Assembly: GCF_000739085.1 (NCBI RefSeq)
Contig: NZ_CP009110.1
Coordinates: forward strand, 3,782,001-3,846,000
DNA from: Amycolatopsis methanolica 239
GTDB taxonomy: Bacteria > Actinomycetota > Actinomycetes > Mycobacteriales > Pseudonocardiaceae
Reading direction: 5' to 3'
Length of the DNA: 64,000 nucleotides
Position numbers and translations under genes: made by a program. Under the pieces are notes generated by a model, which did not search any database, had not been told where the DNA came from, and saw nothing but the letters and a program-made list of their open reading frames with translations. Shown here piece by piece: positions 1 to 64,000 of this stretch. Numbering within the stretch: position 1 is the stretch's first letter; each line of letters begins with the position of its first letter.

Positions 1-37
1 CAATGATCCCCTGTGGACGCGACGCTCGTCGGCGCGC

Positions 38-75
38 CGCTGGACGTCCAGGGCCGGAGGCCTGGACGTCCAGCG
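38..75. repeat. Paired 12-bp palindromes (inverted repeat)
   Basis: The palindrome CTGGACGTCCAG occurs at 40-51 and again at 62-73. The flanking bases extend this into a perfect 15-bp inverted repeat (arms 38-52 and 61-75). The two centres are 22 bp apart, close to two DNA helical turns, which suits a cooperative dimeric regulator. The whole could also fold as a hairpin and end a transcript entering from the left, but no T-tract follows. Confidence 0.55.
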
Positions 76-310
76 CACCCGCACGCAGTTGACCTGAAGC
101 TCCGACAGCAAGATCTCGAAGACCCGACTTTTTTGCGCGAATTTCAACACCAGCCAAACGGCCCCACGCTGCGAAAATACAGCTATGACGTGCCGTATAC
201 ACGCCGTTCATAGATGATTCACTCTGTCCTGAACGATGTTCATCGGGTATACAGCGAAGCGGGACCTGACGGTTGCGCCTTACCTAATCTCCAAGGTGAG
301 GAGCAGCCAT
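76..310. other. Non-coding, AT-richer control region
   Basis: No convincing gene is present. The stretch is clearly less GC-rich than the rest of the window. It carries GTATAC at 195-200 and 247-252 and the perfect inverted repeat TGAACGATGTTCA at 230-242. It looks like a regulatory region for the small plus-strand ORFs that follow, but no standard -35/-10 pair is obvious. Confidence 0.35.
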
Positions 311-311
311 A

Positions 312-500
312 TGGAAGTGGATCTTCGCGGCGATCGTCCTCGATTTCGTGCTGCTGCTCACCTGTGCCACGGTCATCGCGTTGATTCATCGCGACGAGAG
401 ACGCGCGAACCGCGCGATCCGAATGCTACGGCTTCTCCTCATGCCCATCGCCGGCGTGGCGATGATCCTCGTCGAACTCCTACGCTCCGGAAAACAATGA
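312..500 (+). CDS. Small two-helix membrane protein, start missing
   Basis: The frame starting at 312 reads WKWIFAAIVLDFVLLLTC and continues to a second hydrophobic stretch (MLRLLLMPIAGVAMILVELL) before a TGA at 498-500, about 62 residues. This looks like a real small membrane protein with two helices around a charged loop (HRDERRANR). The frame is closed upstream by TGA at 297-299 and has no ATG/GTG/TTG before W. The only ATG (311) with a purine-rich GGTGAGGAG in front is one base out of frame. A one-base indel at the start, or a GTG at 348, are the options. Function unknown. The stop overlaps the ATG of the next small ORF (ATGA). Confidence 0.4.
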   Translation, partial: WKWIFAAIVLDFVLLLTCATVIALIHRDERRANRAIRMLRLLLMPIAGVAMILVELLRSGKQ

Positions 501-589
501 TCCGCACCGCCGCGAGCCCGGTCCCGCACTACTTCGAGACGCGAAAGCAGATCTTCCGCCCCCTCACCGCCGAAAGCTGGCCGGAGTAG
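497..589 (+). CDS. Tiny ORF, 30 aa, coupled to the preceding ORF
   Basis: The ATG at 497 overlaps the TGA of the preceding membrane-protein frame (ATGA), the usual sign of coupled translation. The product is about 30 residues (begins MIRTAASPVPHYFETRK), polar, with no signal peptide or membrane segment. No family is recognised. The support is the start/stop overlap and the position between two other plausible small ORFs, so it is only tentative. Confidence 0.25.
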   Translation: MIRTAASPVPHYFETRKQIFRPLTAESWPE

Positions 590-598
590 TCGGCCACC

Positions 599-997
599 GT
601 GAGCGGAGCTTCAGAGGCTCGAATCCACGACACCGCGGGAGGGGCACCGCTGCAAATCCGGTACGACACCCGCCCCGAACTGACCCAGGCCTTGGCCGAC
701 GTCGCACACTTGACCGGAATCCTCGCGGCCATGTTGACCCGGATAGGTTCCGGTCGCACACGTCTCCCTGCTCGATGCTCACCCACGAGACGACATGAGC
801 GACCAGTGCGCGCGATGACACCGGGACGACCGCGGGTTCAGCGGTCGCAGACCGACGACACCATCAGCATGGTCGGCAATGTGGTCCAGAAACGGTCGCT
901 GCTGGGCGCCCACCTCAGCGGTCTTTGCGCGGCCGGACCCAGCTGGCGACTTCCTCAGCGGCGGAGCTGCCCTGCGCCAATCGACGTGCCAAGGTAG
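599..997 (+). CDS. Hypothetical protein, doubtful C-terminal half
   Basis: A GTG start at 599 opens a frame whose first ~58 residues have natural composition (for example RPELTQALADVAHLTGILAAML, an amphipathic helix). After that the frame turns into Arg/Pro-rich sequence typical of non-coding GC-rich DNA. The true protein may therefore be short or frameshifted near 780. It lies 10 bp after the 30-aa ORF on the same strand, so the three small ORFs could be one unit. No family is recognised. Confidence 0.25.
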   Translation: MSGASEARIHDTAGGAPLQIRYDTRPELTQALADVAHLTGILAAMLTRIGSGRTRLPARCSPTRRHERPVRAMTPGRPRVQRSQTDDTISMVGNVVQKRSLLGAHLSGLCAAGPSWRLPQRRSCPAPIDVPR

Positions 998-1203
998 ACC
1001 GCCTCGCCGGGTGTCAGAACCACGTCGTAAGGCGCTTCCCCCTTGTTGTCACGCTCCAGTATGCGAAGATGAACAACCGGTTCAGAGCCTTCAAACGATT
1101 GCCCGATACCGACCCGAATGGCCACTCCCCATTCGATTTCGAGAGTGCGGACCTCGGCGCGATGGTAGCCGTTCCAAGCCTCAACTCGGCCATCGATGAT
1201 CAT
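955..1203 (-). CDS. Hypothetical protein, 82 aa
   Basis: An 82-residue protein starting at ATG 1203 (a TTG four codons upstream is also possible). The composition is protein-like, with alternating hydrophobic residues suggesting beta structure (VRTLEIEWGVAIRVGIG, VVHLRILERD, YDVVLTPGEAVYLGTSI). There is no signal peptide, membrane segment or known motif. No clear ribosome site. It stands alone on the minus strand in a lower-GC region and overlaps the weak tail of the plus-strand ORF 599-997, which is probably not coding there. Confidence 0.4.
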   Translation of the reverse strand: MIIDGRVEAWNGYHRAEVRTLEIEWGVAIRVGIGQSFEGSEPVVHLRILERDNKGEAPYDVVLTPGEAVYLGTSIGAGQLRR

Positions 1204-1215
1204 CGGTTCGAGCAA

Positions 1216-1798
1216 ACACCAGCCCGGGGAACACGTTCGGAAAAGGAACCTGCGTCAGCACGCATAACAAATCCAACGATCAATTCTGGAACAAGCGGGA
1301 CAAACTGGCCGCAGAGTGGCGACAAGGAAACATCACCAGCAGCAGCAGTGCGCGAGACGATAACAATGAGGCCAGCCAAGCAAGAGCTGGAATCACACGG
1401 AGCGGAGCCAAGGACTTTCCAGATGCGCAACACTTCCACCAGTCGTAGCTCGCAACCGAGGCCATCTCGCGACATCGGTGCCCACGTGTCATCCGGAATT
1501 CGACGCTCCAGGGCGGGACGACCAGATTGTCCAGGATTGCCGGACCCCGCCCACTGCCCCGGCCTCGCAGGTCAGGGCAGCGAGGTCGTCACCAGCCGCG
1601 GCGTCCCGCTCCGAGGGAGGTCACATGGAACCGGCACGCCCGCCGGATCGCCGGCGAGACCACGCGCAGCCGGACGCGACCGGACGCCACATTCGTCGCC
1701 GCATCGGCCGAGGGTGCCGTGCCAGCGGACCGCGCAGCACGTTTAACAGCGTGTCGGCAGAGTGTGAGCGCAGCTTTAGCGCCCGGCACCCGCAGGGG
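1216..1798. other. 583 bp without a recognisable gene
   Basis: Several open frames cross this stretch but none has convincing composition or homology that I recognise. The base composition stays lower in GC than the neighbours, and one plus-strand frame (about 1217-1456) reads as Asn/Ser/Gln-rich, unlike local genes. It may be the remains of acquired DNA. No RNA gene or repeat is visible. Confidence 0.4.
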
Positions 1799-2234
1799 TC
1801 AGCTCGCCGAGCCCTCGGAGATCAGGAACGTGCGGGTGCCGAGCACCTCGGGGATCGCCTGCAGCTGTTCGAGCACGACGCGGCGCAGCGCGTCGTTGTC
1901 GGGGGCTCGTACCAGCAGCATCACGTCGGATTCACCGCCGGTGAGGGCCATGTGCCGGACCCTCGGGAATGGTGCGCAGCCGCTCCTTGAGGTCCCGCCA
2001 GCCGTTCTGCCGCACGGTGAGGCTCACGTACGCCGAGGTGGTCAACCCGATCTTCACCGGGTCCGCGGTGGCGGTGAACCCGGTGATGACTCCCCTCGCC
2101 GGGAGGCGTTCCAGGCGGGCGTAGGCGTTCGCGCGCGAGATCCGCACCCGCTCGGCGATGGCCCGCACCGACAGCCGCCCGTCGGCGCGCAGCTCGGCGA
2201 CGATCCGGCGGTCGACGTCGTCCAGGGTGTCCAT
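1799..2234 (-). pseudogene. Lrp/AsnC-family regulator, frameshifted
   Basis: The N-terminal half (ATG 2234, MDTLDDVDRRIVAEL) is a typical AsnC winged HTH followed by the start of the RAM effector domain (VKIGLTTSAYVSL). The frame ends early near 1932. The rest is present in the next frame (HMALTGGESDVMLLVRA ... IPEVLGTRTFLISEG) down to a TGA at 1799-1801. One surplus G in the GGG run at about 1960-1962 explains the break. Intact, it would be about 145 aa, normal for the family. It is divergent from the 2-oxoacid dehydrogenase gene at 2367, the arrangement seen for Lrp-type BkdR regulators of branched-chain keto acid dehydrogenase operons. A GTG at 2243 is an alternative start. Confidence 0.8.
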
Positions 2235-2366
2235 CCGTCTCACTTCCCGGCGCCGAGATCACCGTCCCGGAGAGAACCGATCCGATTCCCCGCCGCAGTT
2301 GGCCGATTGGCCCGACTCGTCCCGTGTCTCTGGTCAAACTGCACACGCTGACGGGACCTTCCTGTC

Positions 2367-4250
2367 ATGTCGTCCATCGCCAGCACACGAGTTCCGGACG
2401 AGGCGGCCGCCCCGGTCCGGCTCGCCGACGAGCGCGGCGCGCTCGTCGGCGAGCAGCCGTTGCCGCCCGTTGCCGCGCTCGTCGCCGGGTACCGCGGGCT
2501 GCTCCTGGCCCGCCGCCTCAACGAGCGGGCCGGCGCGCTGGTCCGGCAGGGACGGCTCGCGGTGTACCCGTCCTCGCGCGGCCAGGAGGCCTGCCAGGTC
2601 GCCTGCGCCCAGGTCCTCGCCGAGGGCGACTGGCGTTTCCCCACCTACCGCGACACCGCGGCGGTCGCCGCCCGCGGCGTGGACCGCCGTCGAGGTGCTG
2701 ACCATGCTGCGCGGCGACTGGCACTGCGGCTACGACCCGGTCGCCCACCGCGTCACCCCGCAGGCCACCCCGCTCGCGACACAACTGCTGCACGCCGTCG
2801 GCGTCGCGCACGCGGCCCGGCTCAAGGGCAAGGACAGAACAACAAGTACGCGATCTCCGTGCCGCTGGCCCGCCCGTCGGTGGCGCCGTCGCTGGCGGCC
2901 AAGGCGGTCGGCTACGGCATGCCCGGTGTCCTGGTCGACGGCAACGACTTCGCCGCCCTCACCGTGGTGCTCGGCGAGGCGGTCGCCCGGGCCCGCGCCG
3001 GTGGCGGGCCGACGCTCGTCGACGCCGACACCTACCGCATGGATTCCCACACCAATGCCGACGACGCCACCCGCTACCGCACCGACGACGAAGAGGCCGG
3101 GTGGGTCCAACGCGACCCGCTGACCCGCCTGCGCACGCACCTGGCCGAAACCGGCGCGCTCGGCGAGGAACGCGAAGCCGAGTTCGCCGCCGCGGCTGAG
3201 GAGATGGCGGCGCACGTGCGAGCCGGGATCGGGGCCGAGACCCCGGTGGACCCGGAGGAGCTGTTCGCCCACGTCTACGCGACCCCCACCCCGCAACTGG
3301 CCGAGCAGCGCGCCGCCCTGCGCGACGCCATGACCGCCGACGACCGGGTCGTCGTCTTCGGCGAGGACGTCGGGCAGCTGAGCGGCGTGTTCCGGGTGAC
3401 CGACGGCCTGCACCGGGACTTCGGTGAGGCCCGCTGCTTCGACACCCCGCTCGCCGAGCCGGGCATCGTCGGCCTGGCCGTCGGGATGGCGCTGAACGGG
3501 ATGCGCCCGGTGGTGGAGATGCAGTTCGACGCGTTCGCCTACCCCGCGTTCGAGCACATCGCCAGCCACGTCGCCAAACTGGGCAACCGCACCCGCGGCT
3601 GCCGATGGTCGTCCGCATCCCTACGCCGGCGGCATCGGCGGGGTGGAGCACCACTGCGACTCCTCCGAGGCCTACTACGCCCACACCCCCGGCCTGACCG
3701 TCGTCACCCCGGCCACCAACGCCTACGGCCTGCTGCGTGCGGCGATCGACAGCCCCGACCCGGTGGTGTTCCTCGAACCGAAGAAGCGCTACTGCGCCAA
3801 GGAGGAGGCCGGCGTCGCCGAGGCCGTCCCGCCGATCGGGCGGGCGATCGTGCGCAAGCCCGGCCGGGACGCCACCCTGATCGCCTACGGCCCGTCGCGC
3901 TCGCCGCGGCCGAGCAGGCCGCCACCGAAGGCCGCGACCTGGGCATGGTCGACCTGCGGTCGATCGTCCCGTTCGACGACGACACCGTCTGCGCCGAGGT
4001 CCGCCGGACCGGGCGCGCCGTCGTGATCGCCGAGGCGCCCGGTTTCGCGTCCGTGGCCGCGGAAATCGCCGCCCGCGTGACCGAGCGCTGCTTCCACCAC
4101 CTGGAGGCCCCGGTGCGCCGGGTGACCGGGTTCGACGTGCCCTACCCGGCGCCGAAGCTGGAGCACCACTTCCCGCCCGGCACCGACCGGATCCTGGACG
4201 CCGCCGACACCCTGCAGTGGCAGGACTCCTGGGCGGTGCGCGCCAGATGA
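2367..4250 (+). pseudogene. Fused E1alpha-E1beta 2-oxoacid dehydrogenase remnant
   Basis: The first half matches E1alpha and the second half E1beta of branched-chain 2-oxoacid/pyruvate dehydrogenases (thiamine diphosphate enzymes). Lesions are visible. A frameshift near 2684 (extra C) is the first. At about 2835 the sequence jumps from LKGKD to QNNKYAIS, losing about 30-35 residues that include the GDG part of the thiamine-diphosphate motif. At about 3312 the E1alpha tail (TPTPQLAEQRA) runs in frame into E1beta (ALRDAMTADDRVVVFGEDVG), so the E1alpha stop and E1beta start are gone. Two more frameshifts lie near 3600 and 3890. E1beta ends with the expected TLQWQDS but reads on. No E2 or E3 follows. 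It cannot make active enzyme. An intact E1 pair sits at 31.3-33.2 kb. Confidence 0.85.
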
Positions 4251-4615
4251 TCGAGTTCGGCCGCGCGGGACCGCAAACGCTGGAGAACCTCTCGCTGCGG
4301 GTGGCGGTCGCGTCCGAGCACGGGGTCGGCGACCACCTGGTCGACCGGATCCTCGCGCCCCTGCTCGCACAGGGCGAGTTCGGGCAGGAACTCGTGTCCT
4401 CCCTCGACGCGTTCCTCGCCGCCGGCATGAACACCGCGGCGGCGGCCAAGGTGCTAGTGATCCATCCGAACACCGTGCGGTACCGGATCAACCAGGCGAA
4501 ACACCTGTCCGGCCGGAAGCTGGAATCGGCCCAGGACATCAGCGAGGTGGGGTGGGCGCTCCGGCGGCACGAATGGAAATCGCGCGCCCGGCGGCTACGC
4601 GACAGCGGCGGCTGA
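4227..4615 (+). pseudogene. PucR-type regulator, C-terminal fragment
   Basis: About 130 residues carry the C-terminal PucR-family helix-turn-helix: SSLDAFLAAGMNTAAAAKVL followed by the hallmark HPNTVRYRINQ. The GGDEF-like and N-terminal sensor domains of a normal PucR protein (about 400-550 aa) are absent. Its frame begins inside the end of the E1beta remnant, so the fragment appears to have been fused there by a deletion. It converges on the monooxygenase gene with a 12-bp gap. No start codon with a ribosome site is seen, so it is unlikely to be made as a regulator. Confidence 0.75.
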
Positions 4616-4626
4616 CCTCCGGCGCA

Positions 4627-6996
4627 TCACTCCCGCCCGGGCCGCCAGCGGCGGTGCGCCGTGCCCGGTTCGCCGTGCCGGATGAGTTCCAGTCGTGGCT
4701 TCGGGCCTTCCGTGCGACCGGTTTGCGGGCGCCGGGAGCCGGCGCGCCACGGGAGCGGCCAGTCCGCGCCGGGGCCGGTGAACTCCTGTTCCGCGGCCGC
4801 GTGCAGGGTCCAGTTCGGGTCGTAGAGGTGGGCGCGGCCGAGCAGGCACAGGTCCGCGCGGCCGGCGAGCAGGATCGAGTTCACGTCGTCGTGTGAGGAG
4901 ATCGCGCCCACGGCCATCGTGGCGACGCCGGCGCGGTTGCGGATCCGGTCGGCGAACGGGGTCTGGTACGACCGGCCGAACGCGGGTTTCTCGTCGGGGT
5001 GGACCTGGCCGGTGGAGACGTCCACGAGATCCACACCGGCCTCGGCGAAGGCGGCCGCGATCTCCACCGCATCGTCGGCCGTGATCCCGTTGTCGCACCA
5101 GTCCGTGGCCGAAATCCGCACGCTCATCGGGCGGCCGGAGGGCCACACCTCGCGCATCGACGCGAACACCTCCAGCGGGAACCGCAGCCGCGCCCGCAAG
5201 GAACCGCCGTAGCGATCCGTGCGCCGGTTCGTCAGCGGCGAGATGAACGACGACAGCAGATACCCGTGCGCGCAGTGCAGTTCCAGCAGGTCGAACCCGG
5301 CTTCGGCAGCGCGCGCCGCCGCGTCGGTGAACTGCTGCCGGATCTCGCCGAGGTCCCGCACGGTCAGTTCCCGCGGCACCTGGTTCACCCCCGGCCGGTA
5401 CGGCAGCGGCGAAGGCGCGACGACCGGCCAGTTGCCCTCCGGCAGCGGCTGGTCGATCCCCTCCCACATCAGCCGCGTGGAGCCCTTGCGGCCGGAGTGC
5501 CCGATCTGGATGCCGATCTTCGCCGTGGTCTCGGTGTGCACGAAATCGGTGATCCGCCGCCACGCCCGGGTCTGCTCGGCGGTGTAGATCCCGGTGCAGC
5601 CGGGCGTGATGCGGCCGGTGGCGGACACGCACACCATCTCCGTCATCACCAGGCCCGCGCCGCCGAGCGCCTTGCCGCCGAGGTGGACGAGGTGGAAATC
5701 CCCGGGCAGGCCGTCGGTCGCCCGGTACATGTCCATCGGGGACACCACGACCCGGTTCTTCAGCTCCAGCCCGCGCACCCGAAGCGGCTGGAACATCGGT
5801 GGGCGCACGTCGCCGTCGCCGTCGCCGCGCCGCTGCTCGTGCCGGGCGAACCACTCGTCGACCCGCTCGACGAACTCCGGGTCGCGGACCCGCAGGTTGT
5901 CGTAGGTGACCCGGCGGCTGCGGGTCATGATGTTGAAGGTGAACTGCACCGGCTCCTGGTGCACGTACTGCCCCAGGTTCTCGAACCACTCCAGGCTGGC
6001 CTGCGCGGCGCGCTGGGTCGACTCGACCACCGGCCGCCGCTCGGCTTCGTAGGCGGCCAGCGCCCGCTCGACGTCCGGTTGCTCGTGCAGCGCCGCGGCG
6101 AGCGCGAGGGCGTCCTCCATCGCGAGCTTGGTGCCGGAGCCGATCGAGAAGTGCGCGGTGTGCGCGGCGTCGCCGAGCAGGATGATGTTGCCGTGGCGCC
6201 ACCGCTGGTTGCGCACGGTGGTGAAGTTGATCCAGCGGGAGTTGTTCGCCAGCAGCTGGGCGTCGCCGAGCACGTCGGCGAACAGTTCCCGCACCAGCGC
6301 GATAGACTTCTCGTCGGAGTCGCCGGGCGCGAACTCGCGGTCGGCGAAGGCCTTGAACCCAGCGCGCTGCCACACCTCGTCCGCCATCTCCACGATGAAC
6401 GTGCTGCCGGTGGCGTCGAACGGGTAGCCGTGGATCTGCATGACCCCGTACGGGGTGTCGACGATGTAGAACTTGAACGCGTCGAACACCTTGTCCGTGC
6501 CGAGCCACATGTAGGCGCAGCGGCGGGACTCCAGCGACGGGCGGAACACCGCGGCGTGCCGGGCGCGCACCGCGGAGTTCACCCCGTCGGCGGCGACCAC
6601 GAGGTCGTAGTCCGCGGCGAGCCGGCCGACGTCCGGGGCGAGGGTGCGGAAGTGCAGCCGCACACCGAGTTCCGCGCACCGGTGCTGGAGGATCTGCAGC
6701 AGCCGTTTCCGGCTCATCGCGGCGAACCCGTGCCCGCCGCTGGTGAGCACCTCGCCGCGGTAGTGGACGTCGATGTCGTCCCAGCGGGCGAATTCGCGCT
6801 CCATCTGCCGGTAGATCGACTCGTCGGCGTGCTCGATGCCGCCGAGCGTCTCGTCGGAGAACACCACCCCGAAGCCGAAGGTGTCGTCGGCGGCGTTGCG
6901 TTCCCAGACGTCGATCTCGTCGCCGGGGCTCAGCTGCTGGGCGAGCGCGGCGAAGTACAGCCCGCCCGGGCCACCGCCGACGACCGCGATCCGCAT
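4627..6996 (-). CDS. 2-aminobenzoyl-CoA monooxygenase/reductase (fused)
   Basis: A 789-aa two-domain flavoenzyme. Residues 1-380 are an FAD aromatic hydroxylase ([13 protein letters not shown] near residue 7, [14 protein letters not shown] further on). From about residue 395 an Old-Yellow-Enzyme reductase begins ([20 protein letters not shown], later [19 protein letters not shown]). This fusion is known for 2-aminobenzoyl-CoA monooxygenase/reductase and for salicylyl-CoA 5-hydroxylase. The anthranilate reading is favoured because the neighbours are a 2-aminobenzoate-CoA-ligase-like enzyme, beta-oxidation enzymes and a RidA deaminase, and no gentisate dioxygenase is present. ATG 6996 is preceded by GGAGACGAGG, 10 bp after the ligase stop, so the two form one operon. 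Confidence 0.85.
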
Positions 6997-7006
6997 CCTC
7001 GTCTCC

Positions 7007-8641
7007 TCACCCGGTCTGCGCGGCGGCGCGCTGCCGCAGCTTGAACCGCTGAAGCTTTCCGGTCGCGCTGCGTGGCAGGCTGTCCACGAACTCCACGGCC
7101 CGCGGGTACTTGAACGGGGCGATGCGCTGCTTGACGAACGCCTGGAGCTCGCCCACCAGGTCCCCGTCGCCCGCGACGCCCGGTTGCAGGACCACGAACG
7201 CCTTGACGATCTGCCCGCGTTCCTCGTCCGGTGCGCCGACCACCCCGCATTCCTGCACGACGTCGTGCGCGAGCAGCGCTTCCTCGACCTCGGGGCCGGC
7301 GATGTTGTAGCCGGCGGAGACGATCATGTCGTCGTTGCGCGCCAGGTAGTGGAAGTAGCCGTCGGAGTCGGCGACGAACGTGTCGCCGGTGATGTTCCAG
7401 CCGTTCTGCACGTAGGCGGCCTGCCGGTCGTCGGCGAGGTAGCGGCAGCCGGTCGGGCCCTGCACGGCGAGACGGCCGGGAGTGCCGGGTGGCAACGGCT
7501 CGCCATGGTCGTCGAGGATGGCGGCCCGGTAGCCGGGGACGGCGCGGCCGGTCGCGCCCGGCCGGATGTCCTCGTCGGCGGCGGAGACGAAGATGTGCAG
7601 CATCTCGGTGGAGCCGATGCCGTCGATGAGCGCCAGTCCGGTCGCCTCGTGCACGGCCCGCCAGGTCGACTCGGGCAGGTGCTCCCCCGCCGACACCGCG
7701 CGGCGCAACCGGCTCAGCGCCCGCACGCGACCGGAGCGCAGCATGGAGCGGTAGGCCGTGGGGGCGGTGAAGCAGACGGTGACCTCGTGGGCCTCGATCG
7801 CGTCCGCGAGCTGGTCCGGTGTCGCCTTTTCGATCAGGAGCGTGGCCGCGCCGGCGCGCAGCGGGAAGACGAGCAGCCCGCCGAGACCGAAGGTGAAGGC
7901 CAGCGGCGGCGTCCCCGTGAACAGGTCGTCCGGGCGCGGTTTGAGGACGTGCCGGGAGAACGTGTCGGCGATCGCGAGGATGTCGCGGTGGAAGTGCATG
8001 GTGGCCTTCGGCCGTCCCGTGGTGCCCGAGGTGAAGGCCAGCAGGGCGACGTCGTCGGCCGCGGTGTCGACGGCGGTGAACCCGGCGGGCGCGCCGCGGG
8101 TGCGCGCGTCCAGATCGTCCGGGGCCGCCGTGCCGTAGGTGATCACGGGCGCGCCGCGCAGGTCCGCGGCGAGCAGTTCGTCGGTGAAGCGCGCGTCGCA
8201 CAGGGCGAGGCCGACCTGGCTGATCTCGGCGATGGTGGTGAGCTCGGCCGAGCGGAGCAGGGGCATGGTGGGCACGGCGACCGCGCCGGCCTTCATCACG
8301 GCGAGCCAGCACGCGGCGAGCGCCGGCGTGTTGGGGCCACGCAGCAGCACGCGCCGGCCGGGCACGACGCCGAGCTGCTCGGTGAGCACCCACGCCGTGC
8401 GGTCGACCTGGTCGCGCAGCTCGCCGTAGGTCCAGGCCCGGCCGTAGGTGGTGAGCAGGCACCTGCGGTCCGGCCCGTGCTCGGCGATCACCGCGTCGAG
8501 CAGCTCGGCCCCGCAGTTCAGCCGTTGCGGGTACGGCAAGTCGAGGAGGAGTTCGGGCCACAACCGCGCCGGCGGGAGGTGGTCCCGGCAGAAGGTGTCG
8601 ACATGAGCGGAGGGGCTGAGCCCCGGACCCACGGTGGTCAT
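7007..8641 (-). CDS. 2-aminobenzoate-CoA ligase (AMP-forming)
   Basis: A 544-aa member of the ANL adenylate-forming family, benzoate-CoA-ligase branch. The phosphate-binding loop ([19 protein letters not shown]), the A8 hinge region ([14 protein letters not shown]) and the C-terminal catalytic lysine motif ([15 protein letters not shown]) are all visible. It would activate an aromatic acid to its CoA thioester with ATP in the cytoplasm. Context (fused monooxygenase/reductase next, RidA and beta-oxidation genes nearby) makes 2-aminobenzoate the likely substrate, with benzoate or salicylate as alternatives. ATG 8641 lies exactly where transcription should begin, so the mRNA is probably leaderless. 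It is divergent from the PaaX-family gene. Confidence 0.85.
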
Positions 8642-8675
8642 ACGCCAAGTATTCTCTCTTCGTGACGACAGTCAA
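8641..8675 (-). promoter_or_regulatory. Ligase promoter with overlapping operator
   Basis: Reading leftwards: -35 TTGACT (8675-8670), 16-bp spacer, -10 AATACT (8653-8648), then six bases to the ATG at 8641, giving a leaderless transcript. The inverted repeat TGAC-N4-GTCA (8663-8674) covers the -35 box. The same geometry occurs at 12662-12696. The PaaX-family gene alongside is the obvious candidate repressor. Confidence 0.65.
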
Positions 8676-8715
8676 GCAATCGTCAGAAAGCGGCGCACCC
8701 GATAAGCTGCCCCGC

Positions 8716-9549
8716 GTGCCTGCCGATCCCGAGGACCGCGCGCCGAAACCACGCGCGCTGATCGTCACCGTCTACGGCCTCTACGCCCGGGAGGCGGGCG
8801 GCTGGATGAGCGTCGCCTCGCTGATCCAGTTGCTGGCGCAATGCGGCGTGGACGAGCCCTCGGTGCGCTCGTCGATCTTCCGCCTCAAGCGGCGGGGACT
8901 GCTGACCGCGGCGAAGGTCGGGGGCGTCGCCGGGTACGAACTGTCCGACACCGCACGGGAAATCCTCGACGAAGGCGACCGCCGCATCTTCGAGCGCCGC
9001 CGCGCGAGTGCGGACGAGGGCTGGCTGATGGTGGTGTTCAGCGTGCCGGAGTCCGAACGCGACAAACGCCATCAGCTGCGCTCCCGGCTGTCCTGGCTCG
9101 GGTTCGGGACCGTGTCGGCCGGGGTGTGGATCGCCCCGGCGCACCTGCTCGACGAGACCCGCGAAACCCTGGCCCGGCAAGGGCTGCAGGGCTACGTCGA
9201 GCTGTTCCGGGCCGATCACGCGGGCTTCGCCGCGACCGCGGACCGCGTGCGCGACTGGTGGGACCTGGATCGCCTGCGCGAGCTTTACGACGCGTTCCTG
9301 ACCCAGCACGGGCCGGTCCTGGCCGGCTGCCGGCGGCGCCGCCGCATCGACGGCGCCCGCGCGTTCGCCGACTACGTCGGCGCGCTCACCGACTGGCGCC
9401 GCCTGCCCTACCTGGAGCCCGGGCTGCCGCTCGACGTGCTGCCGCCGGACTGGATCGGCATCCGGGCGGCGGACACCTTCTTCGAGCTGCAGCGCAGGCT
9501 GGCCGGCCCCGCGCACGACTACGTCGAATCGCTGCGCGCGGCGGCCTGA
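8716..9549 (+). CDS. PaaX-family transcriptional repressor
   Basis: PaaX proteins are GntR-like winged-HTH repressors that respond to aryl-CoA thioesters. Here the N-terminal HTH (ARALIVTVYGLYAREAGGW, then SVASLIQLLAQCGVDEPSVR) is followed by the PaaX central domain (VVFSVPESERDKRHQLRSRL) and the C-terminal domain (HGPVLAGCRRRRR). GTG 8716 gives 277 aa and leaves the operator outside the gene; GTG 8662 would add 18 residues and put the operator inside codons 1-5. The ligand is probably 2-aminobenzoyl-CoA (inferred from context). It converges on the RidA gene with a 5-bp gap. Confidence 0.85.
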   Translation: MPADPEDRAPKPRALIVTVYGLYAREAGGWMSVASLIQLLAQCGVDEPSVRSSIFRLKRRGLLTAAKVGGVAGYELSDTAREILDEGDRRIFERRRASADEGWLMVVFSVPESERDKRHQLRSRLSWLGFGTVSAGVWIAPAHLLDETRETLARQGLQGYVELFRADHAGFAATADRVRDWWDLDRLRELYDAFLTQHGPVLAGCRRRRRIDGARAFADYVGALTDWRRLPYLEPGLPLDVLPPDWIGIRAADTFFELQRRLAGPAHDYVESLRAAA

Positions 9550-9554
9550 CCGCC

Positions 9555-9947
9555 TCAGACGACGGCGAAGCCCTGCACCTCCACCAGCGCCTCGGCGTCC
9601 CACAACCGGGACACGCCGATCGCGGCCATGGCCGGGTAGTCGGTGCCGGCCAGGCGCCGCCACACCTCGCCGATCTCGCGGGCGTGCGCCCGGTAGCCGG
9701 CCAGATCGGTGGCGTAGACCGTGAGGCTGACCAGGCGGTCCGGCGCGCCACCGGCGGCGCGCAGCGCGCCGAGCAGGTTCGACAACGCCCGCTCGAACTG
9801 CTCGACCACGGTGCCGCCGACGATCCGGCCGTCGGCGTCGAGCGCGGTCTGCCCGGCCAGGAAAACCGTGGTGCCAGTCGCGACCACCGCGTGGGAGAAC
9901 CCCCGCGGCGGCGCCAGCTCCGGCGGATTCACCCGCTGCACGCTCAC
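9555..9947 (-). CDS. RidA/YjgF-family enamine/imine deaminase
   Basis: About 130 aa, normal for the family, with the trimeric RidA core (GTTVFLAGQTALDADGRIVGG, LTVYATDLAGY, and the C-terminal EVQGFAVV). RidA proteins hydrolyse enamines and imines to ketones and ammonia. In this operon it could remove the ring amino group after 2-aminobenzoyl-CoA has been hydroxylated and reduced to an enamine; that role is inferred. The GTG start at 9947 overlaps the SDR stop (GTGA), so translation is coupled. Last gene of the four-gene unit starting at 12662. Confidence 0.8.
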   Translation of the reverse strand: MSVQRVNPPELAPPRGFSHAVVATGTTVFLAGQTALDADGRIVGGTVVEQFERALSNLLGALRAAGGAPDRLVSLTVYATDLAGYRAHAREIGEVWRRLAGTDYPAMAAIGVSRLWDAEALVEVQGFAVV

Positions 9948-10690
9948 TGCTCCGCACCTCCGTCCACCTGGATCGCCTGCCCGGTCACCGCGCCGGACCG
10001 CACGCAGAACCACACCGCCTCGGCCACCTCGTCCGGCTGGATCAGCCGGCCGATCGGCTGCTTGCGCGCCAGCGTCTCCCGCGCTTCGGCGGCACTGCGC
10101 CCGGTCGTGGCCACGATGGTGGCGATCGTCTGCTCGGTCATCGGCGTGTCCACGTAGCCGGGGCAGACGGCGTTCACCGTCACGCCGGTGCGGGCCAGTT
10201 CCGCCGCCGCGGCCCGCACCAGGCCCAGCACGCCGTGCTTGCTGGCGGTGTAGGCGGCGATGTAGGGCTCGCCGAGCCGCGCGGCCGTGGAGGCCATGAC
10301 GACGATCCGCCCCCACCCCGCGGCGCGCATCGACGGCACCGACCGCCGCACGAACCGGAACGGCGCGGTCAGGTTGAGGTCCAGCATCCGCTGCCAGTCG
10401 GCGTCGGTGGTGCGCTCCAGGCGGGCGGAGTGGCCAGCGCCGGCGTTGGCGACGAGGATCTCCACCGGACCCCACCGCTGTTCGACCTCGCCGTGCACAC
10501 GCTCGGCGGCGTCCGCGTCGGTGACGTCCGCGGGAATCACGTGCACCTGACCGGCACACTCGGCAGCGGTTTCGTCGAGCTGCTCGCGGTTGCGCGCCAC
10601 CAGCGCGACCCGGCAGCCTTCGGCGCTGAGCCGCCGCGCGATCGCGCGACCGATGCCACGGCCGGCGCCGGTGACGAGCGCGACCCTCAC
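9944..10690 (-). CDS. SDR oxidoreductase, 3-hydroxyacyl-CoA dehydrogenase type
   Basis: A 248-aa classical short-chain dehydrogenase: NAD(P) motif TGAGRGIG near residue 7, NAG at about residue 86, catalytic S..YTASK (AAYTASKHGVLGL), and the C-terminal VDGG. Between an enoyl-CoA hydratase and a RidA protein it most likely oxidises the 3-hydroxyacyl-CoA formed from the alicyclic ring intermediate. GTG 10690 overlaps the hydratase stop (GTGA) and its own TGA overlaps the RidA start. Other alcohol substrates cannot be excluded. Confidence 0.8.
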   Translation of the reverse strand: MRVALVTGAGRGIGRAIARRLSAEGCRVALVARNREQLDETAAECAGQVHVIPADVTDADAAERVHGEVEQRWGPVEILVANAGAGHSARLERTTDADWQRMLDLNLTAPFRFVRRSVPSMRAAGWGRIVVMASTAARLGEPYIAAYTASKHGVLGLVRAAAAELARTGVTVNAVCPGYVDTPMTEQTIATIVATTGRSAAEARETLARKQPIGRLIQPDEVAEAVWFCVRSGAVTGQAIQVDGGAEQ

Positions 10691-11517
10691 CGCCCCTCCC
10701 ACCGCGGCGGGCGGCGTTCGGTGAAGGCGGCGTGGAATTCGGCGTGGTCGCGGGTGGTCATCAGCAGGGCCTGGGTCATCGCGTCCAGTTCCATCGACGC
10801 CGAGATCGACATGTCCAGTTCGGCGGTCAGCAGCGACTTGGTCTGCGCGAGGGCGAGTGCCGGGCCGTCGGCGAGCCTGCGGGCGAGTTCGGCGACGGTG
10901 GTGTCCAGGTCGGCGTCGGCGACCAGCCGCGACACCAGGCCGTAGCGGTCGGCCGTCTCGGCGTCGATCGTGTCGCCGAGCATCAGCAGTTCGGTGGCCC
11001 GGCCCAGGCCGACCACGCGCGGCAGCAGGTAGGCCGCGCCCATGTCCCCACCGGACAACCCGACCTTGGTGAACAGGAACGCGAACCGCCCGGAGGTGCT
11101 CACGACGCGGAAGTCGGAGGCGAGCGCGACGACGGCGCCGGCTCCGGCCGCGATGCCGTGGACGGCGGTGATGATCGGGATCGGGCACTCCCGCATGGCC
11201 CGGATCACCGCGCCGGTCATCTTGGTGAACCGCATCAGGTCGCGTGGTTCCATGTTGATCAGCTCGCCGATGATCTCCTCGACGTCGCCGCCGCCGCAGA
11301 AACCCCGGCCCTCGCCGCGGATCACCAGCACCCGCACGTCCTGGTGGTGCGGCAGCTCAGCGAGCAGGTCACGCAGGTCGGCATAGCTTTCGAAGGTCAG
11401 CGGGTTGAGCTTCTCCGGCCGGTCCAGCGTCACCGTCGCCACCCCGTCGGCCTTGCCGAACCGGAAGTGCCGCCAGTCCTCGGTGAGCCGCGGCGAGGCG
11501 TGGAAGCGGTAGGTCAT
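10687..11517 (-). CDS. Enoyl-CoA hydratase/isomerase family protein
   Basis: A 276-aa crotonase-fold enzyme. The CoA/oxyanion-hole regions are clear: RGEGRGFCGGGDVEEII and AVHGIAAGAGAVVALASDFR, plus the later FTKVGLSGGDMGAAYLLPR. One of the two usual catalytic glutamates is not obvious, so hydratase, isomerase or ring-opening hydrolase activity are all possible. In this operon it would act on the cyclohexene-type CoA ester after ring reduction. ATG 11517 overlaps the acyl-CoA dehydrogenase stop (ATGA). Confidence 0.8.
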   Translation of the reverse strand: MTYRFHASPRLTEDWRHFRFGKADGVATVTLDRPEKLNPLTFESYADLRDLLAELPHHQDVRVLVIRGEGRGFCGGGDVEEIIGELINMEPRDLMRFTKMTGAVIRAMRECPIPIITAVHGIAAGAGAVVALASDFRVVSTSGRFAFLFTKVGLSGGDMGAAYLLPRVVGLGRATELLMLGDTIDAETADRYGLVSRLVADADLDTTVAELARRLADGPALALAQTKSLLTAELDMSISASMELDAMTQALLMTTRDHAEFHAAFTERRPPRWEGR

Positions 11518-12662
11518 CGGGTGTACTCCCTGCCGATCAGGTTGCGCGCGATGATGGAACGCTGGACCTCGGAGGCGCCTTCGTAGATGCGCAGCGCCCG
11601 GACGTCGCGGTAGAGGTGTTCGAGCGGGTGCCCATGCCGCAGGGCGGCCGCACCGTGCAGCTGCACGCAGCCGTCGACGATCCGCTGCGCGGCCTCGGTG
11701 GCGTACAGCTTCGCCATGGCCGACCGCCGGGACTGCTGCTCCGGCTCGCCGCCGTCGTCGTAGGCGGCGGCCGCGGCGTAGACGAGCAGGCGGGCCGCTT
11801 CGAGTTCGGTGGCCAGGTCGGCGATGCGGTGCGCCACGGCCTGCTGGCTCGCCAGCGGCGCGCCGTACACCTGGCGCTCGCGGACGTGGGTGACGGTCGC
11901 GTCCAGCGCTGCCTGCGCCATCCCCACCGCGAACGCGCCGACGCTGGGCCGGAACAGGTCCAGCGTGCGCATGGCGACGGCGAAGCCGCGGTCGACCTCA
12001 CCGAGCACGGCGTCCGCGGGAACCCGCACCCCGTCGAACACCAGCCGGCCGATCGGGTGCGGCGACAGCATGTCCAGCGGCTCGCCGGACAATCCCGCGC
12101 TGGCACCGGGGACGGCGAAGGCAGTGACCCCACGGGCGCCGGCGTCCGGGGTGGTGCGGGCGAACACCGTGTAGATGTCGGCGTCGGGAGCGTTGGAAAT
12201 CCAGAGCTTTTCGCCGGTGAGCACCCAGCCGTCCCCGTCGCGCTCGGCGCGCAGCCGCAGGGCCGCGGCGTCCGACCCCGCGCCGGCTTCGGTCAGCGCG
12301 AACGCGGCGACGGCCTCGCCGGAGATCACCGCGGGGATCCAGCGGGTCCGCAGCTCGGCCGAACCGGACTGCAGGATCGGGTAGCTGCCCAGCCCCTGCA
12401 GGGCCAGCGCGGTCTCCGCCTCGGTGCTGATCTGGGCGATCGTCTCCCGCAACAGGCACAGTTGCACCGCGGCCGCGTCCGTGGGTTCGGCGCCCCCGCC
12501 GAACAGTCCCCGGAGCAGCCCCAGCTCCCCCAGGGTGCGGACGAGCTCCCGGTCCACCCGCCCGGTCCCGCGCGGGGCGAGCTTGCCGGTGGCGGCGTCG
12601 CGCACCCAGCGCTGGTACTCCCGCTGATCGTCGGTGAATCGGAACGCGGCCACCCCGGACAT
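11514..12662 (-). CDS. Acyl-CoA dehydrogenase
   Basis: A 382-aa FAD acyl-CoA dehydrogenase of normal length. Visible features are the substrate/FAD signature ALTEAGAGSDAAALRLRAE, the WISNAPDAD strand, and the C-terminal signature VQLHGAAALRHGHPLE and IYEGASEVQRSIIARNL, whose EG is the usual position of the catalytic glutamate. It likely desaturates the ring-derived acyl-CoA in the anthranilate pathway and heads the operon ACAD-ECH-SDR-RidA. ATG 12662 coincides with the predicted transcription start, so the transcript is probably leaderless. Confidence 0.85.
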   Translation of the reverse strand: MSGVAAFRFTDDQREYQRWVRDAATGKLAPRGTGRVDRELVRTLGELGLLRGLFGGGAEPTDAAAVQLCLLRETIAQISTEAETALALQGLGSYPILQSGSAELRTRWIPAVISGEAVAAFALTEAGAGSDAAALRLRAERDGDGWVLTGEKLWISNAPDADIYTVFARTTPDAGARGVTAFAVPGASAGLSGEPLDMLSPHPIGRLVFDGVRVPADAVLGEVDRGFAVAMRTLDLFRPSVGAFAVGMAQAALDATVTHVRERQVYGAPLASQQAVAHRIADLATELEAARLLVYAAAAAYDDGGEPEQQSRRSAMAKLYATEAAQRIVDGCVQLHGAAALRHGHPLEHLYRDVRALRIYEGASEVQRSIIARNLIGREYTR

Positions 12663-12696
12663 GCTCCGAGACTAGCGCACTGGTGACGCTCGTCAA
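12662..12696 (-). promoter_or_regulatory. Acyl-CoA dehydrogenase promoter with operator
   Basis: Reading leftwards: -35 TTGACG (12696-12691), 16-bp spacer, -10 TAGTCT (12674-12669), then six bases to the ATG at 12662. The inverted repeat TGACGCTCGTCA (12684-12695) overlaps the -35. Spacing, leaderless start and operator position are identical to the ligase promoter at 8641-8675, so both are probably repressed by the same PaaX-family protein. Confidence 0.65.
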
Positions 12697-12781
12697 AGAT
12701 CCGCAACATCGCTGGCGCCGATCAGAAATCCTCTGCCACGTCGTCGGTTCTGGTGACCCCCTCGTGGAAGGATTGGCGACC

Positions 12782-13783
12782 ATGACCGACGCTCGACCGC
12801 TCGGCGCCGACGAGGCCACGTTCATCGCGGCGGCCCGCTCGGGCGATGCGGCGCGGTTCGCGCTCATCACCGAGCGCCACCGGCGTGAGCTGCAGGTGCA
12901 CTGCTACCGGATGCTCGCCAACTACGAGGACGCCCAGGACCTGACGCAGGAGACGTTCCTGCGCGCGTGGCACAAGCGGGAGTCGTTCCAGGGCCACGCC
13001 ACGCTGCGGACCTGGCTGTACCGGATCGCGACGAACGCCTGCCTCGACTTCCTGGGCAAGCGCGACAACCGCACACCCGTGCCGTCCGGGCTCCCCGACT
13101 CCGAGCTGCCCTACCTGCAGCCCTACCCCGACCGGATGCTGCCCGAGGACCCGCAGGACTCGGCGGTGGCGCGGGAGACGATCGAGCTGGCGTTCATCGT
13201 CGCCGTCCAGCACCTGCCGCCGCGGCAGCGGGTGGTGTTCATCCTGCGCGACGTCCTCGGCTGGCCGGCGCCGAAGACCGCCGAGGCCCTCGAACTGACC
13301 GTCGCCTCGACGACCAGCGCACTGCAACGCGCCCGCGTGACGATGCGCGCGCAGCTTCCCGGCCGCCGCCTCGACTGGCGCAGCCCCGCCACCCACGAGC
13401 TGTCCAGCGACGAACGCGGCGTGGTGAAGTCCTACATCGACGCCCACCAGCGCAACGACCTCGACGCTCTGACGTCCCTGCTGCGCGACGACCTGCGCTT
13501 CGCGATGCTCCCCGACCCGGGCACCGTGACCACGACCGCCAAGCACGCGGTGGACGGCTGGATCTCCGGCGGGCTCTTCCAGCCCGGCCACGACGACTGG
13601 CGCGGTATCGCCACGACCGTCAACCGCATGCCCGCCGCCGCACTCTACCTGCGCACCCCCGGCCACCCGGAACACCGGCTCTTCGCCATCGCCTTACTGC
13701 ACATCGTCGACGGCGAGATCGCCGAGCTCACCGGATTCGACGCCACCGGCACACCCTGGCTGGACCTGCCCCCGGCACTGTGA
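12782..13783 (+). CDS. ECF sigma factor with C-terminal SnoaL-like domain
   Basis: About 333 aa. Sigma region 2 (RHRRELQVHCYRMLANYEDAQDLTQETFLRAW) and region 4 (LPPRQRVVFILRDVLGWPAPKTAEAL) are followed by about 130 residues resembling a SnoaL/NTF2-like domain (YIDAHQRNDLDALTSLLRDD). This is the long-ECF architecture in which the C-terminal domain replaces or supplements an anti-sigma factor. ATG 12782 is chosen because homology begins there, although the frame is open from 12683. It directs RNA polymerase to unknown promoters. Its stop abuts the convergent RibD-like gene with no gap. Confidence 0.85.
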   Translation: MTDARPLGADEATFIAAARSGDAARFALITERHRRELQVHCYRMLANYEDAQDLTQETFLRAWHKRESFQGHATLRTWLYRIATNACLDFLGKRDNRTPVPSGLPDSELPYLQPYPDRMLPEDPQDSAVARETIELAFIVAVQHLPPRQRVVFILRDVLGWPAPKTAEALELTVASTTSALQRARVTMRAQLPGRRLDWRSPATHELSSDERGVVKSYIDAHQRNDLDALTSLLRDDLRFAMLPDPGTVTTTAKHAVDGWISGGLFQPGHDDWRGIATTVNRMPAAALYLRTPGHPEHRLFAIALLHIVDGEIAELTGFDATGTPWLDLPPAL

Positions 13784-14365
13784 TCACCTCGTCTCGTACC
13801 GGGTCAGCACCACGCCACCGGGAAACGTCCGGGTCTCCACCAGGCACAGGTTCACCCAGCTGTCCAGCGCGGCGAAGAACGGCGTGCCGCCGCCGACCAG
13901 CACCGGATGGGTGACCAGGACGTACTCGTCGATCAGCCCGGCCCGCATGGCCGCCGCGGCGAGCGTCGCGCCGCCGACGTCCATCGGGCCGGCGTCCGCG
14001 GCCTTGAGCCGAGTGATCTCGGTGACCGCGTCGCCGGTGACCAGGCGGGTGTTCCAGCCGACCTGGTCGATCGTCGAGGAGAACACCACCTTCGGCATGT
14101 CCCGCCAGCGGCGGGCGAACTCGATCACCGCCGGTGTGGCGCCGGGCTGCTCGTCGGCGGTCGGCCAGTGGGAACTCATCTCCTCCCACAGCTTGCGCCC
14201 GTACAGCGACAGGCCCGTCGCCGCCACCCGGTCGGACCACCACTGGAACAGCTCGTCGCCCGGCGACGAGTCCGGTCCCTCACCCCCACTCCAGCCCAGG
14301 TCGTCGCCCGGCGCGGCGATGTAGCCGTCCACGGTCACGTTCATGGCAAAGGTCAGTTTCGGCAT
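13784..14365 (-). CDS. Dihydrofolate-reductase-like (RibD C-terminal) protein
   Basis: A 193-aa protein of the RibD_C/DHFR-like fold. The N-terminus MPKLTFAMNVTVDGYIAAPG is the usual family opening, and the NADPH-binding part is visible as MDVGGATLAAAAM and YVLVTHPVLVGGGTPFF. Proteins of this type are common single-copy reductases in actinomycetes, mostly without known substrate. It is alone on the minus strand, convergent with the sigma gene and followed by a short gap before the AcnX operon end. Confidence 0.8.
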   Translation of the reverse strand: MPKLTFAMNVTVDGYIAAPGDDLGWSGGEGPDSSPGDELFQWWSDRVAATGLSLYGRKLWEEMSSHWPTADEQPGATPAVIEFARRWRDMPKVVFSSTIDQVGWNTRLVTGDAVTEITRLKAADAGPMDVGGATLAAAAMRAGLIDEYVLVTHPVLVGGGTPFFAALDSWVNLCLVETRTFPGGVVLTRYETR

Positions 14366-14443
14366 CGCGCCAGCCTCCCGTGAGTCTCACCGGTACAGAC
14401 GGACGCGCTGCGGAAACCTCATCGGTGCGCGGGCGGCCGGCCC

Positions 14444-14851
14444 TCACCCCCGGGTGATCTCCACGATCCCGCGGTCGGCGTCGAGGCGGAGGTGGTCGCC
14501 GGTGCGGATCACCGCGACCGGGTCCTGGTCGAGGTCGCTCAGCGTGGGGACCCGGGTGACGACGGCGCCCAGCGCGGCCTTCGTCGTGGTCACCGTGAAG
14601 ATCATGCCCGCCGGGGCGGTGCCCAGCAGCCGGGTGGACTGGAAGAAACCCGACCAGCCGGACGAGCCCTTCGCGCCGGGGAAGACCAGGATCTTCCCGG
14701 TGAAGCACACCCCGCACAGCTCGTGCCTGCGCTCGATGATCGTGCCGGTGGCGGGGTCGATGCCGCCCCAGCCGGAGATCGTCTCGTGCGACACCAGCGC
14801 CTCGCCCTCGACCACGCCGCGCACGACGGTCCGGCCGCGCAACGTGATCAT
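14444..14851 (-). CDS. AcnX small (swivelling) subunit, DUF126
   Basis: A 135-aa protein with the small-subunit features of aconitase X: LVSHETISGWGGIDPATG, the GKILVFPGAKGSSGWSG loop and the tail RGIVEITRG. In two-part AcnX enzymes this swivelling domain closes on the large subunit. Bacterial AcnX members act as cis-3-hydroxy-L-proline dehydratases; archaeal ones are phosphomevalonate dehydratases. The ATG at 14851 overlaps the large-subunit stop (ATGA), fitting equal production. Substrate not provable from sequence. Confidence 0.85.
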   Translation of the reverse strand: MITLRGRTVVRGVVEGEALVSHETISGWGGIDPATGTIIERRHELCGVCFTGKILVFPGAKGSSGWSGFFQSTRLLGTAPAGMIFTVTTTKAALGAVVTRVPTLSDLDQDPVAVIRTGDHLRLDADRGIVEITRG

Positions 14852-16125
14852 CGCAGCCCACCCCGCCAGCGCCCGGTGACCGCCGCGTCCACGCAGTCCT
14901 CCAGCGACCCGAACCACGCCTCGATACCGAGAATCGCGGGCAGGTAGTGGGCCTGCTTGGCGGAGTCGGTGGCGAACACCTTCGTGCCCGGCGGCGCCAC
15001 CCGCGACATCGCCGGGCACGAGTCGGCCAGCAGCTTGCCGCCCGCCTTCTCGATCACGGCGGTGTAGCCGCTGCGGTCGGCCACCGCCTTGAGCGCCCGC
15101 GGCGCCATGATCCACAGCTGGGTGCCCGAGTGCAGGCGCCTGCCGTCCAGCGCCCGCGCCGCGGCGCGGATCTGGTCGATCGAGGCGTGCGGGCAGCCGA
15201 GCAGCACGAAGTCGACGTCGGTGGACCGGCCCTGGTCGTTGAGCTTCTCGTAGATGGCCCGCCGCTCGCGGGGGCCGTAGACGACGGCGTCGGGGACGGG
15301 GCCGTCGAAGGCCGCTTCCACGGTCGGCGCCTCCGGCGTGATCCCGGGCAGGTGGTAGAGCTCCACGCCGCCGGAGGACGCCGCCGCCGCGCCGAAGTGC
15401 TTGAGGTCCACAAGATCCGGCCGCGTGAACTCGCCCGTGACCACCGGCCGCTGGTCCTGCACCAGCTCCCCGGCGAAGTACCCGAGCATGCCCCAGTCGA
15501 GGAAGTCGCGCACTCCGGATTCGACGCGGATGTGGTGGGTGCCGAACCGGTTCTCCGCGAGGTGGTTGCCCCAGCACGGGATCTTCCCGGTCAGCGACGC
15601 CGCCCCGGTGGACGTGCCGCCCTCGCAGTTGGTCCGGGCGCCCAGCACCGAGTTGCAGTAGACCACCGCGGAGGACTCCATCCACGCGCAGTGCTCGCCG
15701 CGCACCGGCAGGTTGCCCACCTGGTAGGGCGTGCAGGTGGCCAGGATGTTCACGCCCCGCCGGCCGTAGAAGGCCTCGGCGTCGCTCTGCAGCTCCACGA
15801 ACTCCTTCGGATACGGCACCACGCCGGCCGAGTCCGGTCCGAAACCCTGCTGCAGCTGGCAGGTCGGCACCCGCATGTCCGGGATCTCGACCGGATCGTC
15901 GCAGTCGAGGTTGAGCACGGCGAACGCCTTGTGCCAGCCGCCCTCGGCCACCAGCTTCGCCTTCAGCGGCGAGGGCTGGGTGCTGGTGCCCGCCACGTTG
16001 CGGGTGTCGCACAGCCGCTGGGCGCCCAGCGCGTCGCCGTACCGGATGAGCAGGTCCATCGCGGCCGCGACGGCCGGGCCCTCGGCGCCGTCGCGCATGG
16101 CCTTCTCCTCCTCGGTGAGGATCAC
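14848..16125 (-). CDS. AcnX large (catalytic) subunit, DUF521
   Basis: A 425-aa aconitase-X large subunit. Candidate Fe-S or catalytic cysteines sit in conserved-looking motifs: ATCTPYQVGNLP, GARTNCEGG, LGCPHASIDQI and ADSCPAMS. The expected reaction is dehydration of a hydroxy acid, in bacteria typically cis-3-hydroxy-L-proline. Here the operon neighbours are an IlvD/Edd dehydratase and an FAD oxidoreductase rather than proline-pathway genes, so the substrate may differ. GTG 16125 overlaps the MFS stop (GTGA). Confidence 0.85.
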   Translation of the reverse strand: MILTEEEKAMRDGAEGPAVAAAMDLLIRYGDALGAQRLCDTRNVAGTSTQPSPLKAKLVAEGGWHKAFAVLNLDCDDPVEIPDMRVPTCQLQQGFGPDSAGVVPYPKEFVELQSDAEAFYGRRGVNILATCTPYQVGNLPVRGEHCAWMESSAVVYCNSVLGARTNCEGGTSTGAASLTGKIPCWGNHLAENRFGTHHIRVESGVRDFLDWGMLGYFAGELVQDQRPVVTGEFTRPDLVDLKHFGAAAASSGGVELYHLPGITPEAPTVEAAFDGPVPDAVVYGPRERRAIYEKLNDQGRSTDVDFVLLGCPHASIDQIRAAARALDGRRLHSGTQLWIMAPRALKAVADRSGYTAVIEKAGGKLLADSCPAMSRVAPPGTKVFATDSAKQAHYLPAILGIEAWFGSLEDCVDAAVTGRWRGGLR

Positions 16126-17459
16126 CGAACCACCTCGCTCGCGACGACGGGCGCGTGTTGCCCCATCGGGTTCGTCTCCGGCCCGCGGCGCACCGCCGCG
16201 AACATCAGCAGGCCGCCGAACACGATCAGCACGATCGGGGTGAACTCGTACGGCATGATCGCGGACAACGCGAGCAGCCACACGGTGTAGAGGCCGGGCA
16301 GGATCAGGCCGAACATGTAACCGATCCCGTACCCGCTGGCCCGCACCGAGGCGGGGAACCGCTCGTTGAGGTAGACCAGGATGACGCCCAGCGGCGCCGA
16401 CGGCAGCACCTTCGCCACCACCGCGATGAGCGCGATCAGCCACACCGGAGCGCCCGCCCGGGCGGCGACGACCAGCAGCGCGAACGCGCCGCCGACCACG
16501 AACGCCAGCACCAGCGCCCACCGCATCAGCAGCGCCCGCCGCCCGAACCGCTGCCCGGCCGCGGCCAGCACCATGATCAGCACGATCGAGCAGACCGACC
16601 CGATGATCTCCACGGCCGACGACAGCCGCGGGCTCTGGTCGAGCACCTGCACGAGCAGCGTCGGCAGGAACGACACCGACATCTGGGTGGCGAACCAGTA
16701 GCCGCAGGTGAACAGGAACACGCTGAAGATCAGCGCCCGGTGCGCGGTGAACAGCTCGACCACCGGCTGACGGGCGCCCCGACGGGCGGTGCGCGCGGAG
16801 TCGTCCTCGACGACGTGGCGGTAGTGCATCAGGTACGCCACCCCGAGCGCGAAGCCGAGGAAGAACGGGATCCGCCAGCCCCAGGAGAGGAAACCGCTGT
16901 GCGGGAGCACGTCGAGCATGCCGAGCAGAAGCGTGTTGATCACCAGGAACGACGCCGGGGCGCCGATGCCGATGAGACCGCCCACGCGACCGCGACGGCC
17001 GGGTGGCGCCTGTTCCAGCGCGAGCGGGATCGGCGCGGCGTACCCGCCGGCGAGGAAGATCCCGCCGATCAGCCGGAGCGCCGCGAACACGGCGATCGCG
17101 CCGTAGCCCCAGGACCCGTACCCGGGCAGCAGGCCGATCAGCAGGGTGACGATGGTGAAACCCCAGCCGCTGATCATGGTGACCGGCTTGCGGCCGATGC
17201 GGTCGGAGAGGTTGCCGAAGATCACGCTGCCGATCGGGCGGCCGACCAGCCCGACCGTGAACAGCAGGGTGGTGAACGTGGCGCGCACCGACGCGGGCAG
17301 GTCGGGCGGCATGAAGTAGGCCATCGCCGCGGGCAGGACCAGCGCGGGCAGATACACGTCGAAACTGTCGACGAACATCGAGAACGCCCCGCCGCGGGCG
17401 GACCGTCGCTGGTCGGCTTCGCCGATGGCGGTGGACGGGGGAACTTCGGGCAGCGCCAT
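16122..17459 (-). CDS. MFS transporter (sugar/organic-acid type)
   Basis: A 445-aa major facilitator with about 12 predicted membrane helices. The loop-2 signature GNLSDRIGRKPVTMISGW follows helix 2, and a repeat of the fold begins after the central cytoplasmic loop (HVVEDDSARTARRGARQP). It resembles metabolite:H+ symporters rather than drug exporters. As the third gene of the FAD-IlvD-MFS-AcnX operon it probably imports the hydroxy-acid substrate. ATG 17459 has a good AGGAGG site, 23 bp after the IlvD stop. Confidence 0.85.
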   Translation of the reverse strand: MALPEVPPSTAIGEADQRRSARGGAFSMFVDSFDVYLPALVLPAAMAYFMPPDLPASVRATFTTLLFTVGLVGRPIGSVIFGNLSDRIGRKPVTMISGWGFTIVTLLIGLLPGYGSWGYGAIAVFAALRLIGGIFLAGGYAAPIPLALEQAPPGRRGRVGGLIGIGAPASFLVINTLLLGMLDVLPHSGFLSWGWRIPFFLGFALGVAYLMHYRHVVEDDSARTARRGARQPVVELFTAHRALIFSVFLFTCGYWFATQMSVSFLPTLLVQVLDQSPRLSSAVEIIGSVCSIVLIMVLAAAGQRFGRRALLMRWALVLAFVVGGAFALLVVAARAGAPVWLIALIAVVAKVLPSAPLGVILVYLNERFPASVRASGYGIGYMFGLILPGLYTVWLLALSAIMPYEFTPIVLIVFGGLLMFAAVRRGPETNPMGQHAPVVASEVVR

Positions 17460-17482
17460 TGCGGCCTCCTGTCGGGGTGAGG

Positions 17483-19129
17483 TCAGGGACGGAGCACGGC
17501 GCCGTCGTCGAGGGGACGCACGGTCCGGCGGTAGACGGACAGCCAGCCGGTCTCCTCGTGGTCCCGGGCCGGCTGGGGGTTTCGGGTGGCGAGTTCGGCC
17601 GGGGCGACCCGCAGGTCGCAGACCCGGCGGGGCAGGTCGATGTGGACGGTGTCGCCGTCGCGGGCGAGCGCGAGCGGTCCGCCGTCGGCGGCCTCGGGGC
17701 GCACCTCGCCGACCACGATGCCGCGGTTGACCAGGCCGGAGAGCTGGCCGTCGGTGACGACCGCGACCCGGCCGGTGAGCCCGGCGCGGTCGAGCGCGAA
17801 CACGATCTGCGAGGCCATGCCCATGCCGGGGCGGCCACGCGGGCCCAGCCCGCGGACGATCACGACGTCGCCGGGCGCGATCCGCCCGTCCGCGAGCGCG
17901 GCCACGGCGTCCTCCTGCGACTCGAAGCAGCGGGCGGGGCCGGTGAAGGCGGCCGGCCGCTCGTCGCCGACGGCGAGCTTGACGATGCCGCCGGAAGGGG
18001 CGAGGGAACCACGCAGGACCACGATCAGCGGCTGGCCGGTGAACGGCCGGTCGCGTGGGCGGATGACCTCCGGATCGGCCACGGTGACCGGGGCCAGGTT
18101 CTCGCCCACGGTGGCGCCGGTCACCGTCACCGGCGACGGGTCGATCAGGTCGCCGAGCGCGCGCATCACGGCTGCCGCGCCGCCCGCGGCTTCGAACTGC
18201 TCGATGGTGTGCGGGCCGTTGGGCCGCACGGCGGACAGGACCGGTGTGGCAGGGCCGAGCTCGGCGTACAGGCCGAGGACGTCGACGTCCACTTCGGACT
18301 CGGCCGCGACGGCCTGGAGGTGCTTGACGGTGTTGATCGACGCGCCGACCGCCAGGGTCACCCGGACCGCGTTGCGGAAGGCCGCCTCGGTGAGGACGGC
18401 GCGCGGACGCAGGTCCTCACCGACCATCTCGACGATCCGGGCGGCGGCGTCGTCGGCGGCGGCCCACATCGCGGGCGAATTCGCCGCCACCGGGGTGGTC
18501 CCGGGCAGCGCCATGCCGAGGGCCTCGGCGACGATGTGCATCGAGTTCGCGGTGCCCATGCCCGGGCACACCCCGGGCCCGCCGACGGCGACGTCGCTCA
18601 TCTCGGTCAGCTCGTCCACTGTGGACGACCCGCAGGCGTGCAGGAACACCTCCTCGATGTCGCAGTGCCCGCCGCGGAAGCACCCGCTGGGCTGGTAGCC
18701 GCACGCGACGAGCAGCGTGGGGATGTCCAGCCGCCCGGCGGCCATCAGCTGCGCCGGTGCGGTCTTGTCGCAGCTGGCCAGGCAGATCATGCCGTCCAGC
18801 TGGGCGCCCTCGACGGCGACCTCGATGTCGTTGACGATGAGATCGCGGGCGGACAGGATGTAGCCGCCGCCGTGGCCCGCGGAGTGGATGAAGTCGCTGG
18901 GCGCGGTCGTGCGCACCTCGAACGCGAGACCGCCCGCCGCGGCGATGCCCTTCTTGATCCGCGCGGCGATCTCGTCCAGGTGGCTGAAACAGATGGCCAG
19001 GTCCGACGAGGAGTTGACCACCGCGATCTTGGGTTTCCGGAGGTCGTCGTCGGTGAGGCCGAGCGCGCGCCACTGGGCGCGCCGGGTCGCCCAGCGCACG
19101 GTGCCGGGCGGGAAGTCGCTGCGTACCAA
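17483..19129 (-). CDS. IlvD/Edd-family dehydratase
   Basis: A 548-aa member of the family covering dihydroxy-acid, phosphogluconate and sugar-acid dehydratases. Fe-S cysteines are visible in AICFSHLDEIA (about residue 47), LASCDKTAPAQLMAAG (about 121) and GGPGVCPGMGTANSM (about 190). The TDGQLSG active-site motif lies near the C-terminus. Probably not branched-chain amino acid synthesis, because it sits in a catabolic operon with a permease, FAD oxidoreductase and AcnX. The start is taken as TTG 19129 because GGAGGA lies 8 bases upstream; no ATG fits. Confidence 0.85.
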   Translation of the reverse strand: MVRSDFPPGTVRWATRRAQWRALGLTDDDLRKPKIAVVNSSSDLAICFSHLDEIAARIKKGIAAAGGLAFEVRTTAPSDFIHSAGHGGGYILSARDLIVNDIEVAVEGAQLDGMICLASCDKTAPAQLMAAGRLDIPTLLVACGYQPSGCFRGGHCDIEEVFLHACGSSTVDELTEMSDVAVGGPGVCPGMGTANSMHIVAEALGMALPGTTPVAANSPAMWAAADDAAARIVEMVGEDLRPRAVLTEAAFRNAVRVTLAVGASINTVKHLQAVAAESEVDVDVLGLYAELGPATPVLSAVRPNGPHTIEQFEAAGGAAAVMRALGDLIDPSPVTVTGATVGENLAPVTVADPEVIRPRDRPFTGQPLIVVLRGSLAPSGGIVKLAVGDERPAAFTGPARCFESQEDAVAALADGRIAPGDVVIVRGLGPRGRPGMGMASQIVFALDRAGLTGRVAVVTDGQLSGLVNRGIVVGEVRPEAADGGPLALARDGDTVHIDLPRRVCDLRVAPAELATRNPQPARDHEETGWLSVYRRTVRPLDDGAVLRP

Positions 19130-19143
19130 GGGTTCTGTCCTCC

Positions 19144-20433
19144 TCAGCCGTCGAGGTTGGCGGACAACCGGGCGGCGAGATCGCCGTGGTCGATGTCGTG
19201 CACGCTGTCCTTGCCCGCGAGGTCCAGCGCGTGCGCGGCCGCCATGCCCATCGCCCCGCACGGGCCCATGACCCGGATGCTCGACAGGGCGGCCGCGTCG
19301 CCGTCGACGCAGCGGCCGGCGACCAGGACGTTGTGCGCCTCCGGCGGCGTCATCGCGCGCAGCGGCACGTAGTGCACGTGGTCCGGCCCGAACGTCTCCC
19401 ACACGTAGCCCTCCGGGCTGTCGTGCAGCTCGACCGGCCACGCGGTGCGCGCGACCGCGTCGGGAAAGCGTTTCCCGGACCGCACCTCGTCCAGCGTCAG
19501 CTGGTGGGCGCCCTGCGCCCAGCGGGTCTGACGCCGCCCGGGGAACCCGTAGGCCCGCACCCGGGCCCGGGCGAACGCTTCCGGGAACTCGGTGCGCAGG
19601 AACGCCACGACCCGGTCGGCCTGCGCCTTGCCGTCGAGCTGGGCGCGCGCGGCGGCGATCGGGTCCAGCGGCGCCTCGATGTGGGTCATGTTGAGCACGG
19701 CGGTGCCCCGGCCGGGGAAGTAGAACGCGAGCCCGTCGTGGCGGCGCAGGCCGTACTCCGCGGCCTTGGCGCCGACCCGCTCGGCCAGCACGTCCGGGTC
19801 CGGCGTGCCGTCCTCGTCCACGTGCTCGACGACCAGCTGCTGGGAGCCGTAGATCTCGCGCTCCGGCAGCCGGCACGGCAGCCCCGCCTCCCACACCAGG
19901 GAGGCGTCGCCGCTGGCATCGACGAAGCCGACCGCGCCGACCTCGACGGAGCCGTACCGGGTCGCGACGGTGACCGACTCGATCCGTTCCCCGTCGCGGT
20001 GCACACCGGTGATCGAGGCGCCGGTGATCACCTGGATGCCGTGCTCGCGCACGGTGTTCTCGACCCACCGGCCCAGCGCGACCTCGTCGTAGCCGACGGT
20101 GATCGTGTGCCGGCGGTTGTAGAACAGGTCGCCCGTGGCGTCCAGGTCGCGGAAGATGTCGTCGAAGATCCCGTGGGTGAGCTGGCGGTAGCCGGGAGCG
20201 TTCCCGAAGACCCCGCAGAACAGGCCGATCAGCGAGTTGACCATCTGGCCGCCGAGCACCGGCAGCGCGTCGACGAGGACCACCGAGCGCCCCAGGCGGG
20301 CGGATTCGACGGCGGCGGACAGGCCGGCGATCCCGGCGCCGACCACGCAGACGTCGGCGGTGACGTGGTGCGTGGCGGGCCCGGGGGGTTTGCGGACCGT
20401 GTGGACCTTGAGCTCGGTGAGGGGGTGCGGCAT
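19144..20433 (-). CDS. FAD-dependent oxidoreductase
   Basis: A 429-aa protein with an N-terminal FAD-binding dinucleotide fold (VCVVGAGIAGLSAAVESARLG) followed by LGGQMVN, and a C-terminal FAD closure (NVLVAGRCVDGDAAALSSIRVM). This is the FAD_oxidored/FixC-like layout used by several hydroxy-acid or polyol oxidases and dehydrogenases. It leads the operon, 14 bp before IlvD, so it probably oxidises the imported substrate or a dehydration product. The electron acceptor is unknown. ATG 20433 lies 81 bp downstream of the LysR gene. Confidence 0.8.
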   Translation of the reverse strand: MPHPLTELKVHTVRKPPGPATHHVTADVCVVGAGIAGLSAAVESARLGRSVVLVDALPVLGGQMVNSLIGLFCGVFGNAPGYRQLTHGIFDDIFRDLDATGDLFYNRRHTITVGYDEVALGRWVENTVREHGIQVITGASITGVHRDGERIESVTVATRYGSVEVGAVGFVDASGDASLVWEAGLPCRLPEREIYGSQQLVVEHVDEDGTPDPDVLAERVGAKAAEYGLRRHDGLAFYFPGRGTAVLNMTHIEAPLDPIAAARAQLDGKAQADRVVAFLRTEFPEAFARARVRAYGFPGRRQTRWAQGAHQLTLDEVRSGKRFPDAVARTAWPVELHDSPEGYVWETFGPDHVHYVPLRAMTPPEAHNVLVAGRCVDGDAAALSSIRVMGPCGAMGMAAAHALDLAGKDSVHDIDHGDLAARLSANLDG

Positions 20434-20514
20434 GGATCACACGCTAAGCGGGTGCGCCGGGCGGCCGGAAATAGAAGATCGTGCTGCGCGGGCATAAACA
20501 GCGCTGATGGTGGT

Positions 20515-21459
20515 TCAGATACCGGCGGCCAGCGACACCAGGACCTCGCGGAACCAGCGGTGGGCGGGGTCGCCGTCGTAGTCGGTGTGCCACCAGAACC
20601 GCTCCACGATCGGCTCCGGATCGCCAGGGCACGGCAGGACCCGCAGGCCGAGCCGGGGAGCGACGCGCCGGGCGAGCCGTTCCTGCAGCAGCGCCACCCG
20701 GTCGGTGCCCGCCACGAAGTGCGGCACCGCCTGGTAGCTCTCCACCCGGACGCGGATGCGTGGCTGGATGCCGAACAACACCAGCTGGCGGCTCATCGGC
20801 GCGGCCGGGGCGAACCCGCGGTCGGGCTGGAACGGCGCGACCCAGGTCATCTCCGCCAGCTGCGCCAGGCTCAGCTCGTCCCCGGTCACATGCGGGTTCG
20901 CGGCGTCGACGACGCACACCCACCGCTCGGTGAACAACTCCACCGACCGCACGTCAGGCAGGTCGAACCGGCTGGCCGGGGGCGCGACCAGGCCGTCGAT
21001 GAGGCGGATCGTGCCCCCGATGTCCCTGGCGAACGCCTCGCGGACCAGCCGGACGTGCAGCTGCACGCCGGGCGCCTGCTCGGCCAGGACCGCGGACAGC
21101 CGGGAGCCCAGCACCTCGATCGTGTAGTCGGCCATGAACACCGTGAACTCGCGGCCGGAGACGCCCGGATCGAAGTCGTGGCCGGTGCCGAAGAGGCGTT
21201 CGGTGGCGCCGCAGATCGCCTCGACCTGATCGGTCAGCTGCGCGGCCAGCGGGGACAGCACGTAGCCGTTGCCGCTGCGCACCAGCAGGTCGTCGTCGAA
21301 GTGGCGGCGCAACCGCGCCAGCGACGCGCTCACCGCGGGCTGCGTCACGCCGAGGCGCGCCGCCGCGCGGGTGACGTTGCGTTCGCGCAGGAGCTCGCGC
21401 AGCACCACGAGCAGGTTGAGGTCCAGATTGACCAGATGGACGGCGGAGGCCCTTGCCAT
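20515..21459 (-). CDS. LysR-family transcriptional regulator
   Basis: A 314-aa LysR regulator: N-terminal winged HTH (LLVVLRELLRERNVTRAAARLGVTQPAVSASLARLRRHF) and a NodD-like effector domain with TVFMADYTIEVLGSRLSAVL. ATG 21459 is chosen because the HTH starts about ten residues later; the longer open frame upstream is not family-like. It is co-directional with and just upstream of the FAD-IlvD-MFS-AcnX operon, which it probably activates in response to the substrate. An AT-rich patch with CTGTTT is shared by its own upstream region and the gap in front of the FAD gene. Confidence 0.85.
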   Translation of the reverse strand: MARASAVHLVNLDLNLLVVLRELLRERNVTRAAARLGVTQPAVSASLARLRRHFDDDLLVRSGNGYVLSPLAAQLTDQVEAICGATERLFGTGHDFDPGVSGREFTVFMADYTIEVLGSRLSAVLAEQAPGVQLHVRLVREAFARDIGGTIRLIDGLVAPPASRFDLPDVRSVELFTERWVCVVDAANPHVTGDELSLAQLAEMTWVAPFQPDRGFAPAAPMSRQLVLFGIQPRIRVRVESYQAVPHFVAGTDRVALLQERLARRVAPRLGLRVLPCPGDPEPIVERFWWHTDYDGDPAHRWFREVLVSLAAGI

Positions 21460-21570
21460 CGCGGGACTATAAATCGGACTGTTTGCCCAGGCAAGCTCCG
21501 GCGGCCCTCCGGGTCTTCCGCGAGCGCGGGGCTGGCCCGCTGGGCAGGAACATCGCCAGGAGCCCCGCTG

Positions 21571-21618
21571 GGCCACGAGTTCCCCGGCGAGGTGGTCGAG
21601 GTCGGCGCGGGCGACTGA
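21571..21618 (+). pseudogene. Zinc alcohol dehydrogenase relic (15 codons)
   Basis: The frame 21571-21618 reads GHEFPGEVVEVGAGD before a stop. This is the strongly conserved first zinc-site segment of medium-chain alcohol dehydrogenases (GHE motif). Nothing else of the roughly 340-aa enzyme is recognisable on either side, so this is the remains of a deleted gene. The rest of 21460-21793 holds the LysR promoter region and a terminator hairpin but no gene. Confidence 0.5.
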
Positions 21619-21731
21619 CCCGGCACGGGGTCACGCGCACGCTGCCGCTCGACGGGCGCGAACGGGCACGACCTGTTCAAGCCCAAGAAGGACAGCGGTC
21701 TTCCGCCCCGGCCGCTGACCGTCCACAGCGG

Positions 21732-21775
21732 AACGGCCGCGTGCTACCACGATCTCGTGGCGGCACGCGGCCGTT
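21732..21775 (-). terminator. Strong hairpin terminator
   Basis: The arms AACGGCCGCGTGC and GCACGCGGCCGTT form a perfect 13-bp stem, with a second inner stem CCACGA/TCGTGG. It begins about 20 bp beyond the stop of the minus-strand gene at 21794 and should end that transcript. No long T-tract is present, as is common in high-GC actinomycetes. Confidence 0.7.
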
Positions 21776-21793
21776 TCCGGACGGGACGAGTTG

Positions 21794-22915
21794 TCAGCGC
21801 TTGAGGAACTTCAGGCTGTTGGACAGCGAGTCCGACCACGGCGAGGCCAGGTCGAGCCTGCGCAGCTCATCGGCGTGCTGGACCGCGGCCAGCTCCGCCA
21901 TCAGCCGGGCGCGCATCCGGTCGTCGTGCGCGGCGTTGGCCGCCCGCAGGGCCCGGTCCAGCCGGGTCTTGCGGAACGGCGTGAACCAGGACGCGCGGGC
22001 CAGGTGCGCGGCGCGGCGGGCGGCGCGGTCCCGGGTCCGGGCCAGCGCGTCGCGCTCGTCGTCGCCGAGGCCGAGGCGGGAGAGGAAGCGCTCCTTGAGC
22101 TCACGGCTGACCCGCGACCAGGTGGTGACGCGGGCGCGGGTGTGCCGCAGCTCGATGCCCAGGGCCAGGTGCAGCATGACCACACCGAGGACCGGGCCGA
22201 GGGTGACCCGCGCCAGGCCGGACACCGGGCCGGCCAGGTCGAAGGCCATGTAGCCGGACGCCGCGCACAGCGCCCACAGGATCAGCCGGGCCGGGCCCGG
22301 CTTGCCCTTGGGGCTGCGGATCTCGGCGCGCATCGCGAACCCGCACGCGATCAGCGCGACCTCGACCACGGCGAACATCGCGGCGCGCTCGTAGACGTTG
22401 GTGATCCCGAGCTTCTCCCCGAAGAAGCGCCACGAGGTGTCCACCGAGACCAGCAGCGACATGAACGCCACCAGGTAGAAGCCGCGCGACCCCTCCGGCG
22501 ACTTGCGCTTCGCCGGCTTGGCCGCCTCGGCGGTCTCCGTGATCTCCCCGGTGGGCGTGTCGGTCTCGTCGCCCTGCGGCTCCGCCTCGGCGGCCGCGTC
22601 GGCTTCCTTGCGGCCGTCCAGCTCGGCCAGCATCTTCACCGACAGCCTCGGCAGGTCCCCGGTGTCGCCGAGCCCGCGCTCCTCCCGCCACTTGCCGACC
22701 TTCTCCGCGACCGCGGCGCGCTCGCGCTTGGGGTTGGTGACCACGCCGTAGGTCACCAGGAAGGCCAGCACGTCGGAGGTCGACGGCTCACCCAGTGTCT
22801 CGCACGCGTACCGGATCTTCTCGTCCATGGTGTCCAACATGACCAGGCGGGCGGCGTGCGCCGCGCTGCTTATCACGTCGGTTGAAGCAGCGTGCTGGTC
22901 GCTCTCGGTTTCCAT
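21794..22915 (-). CDS. Four-helix membrane protein of unknown function
   Basis: A 373-aa protein. Residues 1-145 are soluble and acidic (includes LPRLSVKMLAELDGRKEADAAAEAEP). Four hydrophobic helices follow in about residues 145-260 (GFYLVAFMSLLVSVDTSW, AAMFAVVEVALIACGFAM, LILWALCAASGYMAFDL, LGPVLGVVMLHLALGIEL). The C-terminal third is Arg/Ala-rich and helical. The helix layout recalls DUF2637-type membrane proteins of actinobacterial integrative elements, but this is a weak resemblance. ATG 22915 has AAGGAC upstream. It has its own terminator, so it is monocistronic. Confidence 0.7.
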   Translation of the reverse strand: METESDQHAASTDVISSAAHAARLVMLDTMDEKIRYACETLGEPSTSDVLAFLVTYGVVTNPKRERAAVAEKVGKWREERGLGDTGDLPRLSVKMLAELDGRKEADAAAEAEPQGDETDTPTGEITETAEAAKPAKRKSPEGSRGFYLVAFMSLLVSVDTSWRFFGEKLGITNVYERAAMFAVVEVALIACGFAMRAEIRSPKGKPGPARLILWALCAASGYMAFDLAGPVSGLARVTLGPVLGVVMLHLALGIELRHTRARVTTWSRVSRELKERFLSRLGLGDDERDALARTRDRAARRAAHLARASWFTPFRKTRLDRALRAANAAHDDRMRARLMAELAAVQHADELRRLDLASPWSDSLSNSLKFLKR

Positions 22916-23064
22916 GTCGTTGTCCTTGTGGAGTTCTCGACGGTGGGGAGCGCGAACATAGCAGGTGGGTAGATCAACCGGGTGATCGGCCTTGGTCTGT
23001 TACCCGGGCGTTTCCCCGGCGGACCACGTGCGGCGGGCCCGCCGGGGAAGCGCTTTCGCCGTTC

Positions 23065-24528
23065 TCAGTTCCCGGCGCGGGCCCCGGCCCCGGCCGTGCT
23101 CGGGGCGGGCAGTGCCCGCAGCAGGTCCTCGACCCGTTCCTTCGCGTCGCCGAAGAGCATGGCGGAGTTGTCGCGGAAGAAGAGCGGGTTCTGCACGCCC
23201 GCGTAACCCGAGGACATCGACCGCTTGAACACCACGACGTTGCGGGCCTCCCACACGCGCAGCACCGGCATGCCGGCGATCGGCGAGCCGGGGTCCTCGG
23301 CCGCGGCCGGGTTGACCGTGTCGTTGGCGCCGATGACGAGGACGACGTCGGTGTCGGCGAAGTCGTCGTTGATCTCGTCCATCTCCAGCACGATGTCGTA
23401 GGGCACCTTGGCCTCGGCGAGGAGCACGTTCATGTGCCCGGGCAGGCGGCCGGCGACCGGGTGAATGCCGAACCGGACCTCGACCCCGCGGTCCCGCAGC
23501 CGCCGGGTCAGCTCGGCGACGCCGTGCTGGGCCTGCGCGACGGCCATGCCGTAGCCGGGGGTGATGATCACGCTGCTCGCGTCGGCGAGCAGTTCGGCCG
23601 CGCCGTCGGCGGTGATCTCCTTGTGCTCGCCGTAGTCGACATCGGACCCGGCCGCAGTGTTCTCCAGGCCGAACCCGCCGGCGATCACCGAGATGAACGA
23701 GCGGTTCATCGCCTTGCACATGATGTAGGACAGGTAGGCACCGGAGGAGCCGACCAGCGCGCCGGTGACGATGAGCAGGTTGTTCTCCAGCAGGAACCCG
23801 CTCGCGGCGGCCGCCCAGCCGGAGTAGCTGTTCAGCATCGACACCACCACCGGCATGTCCCCGCCGCCGATCGAGGCGACCAGATGCCAGCCCAGCGCGA
23901 GCGCCACCGCGGTGACCACGACGAGCAGCCACAGCCGCGGGTCGATGACGAACCACACCGTCAGCGCGACGAACACCGCCAGCGCGCCGAGGTTGAGGAA
24001 GTTCTTGCCGGGCAGCATCAACGGCTTCGAGTTGATCCGCGCCGACAGCTTCAGGAACGCGACGATCGACCCGGTGAACGTCACCGCGCCGATGAACACG
24101 CCGACGAACACCTCGGCCGAGTGGATCCCGCCGAGTCCGAGCGCCGCGAGCGTCCGCGCCTCGGCGCCCTCGGGATGCGCTTCGACCTCCAGGTAGCCGT
24201 TCCAGCCGACCAGCACCGCGGCCAGACCGACGAAGGAGTGCAGCAGCGCGATCAGCTCGGGCATGCCGGTCATCTGCACCACGCGGGCGCGCTGCAGGCC
24301 GACGGCGGCGCCGAGCACCATCGCCACCACCAGCAGCACCACGCCGAGGGTGGAGATGTCGCGGTGCACGGCCAGCGCGATCGTCGCGGCCAGCGCGACG
24401 ACCATGCCGGCGATGCCGAACCCGTTGCCGGTTTTGGCGGTCTCGTGCTTGGACAGCCCCGCCAGCGCCAGGATGAACAACAACGCGGCGACCAGGTAGG
24501 CCGCCTGCGCGATCGTGTCGAGAGTCAT
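23065..24528 (-). CDS. pntB: NAD(P) transhydrogenase subunit beta
   Basis: A 487-aa PntB. The N-terminal half has about eight to nine membrane helices (proton channel). The C-terminal NADP(H)-binding domain III carries [60 protein letters not shown] and [18 protein letters not shown], all diagnostic. With PntA it couples hydride transfer from NADH to NADP+ to proton entry across the membrane. ATG 24528 follows AGGAGACC, 24 bp after the pntA stop. It could supply NADPH to the many monooxygenases and reductases of this genome. Confidence 0.95.
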
Positions 24529-24551
24529 GAGTTCAGGTCTCCTGATCGGGC

Positions 24552-26081
24552 TCAGCTGCGGGAGAACATCGAGAGCATGCGCCGGGTGACGGCGAACCCG
24601 CCGAAGATGTTGATCGAGGCGAGCAGGACCGCCGCGAACGCCAGCCAGGTCACCGCCCCGCCGCCGTGCCCGAGCTGCAACAGCGCGCCGACCACGATGA
24701 TCCCGGAGATCGCGTTGGTCACCGACATCAGCGGCGTGTGCAGCGCGTGGTGCACGTGCCCGATCACGTAGAAGCCGATCACCACCGCCATCGCGAACAC
24801 CGTCAGGTGCCCCTGCAACGCCGGCGGCGACGCCGCGACCAGCAGGAACAGCAATGCGCCCGCCGCCGCGACCAGCCCGATCCGCGCGGCCGGGGACAGC
24901 TTCTTCTGTTCCGGCTCCGGCTCCTTGGCGACGGCCTTCGGCGCGGCCTGCGCCGGGGCCGCCGACACCTGCGCCGGGGGCGGCGGCCACAGCAGCTCGC
25001 CCTCCCGGACCACGGTCATCGACCGGATGACGATGTCCTCCAGGTCGAACACCGGCGTGCCGTCCTTGCCCGGCGTCACCAGCTTCATCAGGTTGACCAG
25101 GTTCGTGCCATACAGCTGCGACGACTGCGCAGGCAACCGCCCGGGCAGGTCGGTGTAGCCGAGGATCGTCACCCCGTTGTCCGTGGTGACGGCCTTGCCG
25201 GCGACCGTGCCCTCGACGTTGCCGCCGTTGGCCGCGGCCATGTCCACGATCACGCTGCCCGGCCGCATCGAGGCGACCATGTCGGCGGTGATGATCCTCG
25301 GCGCCGGCTTCCCAGGGATCAGCGCGGTGGTGATGATGATGTCCACGTCGCGGCACTGCTCCTCGTACAGCTGCCGCTCGCGGGCCTTGTAGTCGTCGCT
25401 CATCTCCTTGGCGTAGCCCGTGGACGAGACCTCGACGTCGGGCGCCTCGATGGACAGGTACTCCCCGCCCAGCGAGGCGACCTGGTCGGCCACCTCGGGC
25501 CGCGGGTCGGTCGCGCGCACCACCGCGCCCAGGCTGCCCGCCGCGCCGATGGCGGCCAGACCGGCCACGCCCGCGCCGACGACGAGGACCTTCGCCGGGG
25601 GCACCTTGCCCGCGGCCGTGACCTGCCCGGTGAAGAACCGGCCGAACGTGTGTGCCGCCTCGACCACCGCGCGGTACCCGGCGATGTTGGCCATCGACGA
25701 CAGCACGTCCAGCGACTGGGCCCGCGAGAGCCGCGGCACCGCGTCCATCGCCATCGCCGTGATGGGCCGCTTCGCCAGGTCGTCGACCAGCTCGTTGTTC
25801 AGGGCCGGGGCCAGCAGGCTGATCAGCGTCGCGCCCGGTTTCATCGCGTCCAGCTGCTCCTTGGCCGGCGCGTTCACCCCCAGGACGATTTCCGCCTGCA
25901 CGGCGTTCCCGATCGAGGCGCCGGCTTCGGCGTACGCCTCGTCGGAGAAGCTCGCCAGCTCCCCGGCGCCCGGCTCCACCACGACCTCGTACCCCAGCTT
26001 GAGCAGCTGGGCCACCGTCGCGGGCGTCGCGGCCACCCTGGTTTCGCCGGGGGTGGCCTCCTTCAGCACTCCGACCAGCAT
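24552..26081 (-). CDS. pntA: NAD(P) transhydrogenase subunit alpha (fused form)
   Basis: A 509-aa PntA. Residues 1-380 are the NAD(H)-binding domain I ([58 protein letters not shown]). A Pro/Ala/Glu linker ([20 protein letters not shown]) leads to the four C-terminal helices. In mycobacteria the alpha subunit is commonly split in two genes, whereas here it is one chain as in E. coli. First gene of pntAB. A long palindrome lies in its upstream region. Confidence 0.95.
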
Positions 26082-26123
26082 CGAATCACCTCGTCCACGG
26101 TTGGACGACGAACGCCGGGTGTC

Positions 26124-26137
26124 GTACGTCGACGTAC
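26124..26137. promoter_or_regulatory. 14-bp perfect palindrome upstream of pntA
   Basis: GTACGTCGACGTAC is a perfect 14-bp palindrome, 43 bp upstream of the pntA ATG in an otherwise non-coding 170-bp gap. Position and symmetry suit an operator for a dimeric regulator of pntAB. No regulator gene lies next to it. Confidence 0.45.
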
Positions 26138-26254
26138 TCCTGGTCGCGCTCCCCCGTGGCCGACCCCGGTCGGGGAGCGCGCGATCATATTGGCAGCCTT
26201 TTTAACACGATGACCCGATTCTGCCGGTGACTGCGGCCACATGCGGATGATGGG

Positions 26255-26415
26255 GTGGTGCGCGGGCGGCTGTTGATCGGCGCCGCGGTGGTCGTCATCA
26301 TCGTGGCGGTGGTGTTCGGCAGCGCCGTCGCCTTCCAGCGCAGGCTCATCTACCTGCCCTCGGGCGGCCGGTCCCGTCCGCGGCGGAGATCCTCCCGGGC
26401 GGCCGGGACGGTCTC
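26255..26415 (+). pseudogene. Alpha/beta hydrolase, N-terminal relic
   Basis: The frame from GTG 26255 gives a membrane anchor and the opening of a secreted-type alpha/beta hydrolase (LLIGAAVVVIIVAVVFGSAVAFQRRLIYLPSGG). After a one-base shift near 26367 it continues as PVPSAAEILPGGRDG in the next frame and then stops being protein-like. The catalytic domain, about 250 residues, is missing. It is joined tail-to-tail with a broken minus-strand LLM gene, so a deletion probably removed the ends of both. Confidence 0.65.
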
Positions 26416-26769
26416 CAGCCCGGCGCCGTCGAGCCGCACGTACCGGCCGTCGACGCGGACCCGCTCTCCGCGCAGCAACCCCGTCAGCGTCCGCGCGTAC
26501 TCGGCGAACAACGCGGGGCGGAGCCGCGCCAGCGTCGCCAGCTCCATCGCGGCGAAGGCTACGTTGCGCGCCCCGGCGGGCAGGATGCCGATCCCCACGC
26601 GGATCCGGGACGTCACCGCAAGCACCGTCGCCGCCTGCTCGATGCCGCCGTGGAAGCCCAGGTCCTCCACGATCCACACCTCGCCGAAGCCGAGTTCCTC
26701 GGCCCACCGGGCGAACGGCACGATCTCCGCCGCCGCGAGATCCCGCGGCAGCATCACCCCGGCCGTCAT
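26415..26769 (-). pseudogene. LLM-class flavin/F420 oxidoreductase, truncated
   Basis: ATG 26769 overlaps the upstream gene stop (ATGA). The product begins as a bacterial-luciferase-like monooxygenase (MTAGVMLPRDLAAAEIVPFA, LGFGEVWIVEDLGFHGG, TSRIRVGIGILPAGARNVAF). After LATLARLRP it jumps to FAEYARTLTGLLRGERV, losing about 25 residues. Soon after VRLDG it runs into the alpha/beta hydrolase relic. A normal member is about 300 aa. With an internal deletion and no C-terminal half it is not functional. Confidence 0.75.
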
Positions 26770-27422
26770 CGGAGCACGAACGGGACTCGCGCGGCCAGCG
26801 GGCCCAGCGCCGCCCGCTCGGCCTCGGTGGGGGCCCGCCGCCCGGTGCCGACCAGCAACGCGTCCGCGTCGGAGAACGATTCGGGGAACTGCGCCCCGGC
26901 GATCTTCTCCAGCATTTCGCGCGACGCGGCGAGCCCCTCGGCGGGCGGCCCGGCCACGGACGGCAGCTGGGCCACCAGGTCGAGGTGGTGCAGCGTCCAC
27001 TCCATGACGCAGGTGGACAGGTAGGCGGCCACGGTGAGGACCTGGTCGCGCGTGCGCACCCGCGCCGACGGGTCGGCCAGCTCCGCGGCGCGCCCGGCGG
27101 CGGAGCCGACGTCGTCGAGGTGGAACTTCAGCAGCCACGGCTCCCCGTAGGCCGCGGCCAGCCGGACGGTCAGCGCGTCGAGCGGGTCCTCACCGGTCGG
27201 CGGCTCGTCGCTGACCTCCCAGTAGGTCAGCTCGTCCCGGGTCGGCTCCTCGTCCGCCGGGGTCACCAGCGTGATCAGCACGTCCTGCGCGTCGATGATC
27301 AGGTGGCACACCAGGTCCCGCACCAGCCAGCCGGCGCAGCCGGACGGACGGGCGAGGTCGTCGTCGGCGAGCCCGGCGACCGCGGTCCGCAGCGCCGCCC
27401 ACGAGCGTGAGAAGAGATCCAC
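26766..27422 (-). CDS. Maleylpyruvate isomerase N-terminal (DinB-like) protein
   Basis: About 218 aa of the DinB/MDMPI superfamily of mycothiol-dependent metalloenzymes. The N-terminal four-helix-bundle signature is present (GLADDDLARPSGCAGWLVRDLVCHLIIDAQD), with possible metal histidines in CHLIIDAQ and EWTLHHLDLV. Many actinomycete members are uncharacterised mycothiol S-transferases or isomerases. GTG 27422 is chosen as the start because the family usually begins about there; a TTG at 27431 is also possible. Its stop is coupled to the broken LLM gene. Confidence 0.75.
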   Translation of the reverse strand: MDLFSRSWAALRTAVAGLADDDLARPSGCAGWLVRDLVCHLIIDAQDVLITLVTPADEEPTRDELTYWEVSDEPPTGEDPLDALTVRLAAAYGEPWLLKFHLDDVGSAAGRAAELADPSARVRTRDQVLTVAAYLSTCVMEWTLHHLDLVAQLPSVAGPPAEGLAASREMLEKIAGAQFPESFSDADALLVGTGRRAPTEAERAALGPLAARVPFVLR

Positions 27423-27464
27423 GCTTCGCAAGCTAACAGCGCCCGCCCGCCCGGGCGACCGGTT

Positions 27465-27791
27465 TCAGACGCGGGTGCGGGCGCGGGCCAGCCCGAGCCC
27501 GCCCAGCGCGGCGGCGACCAGCCCGATGGCCAGCGCCGCTAACCCGCCGACGATGCCGTAGCCGGTGCCCGGACCGCCCTCGGCCATCGCCACCACGATC
27601 CCGCCGGTCGCCATGCCGGCCACACCGGCGGCCAGTGCCGCGGTGGCGCCCCGCCGCCGGTGCCGGGCCACCGCGAGCGCTCCGGCGATCACCCCCGCCA
27701 GCGCCACCAGCGCGGCAACTGTTCCGACGAGCCGCCCGGTGGTGAGCGTTCCGGCGCCGACGGACTGGGCGAGCGCGTACTGGACGAACAT
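27465..27791 (-). CDS. DUF6223-like small membrane protein
   Basis: A 108-aa hydrophobic protein with three to four predicted helices rich in Gly/Ala (LVGTVAALVALAGVIAGALAVA, TAALAAGVAGMATGGIVVAM, GIVGGLAALAIGLVAAAL). It resembles DUF6223-family proteins of actinomycetes; the function is unknown. ATG 27791 is selected because AAGGAGTT sits just upstream. The gene is divergent from the sensor kinase at 27991, so both promoters lie in the 200-bp gap. Confidence 0.65.
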   Translation of the reverse strand: MFVQYALAQSVGAGTLTTGRLVGTVAALVALAGVIAGALAVARHRRRGATAALAAGVAGMATGGIVVAMAEGGPGTGYGIVGGLAALAIGLVAAALGGLGLARARTRV

Positions 27792-27990
27792 GGGGAACTC
27801 CTTCTGCCGCAACGGTTTTTCCGACACCGGTGATCCTGCGCCGGATCATGCCGCCGGTCGTCCGGCGAGCGCAGGCAATCCGCACTGCCGCCGGCGCCGC
27901 AGGACCAGCGGAAATACTGCGTCCGCGGTAGTGGCGGGATGCTCCACGCGCAGGACTCGCCCTCGCCACGATCCGGCTAGGGTTTCGTGC

Positions 27991-29130
27991 ATGAGCCGCG
28001 CCGGGAACCGGGTGATCCGCGCCGGCAACGGGACGATCCGCGCCGGGGATTGGGCGATCGGCGCCGGGATGGCGGCGATCCTCCTGGTGACCGCGCTGTC
28101 GGCGCCCGCCCCGGCCCTCGTGCCGCTGGGCTACGCGCTGCTGGCCGCCGGTGGTCTGGCACTGGCCGCGCACCGCCGGGCGCCGGTGGCCGTGCTGGCG
28201 GTGGCCGGGCTGAGCGCGCTGGGCGCCCAGGCGATCGGGGTTGTCGTGCCGGCGCTGGCCTACCTGTTCGCGGTGTTCGCCGCCGTCCGCGCCGGGCGGC
28301 GGCTCGCCGCGGTGGCCGCCACCGTGGTCATGCTGGCCGCGCTGCCGTTCGTGCTGCTGATCTCGCACGAGGAGACCGTCGGCGCGGCGTTCGCCCACTC
28401 CCGGGAGGTGCTCCAGCTGGCGTGGCTGGTCGCCGCCGGCGCGGCGGGCGAGGCGGTGCGGCAGGCCGAGCGCCGGGCGGACGAGGCCGAGCGCACCCGG
28501 GAGGAGACCGCGCGGCGCCGCGCCGACGAGGAGCGCCTGCACATCGCGCGCGAGCTGCACGATTCGCTCACCCACCAGATCTCCGTCATCAAGGTGCAGG
28601 CCGAGGTCGCCGTGCACCTCGCCCGCAAGCGCGGCGAGGACGTGCCGGAGTCGCTGCTGGCGATCCGGGACGCCGGGCGGGAGGCTGCCCGCGAGCTGCG
28701 GGCGACCTTGGAGGCGCTGCGCGACGACGACACCAGCCCGCCGCGCGGGCTGGACGACGTCCCGGAACTGGTGCGGCGCGCGCGATCCACCGGCCTGGAG
28801 ACGACGCTGACGATCGACGGCGAACGGGACGAGGTGCCCGCCGCCGTGCAGCGCACCGCCTACCGGATCGTCCAGGAATCGCTGACCAACGTGGCCCGGC
28901 ACGCGCGCGCCGCCAGCGCGTCGGTCCACATCGGATACCGGCCCGGCGCGATGGAGATCCGCGTGGACGACGACGGAACGGCCACCGTGGACGCGGCGCC
29001 GTCGCCCGGAGTCGGGTTGCTCGGCATGCGGGAGCGGGTCACCGCGCTCGGCGGCCGCCTCGTCGCCGCGCCCCGGGACGGCGGCGGGTTCCGCGTCCAC
29101 GCCGAACTGCCCGTGGAGCGGGTGCCGTGA
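27991..29130 (+). CDS. Sensor histidine kinase, NarL/LiaS type
   Basis: A 379-aa kinase. Residues about 20-155 hold four to five membrane helices; a coiled linker follows (AVRQAERRADEAERTREETARR). The HisKA_3 dimerisation helix with the phospho-acceptor His is RELHDSLTHQISVIKVQAE near residue 186. The HATPase has VQESLTNVARHARA and the G-box GVGLLGMRERVTALGG near residue 340. The N-terminus carries an unusual imperfect repeat (AGNRVIRAGNGTIRAGDWAI). ATG 27991. GTGA overlap with the response regulator shows a co-translated two-component pair. The signal is unknown. Confidence 0.9.
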   Translation: MSRAGNRVIRAGNGTIRAGDWAIGAGMAAILLVTALSAPAPALVPLGYALLAAGGLALAAHRRAPVAVLAVAGLSALGAQAIGVVVPALAYLFAVFAAVRAGRRLAAVAATVVMLAALPFVLLISHEETVGAAFAHSREVLQLAWLVAAGAAGEAVRQAERRADEAERTREETARRRADEERLHIARELHDSLTHQISVIKVQAEVAVHLARKRGEDVPESLLAIRDAGREAARELRATLEALRDDDTSPPRGLDDVPELVRRARSTGLETTLTIDGERDEVPAAVQRTAYRIVQESLTNVARHARAASASVHIGYRPGAMEIRVDDDGTATVDAAPSPGVGLLGMRERVTALGGRLVAAPRDGGGFRVHAELPVERVP

Positions 29131-29819
29131 TCCGCGTCCTGCTGGTGGACGACCAGCCGCTCATCCGCAGCGGGTTCCGCGCGCTGCTGGACAACGAGGA
29201 CGACATCGAGGTGGTCGCCGAGGCCGGTGACGGCGCGGCCGGGGTCGCGCTCGCCCGCGAGCACGTGCCGGACATCGCGCTCGTCGACGTCCAGATGCCG
29301 GTCGTGGGCGGCATCGAAGCCACCCGCCGGATCGCCGCGGACCCGGCGCTCGCGGCGGTGCACGTGGTCATCCTGACCAACTACGGCCTGGACGAGTACG
29401 TGTTCGACGCGCTGCGGGCCGGGGCCGCCGGGTTCCTGGTCAAGGACATCCAGCCGGAGGACTTCCTGCACGCTGTGCGGGTCGCCGCCCGCGGTGACGC
29501 GCTGCTGGCCCCGTCGATCACCCGCAAGCTGATCGACCGGTACGTCAGCCGCCCGCTGCACCCCGGCCCCGGCCTCGGCGAGCTGACCAACCGCGAGCGC
29601 GAGGCGGTGGCGCTGGTCGCGCAGGGACTGTCCAACGACGAGATCGCCGAGCGCATGGTGATCAGCCCGCTGACCGCGAAGACGCACGTCAACCGCGCGA
29701 TGACCAAGCTGCACGCGCGCGATCGCGCGCAACTGGTGGTGCTCGCCTACGAGTCCGGGCTGGTCACGCCCGCGAACCGGTCAGGAATCGAGAAGCACCG
29801 GCCCGCGCCGCGCGGTTGA
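29127..29819 (+). CDS. NarL/LuxR-type response regulator
   Basis: A 230-aa response regulator. The receiver domain has the acidic pair DD (VLLVDDQPLIRSGFRALL), phospho-acceptor Asp in ALVDVQMPVVGGIEATRR and Lys in FLVKDIQPEDF. The C-terminal LuxR HTH is LTNREREAVALVAQGLSNDEIAERMVISPLTAKTHVNRAM. The GTG start overlaps the kinase stop. It probably controls its own operon or the DUF6223 gene; no clear operator was found. Confidence 0.9.
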   Translation: MIRVLLVDDQPLIRSGFRALLDNEDDIEVVAEAGDGAAGVALAREHVPDIALVDVQMPVVGGIEATRRIAADPALAAVHVVILTNYGLDEYVFDALRAGAAGFLVKDIQPEDFLHAVRVAARGDALLAPSITRKLIDRYVSRPLHPGPGLGELTNREREAVALVAQGLSNDEIAERMVISPLTAKTHVNRAMTKLHARDRAQLVVLAYESGLVTPANRSGIEKHRPAPRG

Positions 29820-29828
29820 CTGTCCGGC

Positions 29829-30251
29829 ATGGCGAGCAAGCCTTTACTCTGGTTCCAGCGGCGCATGAACGCCCGCACCGTCACCCGCATCCGCCGCAAG
29901 GGCGGCCGGATGATGGGCATGGAGGTCCTGATCCTGCACACCGCCGGCCGCCGCAGCGGGCAGCCGCGGGAGACACCGGTGACCTGGTTCGCCGACGGCG
30001 ACGACTGGCTGCTCGTCGCCTCCGGCGGCGGCCACCGGAACCCGGACTGGTACGCGAACCTGATGGCGCGCCCGGACCGGGCGGCGATCGAGCTGTCCGG
30101 TCCGGACCGGGTGCCGGTGAAGCCGCAGCGGCTCGAGGGGACCGACCGCGACCGGGCGTGGCAGCGCATCGTCGCGGCGCAGCCGCGTTACGGCAAGTAC
30201 CAGCGCAAGAGCCACCGCGAGTACCCGGTGGTCCGCCTGACCCGGCGGTGA
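29829..30251 (+). CDS. Deazaflavin (F420)-dependent nitroreductase-family protein
   Basis: A 140-aa DDN/FDOR-B-like split-barrel protein. The F420-binding core is visible as ILHTAGRRSGQPRETPVTWFADGDDWLLVASGGG, followed by HRNPDWYANLMARP. Members reduce quinones, nitro-compounds or fatty acids with F420H2. Substrate unknown. ATG 29829 lies 9 bp after the response-regulator stop, so it may share that transcript. Confidence 0.85.
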   Translation: MASKPLLWFQRRMNARTVTRIRRKGGRMMGMEVLILHTAGRRSGQPRETPVTWFADGDDWLLVASGGGHRNPDWYANLMARPDRAAIELSGPDRVPVKPQRLEGTDRDRAWQRIVAAQPRYGKYQRKSHREYPVVRLTRR

Positions 30252-30304
30252 CCGCCTGGAGTCTCCGGCCATGGCCCGGCCCGCGCTGTACCAGTGGGCG
30301 CTGG

Positions 30305-30955
30305 TCATCCTGCGGGGGCGAGGAACGCGAGCGCCGCGTCCTTGAACCTGCGGCTGGACACCGCGTTGAGGTGGGTGCGCCGTCCGAGCGACACGAACGG
30401 CGCACCCAGCGACGCCGCGAACTCCGGGGCGCCCGTGGCGATCTCGTCCTGCTCACCGGCGGCGAACAACACGGGCACCGGCGGCGGGCCGCCGAGCCGG
30501 TGGCCGGCCATCCCGGCGACGCAGCCGTCCAGGCCGCCGCCGGACAGCGCCTCACGCACGCGCTCCATCGACTCGCGGGCGGCGGGGCGCCCGCCGATGC
30601 CGCCGAGCACCATCCGGCGGATCCGTCCCGGGGCGAGGCGCGCCAGCTCCCAACTGACCAGGCCGCCCATCGAGTACGTCACGGCATCCACAGTGGACAC
30701 CCCGGCGTCGTCGAGCACGGCGAGGACGTCCCGCGCCAGACCGCCGGGCGAATACCCGGAGGCGGGCTTGCCGCTCTGCCCGTGCCCGCGCAGATCCACG
30801 GCCACGTGCCCGAGCCCGGCCAGCGCCCGCAACCAGCCGGTCTGCTCCCAGGTGCGGGCGCTGTCCGAGGCGAAGCCGTGGACCAGCAGCACCGGCCGCG
30901 ACCCGGGGGCGTGGTCGTACCAGATCTTGGTGCCGTCGGCGGCGGTGGCGAACAC
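30305..30955 (-). CDS. Alpha/beta hydrolase (AcoC-type catalytic part)
   Basis: A 216-aa alpha/beta hydrolase: LLVHGFASDSARTW (oxyanion region), DLRGHGQSGKP, nucleophile elbow TYSMGGLVSW with the first usual Gly replaced by Thr, acid in GEQDEIATG, and His in RTHLNAVSS. It follows directly on a stand-alone lipoyl-domain gene. In acetoin dehydrogenase complexes the E2 protein AcoC is a single chain of lipoyl domain plus alpha/beta hydrolase, so these two genes look like a split AcoC. The GTG start at 30955 is 3 bp beyond the lipoyl-gene stop. Confidence 0.75.
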   Translation of the reverse strand: MFATAADGTKIWYDHAPGSRPVLLVHGFASDSARTWEQTGWLRALAGLGHVAVDLRGHGQSGKPASGYSPGGLARDVLAVLDDAGVSTVDAVTYSMGGLVSWELARLAPGRIRRMVLGGIGGRPAARESMERVREALSGGGLDGCVAGMAGHRLGGPPPVPVLFAAGEQDEIATGAPEFAASLGAPFVSLGRRTHLNAVSSRRFKDAALAFLAPAG

Positions 30956-30958
30956 GCC

Positions 30959-31276
30959 TCAGTCCTCCGGCAGGGTCAGGCGGACGCGCCGGTGCGGTTT
31001 GCGCTCCTCCGGGACGGTGCCGACGATCCCGGCGTCCTCCACGGTGAAGGTGACCAGCGGCGCGCCGACCGCGAGTTCCTCGTCCTCGCCGACGTGCAGC
31101 CGGGCGACGCGGCCGGACTGGGGCGAGGGGATCTCGACGGCGGACTTGGTGGTCTCCAGTTCGACCAGCGGCGCGTTGCGCTCGACCCAGTCGCCCTCGG
31201 CGACGAGCCACTCCAGCACGCGGGCGCTGATCAGGCCCTCGCCGAGGTCGGGCAGGGGGAAGGTCACTTCAGCCAC
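30959..31276 (-). CDS. Stand-alone lipoyl-domain protein (E2 fragment-like)
   Basis: A 105-aa protein consisting of one lipoyl domain (PLPDLGEGLISARVLEW) with the lipoylated lysine in ELETTKSAVEIPSP at about residue 43. There is no peripheral-subunit-binding domain and no acyltransferase domain. It would be a swinging-arm carrier for the E1 pair encoded just upstream, with the acyl transfer presumably done by the following hydrolase-fold protein. GTG 31276 overlaps the E1beta end by 8 bp. Confidence 0.85.
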   Translation of the reverse strand: MAEVTFPLPDLGEGLISARVLEWLVAEGDWVERNAPLVELETTKSAVEIPSPQSGRVARLHVGEDEELAVGAPLVTFTVEDAGIVGTVPEERKPHRRVRLTLPED

Positions 31277-32258
31277 GGCGGTACTCCAGGGTGGTCTGCA
31301 CGGCGGTCAGGATGCGGTCGACGCTGGGCAGGTACTCGTCCTCCAGCGCTCCGGACGGGTAGGGCACGTCGAACCCGGTGACCCGCTGCACGGGCGCGCG
31401 CAGGTCGGCGAAGCAGCGTTCGGTGATCAGCGCGGACACCTCGGCGCCGAGCCCGGCGGACAGCGGCGCCTCGTGCACGACGACCGCGCGCCGGGTGCGG
31501 GCCACCGACCGCGCGAGCCCGTCGGCGTCGATCGGCTTGAGCCAGCGCAGGTCGAGGACTTCCAGCTCGACCCCGTCCTCGGCGGCCAGTTCGGCGGCCT
31601 GCAGGCAGCGGGCGACCATCGCGCCCCATGCGACCAGAGTGCCGTGCTCGCCGGGCCGGGCGATGCGGCTGGTGCCGGGCGGCGGTATCTCGGCCGGCTC
31701 GGTGGGGTCGAACGTTTCGCGGTGCCAGTACCGGGACTTGGGTTCGAGGAAGATCACGGGGTCGGGGTCGGCGATGGCCTGCCGCAGCAGGTGGTAGCCC
31801 TCGCTCGGGGTGGCGGGCGCGACGACCTTGAGGCCGGGCACGTGCGCGAACAGCGCCTCCAGGCTTTCGCCGTGGTGCTCGGGCGCCTTGATCCCGCCGA
31901 AACTGGGCAGCCGCAACGTGATCGGCATGTTCAGCACCCCCCGGCTGCGGTAGTGCATGCGGGCGACCTGGTTGGCGATCTGGTCGATCGCGGGGTAGCT
32001 GAAGCCGTCGAACTGGATCTCCGGCACCGGCCGCCACCCGGCCACCGCCAGCCCGACCGCCATGCCCATGATCGCGGACTCGGCCAGCGGGGTGTCGAAC
32101 ACGCGGTGCTCCCCGAACTTGTCGCGCAGCCCGTCGGTCACCCGGAACACCCCGCCCAGCGTGCCGACGTCCTCGCCGAAGATCAGCACCCGGTCGTCGT
32201 CCTCGCAGGCGTGGCACAGGGCGACGTTCAGCGCCTGCTGCAACGAGAACTCAGGCAT
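31269..32258 (-). CDS. 2-oxoacid/acetoin dehydrogenase E1 beta subunit
   Basis: A 329-aa transketolase-like E1beta, full length: VLIFGEDVGTLGGVFRVTDGL, FDTPLAESAIMGMAVGLA, IQFDGFSYPAIDQIANQVA, and HHGESLEALFAHVPGLKVV, ending VTGFDVPYPSGALEDEYLP. With E1alpha it forms the thiamine-diphosphate decarboxylase component. The enzyme could act on branched-chain 2-oxoacids, pyruvate or acetoin; the split AcoC-like E2 favours acetoin. ATG 32258 overlaps the E1alpha stop by 8 bp. No E3 lies in the window. Confidence 0.9.
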   Translation of the reverse strand: MPEFSLQQALNVALCHACEDDDRVLIFGEDVGTLGGVFRVTDGLRDKFGEHRVFDTPLAESAIMGMAVGLAVAGWRPVPEIQFDGFSYPAIDQIANQVARMHYRSRGVLNMPITLRLPSFGGIKAPEHHGESLEALFAHVPGLKVVAPATPSEGYHLLRQAIADPDPVIFLEPKSRYWHRETFDPTEPAEIPPPGTSRIARPGEHGTLVAWGAMVARCLQAAELAAEDGVELEVLDLRWLKPIDADGLARSVARTRRAVVVHEAPLSAGLGAEVSALITERCFADLRAPVQRVTGFDVPYPSGALEDEYLPSVDRILTAVQTTLEYRRG

Positions 32259-33222
32259 CGAGGGACTCCTTCCACACCCGCTGCTGCTCCAGCAGGGCCG
32301 GCGTGGGCTCGCGGTAGACGAACGAGAACAGCTCCTCGGCGGGCGGCGGTTTCAGCGCCAGCAGGCCGTCGCGGACACCGCGTACCACCGTGGCGGCGTG
32401 CTCCTCGGCCGCGGCGACCTCGTCGGCGGACAGCCGCGCGGCGGCACGGGTCAGCGGGTCCCGGTCGAGCCACACGCGCTCGTCCTCCAGCGTGCGGTAC
32501 CGGCCGGGATCGTCCGATGTGGAGTGCGGGCCCAGCCGGTAGGTCATCGCCTCGATCACGGTCGGGCCGCCGCCGTCGCGGGCGCGGTCCAGCGCGGCGC
32601 GGGTCGCGTCGAACACCGCGACCACGTCATTGCCGTCGACGCGCACGCCCTCGATGCCGTACCCGGCGGCGCGGGCGGCGACCGAGCCGCCCGCCACCTG
32701 CTCCGCGGCCGGCACCGAGATCGCCCAGCCGTTGTTCTGGCAGAAGAAGACCACCGGCAGCCGGTAGACGCCGGCGAAGTTCATCGCCTCGTGCACGTCG
32801 CCCTGTGAGCTGGCGCCGTCGCCGAAATAGGTGATCGCCACGCCGCCGGTGTCGTCGAACTTCGCGCCCATCGCCCAGCCCACCGCGTGGGTGACGGGGC
32901 CGCCGACGACGGCGTTGAACGGCGCCAGCCGGGAGACCTTCGGGTCGTAGAGCCCGCCGTGCCACACGTTGAGGTGGGTCGCGAGGTAGCCGACGAGGTC
33001 GACGCTCATCGCCACCGCGACGCCGAGCTCGCGGTAGCAGGGGAAGGCGAAGTCGCGGGCCAGGTCGAGCGCGGCGGCGCTGCCGACCTGCGCTGCCTCC
33101 TGGCCCCTGGCGGGCGCGTAGGCGGGGAACACCCCCTGGCGCTGCAGCGCGATGGCCTCTTCGTCGAGCCGGCGCGCCACGACCATCAGGCGGTGGAGCG
33201 CGGGGAGATCAGCTTCGTGCAT
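32251..33222 (-). CDS. 2-oxoacid/acetoin dehydrogenase E1 alpha subunit
   Basis: A 323-aa E1alpha. The thiamine-diphosphate motif is intact: YFGDGASSQGDVHEAMNFAG through to FFCQNNGWAIS. The phosphorylation-loop region GPHSTSDDPGRYR is present. First gene of the operon E1alpha-E1beta-lipoyl-hydrolase. ATG 33222 is preferred over the longer frame (33258) because homology begins there. It is divergent from the IclR gene, which probably represses it through the site at 33317-33331. Confidence 0.9.
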   Translation of the reverse strand: MHEADLPALHRLMVVARRLDEEAIALQRQGVFPAYAPARGQEAAQVGSAAALDLARDFAFPCYRELGVAVAMSVDLVGYLATHLNVWHGGLYDPKVSRLAPFNAVVGGPVTHAVGWAMGAKFDDTGGVAITYFGDGASSQGDVHEAMNFAGVYRLPVVFFCQNNGWAISVPAAEQVAGGSVAARAAGYGIEGVRVDGNDVVAVFDATRAALDRARDGGGPTVIEAMTYRLGPHSTSDDPGRYRTLEDERVWLDRDPLTRAAARLSADEVAAAEEHAATVVRGVRDGLLALKPPPAEELFSFVYREPTPALLEQQRVWKESLDA

Positions 33223-33316
33223 GGCGGAAGGGTGCGGGGCGGCGCCGAAGCTGCGCAAGTGTCGCCCCGGACGCTGATCACTGTGCGCGTTCTGCCCCGC
33301 GTTTGGCCGCTTTCAC

Positions 33317-33331
33317 TGGTCATTTTGTCCA
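33317..33331. promoter_or_regulatory. Candidate IclR operator
   Basis: TGGTCA-TTT-TGTCCA is an inverted repeat with 5 of 6 half-site positions matching and a 3-bp spacer, the general layout of IclR-family sites (TGG...CCA ends). It lies between the divergent IclR gene (start 33378) and the E1alpha gene (start 33222). Confidence 0.5.
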
Positions 33332-33377
33332 GCGAGCCGCCGCGGCGACCACGCACCGGCGGCGCTACGGTGTCGGC

Positions 33378-34025
33378 GTGGCGGACGACGAGCAGCGGCG
33401 CGAGACGGTGTCGACCGGGGTCGGTGTGCTGGACCGGGTGGTCGCGATCCTGGACGCGGTCGAGGCGAACCCGATGGGGGCCAGCGAGATCGCCCGCGCG
33501 CTGGGGCTGTCGGTGCCGACCGCCCACCGCCTGGTGTCCGCCATGGTCAAGCACGGTCTGCTGCACCGCGACGACGACGGCCGCCACCACATCGGCCCCC
33601 GGTTCGCCTCGTCCGCGCTGACGGCCGCCGCGACGCCGGTGCTCACCGGGCTGCGCGCCGAGACCGGCGAGACGGCCCAGCTGTGGGTGCTGCGCGGCGA
33701 GGACCGGCTGTGCGTGGCGAGCGAGGAGTCGCCCCACGAGCTGCGCGCCGCCGTGCCCGTGGGCACGGTGCTGCCGTTGTCGGACAAGGGATCGGCGGCT
33801 CTGGCGCTCACCGGCGCGGGCCGGGGCTGGGTGGCGAGCGTGTCCGAGCGGACCCCCGGCCTGTGTTCGGTGAGCGCGCCCGTGCGCTATCGCGGCGACG
33901 TGGTCGCGGCGGTCTGCCTGGCCGCCCCGGTGTTCCGGGTGTCGGGCGACGGGCCGGGCGCGCAGTACGGCGACCTCGTGGTCGCGGCCGCGGAAACCCT
34001 GGAAAGGGCGTTGCGCCACCGCTGA
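33378..34025 (+). CDS. IclR-family transcriptional regulator
   Basis: A 215-aa IclR regulator: N-terminal winged HTH (RVVAILDAVEANPMGASEIARALGLSVPTAHRLV) and an effector domain that is short for the family (ETAQLWVLRGEDRLCVASE, then SAPVRYRGDVVAAVCLAAP). GTG 33378 is chosen because the residues encoded upstream are not family-like. It most likely controls the divergent E1alpha-E1beta-lipoyl-hydrolase operon and may also act on the CoA-transferase operon downstream. Confidence 0.85.
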   Translation: MADDEQRRETVSTGVGVLDRVVAILDAVEANPMGASEIARALGLSVPTAHRLVSAMVKHGLLHRDDDGRHHIGPRFASSALTAAATPVLTGLRAETGETAQLWVLRGEDRLCVASEESPHELRAAVPVGTVLPLSDKGSAALALTGAGRGWVASVSERTPGLCSVSAPVRYRGDVVAAVCLAAPVFRVSGDGPGAQYGDLVVAAAETLERALRHR

Positions 34026-34080
34026 AGTCGCGCGCCGGTCTTGTGGCGCCGGGCTCTCGCGGCTTATGGTCCTTCTCGTT

Positions 34081-34101
34081 AAATGACAGCGTTAGTCATT
34101 A
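34081..34101. promoter_or_regulatory. Inverted-repeat operator before the CoA-transferase gene
   Basis: AAATGAC-N7-GTCATTA: half-sites match at 6 of 7 positions in an AT-rich patch just upstream of the ribosome site (GGAGG at 34111-34115) and GTG 34120. The position between promoter and start suits a repressor. It does not resemble the IclR-like site at 33317. Confidence 0.5.
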
Positions 34102-34119
34102 TTTGAGAACGGAGGCGTT

Positions 34120-35331
34120 GTGGCCGACGCTCCCCTGACCGGCATCCGCGTGCTCGAACTCGGCAACTTCATCGCCGCCCCCTTCGCCACCCGCGTCTTC
34201 GCCGACTTCGGCGCCGAGGTGATCAAGGTCGAACGGCCCGGCGTCGGCGACGAGCTGCGCGGCTGGCGCCGCACCCGGGGCGGCACGTCGATGCTGTTCC
34301 GGACCATCGCGCGCAACAAGAAGTCGGTCACACTGGACCTGAAGAAGGACGAGGGCCGCGCGCTCGTCCTGGACCTGGTGCGGCAGTGCGACGTGGTGGT
34401 CGAGAACTTCCGCCCCGGCACGCTGGAACGCTGGGACCTCGGGCCGGCCGACCTCACCGCGGTGAACCCGGACCTCGTGGTCGTCCGCATCTCCGGCTAC
34501 GGGCAGACCGGCCCCTACCGCGATCGCGCCGGGTTCGGCGGCGTCGCCGAAGCCTTCGGCGGGCTGCGGCAGGTCACCGGGCACCCGGACCGTCCCCCGG
34601 TGCGGCCGGCCGCGCCGATCGCCGACGCCACCGCCGGGCTCTACGGCGTCGTCGGCGCGCTGATGTTGTTGCTGGGCAAGGCACGCGGTCTCCCCCACGA
34701 CGGCCCACGGGTCGCCGACGTCGCGCTCTACGAGTCGGTGTTCATGATGATGGAGTCGCTGATCCCGGACTTCGACGCCTACGGCGTGGTGCGCGAGCGC
34801 ACGGCCGGGAACCTGCCCGGTGTGGTGCCCAGCGGCGTCTACCCCACCGCCGACGGGCAGTCGGTCATGATCGCGGGCAACTCCAGCGGCGCGTTCGGCC
34901 GCCTGATGACCGCGGTCGGCCGCCAGGACCTGGCCGAGGACCCGGCGCTCGCCGACGGCGACGCCCGCTCCGCCCGGGAAGACGAACTCGACGCCGCCAT
35001 CACCGCGTGGACCTCGGCGCACACCGCGCCGGAGGCGGTGCGGATCCTCAACGAAGCCGGGGTGCCTGCGGGGCCGGTGCACGACGCGCGGGCCATCGCC
35101 GAGGACGAGCACTACCGCGCGCGGGACATGCTGCGCCCCCTCAAGGTCGTGGTCGAGTCCGAGCCGGAGGAGATCCGCTTCCCCGGCGTGGTGCCGCGCC
35201 TGCCGGGCGCCCCCGGCGACGTCCGGTGGGCGGGCCCGGAACTGGGCGAGCACACCGAAGCCGTGCTCGGCGGGCTGCTCGGCATCGGCGCCGACCGCCT
35301 GTCCGGCTACCGCGAGCGGAAGGTGATCTGA
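34120..35331 (+). CDS. CaiB/BaiF family (class III) CoA-transferase
   Basis: A 403-aa class III CoA-transferase. Visible features are TGIRVLELGNFIAAPFATRVFADFGAEVIKVE at the N-terminus, NKKSVTLDLKKDEGR, DVVVENFRPGTLERW, the expected catalytic Asp in APIADATAGLYGV, and SGYGQTGPYRDRAGF. It swaps CoA between carboxylic acids. Followed 1 bp later by an HMG-CoA-lyase-like gene, it probably activates a dicarboxylate such as 3-hydroxy-3-methylglutarate or citramalate. GTG 34120 has GGAGG four bases upstream. Confidence 0.9.
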   Translation: MADAPLTGIRVLELGNFIAAPFATRVFADFGAEVIKVERPGVGDELRGWRRTRGGTSMLFRTIARNKKSVTLDLKKDEGRALVLDLVRQCDVVVENFRPGTLERWDLGPADLTAVNPDLVVVRISGYGQTGPYRDRAGFGGVAEAFGGLRQVTGHPDRPPVRPAAPIADATAGLYGVVGALMLLLGKARGLPHDGPRVADVALYESVFMMMESLIPDFDAYGVVRERTAGNLPGVVPSGVYPTADGQSVMIAGNSSGAFGRLMTAVGRQDLAEDPALADGDARSAREDELDAAITAWTSAHTAPEAVRILNEAGVPAGPVHDARAIAEDEHYRARDMLRPLKVVVESEPEEIRFPGVVPRLPGAPGDVRWAGPELGEHTEAVLGGLLGIGADRLSGYRERKVI

Positions 35332-35332
35332 G

Positions 35333-36190
35333 GTGAGCGTGACCATCACCGACGTGGTGCTGCGCGACGGCCTGCAGGACGAGGCGGCCGTGGTGCCGGT
35401 GGCCGACCGGGTCGCGATCGCGGAGGCGCTCGTCGCCGCCGGCCTGCGGCACCTGGAAGCCGGATCGTTCGTCAACCCCGCCAAGGTGCCCCAGATGGCC
35501 GGGGCGGAGGACCTGGTCGCAGCGCTGCCGCATCAGGACTCCGTGCGCTACACCTTTCTCGCGCTCAACGCCCGCGGCGTGCGCCGCGCCGTCGCCGCGG
35601 GCGCCCGCGACGTGCTGGTCGTCGCCTCGGCCAGCAGCGGGCACAGCCGCGCCAACGCCGGCCGGGACAGCGACGCCGCGCTGGACGACCTGGCCCGCGC
35701 GGCGGCCGAGCACCCCGGAACCGCTTTCCGGGCCGGCATTTCGACCGCGTTCGTGTGCCCGTTCGACGGCGCGGTCGCCCCGGACCGGCTGGTCGCGGTC
35801 GCCCGGCGGTTCGCCGCGATGGGCATCCGCCGCATCGGGCTCGCCGATACCCTGGGCACCGCCCCGCCGGACCAGGTCATGACCTCGCTCGCGCACGTCC
35901 GCGACGCCCTGCCCGACGTCGAACTCTCCCTGCACCTGCACAACGCGCACGGTCAGGCACTGAGCACAGTGGACGCCGCGATCGAGGCGGGCGTCACCCT
36001 CTTCGACAGCGCCGCGGGCGGCTACGGCGGCTGCCCGTTCGCGCCCGGCGCCCACGGCAACATCGCCACCGAGGATCTCGTGGCCCACCTGCACGCCCGC
36101 GGCATCCCCACCGGGATCGACGAAGACGTGCTGTCCACCGCGGTCGCCACCGTGCGGGACGCGCTGCGCCGCGCCCCCGCACCGGCCTGA
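35333..36190 (+). CDS. Hydroxymethylglutaryl-CoA lyase-like enzyme
   Basis: A 285-aa HMGL/DRE-TIM protein. The DRE motif appears as VVLRDGLQDEAAVVP (D-G for the usual R-E spacing, as in HMG-CoA lyases), with metal-binding HLHNAHGQALSTVDAAIEAG and the active-site loop GGYGGCPFAPGAHGNIATED, whose Cys is catalytic in HMG-CoA lyase. It would cleave a 3-hydroxy-3-methylacyl-CoA to acetyl-CoA and a keto product. GTG 35333 follows the CoA-transferase stop by 1 bp, so the two are co-translated. Confidence 0.85.
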   Translation: MSVTITDVVLRDGLQDEAAVVPVADRVAIAEALVAAGLRHLEAGSFVNPAKVPQMAGAEDLVAALPHQDSVRYTFLALNARGVRRAVAAGARDVLVVASASSGHSRANAGRDSDAALDDLARAAAEHPGTAFRAGISTAFVCPFDGAVAPDRLVAVARRFAAMGIRRIGLADTLGTAPPDQVMTSLAHVRDALPDVELSLHLHNAHGQALSTVDAAIEAGVTLFDSAAGGYGGCPFAPGAHGNIATEDLVAHLHARGIPTGIDEDVLSTAVATVRDALRRAPAPA

Positions 36191-36269
36191 CCGGCCGCGT
36201 CGTTCCCCTGGTCCCTCGTCAATGGTGACGTGGCCCGCCCGCGGGCGTGCGTGACCGGAACAGGTCGCA

Positions 36270-37553
36270 ATGGTCCAGTTCGTTTCACTCCTCGTCCTCG
36301 TGGCGGTGTTCACCCTCGCCACGGTCCTGCCCGTCAACATGGGGATCCTCGCGTTCGTCGCCGCGTTCGTCGTCGGCGCGATCTCCGGCATCTCCGTGGA
36401 CGACGTCACCGGATACTTCCCCGGCGACACGTTCGTCCTCGTCGTCGGCATCACGCTGCTGTTCGGGGTGGCGAAGGTCAACGGCACGATCGACCTCGTC
36501 GTCGCCGCATCGCTCAAGCTGGTGCGCGGGCGGCGGTGGGCGGTGGTGTGGCTGATGTTCGCGCTCGCCGCCGTGCTCATGTCGCTGGGGTCGGTGCTCG
36601 CGGTCGGCATGCTCGCACCCATCGCGATGCCCATCGCGGCGCGCTACCGGATCAACCCGCTGCTGATGGGCATGATGCTCAGCCACGGCGCGTTGTCGGC
36701 CGCGTTCTCCCCCACCACCGTCTACGGCGCGTTCACCACCGGCATGGTGCACGACGCTGGCCTGGACGTCAGCCCGCCGTTGCTGTTCGCCGTGCCGTTC
36801 GGGCTCAACGTGCTCATCGCCGCGGTGCTGTTCGCGGTCCTCGGGCGCGACCTGTTCGGCCGCGACGAGGACGTGGCGGGACCGGCTCAGCCGGCCGGCG
36901 GTGGCGGGTCCACCGGCACGCTCGCGCGGACCCGGACCACCGTCGTCACCGGAGCACGAGTCACCCCGCTGCGGGTGATCACCCTGACCGGCATGCTCGC
37001 GCTGCTGGTCACCGGGGCGCTCGGGATCGACGTCGGACTGGCGGCGTTCGTCATCGCCGCCGTCCTGCTGCTGCTCGCCCCGGACCGGCACAAGCCGTCG
37101 GCCGACGAGGTCGCCTCGCCCGCCGTGCTGCTGGTGTGCGGGATGCTGTCCTACATGGCGGTGCTGAAGGAGAACGGCACCCTGGCGATGCTCGGCGAGG
37201 CGGCCGCGGCACTCGGGTCGCCGGTGCTCGCCGCACTGCTGCTGTGCTTCGCCGTGGCGATCGTGTCCGCGTTCGGCTCGTCCATCGGCACCCTCGGGAT
37301 CGCGCTTCCGCTGGCCGTGCCGTTGCTCGACCTCGGGCAGCTCGGGGCCGCCGGGTTCGTCGTCGCGCTCGGCTTCTGCTCCACCGTCGTGGACGTGAGC
37401 CCGTTTTCCACCAACGGGATCATCGTGCTCGCGCAGGCCGTGGTCCCCGACAAGCGCGTCTTCCAGCGCCGCATGCTCGCCTACAGCGCGCTCGTCGTGG
37501 CGGGCGCGCCGCTGCTCGCCTGGACGGCGGCGATCCTGCCGTCCGCACTCTGA
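36270..37553 (+). CDS. MatC/SLC13-type dicarboxylate carrier
   Basis: A 427-aa permease with about 11-12 membrane helices. The N-terminus (TVLPVNMGILAFVAAFVVGA) is the MatC_N-type opening found in malonate/dicarboxylate carriers, and LSAAFSPTTVYGAFTTGM and FCSTVVDVSPFSTNG look like the two substrate-binding hairpins of this ion-transporter superfamily. A hydrophilic loop (about residues 200-235) separates the halves. It follows the CoA-transferase and lyase genes by 79 bp and probably imports their dicarboxylate substrate. Confidence 0.85.
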   Translation: MVQFVSLLVLVAVFTLATVLPVNMGILAFVAAFVVGAISGISVDDVTGYFPGDTFVLVVGITLLFGVAKVNGTIDLVVAASLKLVRGRRWAVVWLMFALAAVLMSLGSVLAVGMLAPIAMPIAARYRINPLLMGMMLSHGALSAAFSPTTVYGAFTTGMVHDAGLDVSPPLLFAVPFGLNVLIAAVLFAVLGRDLFGRDEDVAGPAQPAGGGGSTGTLARTRTTVVTGARVTPLRVITLTGMLALLVTGALGIDVGLAAFVIAAVLLLLAPDRHKPSADEVASPAVLLVCGMLSYMAVLKENGTLAMLGEAAAALGSPVLAALLLCFAVAIVSAFGSSIGTLGIALPLAVPLLDLGQLGAAGFVVALGFCSTVVDVSPFSTNGIIVLAQAVVPDKRVFQRRMLAYSALVVAGAPLLAWTAAILPSAL

Positions 37554-37585
37554 ATCCACAGTAGACAGGTTTGGAAAGGACACCC

Positions 37586-38104
37586 ATGGAACACCTCACC
37601 GTGGACGGCAAGGAGCCGTCCGTGGACGCGGGCGCGTGGATCGCGCCGGGCGCGGTGGTCGCCGGCGCGGTCACCGTCGCCGCGGGCGCCGGGGTCTGGT
37701 ACACGGCCGTGCTGCGGGCGGACCTGGACACGATCACCGTCGGGGCGGGCAGCAACATCCAGGACGGCACGATCGTGCACGCCGATCCCGGGTTCCCCGT
37801 CACGATCGGCTCCGGGGTAAGCGTCGGGCACCGCGCGGTCCTGCACGGCTGCACCATCGAGGACGACTGCCTGATCGGGATGGGCGCGGTGGTGCTCAAC
37901 GGCGCGAGGATCGGAGCGGGCAGCCTCGTCGCGGCGGGCGCGGTGGTGCTCGATGGCACGGACATCCCGCCCGGCTCACTGGTCGCCGGACTCCCGGCGA
38001 AGGTCCGGCGCCCCCTCACGGCCGAGGAACAGGCGGGGACGCGCGCGAATGCCGAGAACTACCGGGCACTGGCGCGGGTCCACGCGCAGGCGCAGCGCAC
38101 CTGA
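37586..38104 (+). CDS. Gamma carbonic anhydrase-like hexapeptide protein
   Basis: A 172-aa left-handed beta-helix protein. Hexapeptide repeats run through most of it; candidate zinc-site histidines are in GTIVHADPG and SVGHRAVLHGC. These match gamma-class carbonic anhydrase-like proteins (YrdA/CaiE type). CaiE-like members often accompany CaiB-type CoA-transferase genes, which fits this location. ATG 37586 has GGAAAGGA upstream; the gene is 32 bp after the carrier. Whether it hydrates CO2 or serves another role is unknown. Confidence 0.8.
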   Translation: MEHLTVDGKEPSVDAGAWIAPGAVVAGAVTVAAGAGVWYTAVLRADLDTITVGAGSNIQDGTIVHADPGFPVTIGSGVSVGHRAVLHGCTIEDDCLIGMGAVVLNGARIGAGSLVAAGAVVLDGTDIPPGSLVAGLPAKVRRPLTAEEQAGTRANAENYRALARVHAQAQRT

Positions 38105-38286
38105 CGCCCGGCGCGGCTCCGCCCGGGCATGACGCGCCTGGCGCGGATCCGAATTCGGACTCGGCGCGGCCTGCGCCCGGCGCTTGTCCGCACCGTGCTC
38201 GGGCGGCGTGAAACCCGCGCTGGGCGCAGCGCGGAGCGGCGTCCAGCGCGGAGCCACCTGCGGTGCGCGGTGGGGCCCGGCGCAGC

Positions 38287-39996
38287 TCAGCGAGAGGAGC
38301 CACCCCGGCGGCGGCCGGTGCGGGCACCCGCGGAGAAGGCCGCGGCCCCGCCCGACCGCCGTGTGGAGGTGGCTCCCGCACGGCCTGATTGCCGCTCGCC
38401 GCCCGGTTGCTGCCGCGCTCCCGGCTCCTGCCGGGCGCTACCGCCGGACCGGCGCTCGCCCGCGGCACGGCCAGACTGCTGCCGCGCGTCCGGCTCGCGC
38501 CGGCCGGCACCGCCAGACCGGCGCGCGCCCCGGCCCGACTCCTGCCGGCTCTCACCACCCGAGTTCTGCCGCGCCTCACCACGGCCCGACTCTTGCCGAC
38601 GGTCACCACGCAAACTCTGCCGCGCCTCACCACGGCCCGGCTGCTCCCGCACGTCCCCACCCGGCTTGCGCCGCGCGCCACCGGTACCTCGCGCGGCCGC
38701 ACCCGCCCGCTTCTCCCGCGGCTCCGCGCCCGACCGGCGCGACGCACCCGCACCACCCCGGCCCGCGGCCGCACCCGCGCCGCTGCGCGCTGGGGGCTTT
38801 CGGAAGACCCGGTCGCCCGGGGCGAGCTCGGCCAGCAGCGAGTGCCCGGGCGCCAGCCGGGTCGTGACCGGGCTGATCCCGGCCTTCCTGGTCAGGTCGC
38901 GGACGTCCGAAATCTGGTCGTCGGTCATCAGGGTGATCACCACGCCCGCCGCGCCGGCTCGGGCGGTGCGGCCGGACCGGTGCAGGTAGGCCTTGTGCTC
39001 GACCGGCGGGTCGGCGTGGATGACCCGCGCCACGTCGTCCACGTGGATGCCGCGGGCGGCGATGTCGGTGGCCACCAGCGTGGTCGCGCTGCCGTCGGCG
39101 AACGCGGCCAGGTTGCGGGTCCGCGCGGTCTGGCCGAGGTTTCCGTGCAGCTCCACCGCGGGCACGCCCGCCGCGACCAGCTTGCGCGTCAGCGCCTTCG
39201 CCCGGTGCTTGGTGCGGGTGAACACGACCGTCCGGCCGGGCGCGGCCGCGAGGTCCACCAGGACATCAAGCCGTGTGTCCGGCTCGACGTGCAGCACGTG
39301 GTGCTCCATCGTCGCCACCGGCGAGCGCGCGGAGTCGACGCTGTGCGTGACCGGGTCGGTGAGGAATCGCTTCACGAGCACGTCGACCCCGGCGTCCAGG
39401 GTGGCTGAGAACAGCAGCCGCTGGCCATCGCGCGGCGTGCGGTCCAGTAGCCGCTTCACCTGCGGCAGGAACCCGAGGTCGGCCATGTGGTCGGCCTCGT
39501 CGAGGACGGTGATCTCGACGGCGTCGAGGTGCGCGTGCCCGCTCGCGAGGTGGTCGGCGAGCCGGCCGGGGCACGCGACCAGCACGTCGACCCCGGCGCG
39601 CAGCCCGGCGATCTGCGGCGCGGCGCCGACCCCGCCGAACACGGTCATGGTGCGCAGCGACAACGCCTCGGCCAGCGGCGCCAGCGCCGCGTCGATCTGG
39701 GTGGCGAGCTCGCGGGTCGGCGCGAGGATCAGCGCGCGGGGCCGCCCTGGCCGGCGCGGCGTGCGGCTCGCGGCGAGCCGGGTCAGCACCGGGAGCGCGA
39801 ACGCGTAGGTCTTGCCGGAGCCGGTGCGGCCCCGGCCGAGCACGTCCCGGCCGGCCAGCGAGTGCGGCAGGGTCGCCGCCTGGATCGGGAACGGCGCCTC
39901 GATGCCCCGCTCGGCGAGCGCGGCGACCAGCACCGGGGGCACGCCGAGCGCGGCGAAGGAAGGCACAGCGGAAGCGGACACAGGGGCAGAGGTCAC
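38287..39996 (-). CDS. DEAD-box RNA helicase with long basic disordered tail
   Basis: About 569 aa. The core has the Q motif (IEAPFPIQAATLPHSLAG), Walker A GRGRTGSGKTYAF, motif Ia PTRELATQ, DEAD box VLDEADHMADLGF, SAT (LLFSATLDAG), and VI HRSGRTARAG. After GDRVFRKPPARSG a low-complexity tail of about 170 residues rich in Arg, Gly, Gln and Glu contains a near-tandem unit of about 17 residues (GRGEARQ...RRQES, then GRGEARQ...SRQES). Such tails bind RNA. GTG 39996 is chosen since the frame above it is not helicase-like. Likely role: cold or stress RNA remodelling. Confidence 0.9.
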   Translation of the reverse strand: MTSAPVSASAVPSFAALGVPPVLVAALAERGIEAPFPIQAATLPHSLAGRDVLGRGRTGSGKTYAFALPVLTRLAASRTPRRPGRPRALILAPTRELATQIDAALAPLAEALSLRTMTVFGGVGAAPQIAGLRAGVDVLVACPGRLADHLASGHAHLDAVEITVLDEADHMADLGFLPQVKRLLDRTPRDGQRLLFSATLDAGVDVLVKRFLTDPVTHSVDSARSPVATMEHHVLHVEPDTRLDVLVDLAAAPGRTVVFTRTKHRAKALTRKLVAAGVPAVELHGNLGQTARTRNLAAFADGSATTLVATDIAARGIHVDDVARVIHADPPVEHKAYLHRSGRTARAGAAGVVITLMTDDQISDVRDLTRKAGISPVTTRLAPGHSLLAELAPGDRVFRKPPARSGAGAAAGRGGAGASRRSGAEPREKRAGAAARGTGGARRKPGGDVREQPGRGEARQSLRGDRRQESGRGEARQNSGGESRQESGRGARRSGGAGRREPDARQQSGRAAGERRSGGSARQEPGARQQPGGERQSGRAGATSTRRSGGAAAFSAGARTGRRRGGSSR

Positions 39997-40159
39997 GGGG
40001 AAGGCTCCGAACGTCGGGGGTCGTCCTGCCCGGCGCGGACCGGCACGGTCGCGGCACGTGGTGGCCGACAACGAAACGCGGCCCGAGGCAGAACTGTGCG
40101 GGCCGCGATCACCAGTGTAGACCACGGTGCCGCTTGACCGGACGGGATTCAATCCCGCC

Positions 40160-40440
40160 ATGATCCGACAACTGCGTCTCCGGCGGACGATCACCGCACT
40201 CACCCTCGCTGTCGCCGGGGCGGCCGTGGCCGCGCCCGCCGCCCAGGCCGACGAAGACGGCCGCGTGCCGCAGCTGCTGTTCTACCACCACGCCTACGAC
40301 GGGACAGACAGACCGCGGACGCCGTCGAGCACTCCGCCTACCTGCTGGAGTTCGCGAACTTTGAGGTCCGCACCACCACCGGCGGCGGCATCACCTGGAC
40401 CGGCCGCTACTTGAAGGGGCGCGAGACCTACCTCGAAAGC
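40160..40440 (+). pseudogene. Small secreted protein, frameshifted and truncated
   Basis: ATG 40160 gives a clear signal peptide (MIRQLRLRRTITALTLAVAG then AAVAAPAAQA|DED). The mature part begins DGRVPQLLFYHHAYDG, then the frame is lost near 40308. The continuation lies in another frame (TADAVEHSAYLLEFANFEVR, TTTGGGITWTGRYLKGRETY) up to about 40440, where it runs into the HEAT-repeat gene. Family not recognised. It looks like an exported actinomycete protein of about 100 residues that has lost its end in a deletion. Confidence 0.6.
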
Positions 40441-40477
40441 CGCGCTGACGCGCCTCGACGAGCGGATCGCCCTGCCG

Positions 40478-41551
40478 GTGCTGGCGATCCGCGCGGCGGA
40501 CTGGGTGCCGCAGGTGCGCGAGCGCGCCCGGCGGGAGTGCCTGCGCCACCTCTTCCGCGACCCGATGACCGCGGTGGACCTGTTCCCGTTCGCGTGCCTG
40601 CTGCGGCCACGCGCGCAGGGCGAGTGGCTGGCCGAGACGCTCGAAGGCATGCTGCGGACGCCCGAAATCCGCTCGGCCGCGCTCGCCTCCCCCGGCCCGC
40701 TCACCCGCCGGGCCGTCTACGGCTCCGGGCACGCCGACGTCGGCGAGCTGACGGCCGGGCTACTGGACACGGACCTGAAGATCCGGCTGACCTGCGCGGA
40801 CGCCCTGGCCGGCAGCACCGACCCCGAGGTGCTGCGCCTCCTCCGCACCAGCGGAACGGCTGCCCTGCGCACCAGGGCGATCCGCGGCCCCGCCGACGCG
40901 CTGCCGGCGCTGGCCGACCCCGCCTCGCTGGTCCGCGCGTACGCCCAGTTCATCCTGCGCCGCGCGGGCGAGGACCCGGCGCCGCAGTACCGCGAGCTGG
41001 TGACCACGGCGGCGAGCCCGGGCGCGGTCGCGGGCCTCGGCGAGACCGGAACCGAGGCCGACGGGGCGGTGCTCCTGCCGCTGCTCGCCGATCCCCGGCC
41101 CAAGGTGCGCGCCGAAACCGTCCGCGCCTTGCGGCACCTGCGGGTGCTCCCTGTGGACCGCCTGGCGCCGTTGCTGGGCGACCCGTCCCCGCGCGTCGCC
41201 CGGCAGGTGGTGCTCGCGCTGCGCGGGTGCGCCACCGAGATCGACGAGGCGGCGCTCCGCCGCATGCTCGATCCCGGCCAGCCCGGGCACCGCAGGCGCA
41301 ACGCGTTCCAGCTGCTGTCCGCCCGCGACACCTGGACCCGCCTCGCCCTCGACCTGCGCCTGCTGCTCGGCCCGAACGAGCCGCTCCGGGAAACCGCTCA
41401 CAGCGACTTGCGGAACTGGTTCGCCCACGGGTCCGCGACCACCTACACCGCCCCGGGTGGCGAGCGGGCCGCCGAACTGCGCGACCTGCTCAGCCGCGCG
41501 GAACCGCTGCTCGGCGCGACTCATGCCCGGGTGCTGCGCCTGTTCCTCTAG
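40478..41551 (+). CDS. HEAT-repeat protein, 5'-truncated
   Basis: About 357 aa of helical repeats of the HEAT/PBS-lyase type (for example DPRPKVRAETVRALRHLRVL, DPSPRVARQVVLALRGCATE). Such proteins are scaffolds with no enzyme activity. Repeat-like sequence already precedes the first possible start (TRLDERIALPVLAIRAADW from about 40445), and no ATG or GTG lies upstream before a stop at 40412, so the N-terminus was lost when it became joined to the secreted-protein relic. It may still be expressed from GTG 40478. Its 3' end overlaps the convergent MFS gene by 62 bp. Confidence 0.6.
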   Translation: MLAIRAADWVPQVRERARRECLRHLFRDPMTAVDLFPFACLLRPRAQGEWLAETLEGMLRTPEIRSAALASPGPLTRRAVYGSGHADVGELTAGLLDTDLKIRLTCADALAGSTDPEVLRLLRTSGTAALRTRAIRGPADALPALADPASLVRAYAQFILRRAGEDPAPQYRELVTTAASPGAVAGLGETGTEADGAVLLPLLADPRPKVRAETVRALRHLRVLPVDRLAPLLGDPSPRVARQVVLALRGCATEIDEAALRRMLDPGQPGHRRRNAFQLLSARDTWTRLALDLRLLLGPNEPLRETAHSDLRNWFAHGSATTYTAPGGERAAELRDLLSRAEPLLGATHARVLRLFL

Positions 41552-43010
41552 ACCGCAGCAGGACCAGCGCCTGCACCCCGGTGTAGGCGAGCAGCGCGGC
41601 CCCGGCCACGGCGCTCACCTGCAGGCCGTGCACGAACGCCGCCCTGGCCGCGGCCAGCAGCGCCTCGGCCTGCGCGGGAGGCAGCCCGGCGGCCGCGGCG
41701 ACCGCGCCGCCGAGGGTTTCCCGCGCCGTATCCCCCGCCTCGCCCGGCACGCCGGCCCGGTAGACCGCCGCCGCGATGCTGCCCAGCACCGCGGTCCCGA
41801 GCGCGCCGCCCAGCTCGAACCCCGTCTCCGAGATCGCCGACGCCGCACCGGCGCGCGAGGGCGGCGCCGCGGTGATGATGAGGTCGTTGGTGAGCGTCTC
41901 CGACAACGACACGCCGAAGCCGACCAGCGCCATCCCGGCCACCAGGACCGCGAGTCCACTGTGGACGCCGACCGTCACCAGCGCCGCGAAACCCGCCGCC
42001 GCGGCCAGCAGCCCGCCGCCGATCAGCCGCGGGACCGGAACGCGCCGGGCGAGCCGGGCGGCGGTGAACGAGCCCGCGATCCCGGCGACCATCGTCGGCA
42101 GCAGCCACAGCGCCGCCGTCAGCGGCCGCAGCCCCAGTACCAATTGGAGGTACTGCGGCACCAGGAACAGCAGGCCGACGAGCGCGAACACGCCGAGCAT
42201 GTTGGTCAGCACCGACGCGCTGAACCGGCGGTCCCGGAACAATGCCAGGTCCAGCATCGGATCCGGCAGCGCCCGCTGACGTCGTACGAACACCACCGCG
42301 AGCGCCGCGCCGGCCAGCACGCTCCCGGCCGCGAGCGAATCGGCGCCGTGCTCGGCGAACCGCTTGACGCCGTACACCACGGGCAGCACCGCGGCCAGCG
42401 ACAGCACGGCGGACAGCGGGTCGAAGCGGCCGGGCCGCGGATCGCGCGCCTCCGGCAGCAGGAACGGCCCCGCGACGAGCAGCACCACCATCACCGGCAC
42501 GTTGATCAGGAACACCGAGCCCCACCGGAAGTGCTCCAGCAGCCAGCCGCCCAGCACCGGGCCGAGCGCCATCCCGCCGGAGAACCCGGCGCCCCACACC
42601 GCGATCGCGGTCCGCCGCCGCGCCGGGTCGGTGAAGATCGAGCGGATCAGCGCCAGCGTCGACGGCATCAGGGTCGCCCCGCCCACGCCGAGCAGCACCC
42701 GCGCCGCGATGAGCATGCCCGGGCTGGTCGCGAACGCCGCGGCCACGGACGCGACGCCGAACGCGACGGCGCCGGACAGCAGCAGTTTGCGCCGCCCGAT
42801 CCGGTCCCCCAGCGTGCCCATCAGCACCAGCAGCCCGCCGAGCACGAACGAGTAGATGTCGACGATCCACAGCTGCTCGGCGCCGGTCGGGCCGAGGTCC
42901 TCACTCAGGTACGGCAGCGCGAACCCGAGCACCGTCATGTCGACGCTGATCAGCAGCACCGGCAGGACCAGCACACCCAGCGCGGCCCAGTCCCGGCGTC
43001 CCCCGGCCAT
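41490..43010 (-). CDS. Multidrug MFS exporter, 14-helix DHA2 type
   Basis: A 506-aa major facilitator with 14 predicted helices. DHA2 signatures are visible: VDMTVLGFALPYLSEDLG in helix 1, the loop-2 motif GTLGDRIGRRKLLLSG, and motif C GGMALGPVLGGWLLEHFRW in helix 5, diagnostic of antiporters. Exports drugs or toxic metabolites using the proton gradient. ATG 43010 has AAAGGGG upstream. It is divergent from a TetR gene with two matching palindromic operators between them, a standard repressor-pump pair. Confidence 0.9.
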   Translation of the reverse strand: MAGGRRDWAALGVLVLPVLLISVDMTVLGFALPYLSEDLGPTGAEQLWIVDIYSFVLGGLLVLMGTLGDRIGRRKLLLSGAVAFGVASVAAAFATSPGMLIAARVLLGVGGATLMPSTLALIRSIFTDPARRRTAIAVWGAGFSGGMALGPVLGGWLLEHFRWGSVFLINVPVMVVLLVAGPFLLPEARDPRPGRFDPLSAVLSLAAVLPVVYGVKRFAEHGADSLAAGSVLAGAALAVVFVRRQRALPDPMLDLALFRDRRFSASVLTNMLGVFALVGLLFLVPQYLQLVLGLRPLTAALWLLPTMVAGIAGSFTAARLARRVPVPRLIGGGLLAAAAGFAALVTVGVHSGLAVLVAGMALVGFGVSLSETLTNDLIITAAPPSRAGAASAISETGFELGGALGTAVLGSIAAAVYRAGVPGEAGDTARETLGGAVAAAAGLPPAQAEALLAAARAAFVHGLQVSAVAGAALLAYTGVQALVLLRSRGTGAAPGHESRRAAVPRG

Positions 43011-43026
43011 CACGACCCCTTTCTGA

Positions 43027-43081
43027 ACAGTCCGGACGGTACAGTTTGCCCCTCAGATCGAAACTAAACCGTCCGGACGGT
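43027..43081. promoter_or_regulatory. Twin TetR operators between pump and repressor
   Basis: Perfect palindrome ACCGTCCGGACGGT at 43068-43081 and a one-mismatch copy ACAGTCCGGACGGT at 43027-43040, centres 41 bp apart. They occupy the whole divergent promoter region of the MFS pump (start 43010) and the TetR gene (start 43095). Repressor binding here would silence both genes. Confidence 0.8.
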
Positions 43082-43094
43082 ATAGTCAAGCGCC

Positions 43095-43625
43095 ATGGGA
43101 CGCCCCTCCGCGCGGGAACAGATCCTCGACGCCTACCAGGACATCCTCATCGAGAGCGGTTCGGCCGCGGTCACGCTCGACGCCGTCGCCGCCCGCGCGA
43201 AGGTGTCCAAGGGCGGGCTGCTGTACCACTTCGGGTCAAAGGACGCCCTGCTCGACGGCCTCCTCGACCGGCTGCTGCGGCTGACGGCCGCGGACGTCGA
43301 GTACGCGCGCACCGCCCCCGAGGGCGTGGTGCGCTACTACCTGCTCTCCTCGGTGACCGACGCGGACATGACCAAGCCGGCGCACCGCGCGTCGATCGCC
43401 GCACTGCGGCTGCTGGGCAGCGAGCCGAAGGTCACCGAGGCGATGAACGAGGCCGGCCGGCTGTGGTCGGAACTGCTGGCCGGGCACGTGAGCGATCCGC
43501 TCACCGCCGAGATCGTGGGCCTGCTGGGCGACGGGCTGTACCTGCGCGCCACGCTCGGCGGGCAGGCGCCCCAGCCGTTGCTCGACCGGTTGCCGGAAGC
43601 CCTGCGCCGGCTGGGCCTGTCCTGA
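43095..43625 (+). CDS. TetR-family repressor of the adjacent exporter
   Basis: A 176-aa TetR regulator. The N-terminal HTH is REQILDAYQDILIESGSAAVTLDAVAARAKVSKGGLLYHFGSKDAL, with the family YHFGSK signature. The helical C-terminal ligand domain (from about residue 60) has no recognised class. ATG 43095 lies 13 bp after the nearer operator. Target: itself and the divergent DHA2 pump; the ligand is presumably a pump substrate. Confidence 0.9.
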   Translation: MGRPSAREQILDAYQDILIESGSAAVTLDAVAARAKVSKGGLLYHFGSKDALLDGLLDRLLRLTAADVEYARTAPEGVVRYYLLSSVTDADMTKPAHRASIAALRLLGSEPKVTEAMNEAGRLWSELLAGHVSDPLTAEIVGLLGDGLYLRATLGGQAPQPLLDRLPEALRRLGLS

Positions 43626-43628
43626 AGC

Positions 43629-44449
43629 TCAGGCGGTAGGCACCCGCGCCCAGGCGCTGACCAGCGGCGGCAGGATCGCGATCGCGCCGGCTTCCGTCGC
43701 CTCGGCGACCAGCCGGGCGGGCAGGCGGTCGAGGTCGCCGACGTCCAGTCCGAGTTGGACGGCCACCGGCAACAGGGCGCGCCACACGCCCATCACGAAG
43801 CCCAGGATGTCCGGGGACAGTGGGCCGAGGCACGCGCCCATCGTCAAGGCGGGCATGGGCAGGCCGGCCGTGCGGAAGAGCCCCGGCAGCGCGGTGCCCG
43901 TCTCGGTGGTCGCGCCCGCCCCCCCCCGGAACGCCTGCACGATGACGTCCCGCACCCGGTCGAACAGCGGGATCTCCGGGGCACTGCGGGCGCCGCTGAC
44001 CTCGAAGTCCTGGAAGGACACCAGGCCGCCCGGCCGGACCAGCCCGGCCAGCCGCCGCAGCGCGGCGACCGGGTCCGGCAGGTGCATGAGGATCAGGCGG
44101 CCGATGACCGCGTCGAACGGTCGGGCCCCGTCCAGCTCCTCGATCGCGGCGTGGCGTGGCGGAATGTGACGTTCGACAGCCCGGCCCCGGCGGCCCGCTG
44201 CGCGGCGAGGTCGAGGATCGAGGCCTGCGCGTCGACACCGGTCACCGACCCCGCGGGCCCGACCAGGTGCGCCGCGGCGATCGACACGTCGCCCGGGCCG
44301 CAGGCGACGTCAAGGACGCGCATGCCGGGTTCGAGCCCGGCCTGGCGCAAGGCGTGCTCGGTGTGGCCGCGGTAGAGGCGCCCCTGCAGCAGGAGCCGCT
44401 CGACCTCGGGATCGTGGTGCCCGAGCACGTAGCCGGTTCCGGTGCTCAC
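43629..44449 (-). pseudogene. SAM-dependent methyltransferase split by 5-bp duplication
   Basis: The N-terminal part (GTG/ATG region near 44449, MSTGTGYVLGHHDPEVERLL) has the SAM-binding motif I RVLDVACGPGDVSIAAAHLV and GVDAQ. The frame is lost at about 44150 and the rest continues in another frame (IGRLILMHLPDPVAALRRLA ... SAWARVPTA). The cause is visible: GCGTG is repeated in tandem at 44149-44158; removing one 5-bp copy restores NVTFRHAAIEELDGARPFDAV. Whole, it would be about 272 aa, normal for a class I methyltransferase. It converges on the TetR gene. Confidence 0.85.
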
Positions 44450-44535
44450 CCGCCCAGTCTGCCCGCGCTGCGGGCGGACCGGGAAAACGGCCCGTGAACA
44501 ACCGCCGGGAACGCACCGGGCCAGGTGGTGAGACG

Positions 44536-44554
44536 CGAAAGTGACCTTGGTCCC
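44536..44554 (-). promoter_or_regulatory. DevR/DosR-like box upstream of devR
   Basis: On the minus strand GGGACCAAGGTCACTTTCG. It matches the mycobacterial DosR box core (GGGACT..AGTCCC) at 11 of 14 positions and the box at 45760-45778 at 15 of 19. A -10-like TAGGTT lies at 44600-44605, placing the box centre near -67 of devR. Suggests autoregulation. Confidence 0.55.
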
Positions 44555-44634
44555 CGCCGGAGGTGACTTCCGCCGGGTCGCGCGCGGCCCGGTCGGCTCT
44601 AGGTTGGAGACGTCACCTGCGAAAGGGGACTGCC

Positions 44635-45309
44635 GTGATCACCGTGTTCCTGGTCGACGACCACGAGGTCGTGCGCCGTGGGGTCGCCGAGCTGCTCGGC
44701 ACCGACGCCGAACTCGAGGTCGTCGGCGAAGCCGCCACCGCCGCGCAGGCCATGGCCCGGATCCCGGCGCTCAACCCCGACGTCGCGGTGCTCGACGTGC
44801 GCCTGCCCGACGGCAACGGCATCGAACTCTGCCGTGAGCTGCGGTCGCGGATCCCCGAGCTCAACGTCCTCATCCTGACCTCCTACACCGACGAGGAGGC
44901 CATGCTCAACGCCATCCTCGCCGGCGCGGGCGGCTACGCCATCAAGGACATCGCCGGGCTACACCTGGTGTCGGCCGTCCGCGAGGTCGGCTCCGGCCGG
45001 TCCCTGCTCGACACGCGTGCCGCGTCGACCCTGATGGCCAAACTGCGGACGAACGCCGCCGACCACGGACCGCTGGCCGGCCTCACCGACCGCGAGCGCA
45101 CCCTGCTGGACCTCATCGGCGAAGGACTCACCAACGCGCAGATCGCCCAGCGCATGTTCCTCGCCGAGAAGACCATCAAGAACTACGTCTCCCGGCTGCT
45201 GGCCAAGCTCGGACTGGAACGCCGCACCCAGGCCGCCGTCCTCGCCGCCAAACTCCAGACCGGCGAGCACGCCGACGCGCCCCGGCCCGGCGCGCCCGTG
45301 GTGCGCTGA
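44635..45309 (+). CDS. devR: DevR/DosR-like response regulator
   Basis: A 224-aa NarL-type regulator very like the mycobacterial dormancy regulator DevR. The receiver has [17 protein letters not shown], phospho-Asp in [16 protein letters not shown] and Lys in [14 protein letters not shown]. The HTH ([20 protein letters not shown], then [29 protein letters not shown]) is almost the DevR sequence. DevR switches on genes under hypoxia or nitric oxide. No DevS-type kinase is encoded nearby, so it is an orphan here. GTG 44635 has GAAAGGGG upstream. The gene faces the stress and gas-vesicle cluster. Confidence 0.85.
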
Positions 45310-45330
45310 CGGCGCCACGCCGGGCAGCGG

Positions 45331-45702
45331 TCAGGGCGCGGGCACCACCGCGGCCCGCGCGATGGCCCGGCGCGCGTGGACCTTCGCGATGCGGGAGCTG
45401 ACGAGCAACACGGCCACCACGACCGCGCCCACGACCCCGGCCAGCCGGTTGACGTCGACGGCAGGCTCCCACCGCAGCGTGCCGTCCTTGATGACGTAGG
45501 CCCCGGTCGGCTTGGCGGTCAGGCCGAACCCACCGCCCTCGCCGTGCTGTCCCTCCTTGTCGACGCCGTCGCCGCCGCCGGCCCCGCTGGCGACGCTCGC
45601 CGCCGCGATCACCGTGATGCCGTCCTTCTCGTAGGGCTCGGTGTACACGAGCTTCGCACCGGCCGAGCTCTTCGCCTTCTCGATCAGCTCGTCGATCTTC
45701 AT
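45331..45702 (-). CDS. GerW/YtfJ-family sporulation-associated protein
   Basis: A 123-aa protein with the GerW-type fold: IDELIEKAKSSAGAKLVYTEPYEKDGITVIAAASVASG, a Gly-rich loop (GEGGGFGLTAKPTGAYVI) and one C-terminal membrane helix (LAGVVGAVVVAVLLVSSRI). Family members are linked to spore or cell-envelope maturation, but the biochemical role is unknown. ATG 45702 has a strong AGGAGG. A DevR-like box lies 58-76 bp upstream, so it is a probable target of the adjacent DevR. Confidence 0.75.
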   Translation of the reverse strand: MKIDELIEKAKSSAGAKLVYTEPYEKDGITVIAAASVASGAGGGDGVDKEGQHGEGGGFGLTAKPTGAYVIKDGTLRWEPAVDVNRLAGVVGAVVVAVLLVSSRIAKVHARRAIARAAVVPAP

Positions 45703-45759
45703 CGCGACCCTCCTGGAGACCTGTGGATGAAGGCATCGTGGTGCGCCCGCGGCCCCGCG

Positions 45760-45778
45760 CGGAAGTGCCGATGGTCCC
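45760..45778 (-). promoter_or_regulatory. DevR/DosR-like box upstream of the GerW-like gene
   Basis: Minus strand GGGACCATCGGCACTTCCG; 15 of 19 positions match the box upstream of devR (44536-44554), consensus GGGACCANNGNCACTTNCG. It is centred about 67 bp before the ATG at 45702, consistent with an activator site. Confidence 0.55.
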
Positions 45779-45872
45779 CGGGATTCACGACAAACGTCCG
45801 ACGCAGGCGAAGTCCGCTCACGGCAAGCGAACGGGGCGCCACGGGCAGCGGCGCCCCGTTCGCTGCACGAGG

Positions 45873-46703
45873 TCAGGCCTTCGGCCGGTCCTGCGGCATC
45901 GTCGCGCTGCCGGGCGACGACGGCGGCATCGCCGCGGTCCGTTCCTGCGGCATGGCGGTTTCGGCCGCGTGCCGCGGAGCACCCGCGCCGGCTTCCCGTT
46001 CCGCGTCCTCGCGGCCGCGGCGGTAGGCCTCGGCCCTGGTGCGGGCCGACGGGATCTCCTCCTCGGCCCGGTTGAGCCAGCGGTCCCAGCGCTGCTGCAT
46101 CGGCCGCATCAGGCCACCGCCCGCGCCGACGACCAGCACACCGCCGACGGTCGCGAGCAGCGCGATCAGCACTGGCCCGGTGACCGTGGTGGCCACGCCG
46201 ATCTGGTTCAGCGCCGCGATCACACCGAAGGCGATCACCACGACCTGCACCATCTTCGCGACCAGCGGGCCGTAGCTGAGCCCGCCCATCGCGCCGCGGA
46301 TCAGGTCGTGCAGCGCGCTGCCGACGGCGGCCGCGACGATCACGATGACGATGGCCACGATGGCGCGCGGCAGCCAGGCGACGATGGCCGCCAGGATGGC
46401 GCTGACCGGGTTCGGCCCGAACACGCCGAACGCCAGCTGCAGGGCGATCAGCAGGACCGCGTAGTAGACGAGCGCGGCCAGCAGCCCGCTCGCGTCGTAC
46501 CGGGACTGTTCCAGCGCTCGCTTGATCCCGCCGCGCTCCACGGCCCGGTCGAAACCGACCCGTTCGAGTACGACTTTGACGACCTTGCGCAACGCTTTCG
46601 CGACGAGCCAGCCGACGACCAGCACAACGAGGAATACGGCGAACTTCGGCAGGAACGTGATCACGGCTCCGACCGCGTCGTTCCAGAATTCGGTGACGTT
46701 CAT
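45873..46703 (-). CDS. MscS-like / TM-helix-repeat membrane protein
   Basis: A 276-aa membrane protein with about five helices. It opens FWNDAVGAVITFLPKFAVFL with VVLVVGWLVAKALRKVVKVV, typical of the conserved TM-helix repeat found in MscS-like channels, and has a Gly/Ala-rich pore-like helix (LIALLATVGGVLVVGAGGGLM). A cytoplasmic tail (about residues 210-276) is charged and Pro-rich with three similar MPQ/MPP segments. It lacks a full MscS beta domain, so channel activity is unproven. It sits between GerW-like and GlsB-like stress genes. Confidence 0.75.
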   Translation of the reverse strand: MNVTEFWNDAVGAVITFLPKFAVFLVVLVVGWLVAKALRKVVKVVLERVGFDRAVERGGIKRALEQSRYDASGLLAALVYYAVLLIALQLAFGVFGPNPVSAILAAIVAWLPRAIVAIVIVIVAAAVGSALHDLIRGAMGGLSYGPLVAKMVQVVVIAFGVIAALNQIGVATTVTGPVLIALLATVGGVLVVGAGGGLMRPMQQRWDRWLNRAEEEIPSARTRAEAYRRGREDAEREAGAGAPRHAAETAMPQERTAAMPPSSPGSATMPQDRPKA

Positions 46704-46786
46704 CTATCACATCCGTGAACTGAGGGGACCGGGCGCCCGGCCCGGGCCGGAAACGGTGTCCGGACCGGACCGGGCCGGGAAGGGGG

Positions 46787-47068
46787 TCAGTGCATGAGCT
46801 TGCGCCGGCGGCCGCCCCGCAGAGCCGTGGCCAGCGAGACCCCGAGGACGGCGAGCACCAGCTGGGTCAGCACTTCGAGCCAGTCGATACCGTCGGTGTC
46901 GGCGTACCCGACACCCCGGGCGATCGCGGTGCCTGCGAAGGCCGCGACGATACCGACGACGATGGTCAGCCAGATCGGGATGTTCTGCTTCCCCGGCGCG
47001 AGCAGGCGGCCGAGGACACCGATGACCAGCCCCACGAGCAAGGCACTGATGATTCCGGATATAGCCAT
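46787..47068 (-). CDS. GlsB/YeaQ/YmgE-family stress membrane protein
   Basis: A 93-aa membrane protein with three helices: GIISALLVGLVIGVLGRLLAPG, IPIWLTIVVGIVAAFAGTAI, and LEVLTQLVLAVLGVSLATAL. This is the transglycosylase-associated (GlsB/YeaQ) family, often induced by general stress. ATG 47068 is preferred over 47110 because GGAG lies just upstream. A sigma-B-type promoter at 47099-47123 precedes it. It follows gvpK by 65 bp but has its own promoter. Confidence 0.8.
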   Translation of the reverse strand: MAISGIISALLVGLVIGVLGRLLAPGKQNIPIWLTIVVGIVAAFAGTAIARGVGYADTDGIDWLEVLTQLVLAVLGVSLATALRGGRRRKLMH

Positions 47069-47098
47069 CGCAACTCCATTGTTCGGCGATGGTTCCGG

Positions 47099-47123
47099 AT
47101 TCCCGGACAATTCCCGATGAAAC
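47099..47123 (-). promoter_or_regulatory. Sigma-B-type stress promoter of the GlsB-like gene
   Basis: Reading leftwards: GTTT (47123-47120), 15-bp spacer, GGGAAT (47104-47099), then 30 bp to the ATG at 47068. It fits the general-stress sigma consensus GTTT-N14-16-GGGWAW. It sits in the 65-bp gap between gvpK and the GlsB-like gene. Confidence 0.6.
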
Positions 47124-47133
47124 CTATTTCACA

Positions 47134-47424
47134 TCAGCGCCGATCCGACAGCAACGGGCCGAGCGGGCCGAGATCGATGTTCAATTCCTCCGGGGAGACG
47201 CCGAAATGCTCGCACAGTTCCGTCATGCGCTCGTCCAGCCGCATCAGCGTCAGCCCGATCGCTTCGACCTGCTCGTCGGTGAGGTCGCCGCGGTCCACCC
47301 GGCGCAGTGCCTGTTTCTCCATCAGTTGCCGCAGCAGTTCCACCACGGTCAGCACGAGGCCGGCCAGACCGCGCTCGACGCTGTCCGGATCGGTGTCGAT
47401 GCGGCGCTTCGCGGGGTCAGTCAT
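47134..47424 (-). CDS. gvpK: Gas vesicle protein GvpK
   Basis: A 96-aa GvpK: RRIDTDPDSVERGLAGLVLTVVELLRQLMEKQALRRVD, with the later EAIGLTLMRLDERMTELCEHFG, is characteristic. GvpK is an accessory protein needed for gas-vesicle growth in several bacteria. Last gene of the gvp operon; its ATG overlaps the gvpS stop by 8 bp. Confidence 0.9.
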   Translation of the reverse strand: MTDPAKRRIDTDPDSVERGLAGLVLTVVELLRQLMEKQALRRVDRGDLTDEQVEAIGLTLMRLDERMTELCEHFGVSPEELNIDLGPLGPLLSDRR

Positions 47425-47608
47425 CGGCGGGCTGCAATGCGCTCACGGAGGACAGCAGCGTCCGCAACGAGATGTGCACGAGGTCGACGTCGGCGATGGA
47501 CAGGGTGATCTCGCCGGTCACGACGACTCCGCCGGCGAGAACCCGGTCGAGGAGGTCGACCAGCGCCACCGGCTGGTCGGCGACGGGCGCGGGAACCGGT
47601 TCGGTCAT
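47417..47608 (-). CDS. gvpS: Gas vesicle protein GvpS (GvpA/J family)
   Basis: A 63-aa member of the GvpA/J/S fold: VALVDLLDRVLAGGVVVTGEITLSIADVDLVHISLRTLLSSV, the helix-strand-strand-helix of shell-type proteins but without the extended tail of GvpJ. Likely a minor shell or tip component. ATG 47608 is chosen from the family start; its start overlaps the gvpL stop. Confidence 0.85.
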   Translation of the reverse strand: MTEPVPAPVADQPVALVDLLDRVLAGGVVVTGEITLSIADVDLVHISLRTLLSSVSALQPADD

Positions 47609-48369
47609 GTTTCCTCCAAGGACGAGAACGAGTACGGCGGCCACGGCCCGGTGAGCTGCACCCGGATCGCCGGGCTCTCGTCGTCGCAGGCCGCCACCGC
47701 CTCGGCGAAGGCGCGCGCGTCGTCGTCGCCGACAAGGTAGGCGGCGTTGAGCACCATCTGCCGGTCGTCACCGGACAACGCCTTGCTCTGCAACGGGTGC
47801 AGGCGCGCGCCGGCGGCCAGCGCCGCGAGTCTGGAGTGGACCTTCGCGGCCTGCTCGCGTGCGAGCCGTTCGGATTCCGCGCGCGCGTCGCGTTCCGCCC
47901 GGCGCCGGGCGAGGTACGCCGTCCCGGCCCCCCGGCGGGACGGTGTCTCCTCGCGCCCGGGCGGCGGCTCTCCGGCGAAGACCTTGACGCCCCACTCGGT
48001 CCGCCCGGCGACGCGGTCCAGGGTACGCGCCAGCTCGTGCCCGCGGTGTTCGAGGACGCGGCGCACGCCGTGCTCGTCGCGGTACACGGTGGCCAGCCGC
48101 ACCGGCACGACCGGACCGGCGCCGGCGAGGGCACCGACCACGGCATCGTGCGCGCGGGCCACGGCGCCGAGCCAGTCCAGGTCCTCCAGGTTGCGGTGCA
48201 GGGCCTCCTCGCCGAACGTCTCCAGTGGAACGTCGCCGACGACCGCCGCCAGCCTGCCGGCCTCCACCGTGCGCAGCACTTCCCCGGCGACGCCGGGCAG
48301 TTCGCCTGCCGCGCCGGCGCCCTCCCGCCGGGTCACGGCGTAGAGCCAGATCCCGCTGTCCTCAGTCAC
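47605..48369 (-). CDS. gvpL: Gas vesicle protein GvpL (GvpL/F family)
   Basis: A 254-aa GvpL/F protein: N-terminal IWLYAVTRREGAGAAGELPG, AHDAVVGALAGAGPVVPVRLATVY in the middle, and WGVKVFAGEPP before a long helical region rich in Arg/Ala. It ends LTGPWPPYSFSSLEE, the conserved GPWPPYSF motif of the family. Two GvpL/F copies occur in this cluster (also 49278-50042); they probably nucleate or chaperone shell assembly. GTG start at 48369 overlaps gvpJ by 8 bp. Confidence 0.9.
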   Translation of the reverse strand: MTEDSGIWLYAVTRREGAGAAGELPGVAGEVLRTVEAGRLAAVVGDVPLETFGEEALHRNLEDLDWLGAVARAHDAVVGALAGAGPVVPVRLATVYRDEHGVRRVLEHRGHELARTLDRVAGRTEWGVKVFAGEPPPGREETPSRRGAGTAYLARRRAERDARAESERLAREQAAKVHSRLAALAAGARLHPLQSKALSGDDRQMVLNAAYLVGDDDARAFAEAVAACDDESPAIRVQLTGPWPPYSFSSLEET

Positions 48370-48718
48370 GGTGCCGGTCCTCGATCACGGCGCGGTCTTC
48401 CGCGCCCTCCAGCTCCTCGACGCGGGCACGCAGCTCGCGGTTCTCCCGCTGCAGCCGGGTGGTGTCGCCGGAGAGCCACGGATCGCTTTCCCACCAGTTG
48501 ATCCCGACCTCGCGCGCGGTCTCCAGCGAGGCGATCACCAGCCGCAGCTTGATGGTCAGCAGTTCGATGTCGAGCAGGTTGACCCTGATGTCCCCGGCGA
48601 TCACCAGCCCCTTGTCGAGCACTCTCTCGAGGATGTCCCCCAGGTTGGCGGGCTGGTGGTTGCCGAGCGCAGGGGACCCGCCTCCGCCCGGCGTGGTGGC
48701 CGGCTGCCCAGTCGCCAT
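48362..48718 (-). CDS. gvpJ: Gas vesicle protein GvpJ
   Basis: A 118-aa protein with the GvpA-like core (NLGDILERVLDKGLVIAGDIRVNLLDIELLTIKLRLVIASLETA) and a charged coiled C-terminal tail (QRENRELRARVEELEGAEDR). The GvpA core plus tail is typical of GvpJ, a tip/nucleation protein. ATG 48718 begins one base after the gvpO stop codon region. Confidence 0.85.
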   Translation of the reverse strand: MATGQPATTPGGGGSPALGNHQPANLGDILERVLDKGLVIAGDIRVNLLDIELLTIKLRLVIASLETAREVGINWWESDPWLSGDTTRLQRENRELRARVEELEGAEDRAVIEDRHRD

Positions 48719-48719
48719 G

Positions 48720-49022
48720 TCAGGACACCCCGCTTCCGCTGTCGGCCCGGCCGCGGACATATCGCTTGGTGCGCCGGTAGGCGAGCAGCTCACCGTCCAC
48801 GCCGAGTTCCAGCTCGTAGAGGGCGAGCATGTCGGCCGAGGACGGGATGCGCCGGTCCTCCAGCACTTCGAGCTCGACGAGCCAGCCGTCGTCGGTGGGT
48901 TCGACCGAGGTGACCGACACCGGGTTCCGGCTGATCAGCTCGCCGGCGTGGGCAAGCGCCCGCGACGCCGCTTCCGGGGCGGACAGCGCGCCGTCCCCTC
49001 CGGCCTCATCGCGTGGAGCCAC
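48720..49022 (-). CDS. gvpO: Gas vesicle protein GvpO
   Basis: A 100-aa GvpO: GWLVELEVLEDRRIPSSADMLALYELELGVDGELLAYRRTKRYVRG is the diagnostic C-terminal domain. GvpO is required for vesicle production in haloarchaea and found in actinomycete clusters. In Streptomyces gvpO usually precedes gvpA; here it lies after gvpG, so the order is rearranged. Confidence 0.9.
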   Translation of the reverse strand: MAPRDEAGGDGALSAPEAASRALAHAGELISRNPVSVTSVEPTDDGWLVELEVLEDRRIPSSADMLALYELELGVDGELLAYRRTKRYVRGRADSGSGVS

Positions 49023-49028
49023 TGGCGA

Positions 49029-49274
49029 TCACCTCTCCTTCTCGTCGGTCTCCGTCATGTCGAGCCGCCGCAGGACCTGCTGCTGGACCTCGGCCTCCTC
49101 CTCGGGCGAGATCTCCCCGGCCGCGCGTTTCTCCTCCGCCGCTTCGAGTTCGCGGCGGATCGACGCGGGCGCGGCGATCTCCTCGTTGACCCGGCGCTGG
49201 ATCAGCTCACCGAGCTGAATCACGCCGCAGACCGGCAGCAGCGGGAAGCCCAGGATCCCGGACAGCAGGCCCAT
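49029..49274 (-). CDS. gvpG: Gas vesicle protein GvpG
   Basis: An 81-aa GvpG: MGLLSGILGFPLLPVCGVIQ then LGELIQRRVNEEIAAPASIR, followed by an acidic helix (EEKRAAGEISPEEEAEVQQQ). The opening GFPLLPV and the ELIQ region are characteristic. Accessory protein acting in vesicle assembly. Starts 3 bp after the gvpF stop. Confidence 0.9.
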   Translation of the reverse strand: MGLLSGILGFPLLPVCGVIQLGELIQRRVNEEIAAPASIRRELEAAEEKRAAGEISPEEEAEVQQQVLRRLDMTETDEKER

Positions 49275-49277
49275 CGG

Positions 49278-50042
49278 CTACGCCTCCGGCCGTTGTGTCA
49301 CAACGAAATCGTAGGCCGCGAGCGGACCCAGCAGGCGCACCTCGGCGCGGCCCGACCAGTCCCGCGCGACGCGGTCGACGGCTTCCTCCAGATCGGACTG
49401 CTTGGCCGTCTCGACGAGGCACGCGAGGTGCACCGCGTCCTCTTCGTGCGTCGGCTCGCGCGGGGCGATCTGGGCGCCGGTCCCGGCGATCGCGTCGGCG
49501 ACCCGCTTGGTGTCGGCCTCGCGCCGGGCGGCGATCGCATTGCCGATCCTCTCGCCCAGCGCGATCCGCTCGTTGCGCGTGGCGTCCGCGGGCTTCCCGC
49601 GGATCGCCTCGCGCAGCTGGGCGAGCTGCTCGTCGGACTCGAGGATCTCGCGGAGGATGGTCTCCTCCACGTAGCGCGCCTTGACGACGTACTGCGCCTT
49701 GCCCTCCAGCTCATCCAGTGCCGCGACGAAGTCGTCCTGGTTGGCTTCGAGCAGTTCGGTGCGCACGGCGTCCTCGTCGGTGACCACGGCGCCGAACCGC
49801 AACGGCAGCACCGGCACCTCGGCGGCGGCCGCGTCGAGCAGCGCCGCGTGCGCGGTGAGGTCCTCGGGCCGCCCGAGCGGCTTGTCCCTCGGCACCTCGC
49901 TCACCAGCGCCGCGATCCGGTCGTGCTTGACCGCGCGGACCTCGGCGGGCGGGTCGCCGACGCCGCGGGCCTCCGGGTCGGTCTCCACGTCGGACGGCAC
50001 GATGCCGTACACGTAGACCACGGTCTCGCGCTCCTCGGTCAT
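49278..50042 (-). CDS. gvpF: Gas vesicle protein GvpF (GvpL/F family)
   Basis: A 254-aa Gvp[22 protein letters not shown] at the N-terminus, [23 protein letters not shown], the long central helix with [17 protein letters not shown], and the C-terminal [13 protein letters not shown]. GvpF is the protein that contacts GvpA early in assembly. ATG 50042 overlaps the gvpA stop (ATGA), coupling shell and chaperone synthesis. Confidence 0.9.
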
Positions 50043-50437
50043 CGCCCGCCGCCCTTCCGGCGCCCGGCGCGGTCCGTCTCCTCGTTGCCGCCGAGGAGGT
50101 CCTGCAGCTTGTCACCGGCGGCTTCGAGTGCTCCCCGGGTCTTCGCCTTGGCGCCGCCGGAGGTCACGTCCTCCAGCAGGTCCGGCAGGCCCTTCTGTTC
50201 GGTGTCGGAGATGTCGAGCCGGTTCACCGCCTCCGCGAACCGCAGGTAGGTGTCCACGCTCGCGATCACGACCCGTGCGTCGATGGTCAGCAGTTCGATC
50301 CCGACCAGCGACACGCGCACGTAGGCGTCCAGGACGAGTCCCTTGTCCAGGATCGTGTCGATCACGTCCGCGAGGCTGCTGGAGGTGGGCCGGTCCAGGC
50401 CCCCGCCGCCGCCCGATGGCTGCACCGCTGTCGTCAT
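50039..50437 (-). CDS. gvpA: Gas vesicle structural protein GvpA
   Basis: A 132-aa shell protein. The GvpA core is [56 protein letters not shown], matching the helix-strand-strand-helix rib monomer. The chain is longer than the usual ~70-aa GvpA, with a Gly-rich N-terminal leader and a roughly 55-residue basic tail ([20 protein letters not shown] ...), as in Streptomyces-type GvpA proteins. ATG 50437 overlaps the gvpZ stop. It is the only GvpA-type main shell gene in the cluster. Confidence 0.9.
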
Positions 50438-51438
50438 CGCCTGCTCCCCCGTCCTCTGCCCGCCGACGCCCGGGCGCGTGTACGTCGCGCCGGCGGTTCC
50501 TCGGCCTCTTCTTCGGGTTCTTCCTCGTCGGGCGCCTCGGCCTCGTCGGCCTCGGGTTCCTCGGGTTCTTCCTCGTTCCCGGGTTCCTCGTCGCTGTCCT
50601 GGACCTCGCCGTCGTGGATCTCGCCGCGCCAGCCCTCGACGTCGTCCGGGTGCAGGATCGCCTCGGTCATCACGTACCGCTGGAAGTGCTTGAGCTCCAG
50701 CCGCGCGCGCCGTCCCTGGGCCCGCCAGATGTTGCCGGTGCGCTCGAACAGCCCCTGCGGGTGGTACTCCAGCACCAGCACGACGCGGGTCAGGTCCGGG
50801 GTCAGCTCGTGGAAGGTCACCGCGCCGTCGACGTGCCCCTTCTCGCCCTTGGACCGCCACACGATGCGCTCGTTGGGGACCTGTTCGAGGATCGTGGACT
50901 CCCACGTGCGGCGCGACCAGAAGATCTGCGCCTTCCACGTCAGCGTCTCGTCGCTTGTCTGGTCGACGTACTCGACCTTCTTCATGAAGCGCGGGAACTC
51001 GGTGAAGCGGGTCCACAGGTCGTAGACCAGGTCGATCGGGGCGCCGATGTCGGCCTGCTCGACGATGTTGGTGACCTTGAGCTTGCCGCCCCCGCCGCCG
51101 CCGACGGAGTCCTTCACCTTGTCCGCGAGCCCGGACAGCCCGCCCTTGACCGCGCCCATCATGGCCTTGCCCTTGACGCTGGGCTTGCCGCCGGTGACGG
51201 CTTCGATCAGGCCGCCACCGCCGCCACCCGAGGCGTAGTCCTGGAGGCGGCCGGAGGTCGAGGTGATCCGGTTGGCCAGCGAGGTCGAGGCGCGGGTGGT
51301 GACCGCGCCGGCCAGTTTGCGCAGGGCTTCGGTCAGCTCGGTGGACGGCTTCGGGACGGCGTCGGCCACGCCGGAGACGGTGTCGGTGGCCGCGCCGGTG
51401 GCCTTGTCGAGGGTCTTCTTGATCTGGCCGGTCGCCAT
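50434..51438 (-). CDS. gvpZ: GvpZ-like SRPBCC protein of the gas-vesicle cluster
   Basis: A 334-aa protein. Residues about 1-120 are low-complexity with Gly runs. Residues about 125-265 form an SRPBCC/START-like cyclase domain ([34 protein letters not shown]; later [21 protein letters not shown]). The tail is an acidic block ([19 protein letters not shown]) followed by a basic one ([17 protein letters not shown]). The position and domain match gvpZ of Streptomyces gvp clusters, whose role is unknown. ATG 51438 is chosen; the gene sits 6 bp after gvpY. Confidence 0.8.
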
Positions 51439-51443
51439 GGCGC

Positions 51444-52025
51444 TCACCTCCGCGCCCGGCGGACCGGGGTGCGGGCGGCGGCCGCCCGGCCGGTGCGGCG
51501 CGCCCGGGTCGGAGCGGGCTCTTCGCCTTCGTCCTCGTCCTCGAGCTCGGGTTCCCGTTCGGCCCGGCGGCGCCGAGTGGCGGTGCGGCGGGCGCGCGCT
51601 GGTGGCGCGGGCTCCTCTTCTGGCTCCTCCTGGGCCTCTTCGTCCTCTTCTGGCGCTTCTTCGGACCGGTCCTCGGTCTCCTCGTCGGTCTCCTCGGGCT
51701 CCTCTTCGGCGCCCTCGTCCCCGGACGCGCGCTTCGCACCGTCCTGGAGACGTTCGCTGAGCGACTCGATGCGCTGCGAGGCCGCCGTCACCGCGGCCGC
51801 CTTCGCCGCGCTCAGCAACTGGTCGCGGGCGACGTCGGTCAGTTTCGTCAGCTCCGCGGACGAGCCGAGCTGGCTCAGGCCGTTCTGGAGCAGCTTCCCC
51901 GGGGTGACGCCGGTCTTGCCGGTCGCCCCCGCGGCCGCGATCATCAGCGCCAGGCGCATCTTCTTCGTGCGGCCCAGTAGGTAGCCGAGCCCGACACCGA
52001 GGGCGACACGCGATCCTGCCTTCAT
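51444..52025 (-). CDS. gvpY: GvpY-like protein, first gene of the gvp operon
   Basis: A 193-aa protein. The N-terminus has a short hydrophobic [21 protein letters not shown] segment, then a helical Ala-rich part with [22 protein letters not shown]. From about residue 100 it becomes an acidic block ([20 protein letters not shown] and on) alternating with Arg-rich blocks ([22 protein letters not shown]). The position before the SRPBCC gene and the length fit gvpY of Streptomyces. ATG 52025 has AGGAGGA eight bases upstream. The sigma-B-type promoter is about 100 bp before the ATG. Confidence 0.75.
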
Positions 52026-52124
52026 TCGTAAGTCCTCCTGACTCCGGCGATTGGCGAGTCCTGCCGACAACCCACGCGCCACCCCCCGAACTCATCGGGG
52101 CGAGCAGGATGTACCGGGCGAGAA

Positions 52125-52150
52125 CTACCCTGCGGCCCCACCGGAAAAAC
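52125..52150 (-). promoter_or_regulatory. Sigma-B-type promoter of the gas-vesicle operon
   Basis: Reading leftwards: GTTT (52150-52147), 16-bp spacer, GGGTAG (52130-52125). This fits the actinobacterial general-stress sigma consensus GTTT-N14-16-GGGTA. The expected start is near 52115, leaving about 90 bp of 5' leader before gvpY at 52025. The rest of the 292-bp gap (52026-52317) holds an -10-like TATACT at about 52280 for the HTH gene on the other strand. Confidence 0.65.
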
Positions 52151-52317
52151 TGCGAGCGGCGCGCGAAAAACAATTTCCACGAAACGATCTCTCTTCAAGA
52201 TCTACTCACCGCGTTCCCTACTGGCGCGTCAAGACGCGGTTCAGCAGCTCGTCGTCCGCGGCGGCGTGCGAGGCGGACTTATACTCCGGACAATCGCCGC
52301 GACAATTCACCGGGAAA

Positions 52318-52848
52318 ATGGGTGACGAAACGAGTACCGATAGCGAGGGAACCGAGAGTGGATCCGCTGTCACCGGAACCGCGGCGAAGTTGCTTTCGGC
52401 TGCCCGCGCGCGGCGGCGACTGTCGCAACGGGAACTGGCGCGCCTGGCCGGCGTGCCGCAGTCGACGGTGGCGACGATCGAGGCCGGGCGCCGTCAGCCG
52501 TCGGTCGCGATGCTGGAACGCCTCCTGCGCGCCGCGGGGTTCCACCTGGCCACCGAACTCGTGAACGCGCTGCGCCCGAGCGAACTCCTGGAGCGGCAGC
52601 GCCGGAACGTCACCGAGGTCCTCGCGCGGTCCCCGGTCACACGCGCGTGGCTGACCGGCCCCGCCGCCCGCGGCGAGGACCGCCCTGACTCCGGCCTCGA
52701 CCTGGCGGTGGAGCTACGCCCTGGCACGGCGGCTGGCGCGGTCGCCGGGCTGGCCGGCGAACTGTCCGGGCTGCTCGGCTGCCCGGTCGCCGTCACGACC
52801 GGCGACCCGGGCGGTGCAGACGACTTCTTCTACACGCGCAGCGGTTAG
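52318..52848 (+). CDS. XRE-type HTH protein fused to a degenerate MNT domain
   Basis: A 176-aa protein. Residues about 20-85 are an XRE helix-turn-helix (ARARRRLSQRELARLAGVPQSTVATIEAGRRQPSVAMLERLL). Residues about 110-176 look like a minimal nucleotidyltransferase (LTGPAARGEDRPDSGLDLAVELR). The usual GS at the start is GP, and the first catalytic Asp of the D-x-D is Gly (SGLDL), so it probably cannot transfer nucleotides. It may be a regulator using the fold for binding. It is divergent from the gvp operon and could control it. ATG 52318. Confidence 0.7.
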   Translation: MGDETSTDSEGTESGSAVTGTAAKLLSAARARRRLSQRELARLAGVPQSTVATIEAGRRQPSVAMLERLLRAAGFHLATELVNALRPSELLERQRRNVTEVLARSPVTRAWLTGPAARGEDRPDSGLDLAVELRPGTAAGAVAGLAGELSGLLGCPVAVTTGDPGGADDFFYTRSG

Positions 52849-52881
52849 TCGGTCACGAGCGGTGGAGCCGACCGGCACCCG

Positions 52882-54033
52882 CTAGACCGCCACCACCGGG
52901 TGGCGGACGACGGCACCGAACAGGTAGCCCTGCGCGTTGTACGGCTCGGTGTCCGGCTGGGCCACGCCGTGGCGGTCGACCGCGCGCGCCCGCATCGTGT
53001 GCTCACCCGGTCGCGGGCGCCAACGCAATGTCCACCGCTGCCACCCGCCGCCGCTGCCGACGAACTCGGCACGCCGCCAGGTGCGGCCGTCGTCGGTGCT
53101 CACCTCGACCCGGCCGATGCCGCCGGACCCGGACCAGGACCGGCCCCGCAGCACGTGCTCCCGGTCCGCGGCGAGGGTCGCCCGCCACGGCAGTTCGAAC
53201 ACGCTCTTGGTGTTCTGCCGCGTCACCAGCACACCGTCTGGCGAGTAGTCCGGGCCGGTCAGCCGGTAGTACTGCGTGTCCCACGGCGAGTCGAGCGGGG
53301 TGCGGGACACCTGGATGCGGCCGAGCCACTTGATGGACGCGATGCCGATCCAGCCCGGCACCACCAGCCGCGCCGGGAAGCCGTGGTCCGGTGGCAGCGG
53401 TTCGCCGTTCATCTCGTAGGCGACCAGCACGTCGTCGAGCGCCTTGGCCACCGGCAGCGGGCGCCGCACCCGGCCCAGGTTCACCCCGCCGGCGACGTAG
53501 TCCGCGTCGAGGCCTTCGGGCAGCACGTCGACGGCGTCGCGGGCGAGGCCGGCTCGGTGCAGCAGCGTGGCCAGCGGCACGCCGCGCCAGCGCGCCACCC
53601 CGATCGCACCGAGCCGCCACGCGGTGCCGGCGACGGTCTGCCCCTGCTGGGAGGTGAAGAAACTGCGCCCGTTGCCCGCGCACTCGATGGCCGCGGTGAT
53701 CGTCTCCGACGGCAGGCGCAGCAGGTCGTCGTAGGTGACGGTGACCGGGCCGCCGCGCAACCCGTCGCCGGTGATCTCCAGGCGCCAGGTCCGCGCGTCG
53801 AGCAGCGGGGTGGCGGTGTGGTTGCGCACGAAGAACCGCGACGCCGGCACGATGTCGCCGACCGGGTGCGGCGAGTCCCACCGCAGCTCGGCGTTCGTGC
53901 CGAGCACGGTGAAGTCCTCCGGCGGCACGGGTTTCACGATGGGAGTGTCGGCCGCCGCGGCCGCCGTTGTCCACAACGGACCGGCGGCGACGGCTCCCGC
54001 CATGCCGAGCAGGGTCCGCCGACGCAGGTTCAC
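52882..54033 (-). CDS. Exported sulfite-oxidase-like molybdoenzyme
   Basis: A 383-aa molybdopterin-dependent oxidoreductase of the sulfite-oxidase family. The N-terminus (RRRTLLGMAGAVAAGPLWTT then AAAAADT) is a twin-arginine-like signal. The Mo-cofactor domain has the ligand Cys in AAIECAGNGRSFF and YEMNGEPLPPDHGFPARLVVPGWIGIASIKWL. The C-terminal Mo-co dimerisation domain (VEVSTDDGRTWRRAEF) is complete. It oxidises sulfite or a related compound outside the membrane; no haem domain is attached. GTG 54033 overlaps the preceding stop (GTGA). Confidence 0.85.
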   Translation of the reverse strand: MNLRRRTLLGMAGAVAAGPLWTTAAAAADTPIVKPVPPEDFTVLGTNAELRWDSPHPVGDIVPASRFFVRNHTATPLLDARTWRLEITGDGLRGGPVTVTYDDLLRLPSETITAAIECAGNGRSFFTSQQGQTVAGTAWRLGAIGVARWRGVPLATLLHRAGLARDAVDVLPEGLDADYVAGGVNLGRVRRPLPVAKALDDVLVAYEMNGEPLPPDHGFPARLVVPGWIGIASIKWLGRIQVSRTPLDSPWDTQYYRLTGPDYSPDGVLVTRQNTKSVFELPWRATLAADREHVLRGRSWSGSGGIGRVEVSTDDGRTWRRAEFVGSGGGWQRWTLRWRPRPGEHTMRARAVDRHGVAQPDTEPYNAQGYLFGAVVRHPVVAV

Positions 54034-54236
54034 AGCGCGAGGTCCGCGGCGAGAACGTGGAAGGCTTCCCGTTCCCGTGCGGAGAGCGGCACCGTGAGAC
54101 GGTCCGCCGGATGCCCCAGCGGCGGACAGTCCGGGCGTGACAGCGCGAAGCCGACGTCGTAGGGCGCGCCGACCGGGACCATCGCGTGACCGATGCTGCC
54201 GAGCGCGCGCCCGAACGCGCGGAGGATCCGGGCCAC
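54030..54236 (-). CDS. DUF6059-like small protein
   Basis: About 68 aa, ending GHPADRLTVPLSAREREAFHVL, which resembles the tail of DUF6059 proteins found in actinomycetes. The N-terminus ARILRAFGRALGSIGHAMVP is an amphipathic helix. Start codon is uncertain: GTG 54236, 54242 and 54245 are in frame after an AGGGGG. Function unknown. The stop overlaps the molybdoenzyme start, so the two are co-translated. Confidence 0.55.
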   Translation of the reverse strand: MARILRAFGRALGSIGHAMVPVGAPYDVGFALSRPDCPPLGHPADRLTVPLSAREREAFHVLAADLAL

Positions 54237-54339
54237 CGTCACCACCCCCTGAGCCGTGGAAGTCCCTCGGATCATGGGGGATTCCGGCGGTTTCGCGGTA
54301 GCCGTCCCACAAAGCGGGCAACGGCTCAGCGCGGCCGGG

Positions 54340-55122
54340 TCAGGCGTGCGCCTGCGACATCTCCCACGGCGCCTGGGGCAGCACGTCACCGGTCTCCAGC
54401 AACGACTTCAGGTTGGCCAGCACCGCGGGCCAGCCGCTGGAGATGCCGTCGCGCATCTCCTCGTTGGGCAGCTTCTCGTGGGTCACGGTGAGCCGCACGA
54501 TCTGCTCGTGCGGTTCGACGGCGAAGGTGACCACCGACGGATCCCGCGACTCGCCCGGCGAATCCTCGAACGTGATGACCAGCCGGGTCGGGGGCTCGGA
54601 CTCGAGCACCTTCCCCACGACGTCCACGGCGCCCGACCCGTCGACGCGGCGGTGCTCCCACGCCGAACCGGGCTGCCAGTCGGAGATGTTGGCGTGCCCC
54701 CAGTAGCGGGCGGTCAGGTCCGCGTCGGTGAGCGCCTGCCACACCTGCTCGGCGCTCGCGCGGATGTAGGTGACGTAGACGTAGTCCGGGACGGTCATGG
54801 CGGACTCCTCTGCCTGGGTTTTGATGGCCGCGAGCGCACGCAGCCGGGGTTTGTCGAACTCGGCGATCCAGCGCTGCTCGATTTCGTGGATGGGCCCGGG
54901 GTTGAGGTAGTGCAGGCGCTCGCGGCCGCGACGCACCACGGTCACGAGGTTGGCCCGCACCAGGACGTCGAGGTGCTGGGTCGCCGACTGGCGGGCCATG
55001 CCCAGCGGCTCGCACACCTGGCTCAGGGTCTGCCCGTTCTGCTCCCGCAGGCGGTCGAGCAGCAGCCGCCGGGTCGGGTCGGCCAGCGCCTTGAACACCA
55101 CGTCCATCGCTTCCGCGCTCAC
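54340..55122 (-). CDS. ArsR-type HTH fused to an SRPBCC domain
   Basis: A 260-aa fusion. Residues 1-85 are an ArsR winged HTH (MDVVFKALADPTRRLLLDRL, then TLSQVCEPLGMARQSATQHLDVLVRANLVTV). Residues about 105-260 are an AHSA1/SRPBCC domain (YVTYIRASAEQVWQALTDADLTARYWG, SLLETGDVLPQAPWEM). In many genomes these are two adjacent genes; here one protein combines regulator and ligand-binding domain. GTG 55122 is chosen because a good promoter ends six to seven bases before it (leaderless); ATG 55131 and ATG 55107 are alternatives. A palindrome covers the promoter, so it probably represses itself. Confidence 0.85.
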   Translation of the reverse strand: MSAEAMDVVFKALADPTRRLLLDRLREQNGQTLSQVCEPLGMARQSATQHLDVLVRANLVTVVRRGRERLHYLNPGPIHEIEQRWIAEFDKPRLRALAAIKTQAEESAMTVPDYVYVTYIRASAEQVWQALTDADLTARYWGHANISDWQPGSAWEHRRVDGSGAVDVVGKVLESEPPTRLVITFEDSPGESRDPSVVTFAVEPHEQIVRLTVTHEKLPNEEMRDGISSGWPAVLANLKSLLETGDVLPQAPWEMSQAHA

Positions 55123-55129
55123 GCCGACC

Positions 55130-55160
55130 ATTATGCAGGTAATTACCTGCCTTTTGTCAA
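55130..55160 (-). promoter_or_regulatory. ArsR-fusion promoter with 16-bp palindromic operator
   Basis: Reading leftwards: -35 TTGACA (55160-55155), a 19-bp spacer, -10 CATAAT (55135-55130). The perfect palindrome GCAGGTAATTACCTGC (55135-55150) fills the spacer. The transcription start should fall at the GTG 55122. This is a compact autorepression site. Confidence 0.7.
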
Positions 55161-55214
55161 CAACGACTTCGGCGCGGCTGCACAACCGCTGGTTGTGGCA
55201 GTAGGTTCGGCGTC

Positions 55215-56010
55215 GTGGATCTCGAGGCGGTGCGCACCTTCGCCGCGGTCGCCGCGGCGGGCCGGTTCCAGGCGGCCGCAGACGAGCTGGGCGTCACGCA
55301 GCAGGCGGCGTCGAAGCGGGTGGCCGGCCTGGAGCGGCAGCTCGGCGTGCGGCTGTTCGTGCGCACGGCCGGGGGGTGTGCGGCTGACCGTGGACGGGCA
55401 GGCGTTCCTGCCGCACGCCCGGGAACTGCTCCGCGCGGCCGAGCGCGCGCTGACGGCGGTCACTCCCGGGCGGCGGGGCGCTGCGGATCGACGTGCTGAA
55501 CCGGCGGGTCGCGGCCGCCGTCATCCTGCACGACTTCTACCGGCAGCAGCCCGGCATCGAACTGGACGTGGTGACCCTGACCGTGGACGCGGCGTCGGCG
55601 CTGGCCGGCGCGGCGGCGGTGACGCTCGCCGAGCTCGCCGGGCACCCGATCTGGATGCCCTTCGCCTCGCCGACACCGAGGCGAAGGGCTACTACGCGGA
55701 CCTCGCGGCCGCGTTCGGGCTCACTATCGACACGACCGGGCCGAGCTTCGGGGTCGAAGCGCTGCTCGCGGAGATCGCCGACTCGGCCCGGCTGGCCACC
55801 TTCGTCGGCGAGGGCTCGCGGTACCTGTGGCCGGAGAGCTACGACCTGCGCCGGATCCCGGTCGTCGGCCCCACGCCCGTGTACCCGCACTCGGTGATCT
55901 GGCGGGCCGACAACCCGCACCCGGTGCTGGCGCACTTCCTCGACTACCCGCACAGCCGCTACCGGACCACCGCGGGCGGGGACGTGTGGGTGCCGGAGTG
56001 GGCGCGCTAA
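55215..56010 (+). pseudogene. LysR-family regulator with four lesions
   Basis: The HTH is intact (MDLEAVRTFAAVAAAGRFQAAADELGVTQQAASKRVAGLERQLGVRLFVRT). Then one surplus G in the G run at about 55371-55376 shifts the frame (RTAGG then VRLTVDGQAFL). Another surplus G near 55478 shifts it again (TPGRR then LRIDVLNRRVAAAV). A loss of about 50 residues in the effector domain joins DAASALA to AVTLAELAGHPIWMP. A last shift near 55665 leads to the proper ending (EAKGYYADLAAAFG, GGDVWVPEWAR). The regulator cannot be made. It is divergent from the ArsR fusion. Confidence 0.85.
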
Positions 56011-56678
56011 GCCTGCATGGCGAGGGCCCTGCGCAGGCTCGCGAGCGCCCGGTGCTGCGCGACGCGCACGGCGCCCGGCGTCGACCCGACGACCTCGGCC
56101 GTCTCCTCCGCGGACAACCCGGCGACCACCCGCAGCACGACGATCTCCCGCTGCGCCTCTGGCAGCAACCGCAGCAGGGCCGACATCCGGTCGTTCAGTT
56201 CGCGGTGCAGCAGGCGCGCCTCGGGCCCGGCGTCGCCGTCGCTCTCGTCCGGCATCTCCGCGACCGGTTCGGCCCGGTTCCGGCCCGCCGCGCGGTGGGC
56301 GTCGGCGACCTTGTGCTGGGCGATTCCGTAGACGAACGCGAGGAACGGGCGGCCCCGGTCCCGGTAGGTGGGCAGCGCGGTGAGCACCGCCAGGCACACC
56401 TCCTGGGCCACGTCGTCGGCGGTGGCGAAAGACCCGCGCCTGCCGACGCGCGCCCGGCAGTACCGGACGACCAGCGGCCGGATCTCCGCGAGAAGCCGTT
56501 CGACCGCGACGGGATCCCCGGCCACGGCGGCGGCGAGCCCGTCGGCCGCGACCTCGCGCGCCACCCGGGCCCGGAACGCCCGGACCCGCGCCGGATCGTC
56601 GAGATCGGCCGTGAAGAGGCGGTCGAGGTGCGCATCCGCAGCGGCCAGCCGCCCGGTCAGGACGTCGTCGTCAATCAT
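56007..56678 (-). CDS. SigD/ShbA-type RNA polymerase sigma factor
   Basis: A 223-aa sigma-70 factor. Region 2 contains RARVGRRGSFATADDVAQEVCLAVLTALPTYRDRGRPFLAFVYGIAQHKVADAHRAAGRNR, close to mycobacterial SigD. Region 4 is LPEAQREIVVLRVVAGLSAEETAEVVGSTPGAVRVAQHRAL. An N-terminal extension of about 80 residues precedes region 2. ATG 56678 overlaps the stop of a second sigma gene (ATGATTGA), an unusual tandem. No anti-sigma factor is adjacent. Confidence 0.85.
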   Translation of the reverse strand: MIDDDVLTGRLAAADAHLDRLFTADLDDPARVRAFRARVAREVAADGLAAAVAGDPVAVERLLAEIRPLVVRYCRARVGRRGSFATADDVAQEVCLAVLTALPTYRDRGRPFLAFVYGIAQHKVADAHRAAGRNRAEPVAEMPDESDGDAGPEARLLHRELNDRMSALLRLLPEAQREIVVLRVVAGLSAEETAEVVGSTPGAVRVAQHRALASLRRALAMQA

Positions 56679-57204
56679 CCCTGTGCCTCCCGCCGGGTGG
56701 ATCGAGAAGGTCCCGCAGCGCCCGCCGCCCCCGCGAGACGCGCTTCTTGGCCGCGGGCACCGAAATCCCGAGGGCATCGGCGATCTCGCGGAGGGAGAAC
56801 CCGTCCGCGGCGAGCACCACCGCGTCGCGATGGCTGCCGGGCAGGGAGTGGAGCGCGCGCAGGGTCTCCACGGTTTCCAGGTGCGCCTCCGGCGAGGCCC
56901 AGGTGCGCTGCCGCGTCCGGTCGGCGATCAGGTGGGCGTCCGCCTCGGCGTTCCAGCGGGCTTTACGCCGCGCGGCGAGCACCATGTTGCGCACCGTCGC
57001 GAACAGCCAGGCCCGCTCCTTCTGGATCGGCCCCAGGGTCCCCCGGTGCTCGCCGAGAACCAGCTCGGTCACCGCGTCCTCGGCGATCGTCCGCGCCTCG
57101 GAGACCGGGCACCCGAGCTTGACCGCGTGCGCGGCCAGCTCGGCGTAGTAGAGCTTGCGGAGCGTCATGGCGCGCTCGGCGACATCGTCCGGCCCGCCCG
57201 TCAC
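56671..57204 (-). CDS. Second sigma-70 factor, uncertain start
   Basis: About 177 aa: region 2 KLYYAELAAHAVKLGCPVSEARTIAEDAVTELV with ERAWLFATVRNMVLAARRK, and region 4 LPGSHRDAVVLAADGFSLREIADALGISVPAAKKRVSRGRRAL. GTG 57204 or ATG 57168 are the in-frame starts but have no clear ribosome site. A strong GAGGGAGGA sits before an ATG at 57266 that is out of frame with the gene, which suggests a frameshift within the first 30 codons or an upstream leader. Co-translated with the SigD-type gene. Confidence 0.7.
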   Translation of the reverse strand: MTGGPDDVAERAMTLRKLYYAELAAHAVKLGCPVSEARTIAEDAVTELVLGEHRGTLGPIQKERAWLFATVRNMVLAARRKARWNAEADAHLIADRTRQRTWASPEAHLETVETLRALHSLPGSHRDAVVLAADGFSLREIADALGISVPAAKKRVSRGRRALRDLLDPPGGRHRDD

Positions 57205-57387
57205 GTCGGGGCCGGCCGGGATCGCCTGCCTGCCCGTCCGCGCGTACTGCCGGTCCGTCTGCTCATGTCGTCCTCCCTCGGCTCCACCAGTAAGTGACGC
57301 ACGGCGGGCAGAGGTGACCAAGAATTTTTCAGGCGGCGCGCCGCGCGGCGCGGGACGCCGCGACGAGGCTCGCTTCGCAGGCGGTGA

Positions 57388-57683
57388 TCAGTTGTGCGTC
57401 GGCGCGAGTGTGGCTCCCCGGGCGCACTTGCGGCACCTCACGGCGACCGTGCCGAGCACCTCATCGACCGCCACCTCCAGCGCCCGTTTGCACGGGCGGC
57501 ACCACCGGTGCCCGCTGACCTGGCTGACATGCAGGTCGCTGTGCCAGCACTGGTGGATCCACCGCCGGTGCACGGGCACGTGATCCGGTCCAGCGGGTCC
57601 AGGAAACCGCACTCCTCGGCGTGGTCCTCGGCGACGAGCGCGTCGTCCAGTGCGATCCGGGTCAGCAGCGTCGTGGTGGTCAT
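57388..57683 (-). pseudogene. Zinc-ribbon-like hypothetical protein, frameshifted
   Basis: ATG 57683 gives LLTRIALDDALVAEDHAEECGFLDPLDRITCP and then the frame is lost near 57590. The next frame continues VHRRWIHQCWHSDLHVSQVSGHRWCRPCKRALEVAV and ends RCRKCARGATLAPTHN. One missing G (CCGTGC for CCGGTGC) explains it. Cys/His pairs (CxxC and HxxC) suggest zinc binding. It appears to be a small conserved actinomycete protein of about 98 residues, of unknown function. Confidence 0.7.
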
Positions 57684-57759
57684 CGCCCTCGTCCTTCCTC
57701 TTCGTCCCTACCGGTACGTCGAACCACCACGCGCCGGATCGACGGGACGGGGAGGAAAA

Positions 57760-58292
57760 TCAGAGTGTCTTCACCACGCCCGCGGGGTTGCCAACCGCCA
57801 CCACGTCCAGCGGCAGGTCCCGCGTCACGACCGGTCCCGCGCCCACCACCGTGTTCTCCCCGATCGTCACGCCGGGGCACACGATCACCCGCCGCCGAGC
57901 CACACGTTGTCGTGCAGGGTGATCGGCTCCGCGGCCTCCCACTTGTCCCGCAGCCGCGCGTCGAGCGGGTGGGTGGGGGTCAGCAGCTGGACGCCGGGGC
58001 CGATCTGCGCGTCCGCGCCGATCGTGATCGGGGCGACGTCCAGCAGCACCGCGCCGTAGTTGAGGAACGCGCGCGGCCCGATGGTGACGTGCGAGCCGTA
58101 GTCGACGTACAGCGGCGGCCGCACCTCGGCGTCCTCCCCCACCGAGCCCAGCAGCTCACGCAGCACCGCCGGGTCCCCGCCGTCGTTGAACCGCCGCTGA
58201 AGCTCCGCCGCGCGGCGCAGCCCGGCCTGCAGCTCCGGGTCGTCCGCGCGGTACAGCTCCCCCGCGAGCATGCGTTCCTTCTGACCGGTCAC
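57760..58292 (-). pseudogene. Maltose/galactoside O-acetyltransferase, frameshifted
   Basis: The N-terminal three quarters (start 58292) are typical Maa/NodL/LacA: KERMLAGELYRADDPELQAGL, RPPLYVDYGSHVTIGPRAFLNYGAVLLDVAPITIG, then HDNVWLGGG and a stop at about 57885. The remainder is in the next frame (VIVCPGVTIGENTVVGAG, DVVAVGNPAGVVKTL). One G missing from a G run near 57893 restores NVWLGGGVIVCPGV. Whole, it would be about 178 aa. Likely role before loss: acetyl-CoA:sugar O-acetylation. Confidence 0.8.
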
Positions 58293-58295
58293 GCG

Positions 58296-59066
58296 TCACC
58301 ACACTGCCAGCGACCGCACGGGTGCGCCAGTGGCCCCGACGACCGGCAGCGACGCGCACATGAACAGGAACTCCGACGGTCCGGCCGCCGCCAGCTCCTC
58401 AAGGTTCATCACCTCGATGATGTTGATCCCGTTCTCCTGCAACAGGATCCGGTGCACCGGCAGCTGCCCCAGCCCCGCCTCCGGGCTGATCTGCTCCAGA
58501 ACGATCGTGTCGCCGCCGACCGCGCGCACCCCGCGTTCGGCCAGCCACCGCGCCGTCCGCGTCCAGTCCCGGCACGCCGCCCGCGCCGCCGAGGTAGTCC
58601 GCAGGCCGGTCCCACAGCTGCGCTACCCGGTGCGGACGAGGGCGACGTCCACGGCGCGCACCTCCAGACCGGTCGCGGCGAGATCCTCCGCCGTGACGGC
58701 CTCGCCCACGCCCCGCAGCTGCGGGACGCCGAACAGCACGCCGCGGCACAGGATCGGCGGCACCGCCTCGATGCCGCCGACCCGGTAGCGTCCCCGCTCC
58801 AGCGCCTGCGCCACCGGCACCCCGCCGGGCAGGACGCCGTCGGCCGCGAGGTGGCTGACGGCGTCCATGTGGGTGCCGACGTGCCCGCCCATCACGATCA
58901 GCTCGTGCGACCCGGTGAGGCCGTCCTCGCGGACGACGTCACCGTGCCGCTGGGCGAGCGCGAACCGGAACGGCGGGTGCATCGGCGAGGACGGCATGCC
59001 GTTCTCCAGCGGCTGCGAGAGGTCGGCGATGCGGTGGCCGTCGGTCGGCGCGTCCAGCAGGGACAT
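58296..59066 (-). pseudogene. Cyclase-family (KynB-like) hydrolase, frameshifted
   Basis: The first half (ATG 59066) is IADLSQPLENGMPSSPMHPPFRF and the metal site VMGGHVGTHMDAVSHLAADG, as in arylformamidase-like cyclases. The frame stops after VALVRTG near 58626. The rest is split over two more frames (QLWDRPADYLGGAGGVPGLDADG; WLAERGVRAVGGDTIVLEQI ... EFLFMCASLP). At least two indels, near 58626 and near 58553, are needed. It is 4 bp after the MHS permease gene. Confidence 0.8.
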
Positions 59067-59069
59067 GGT

Positions 59070-60208
59070 TCAGCTCAGTTCCTTGGCTAGGGTCTGGGAC
59101 AGGGTGGCGATGGCGGCGGTGGACACCAGCATCAGCAGGACGAGGTATCCGGTGAAGGCGGACCGGCCGAACTCGGCGCCCACCCACGCCTGAAGATACG
59201 GCGCGGTCCCGCCGAAGGCGGCGACGGCGATCGAGTAGGGCACCGCGAGCCCCAGCGCGCGGATCGCGGGGGACATCTCCGCGTACGCCGCGGGCAGGAT
59301 CGACACGCCCGCGGAGATGAACACCGCCGCCAGGCTCATGCCCAGGAACAGCTGCCACGCGCTGGTGCGCACGAGGAACTGCACCGGGAACAGCAGCGCC
59401 GCGCACCCGAGGGTGGAGATCAGCAGCACCGGCTTGCGCCCGATCCGGTCCGACAGCATGCCCCAGAACGGCATGGTGACCATGAGGATCACCGCCGACC
59501 CGACCCCGGCCCACAGCGCGGCGGTCGAGCCGATGTGCAGGGAGCTGATCGCGTACGCCGGGGCGGCGATCACCCACGAGTAGTAGACGACGGTCAACCC
59601 GACGGACAGCCCGATCACCTGCAGTGCCTGCCTGCGGTGCTCCACGATCGCCGCCCACAGCCTGGCCTTCTCGCGCCGCCGCGACGAGGTGAAGGTCTCG
59701 CTCTCGGTCAGGTTCCGTCGCTTGTAGACGGCCACCAGCCCGAACACGCCGCCGAGCAAGAACGGGATGCGCCAGCCGAAGGTCTGCGCCGACGGCAGTT
59801 CCCCGCCGCAGGCCAGGCCCTGCACGACACGGGCGAGCAGCAGGATCAGCGACGCCCACGCTCCGACGGCGGCGTAGGTGGGGGCGATGCCGATGCCGAA
59901 GCTGGCGCCCACGATGGTCGCGACGGTCACCGTCATCGCGGTCCGCCGCCCGGCGCGGTCGGCGAACCAGCCGAACAGCAGCCCGCCCAGCGGCCGCGCG
60001 ACGAACCGACGGCGAACACGGCCAGGCTGGACAGCACCGCGGAGAACTGGTTGCCGCGGTCGGAGAACCGGGTGGCGAAGAACGGCACGAAGATCGCGTA
60101 GATGCCCCAGTCGTACCACTCGAGCGCGTGCGCGAGGCCGGTGCCGACGAGTGTGGTGGTGCGGCGCGTGGCCGGGGCCCGGGTGCCGCGCTACGCGGTC
60201 TCGGTCAT
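59070..60208 (-). pseudogene. MHS-family MFS permease with three lesions
   Basis: ATG 60208 reads MTETA and then hits an in-frame TAG. The same frame continues as a good N-terminus (TTTLVGTGLAHALEWYDWGIYAIFVPFFATRFSD). A missing G near 60005 breaks VFAVG from FVARPLGGLLFGWFADRAGRR. At about 59770 SAQT joins GWRIPFLLGG directly, losing about 45 residues (about two helices) present in all MHS transporters. The remainder to 59070 is normal. It must be inactive. The start overlaps the M20 gene stop (ATGA). Confidence 0.85.
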
Positions 60209-61405
60209 GGTCGGTCTCCTTCGGACGCGAGCCGGCGCCGTGCCAGCTCGGTGAACAGGGTCGCGCCGTCGGCGAGCACTGAGTCGTCGAACACGGCGTG
60301 CGGGTTGTGGTTGAACGCCGCCCGGCTCGGGTCGGCGCCTGCGGGCAGCGCGCCGAGGGCGAGGAAGCAGCCGGGCACCTCGGCGAGGACGCGGGAGAAG
60401 TCCTCGGCGCCGGCGATGGGGTTGGGCATGGTGGCGTAGCCGTCGTCGCCGAGCGTCTCGCGCACCACGTCGCGGGCGAACGCGGTCTCGCCGTCGTCGT
60501 TGACCGTCGCGGGACGCGCTTCCAGGTACTCGGCGTCGGCCTCGACGTCATGTGCCTGTGCGATGCCCCGCACCAGCCGGACCGCGGCGTCCCGCACGCG
60601 TTGCCCGGAGTCGCCGGAGAAGGTCCGGACGGTGGCCTCGACCCGGGCGGTCTCCGGGATGATGTTGCTGCGCGATCCCGCCCGCACCACCCCGACGGTG
60701 AGCACCACGGGGTCGACGACGTCGAAGCGGCGGGTGACCATCGTCTGCAGCGCGGTGATCATCTCGGCGGCGACCGGCACCGGGTCGCGCGCCAGGTGCG
60801 CGGCGGAGCCGTGCCCGCCGCGGTCGTGCACGGTGACCGCGAACGACGCGGAGGCGGCCATCATCGGCCCTGGCCTGCTGGTGAAACCGGGCTCGAACGT
60901 GGAGAACACGTGCAGCCCGTAGGCGGCCTCGACACGCGGGCCTGCGGCGTCGAGCACGCCTTCGTCGATCATGGCCCGCGCGCCCTCCCAGCCCTCCTCC
61001 CCCGGCTGGAACATGAACACCACGTCCCCGCCCAGCCGGTCGCGGCGGTCGGACAGCAGCCGGGCCGCGCCGGCGAGCATCGCGGTGTGCAGGTCGTGCC
61101 CGCAGGCGCGCATGGTCCCCTCGGTGCGCGAGGCGTAGTCCAGCCCGGTCGCCTCCTGCACGGGCAGCCCGTCCATGTCGGCGCGCAGCAGCACCGCCCA
61201 GCCGGAGCCGGTGCCCCGGAGCACGGCGGTCACCGCGGTGGAGCTGCGGCCGGTGGTGATCTCCAGCGGCAGGCCGTCCAGCGCCGCGAGCACCGCGCTC
61301 CTGCGTGCGGGGCAGGTGCAGACCGACCTCCGGCTCGCGGTGCAGGTCCCGCCGCAGCCGGATGAGGTCCTCCGCCATCGCCCTGGCGTCCGCCACGACC
61401 GACAT
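60205..61405 (-). pseudogene. M20-family amidohydrolase, N-terminal frameshift
   Basis: ATG 61405 starts DARAMAEDLIRLRRDLHREPEVGLHLPRTQ, then one surplus G near 61303 shifts the frame. All the rest is intact: LRADMDGLPVQEATGLDYAS, the metal site RACGHDLHTAMLAGAARLL, FMFQPGEEGWEGARAMI, the dimerisation lid and HDVEADAEYLE, to NPIAGAEDFSRVLAEVPG and the end LASEGDRP. This is the amidohydrolase (hippurate hydrolase/IAA-aminoacid hydrolase) group, normally about 400 aa. First gene of a lost operon, divergent from an AsnC-type regulator. Confidence 0.8.
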
Positions 61406-61518
61406 CCGTTCTCGCCCTCCTCGTCGTCACGTTGTGCCCAGGAGTTTGCGCAGCGGCTACCCTTTGGCCGCCGAAATCGAACGATTCGCGCACCGTTTCC
61501 GGGATCAGGGAGGTTTTC

Positions 61519-62343
61519 GTGCATCCGGATCTGGACGAACGGGACCTCGAGCTGCTCCACGGGCTGCAGATCGCCCCGCGGGTGACCTGGGCGGACGCGG
61601 CCAGGATCCTGGGCACGACCCCGGCGACGGTGGCGGCGCACTGGGCCCGCCTGCGGGAGGCGGGGGTGGCGTGGGTGACGGCCCACCCCGGCGGCGACTA
61701 CCGGCGGGTCGTCCTGGCGCTGGTCGAGGTCGACTGCCTGCCCGGCGCGCGGGACGAGGTGGTGCGGGTGGTGTGCACGGATCCCCGGGCGGTCACCGTC
61801 GAGGAGTCGACGCGCGGCCGGGACCTGCTGCTCACCGTGATCACGCCCGATCTGGCCGGGCTCACCACGTTCGTGCTCGACGACCAGCCGCGGATGCCCG
61901 GCCTGCAGCGGCAGCGCACACACGTCGTCAGCGCCACCCACCGCGACGGCAGCTCGTGGCTGCTGGGCGCGCTGAACTGGTCGCAGGAGCTGGCGTTCGA
62001 GGCCGCCGCCCGGGCGACCCGCCGGCGCCGGGCGTGACCCCGCCGCCGAACGCGGGCCCGTTGATCTCCGCGCTGGCACACGACGGGCGGCGCACGGCCC
62101 CCGAGCTGGCTTCGCTGACCGGCCGCAACCCGGCGACCGTGCGGCGGCAGCTGGCCCGGCTGCTCGCCTCGGGGCTGCTGTCGTTCCGTGCGAGGTCGCC
62201 CAGTCGGTGTCGCGCTGGCCGATCAGCAGCACCTGGCTGGCCAGCGTCGCCCCGGCCGACCAGCAGCGCACCGTGCGGATGGGCTGGCTGCTCACCCCGG
62301 ACGGGCGCGCGACCGGCGAGGTCGTGCCGCCGGTGACGTGGTG
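61519..62343 (+). pseudogene. Two-domain Lrp/AsnC regulator, frameshifted
   Basis: GTG 61519, preceded by GGGAGG, opens HPDLDERDLELLHGLQIAPRVTWADAARILGTTPATVAAHW and a RAM-like domain (LLTVITPDLAGLTTFVLDDQP), stopping at 62037. A second HTH (ISALAHDGRRTAPELASLTGRNPATVRRQLARLL) follows in another frame, and after a further shift near 62195 comes AQSVSRWPISSTWLASVAPADQQRTVRM, then a truncated end. At least two indels. This tandem-AsnC layout is common in actinomycetes. It would have controlled the divergent M20-permease-cyclase operon. Confidence 0.75.
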
Positions 62344-62347
62344 ATCG

Positions 62348-62692
62348 CTAGCGCGGCAACGGCTGCGCGGCGATCAGCTCCTCCGGCGCGGACAGCCGCC
62401 ACGCCTCGTAGACCAGTTCGGCCAGCTCGTCGGCGTCGATGCCGGCCAGGTGCACCACCACCCAGCCGAACCCGCCCGCGGTGAACTGCTCCTCGAACAC
62501 CTCCGGCCGCTCCGCGACCAGCGCCTGCTGCTCGATCAGCGTCTGCTTCAGCCCCACGGTCTCCGTGCGCGGCCAGTAGTAGCCGAACCGCTTGCCGCGC
62601 ACGCTGAAGGACGTGTACTCGCTGCCCTTGCCGCGCTCGACCTCCGCCAGCGCGTCCACCATGTCGTGGAACTCCGCACTGCGCACGCTCAT
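62348..62692 (-). CDS. MmcQ/YjbR-family DNA-binding protein
   Basis: A 114-aa protein of the MmcQ/YjbR fold. MVDALAEVERGKGSEYTSFSVRGKRFGYYWPRTETVGLKQTLIEQQAL and GFGWVVVHLAGIDADELAELVYEAW are the family core; the last part is the double-wing region. Function unknown; DNA binding is suggested by the fold only. ATG 62692 is preferred to the upstream 62728. It is next to a broken AsnC gene on one side and the ECF41 gene on the other. Confidence 0.8.
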   Translation of the reverse strand: MSVRSAEFHDMVDALAEVERGKGSEYTSFSVRGKRFGYYWPRTETVGLKQTLIEQQALVAERPEVFEEQFTAGGFGWVVVHLAGIDADELAELVYEAWRLSAPEELIAAQPLPR

Positions 62693-62740
62693 CGCATACC
62701 CCCGTCGTCCGGACACCAGCCTAGACAAACCGGGCAGGGG

Positions 62741-63622
62741 TCAGGAATCGGTCCAGGGCCGCAGTTTCTCCGGGTTGCGCACCGCCCAGATGCGGCTCAC
62801 ACGGTCGCCGTCGACCTCGAACGCCAGCACCGCCTCGGTGCGGTCGGCGTGCCGGACCACCAGGCCGGGCTGGCCGTTGACCGGGTGTTCCAGCAGGCCG
62901 AGGGCGGGGGCCCGCTCGACGAGCGCGGCCAGGTAGCGCGCGATCTCCGCCGCGCCTTCGATCGGGTGCGGCGCGGCGCTGACGAGACCGCCGCCGTCGG
63001 CGACCACCGTCGCACCGGGGTCGAGCAGCCCGACCAGGGCCCGGATGTCCCGGTTTTCCCACGCCCGCTTGAAGTTCCGGACGACCTCCGCGCGCTGCTC
63101 GGCGGAGGTGGCGGGCACCCGCGCGTCGCGGACGCGGCGCCGCGCCGACGTGGCCGGCTGACGGCACGCCGCGGGTGTGCGGCCGACGATCTCGGCGACC
63201 TCGGCGAACGGGTAGCCGAACACGTCGTGCAGCACGAACGCTACCCGCTCGGCCGGGGTCATCGCGTCGAGCACCACGAGGAAGGCCATGCTCACCGATT
63301 CGTCGAGCGTGACGCGCTCGGCCGGGTCGGCGGCGGACCCGCGGTCGGGCAGCGGCTCCGGGATCCACTCGCCGACGTACCGCTCGCGGCGGGCGCGGGC
63401 CGAGCCGAGCAGGTCGAGGCAGATCCGGCTGGCCACCGTCGTCAGCCACGCGCCCGGGGAGGCGATCGCCTCCTGCTGTGCGCGGGACAGCGAGTACCAC
63501 CGGGCGTAGGTCTCCTGCACGACGTCCTCGGCGTCGGCCAGGGTGCCGAGCAGCCGGTAGGCGAGGTTGATCAGCTGGCGCCGCTCGCTGAAGACGGCGC
63601 TCAGGCCCGGATCGGTGGTCAT
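62741..63622 (-). CDS. sigJ: ECF41-type sigma factor (SigJ-like)
   Basis: A 293-aa sigma factor with the full ECF41 signature set. Region 2 is INLAYRLLGTLADAEDVVQETYARWYSL. The linker carries WIPEPLP (the WLPEP motif). Region 4 is MTPAERVAFVLHDVFGYPFAEVAEIVGRTPAACRQ. The SnoaL-like C-terminal domain has the DGGG motif (VADGGGLVSAAPHPIEG) and NPEKL near the end. In this family the C-terminal domain controls activity without an anti-sigma. The usual partner gene (carboxymuconolactone decarboxylase, oxidoreductase or epimerase) is not next to it here. Confidence 0.9.
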   Translation of the reverse strand: MTTDPGLSAVFSERRQLINLAYRLLGTLADAEDVVQETYARWYSLSRAQQEAIASPGAWLTTVASRICLDLLGSARARRERYVGEWIPEPLPDRGSAADPAERVTLDESVSMAFLVVLDAMTPAERVAFVLHDVFGYPFAEVAEIVGRTPAACRQPATSARRRVRDARVPATSAEQRAEVVRNFKRAWENRDIRALVGLLDPGATVVADGGGLVSAAPHPIEGAAEIARYLAALVERAPALGLLEHPVNGQPGLVVRHADRTEAVLAFEVDGDRVSRIWAVRNPEKLRPWTDS

Positions 63623-63711
63623 GGCGGCTCCCTCGGTGATGTGCCCCCTGTTCGACGAGACAGCGCCCTCGATTGTGAGGCGTGTCCGGATGTGACAGAA
63701 CACCGTCATTG

Positions 63712-64000
63712 CCGCCATGGCCGGCCGCCGGTCACGACCTCCTCGACGTCACCGGCCGGACGGCGGCGTCGTGGCCACGTCGGCGGGGGTGCGGCTGGTG
63801 ACGGATCTGGCGTTCGCCGACGTGGACGGCTCGCTGGACATGCTCCTGGTGCCCGGCGCGGTCGACCTGCACCCGGGCGGGCCGGTCGCGCGGATCGACC
63901 AGGAGGTGGTGGCCTGGGTGAAGGCGACCGCGCCGCAGGCCCGCCGGGTCGCCTCGGTGTGTGTGGGAGCGCACGTGGTGGCCGCGGCCGGGCTGCTGGA
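63712..64000 (+). pseudogene. GlxA-family AraC regulator, 5' deletion, cut by window
   Basis: The frame running off the window end reads VATSAGVRLVTDLAFADVDGS, then MLLVPGAVDL, VAWVKATAPQARRVASVCVG and AHVVAAAGLL, the DJ-1/PfpI part of GlxA-type regulators with the conserved Cys region. The N-terminal opening (GHDLLDVTG near 63732) is in another frame and only a few bases before it, so about 40-50 residues between them are missing. The AraC HTH lies beyond the window. Probably inactive, but the far end is not visible. Confidence 0.6.

Follow-up and report, generated by a model that had tools for sequence, protein, structure and literature searches.

The gene content of the gas-vesicle region of Amycolatopsis methanolica, the positions of its conserved sites and the restriction of its gene linkage to a small lineage are best explained by two separately controlled units lying side by side, a gas-vesicle (gvp) operon under a stress sigma factor and a devR-gerW pair under DevR, and we consider this arrangement fairly probable. 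The first unit would be a ten-gene Streptomyces-type gvp operon read leftward from a sigma-B-type promoter, with hydrophobic and channel-like genes behind it that have a sigma-B-type promoter of their own and end at a strong hairpin. In the second, an orphan DevR, presumably phosphorylated by the DevS/DosT-type kinase of a distant dormancy-type locus, would bind a tandem pair of boxes in its own promoter as well as one box upstream of the convergent gerW gene, activating both genes at low oxygen. The two units would have been joined in a small group within Amycolatopsis, and the evidence does not point to DevR as a regulator of the gas vesicles. We infer all of this regulation, including the kinase partner, DNA binding, activation and oxygen as the signal, from the sequence of the window (the whole 64,000-nucleotide stretch, 64 kb) and its relatives. 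The initial annotation had placed these genes, boxes and promoters together in one block, and all were found there, at the positions given below.

Genes of the GvpA, F/L, G, K and O families form a single run on the minus strand, as expected of a Streptomyces-type gas-vesicle cluster, known here from its genes alone. Eight genes match Pfam gvp families: gvpK (47134..47424), gvpS (47417..47608), gvpL (47605..48369), gvpJ (48362..48718), gvpO (48720..49022), gvpG (49029..49274), gvpF (49278..50042) and gvpA (50039..50437), the last encoding the structural protein (NF006872, 163.7 bits, cut-off 151). Both gvpL and gvpF belong to the GvpL/GvpF family; gvpS and gvpJ are of the GvpA-type family, and their letters are given by gene order because the NCBIfam models for gvpS and gvpJ score below cut-off. 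The proposed count of ten is reached with an SRPBCC/polyketide-cyclase-type gene (50434..51438, domain match) and the first open frame of the operon (51444..52025, without a Pfam family), both of which are kept with the cluster in relatives. The cluster SCO6499-SCO6508 of S. coelicolor, under SigB, resembles this one in gvp gene set, of which we take gvpK to be a further member, and in its stress-sigma promoter. The gene order differs, in that two genes precede gvpA in the A. methanolica window, and a devR-gerW pair lies alongside only in the A. methanolica locus. The available excerpt of PMC5839063 lists gvp genes O, A, F, G, Y, Z, J, L and S for S. coelicolor and two gas-vesicle clusters, compared with one GvpK match in the A. 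methanolica genome; Y and Z may correspond to the SRPBCC-type gene and the first open frame.

The strict sigma-B-type motif GTTT-N14-16-GGGTA occurs once in 64 kb on both strands, as GTTT-N16-GGGTAG upstream of the gvp operon (52125..52150, minus strand), where it is conserved in relatives. A relaxed motif has three matches, among them GTTT-N15-GGGAAT upstream of the hydrophobic gene (47099..47123, minus strand); this site is kept in four relatives (L029, L030, L104, L106) and as GGGTAT in two more (L031, L038), and was not seen at the corresponding place in L035. Both of the promoters first proposed for the block are thus present, and both fit the SigB-type pattern of GTTT or GNNT, a spacer and GGG[TA]A (consensus from the accessible part of PMC8346170). 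Across genomes, 46 gvp upstream regions were tried and 41 were usable (five had no detectable first gene); the strict motif was found in 17 of the 41, compared with a mean of 0.08 and a maximum of 2 after base shuffling. The motif-positive loci come from Amycolatopsis or same-genus genomes, Saccharomonospora, Actinophytocola and one Nocardiopsaceae MAG. Two sigma factors of A. methanolica exceed the SigB/F/G family cut-off, and PMC5733086, in the part available, attributes control of the S. coelicolor gvp operon to SigB. Given the conserved promoter, the two candidate sigma factors and this precedent, the gvp operon is probably driven by a stress sigma factor.

The genes behind gvp fit their first names less well. 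The small hydrophobic protein (46787..47068, minus strand), previously called GlsB-like, falls under every family cut-off (Transgly_assoc 15.2 bits, cut-off 25.3; PRK10457 31.7 bits, cut-off 129), which leaves that name a weak label. By description only it resembles SCO6509, next by number after the S. coelicolor gvp cluster, which is listed as a 'hydrophobic protein' with a SigB/SigM-dependent promoter (PMC8346170, same part). The MscS-like designation of the next gene (msc, 45873..46703, minus strand) holds for a transmembrane helix (PF05552, E 0.001) and fails for the rest: an MscS beta domain was not found, and the NCBIfam msc score was 43.3 bits (cut-off 100). Between msc and gerW lies a perfect 15-nt inverted repeat (45826..45864, minus strand) with no clear U-run and a similar element in L104, L107 and L108; this hairpin is likely to act as a transcription barrier.

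On the other side of the hairpin, the devR gene (44635..45309, plus strand) has no neighbouring kinase gene and encodes Response_reg and GerE domains. Its product aligns without gaps over residues 1-210 to M. tuberculosis DevR (3c3w, 315.7 bits), retaining Asp54 and Lys104, which we take to be key DevR residues, and the KT[IV] helix (followed by 12 further residues), presumably the recognition helix. On this alignment we regard it as a true DevR homologue, as had been proposed. A second copy, 83% identical, is encoded elsewhere in the genome in a dormancy-type locus together with a DevS/DosT-type kinase, which scores 226.2 bits to 2vzw (assumed here to be the DosT heme domain) and 209.5 bits to DevS (2y8h) and retains the HPPM histidine, presumably the heme ligand. 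Like DevR/DosR of M. tuberculosis and OsdR of S. coelicolor, the window regulator combines a receiver with a LuxR-type domain, keeps the key residues, has boxes in the promoter of its gene and comes with a DevS/DosT-type kinase encoded at another place in the genome; it differs in lacking an adjacent kinase, in lying beside gerW and in having a second copy within a dormancy-type locus. It belongs to a clade of six (branch support 100/99) that includes G130 and G113; in G113 the orthologue adjoins universal-stress (usp) genes.

Convergent with devR is a gene for a small GerW-like protein (45331..45702, minus strand). The likeness first noted is to the GerW/YtfJ (Spore_YtfJ) family, and it stands as a borderline match: 24.7 bits with one extra residue and 25.1 without, at a cut-off of 25. 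No NCBIfam match was found at E 0.1, and no relative of solved structure at E 1. A hydrophobic C-terminal stretch, judged by eye, suggests membrane association. The gene differs from the family pattern in belonging to an actinomycete, an organism not known to form endospores, and in having a DevR-type box upstream.

Both DevR-like boxes of the initial annotation are present on the minus strand, one upstream of each gene. Box A (44536..44554), 5' of devR, is accompanied by the second element of a tandem pair with 22-bp spacing (tandem pattern 44541-44568), the two together covering 44536..44568, and box B (45760..45778) lies upstream of gerW, about 60-77 bases from its start. The original pattern has two exact matches in 7,237,391 bases, both in the window, a count that is circular because the pattern was derived from these two boxes. 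With up to two mismatches it has 16 matches, no more than its reversed control (43). These figures would suit the view that the boxes are chance matches and the locus a plain sigma-B stress island with no special relation to DevR. An independent matrix was built from published OsdR sites (PMC5069765, Table 1, as available), first from 18 of the 25 distinct sites and then from all 25, with the same conclusions. The gerW box has the top score of the 64 kb with 25 sites (11.7), followed closely by two sites outside promoters, at 34500 (11.6) and at 50178 within gvpA (11.1); the devR box alone ranks 17 (score 6.1). With 18 sites the two boxes rank 1 and 20. The low rank of the devR box and the two non-promoter sites also favor chance. 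Against it stands the comparison with relatives (33 devR upstream loci out of 62 response-regulator matches): the tandem pattern, found once in 64 kb, also precedes four devR orthologues (L199, L200, L202, L203) and the 83% paralogue (L002). L104 has both boxes without change; the devR box is also identical in L107 and differs by one base in L108. In L107 the gerW box is retained with one changed base although the DNA upstream of it has been replaced by another gene. We regard such conservation as stronger support than matrix rank.

The gerW box also recurs at some gerW genes not linked to this locus, which again argues against chance. We examined 50 of 69 gerW places, omitting the 19 weakest. 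Among unlinked gerW genes of Pseudonocardiaceae, 6 of 47 have a box scoring at least 8 between -100 and -45, an interval picked after the first matches were known, compared with a mean of 0.49-0.71 for permuted matrices (0 of 300 match it); the 47 are neither fully independent nor exact, since some share a genome and four lack a clear start codon. In the wider interval from -160 to -17 the count is 6 or 7 of 47 (1.23-1.48 expected; 1 of 300 permutations), and with 25 sites a threshold of 6 gives no significant excess (7 vs 3.53; 36 of 300). The remaining 40 or 41 genes stay below score 8, and gerW loci outside the family show no enrichment (2 of the 28 usable among 29). Compared across 20 letter orders at family gerW genes, a fixed M. 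tuberculosis-type half-site comes first in the narrow interval (13 of 47 vs a mean of 4.9) and ties for first in the wide one; outside the family it ranks fifth and third. Taken together, the boxes make chance an unlikely explanation, and DevR probably controls both devR and gerW.

Less likely still is a single hypoxia/stress programme in which DevR and a stress sigma factor together control gas vesicles, gerW and the membrane proteins. Of the combined programme proposed for gvp by the initial annotation, the stress-sigma half stands on the conserved promoter, and the DevR half finds no box 5' of gvp. The joint programme is favored by four genomes in which devR lies beside gvp (A. methanolica, G064, G146, G162) and by the co-occurrence of gerW and GvpK in 36 of 200 genomes vs about 24 expected (Fisher p 2.6e-4, uncorrected for kinship). 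Within 20 kb of each other, however, the two are found in only 3 of the 36 genomes holding both, and in this comparison the devR-gerW-gvp neighbourhood is confined to a few close relatives. Moreover, G130 has a devR orthologue and no GvpK match. The A. methanolica gvp operon has no DevR box upstream of its first gene, and none of the 41 usable gvp loci has one scoring at least 8; about one is expected by chance (mean 1.07-1.29 for permuted matrices, with 59 of 200 permutations likewise finding none), so this result, weak alone, is an absence of support and not a depletion. The boxes instead precede devR and gerW, and the hairpin parts the units. In S. coelicolor, heat shock induces the gvp operon together with the nitrate reductase operon (PMC2687793, as excerpted), a predicted OsdR target (PMC5069765, Table 1), which also favors the joint programme; gvp and DevR targets may be co-induced. 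However, gvp or vesicle terms were not found in the available main text of the OsdR paper (PMC5069765). Among the matches listed, titles and abstract beginnings on GerW with gas vesicles, or on gas vesicles with Amycolatopsis, included none on the subject.

It is very improbable that DevR reaches the gas vesicles indirectly, for example through a raised SigB-type sigma factor or the matrix match within gvpA (50178-50193; exact in L107, one base different in L104 and L108), which may reflect intragenic DevR binding and also favors the single programme, but which is coding sequence and may be conserved on account of the protein it encodes.

Two separately controlled units thus remain the preferred reading, and the survey of unlinked genes suggests a new lead, that DevR controls a GerW-like protein in some Pseudonocardiaceae. 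One such gerW gene (L115) has a box scoring 14.1 at -80 and lies directly behind usp and nitroreductase genes. Another (L128) has a box scoring 11.4 at -74; devR and nitroreductase genes are found about 14-15 kb from this gene, and a usp gene at about 21 kb. A third (L122) has no box of its own and follows a same-strand nitroreductase gene with two strong upstream boxes (13.3, 11.7). It is possible, at somewhat less than even chances, that in some Pseudonocardiaceae a membrane-associated GerW-like protein is one of the effectors of the DevR hypoxia regulon, encoded in dormancy neighbourhoods with usp, nitroreductase and devR genes, and that in a few Amycolatopsis gerW and an extra devR form an autoregulated pair beside a stress-sigma gvp island. 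Literature matches listed for GerW/YtfJ with DevR/DosR held no link between them, which is not proof of its absence from print.

For gas vesicles in Amycolatopsis, these results point to general stress control here too and leave control by oxygen and dormancy without support, which allows narrower tests. For the poorly understood GerW-like proteins of actinobacteria, they would provide a testable setting, that of low-oxygen dormancy.

The gas-vesicle operon runs on the reverse strand from 52025 down to 47134 and holds ten genes, eight of them gvp genes backed by Pfam and two associated with the cluster. Behind it lie a small hydrophobic gene and a channel-like gene (msc), then a perfect 15-nt inverted repeat (folding z -4.28), the gerW-like gene and, convergent to gerW, devR (44635-45309, forward strand). 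The initial annotation had read this grouping as one hypoxia and stress programme in which DevR and a stress sigma factor control gas vesicles; the observation is confirmed, and the interpretation is half right, holding for the sigma-type promoters and finding no support for the step from DevR to gvp. GvpK occurs in 77 of 200 family genomes, so the cluster is common among relatives of this 7.24-Mb, single-contig genome, and the full set of ten gvp-cluster genes was recovered from 29 of the 40 GvpF-bearing loci fetched, several of the 40 ending at contig borders. Among named relatives, GvpF identity at this locus is highest to Amycolatopsis tucumanensis (96%) and A. deserti (90%). Divergent from the operon is a gene (52318-52848) whose product carries an HTH at its N terminus and, toward its C terminus, weakly resembles MntA-type nucleotidyltransferase antitoxins (25.5 bits, cut-off 60).

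Both proposed sigma-B-type promoters are well supported. The site at 52125-52150 is the sole strict match in the window, and 17 of the 41 gvp loci with a usable upstream region have one, compared with 0.08 expected from base shuffles. Besides Amycolatopsis and same-genus genomes, it occurs in Saccharomonospora, Actinophytocola and one Nocardiopsaceae MAG; the Rhodococcus, Nocardia, Gordonia, Sphaerisporangium, Prauserella and Actinospica loci showed none. At the second promoter (47099-47123), GTTT and GGG[TA]AT are kept in six of seven relatives compared (loci L029, L030, L031, L038, L104 and L106; not L035). Two sigma factors of this genome score above the SigB/F/G family cut-off. Stress-sigma control of gas vesicles is not new, because earlier reports already describe the S. 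coelicolor gvp operon as SigB-controlled and induced by salt or heat (PMC5733086, PMC5839063, PMC2687793); SCO6509 (‘hydrophobic protein’) is likewise described as having a SigB/SigM-dependent promoter (PMC8346170).

The two DevR-like boxes are each a modest match to the matrix built from published S. coelicolor OsdR sites (PMC5069765), yet they are kept in relatives. The first (44536-44554) precedes devR and the second (45760-45778) precedes gerW, each ∼60 to 95 bases ahead of the start codon. L104 and L107 have the devR box unchanged, and L108 has it with a single differing base. Together with a second element spaced 22 bases away it makes up a tandem, and the same arrangement stands before four devR orthologues and an 83% identical paralogue. 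The gerW box is unaltered in L104 and carries a single change in L107, where it lies at the very border of unrelated DNA. This border closes ∼1.8 kb of extra DNA between msc and gerW (L107 8233-10083, genome G146), esterase-like by eye and found in the same place in A. tucumanensis (L029).

No DevR box was found before the gvp operon in the window or in the 41 usable gvp loci, where ∼1 would be expected by chance, so that zero represents lack of support rather than depletion. Because the boxes precede devR and gerW and none precedes gvp, inferring DevR control of gas vesicles from adjacency is not supported. The main text of the OsdR paper contains no gvp or vesicle term (PMC5069765). Heat shock in S. 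coelicolor induces the gvp operon together with the nitrate reductase operon, a predicted OsdR target (PMC2687793, PMC5069765), which speaks for co-induction, not shared binding sites. Inside gvpA, a matrix match (50178-50193) is exact in L107 and differs by one base in L104 and L108; this site could conceivably be a DevR target.

The devR-gerW-gvp neighbourhood is not old. DevR is encoded beside gvp in this genome and in G064, G146 and G162. The other five genus-level gvp loci that were fetched (L105, L106, L109, L110, L111) have no devR there; L110 has a 34% match to another regulator ∼6 kb away. Only 3 of the 36 genomes with both genes, among 200 surveyed, place gerW within 20 kb of gvpK. 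In the devR tree the window gene is one of six that group together (branch support 100/99). Two of the other genomes in this clade are G130, which gave no GvpK match, and G113, whose devR lies among universal-stress and nitroreductase genes. GerW and GvpK share a genome in 36 of the 200 family genomes versus ∼24 expected (Fisher p 2.6e-4, ignoring kinship and genome size), and the genes are rarely neighbours.

A GAF-GAF-HisKA_3 kinase encoded in this genome ∼3 kb from the paralogous devR matches both 2vzw, the DosT heme domain (226.2 bits), and 2y8h, DevS (209.5 bits), and it keeps the HPPM histidine, the heme ligand. This DevS/DosT-type kinase may serve the window DevR. The surrounding dormancy-type locus (L100 and L101; contig C1, 3500000-3529999) holds a universal stress protein, the kinase, the second devR, a nitroreductase and several high-scoring DevR boxes.

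A DevR-type box scoring at least 8 lies at -100 to -45 in 6 of 47 unlinked gerW genes, a window chosen after matches were seen and a set of genes not all independent; permuted matrices gave means of 0.49 (18 sites) or 0.71 (25 sites), and 0 of 300 reached the observed count in either version. Between -160 and -17, the counts were 6 or 7 of 47 versus 1.23 or 1.48 (1/300 each). At threshold 6 in this wider window (25 sites) the excess among the 47 was not significant (7 versus 3.53, 36/300). The remaining 40 or 41 do not pass score 8, and outside the family no enrichment was found upstream of gerW (2/28). Several gerW genes have neighbours of dormancy type: a universal stress protein gene (usp) and a nitroreductase directly upstream in G113, and nitroreductases at L120 and L122, the one preceding gerW at L122 having two strong DevR-type boxes in front. 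In G026, devR and a nitroreductase lie ∼14-15 kb and usp ∼21 kb from gerW; in another family (L170), gerW sits between two usp genes without a box. At L229 (G026, contig C32, 722000-741000), a gerW with a DevR-type box was judged by eye to lie near cytochrome bd oxidase- and hydrogenase maturation (HypF)-like genes. DevR control of gerW in part of the Pseudonocardiaceae is likely, if unproven, and the DevR-GerW pair is the interesting remainder.
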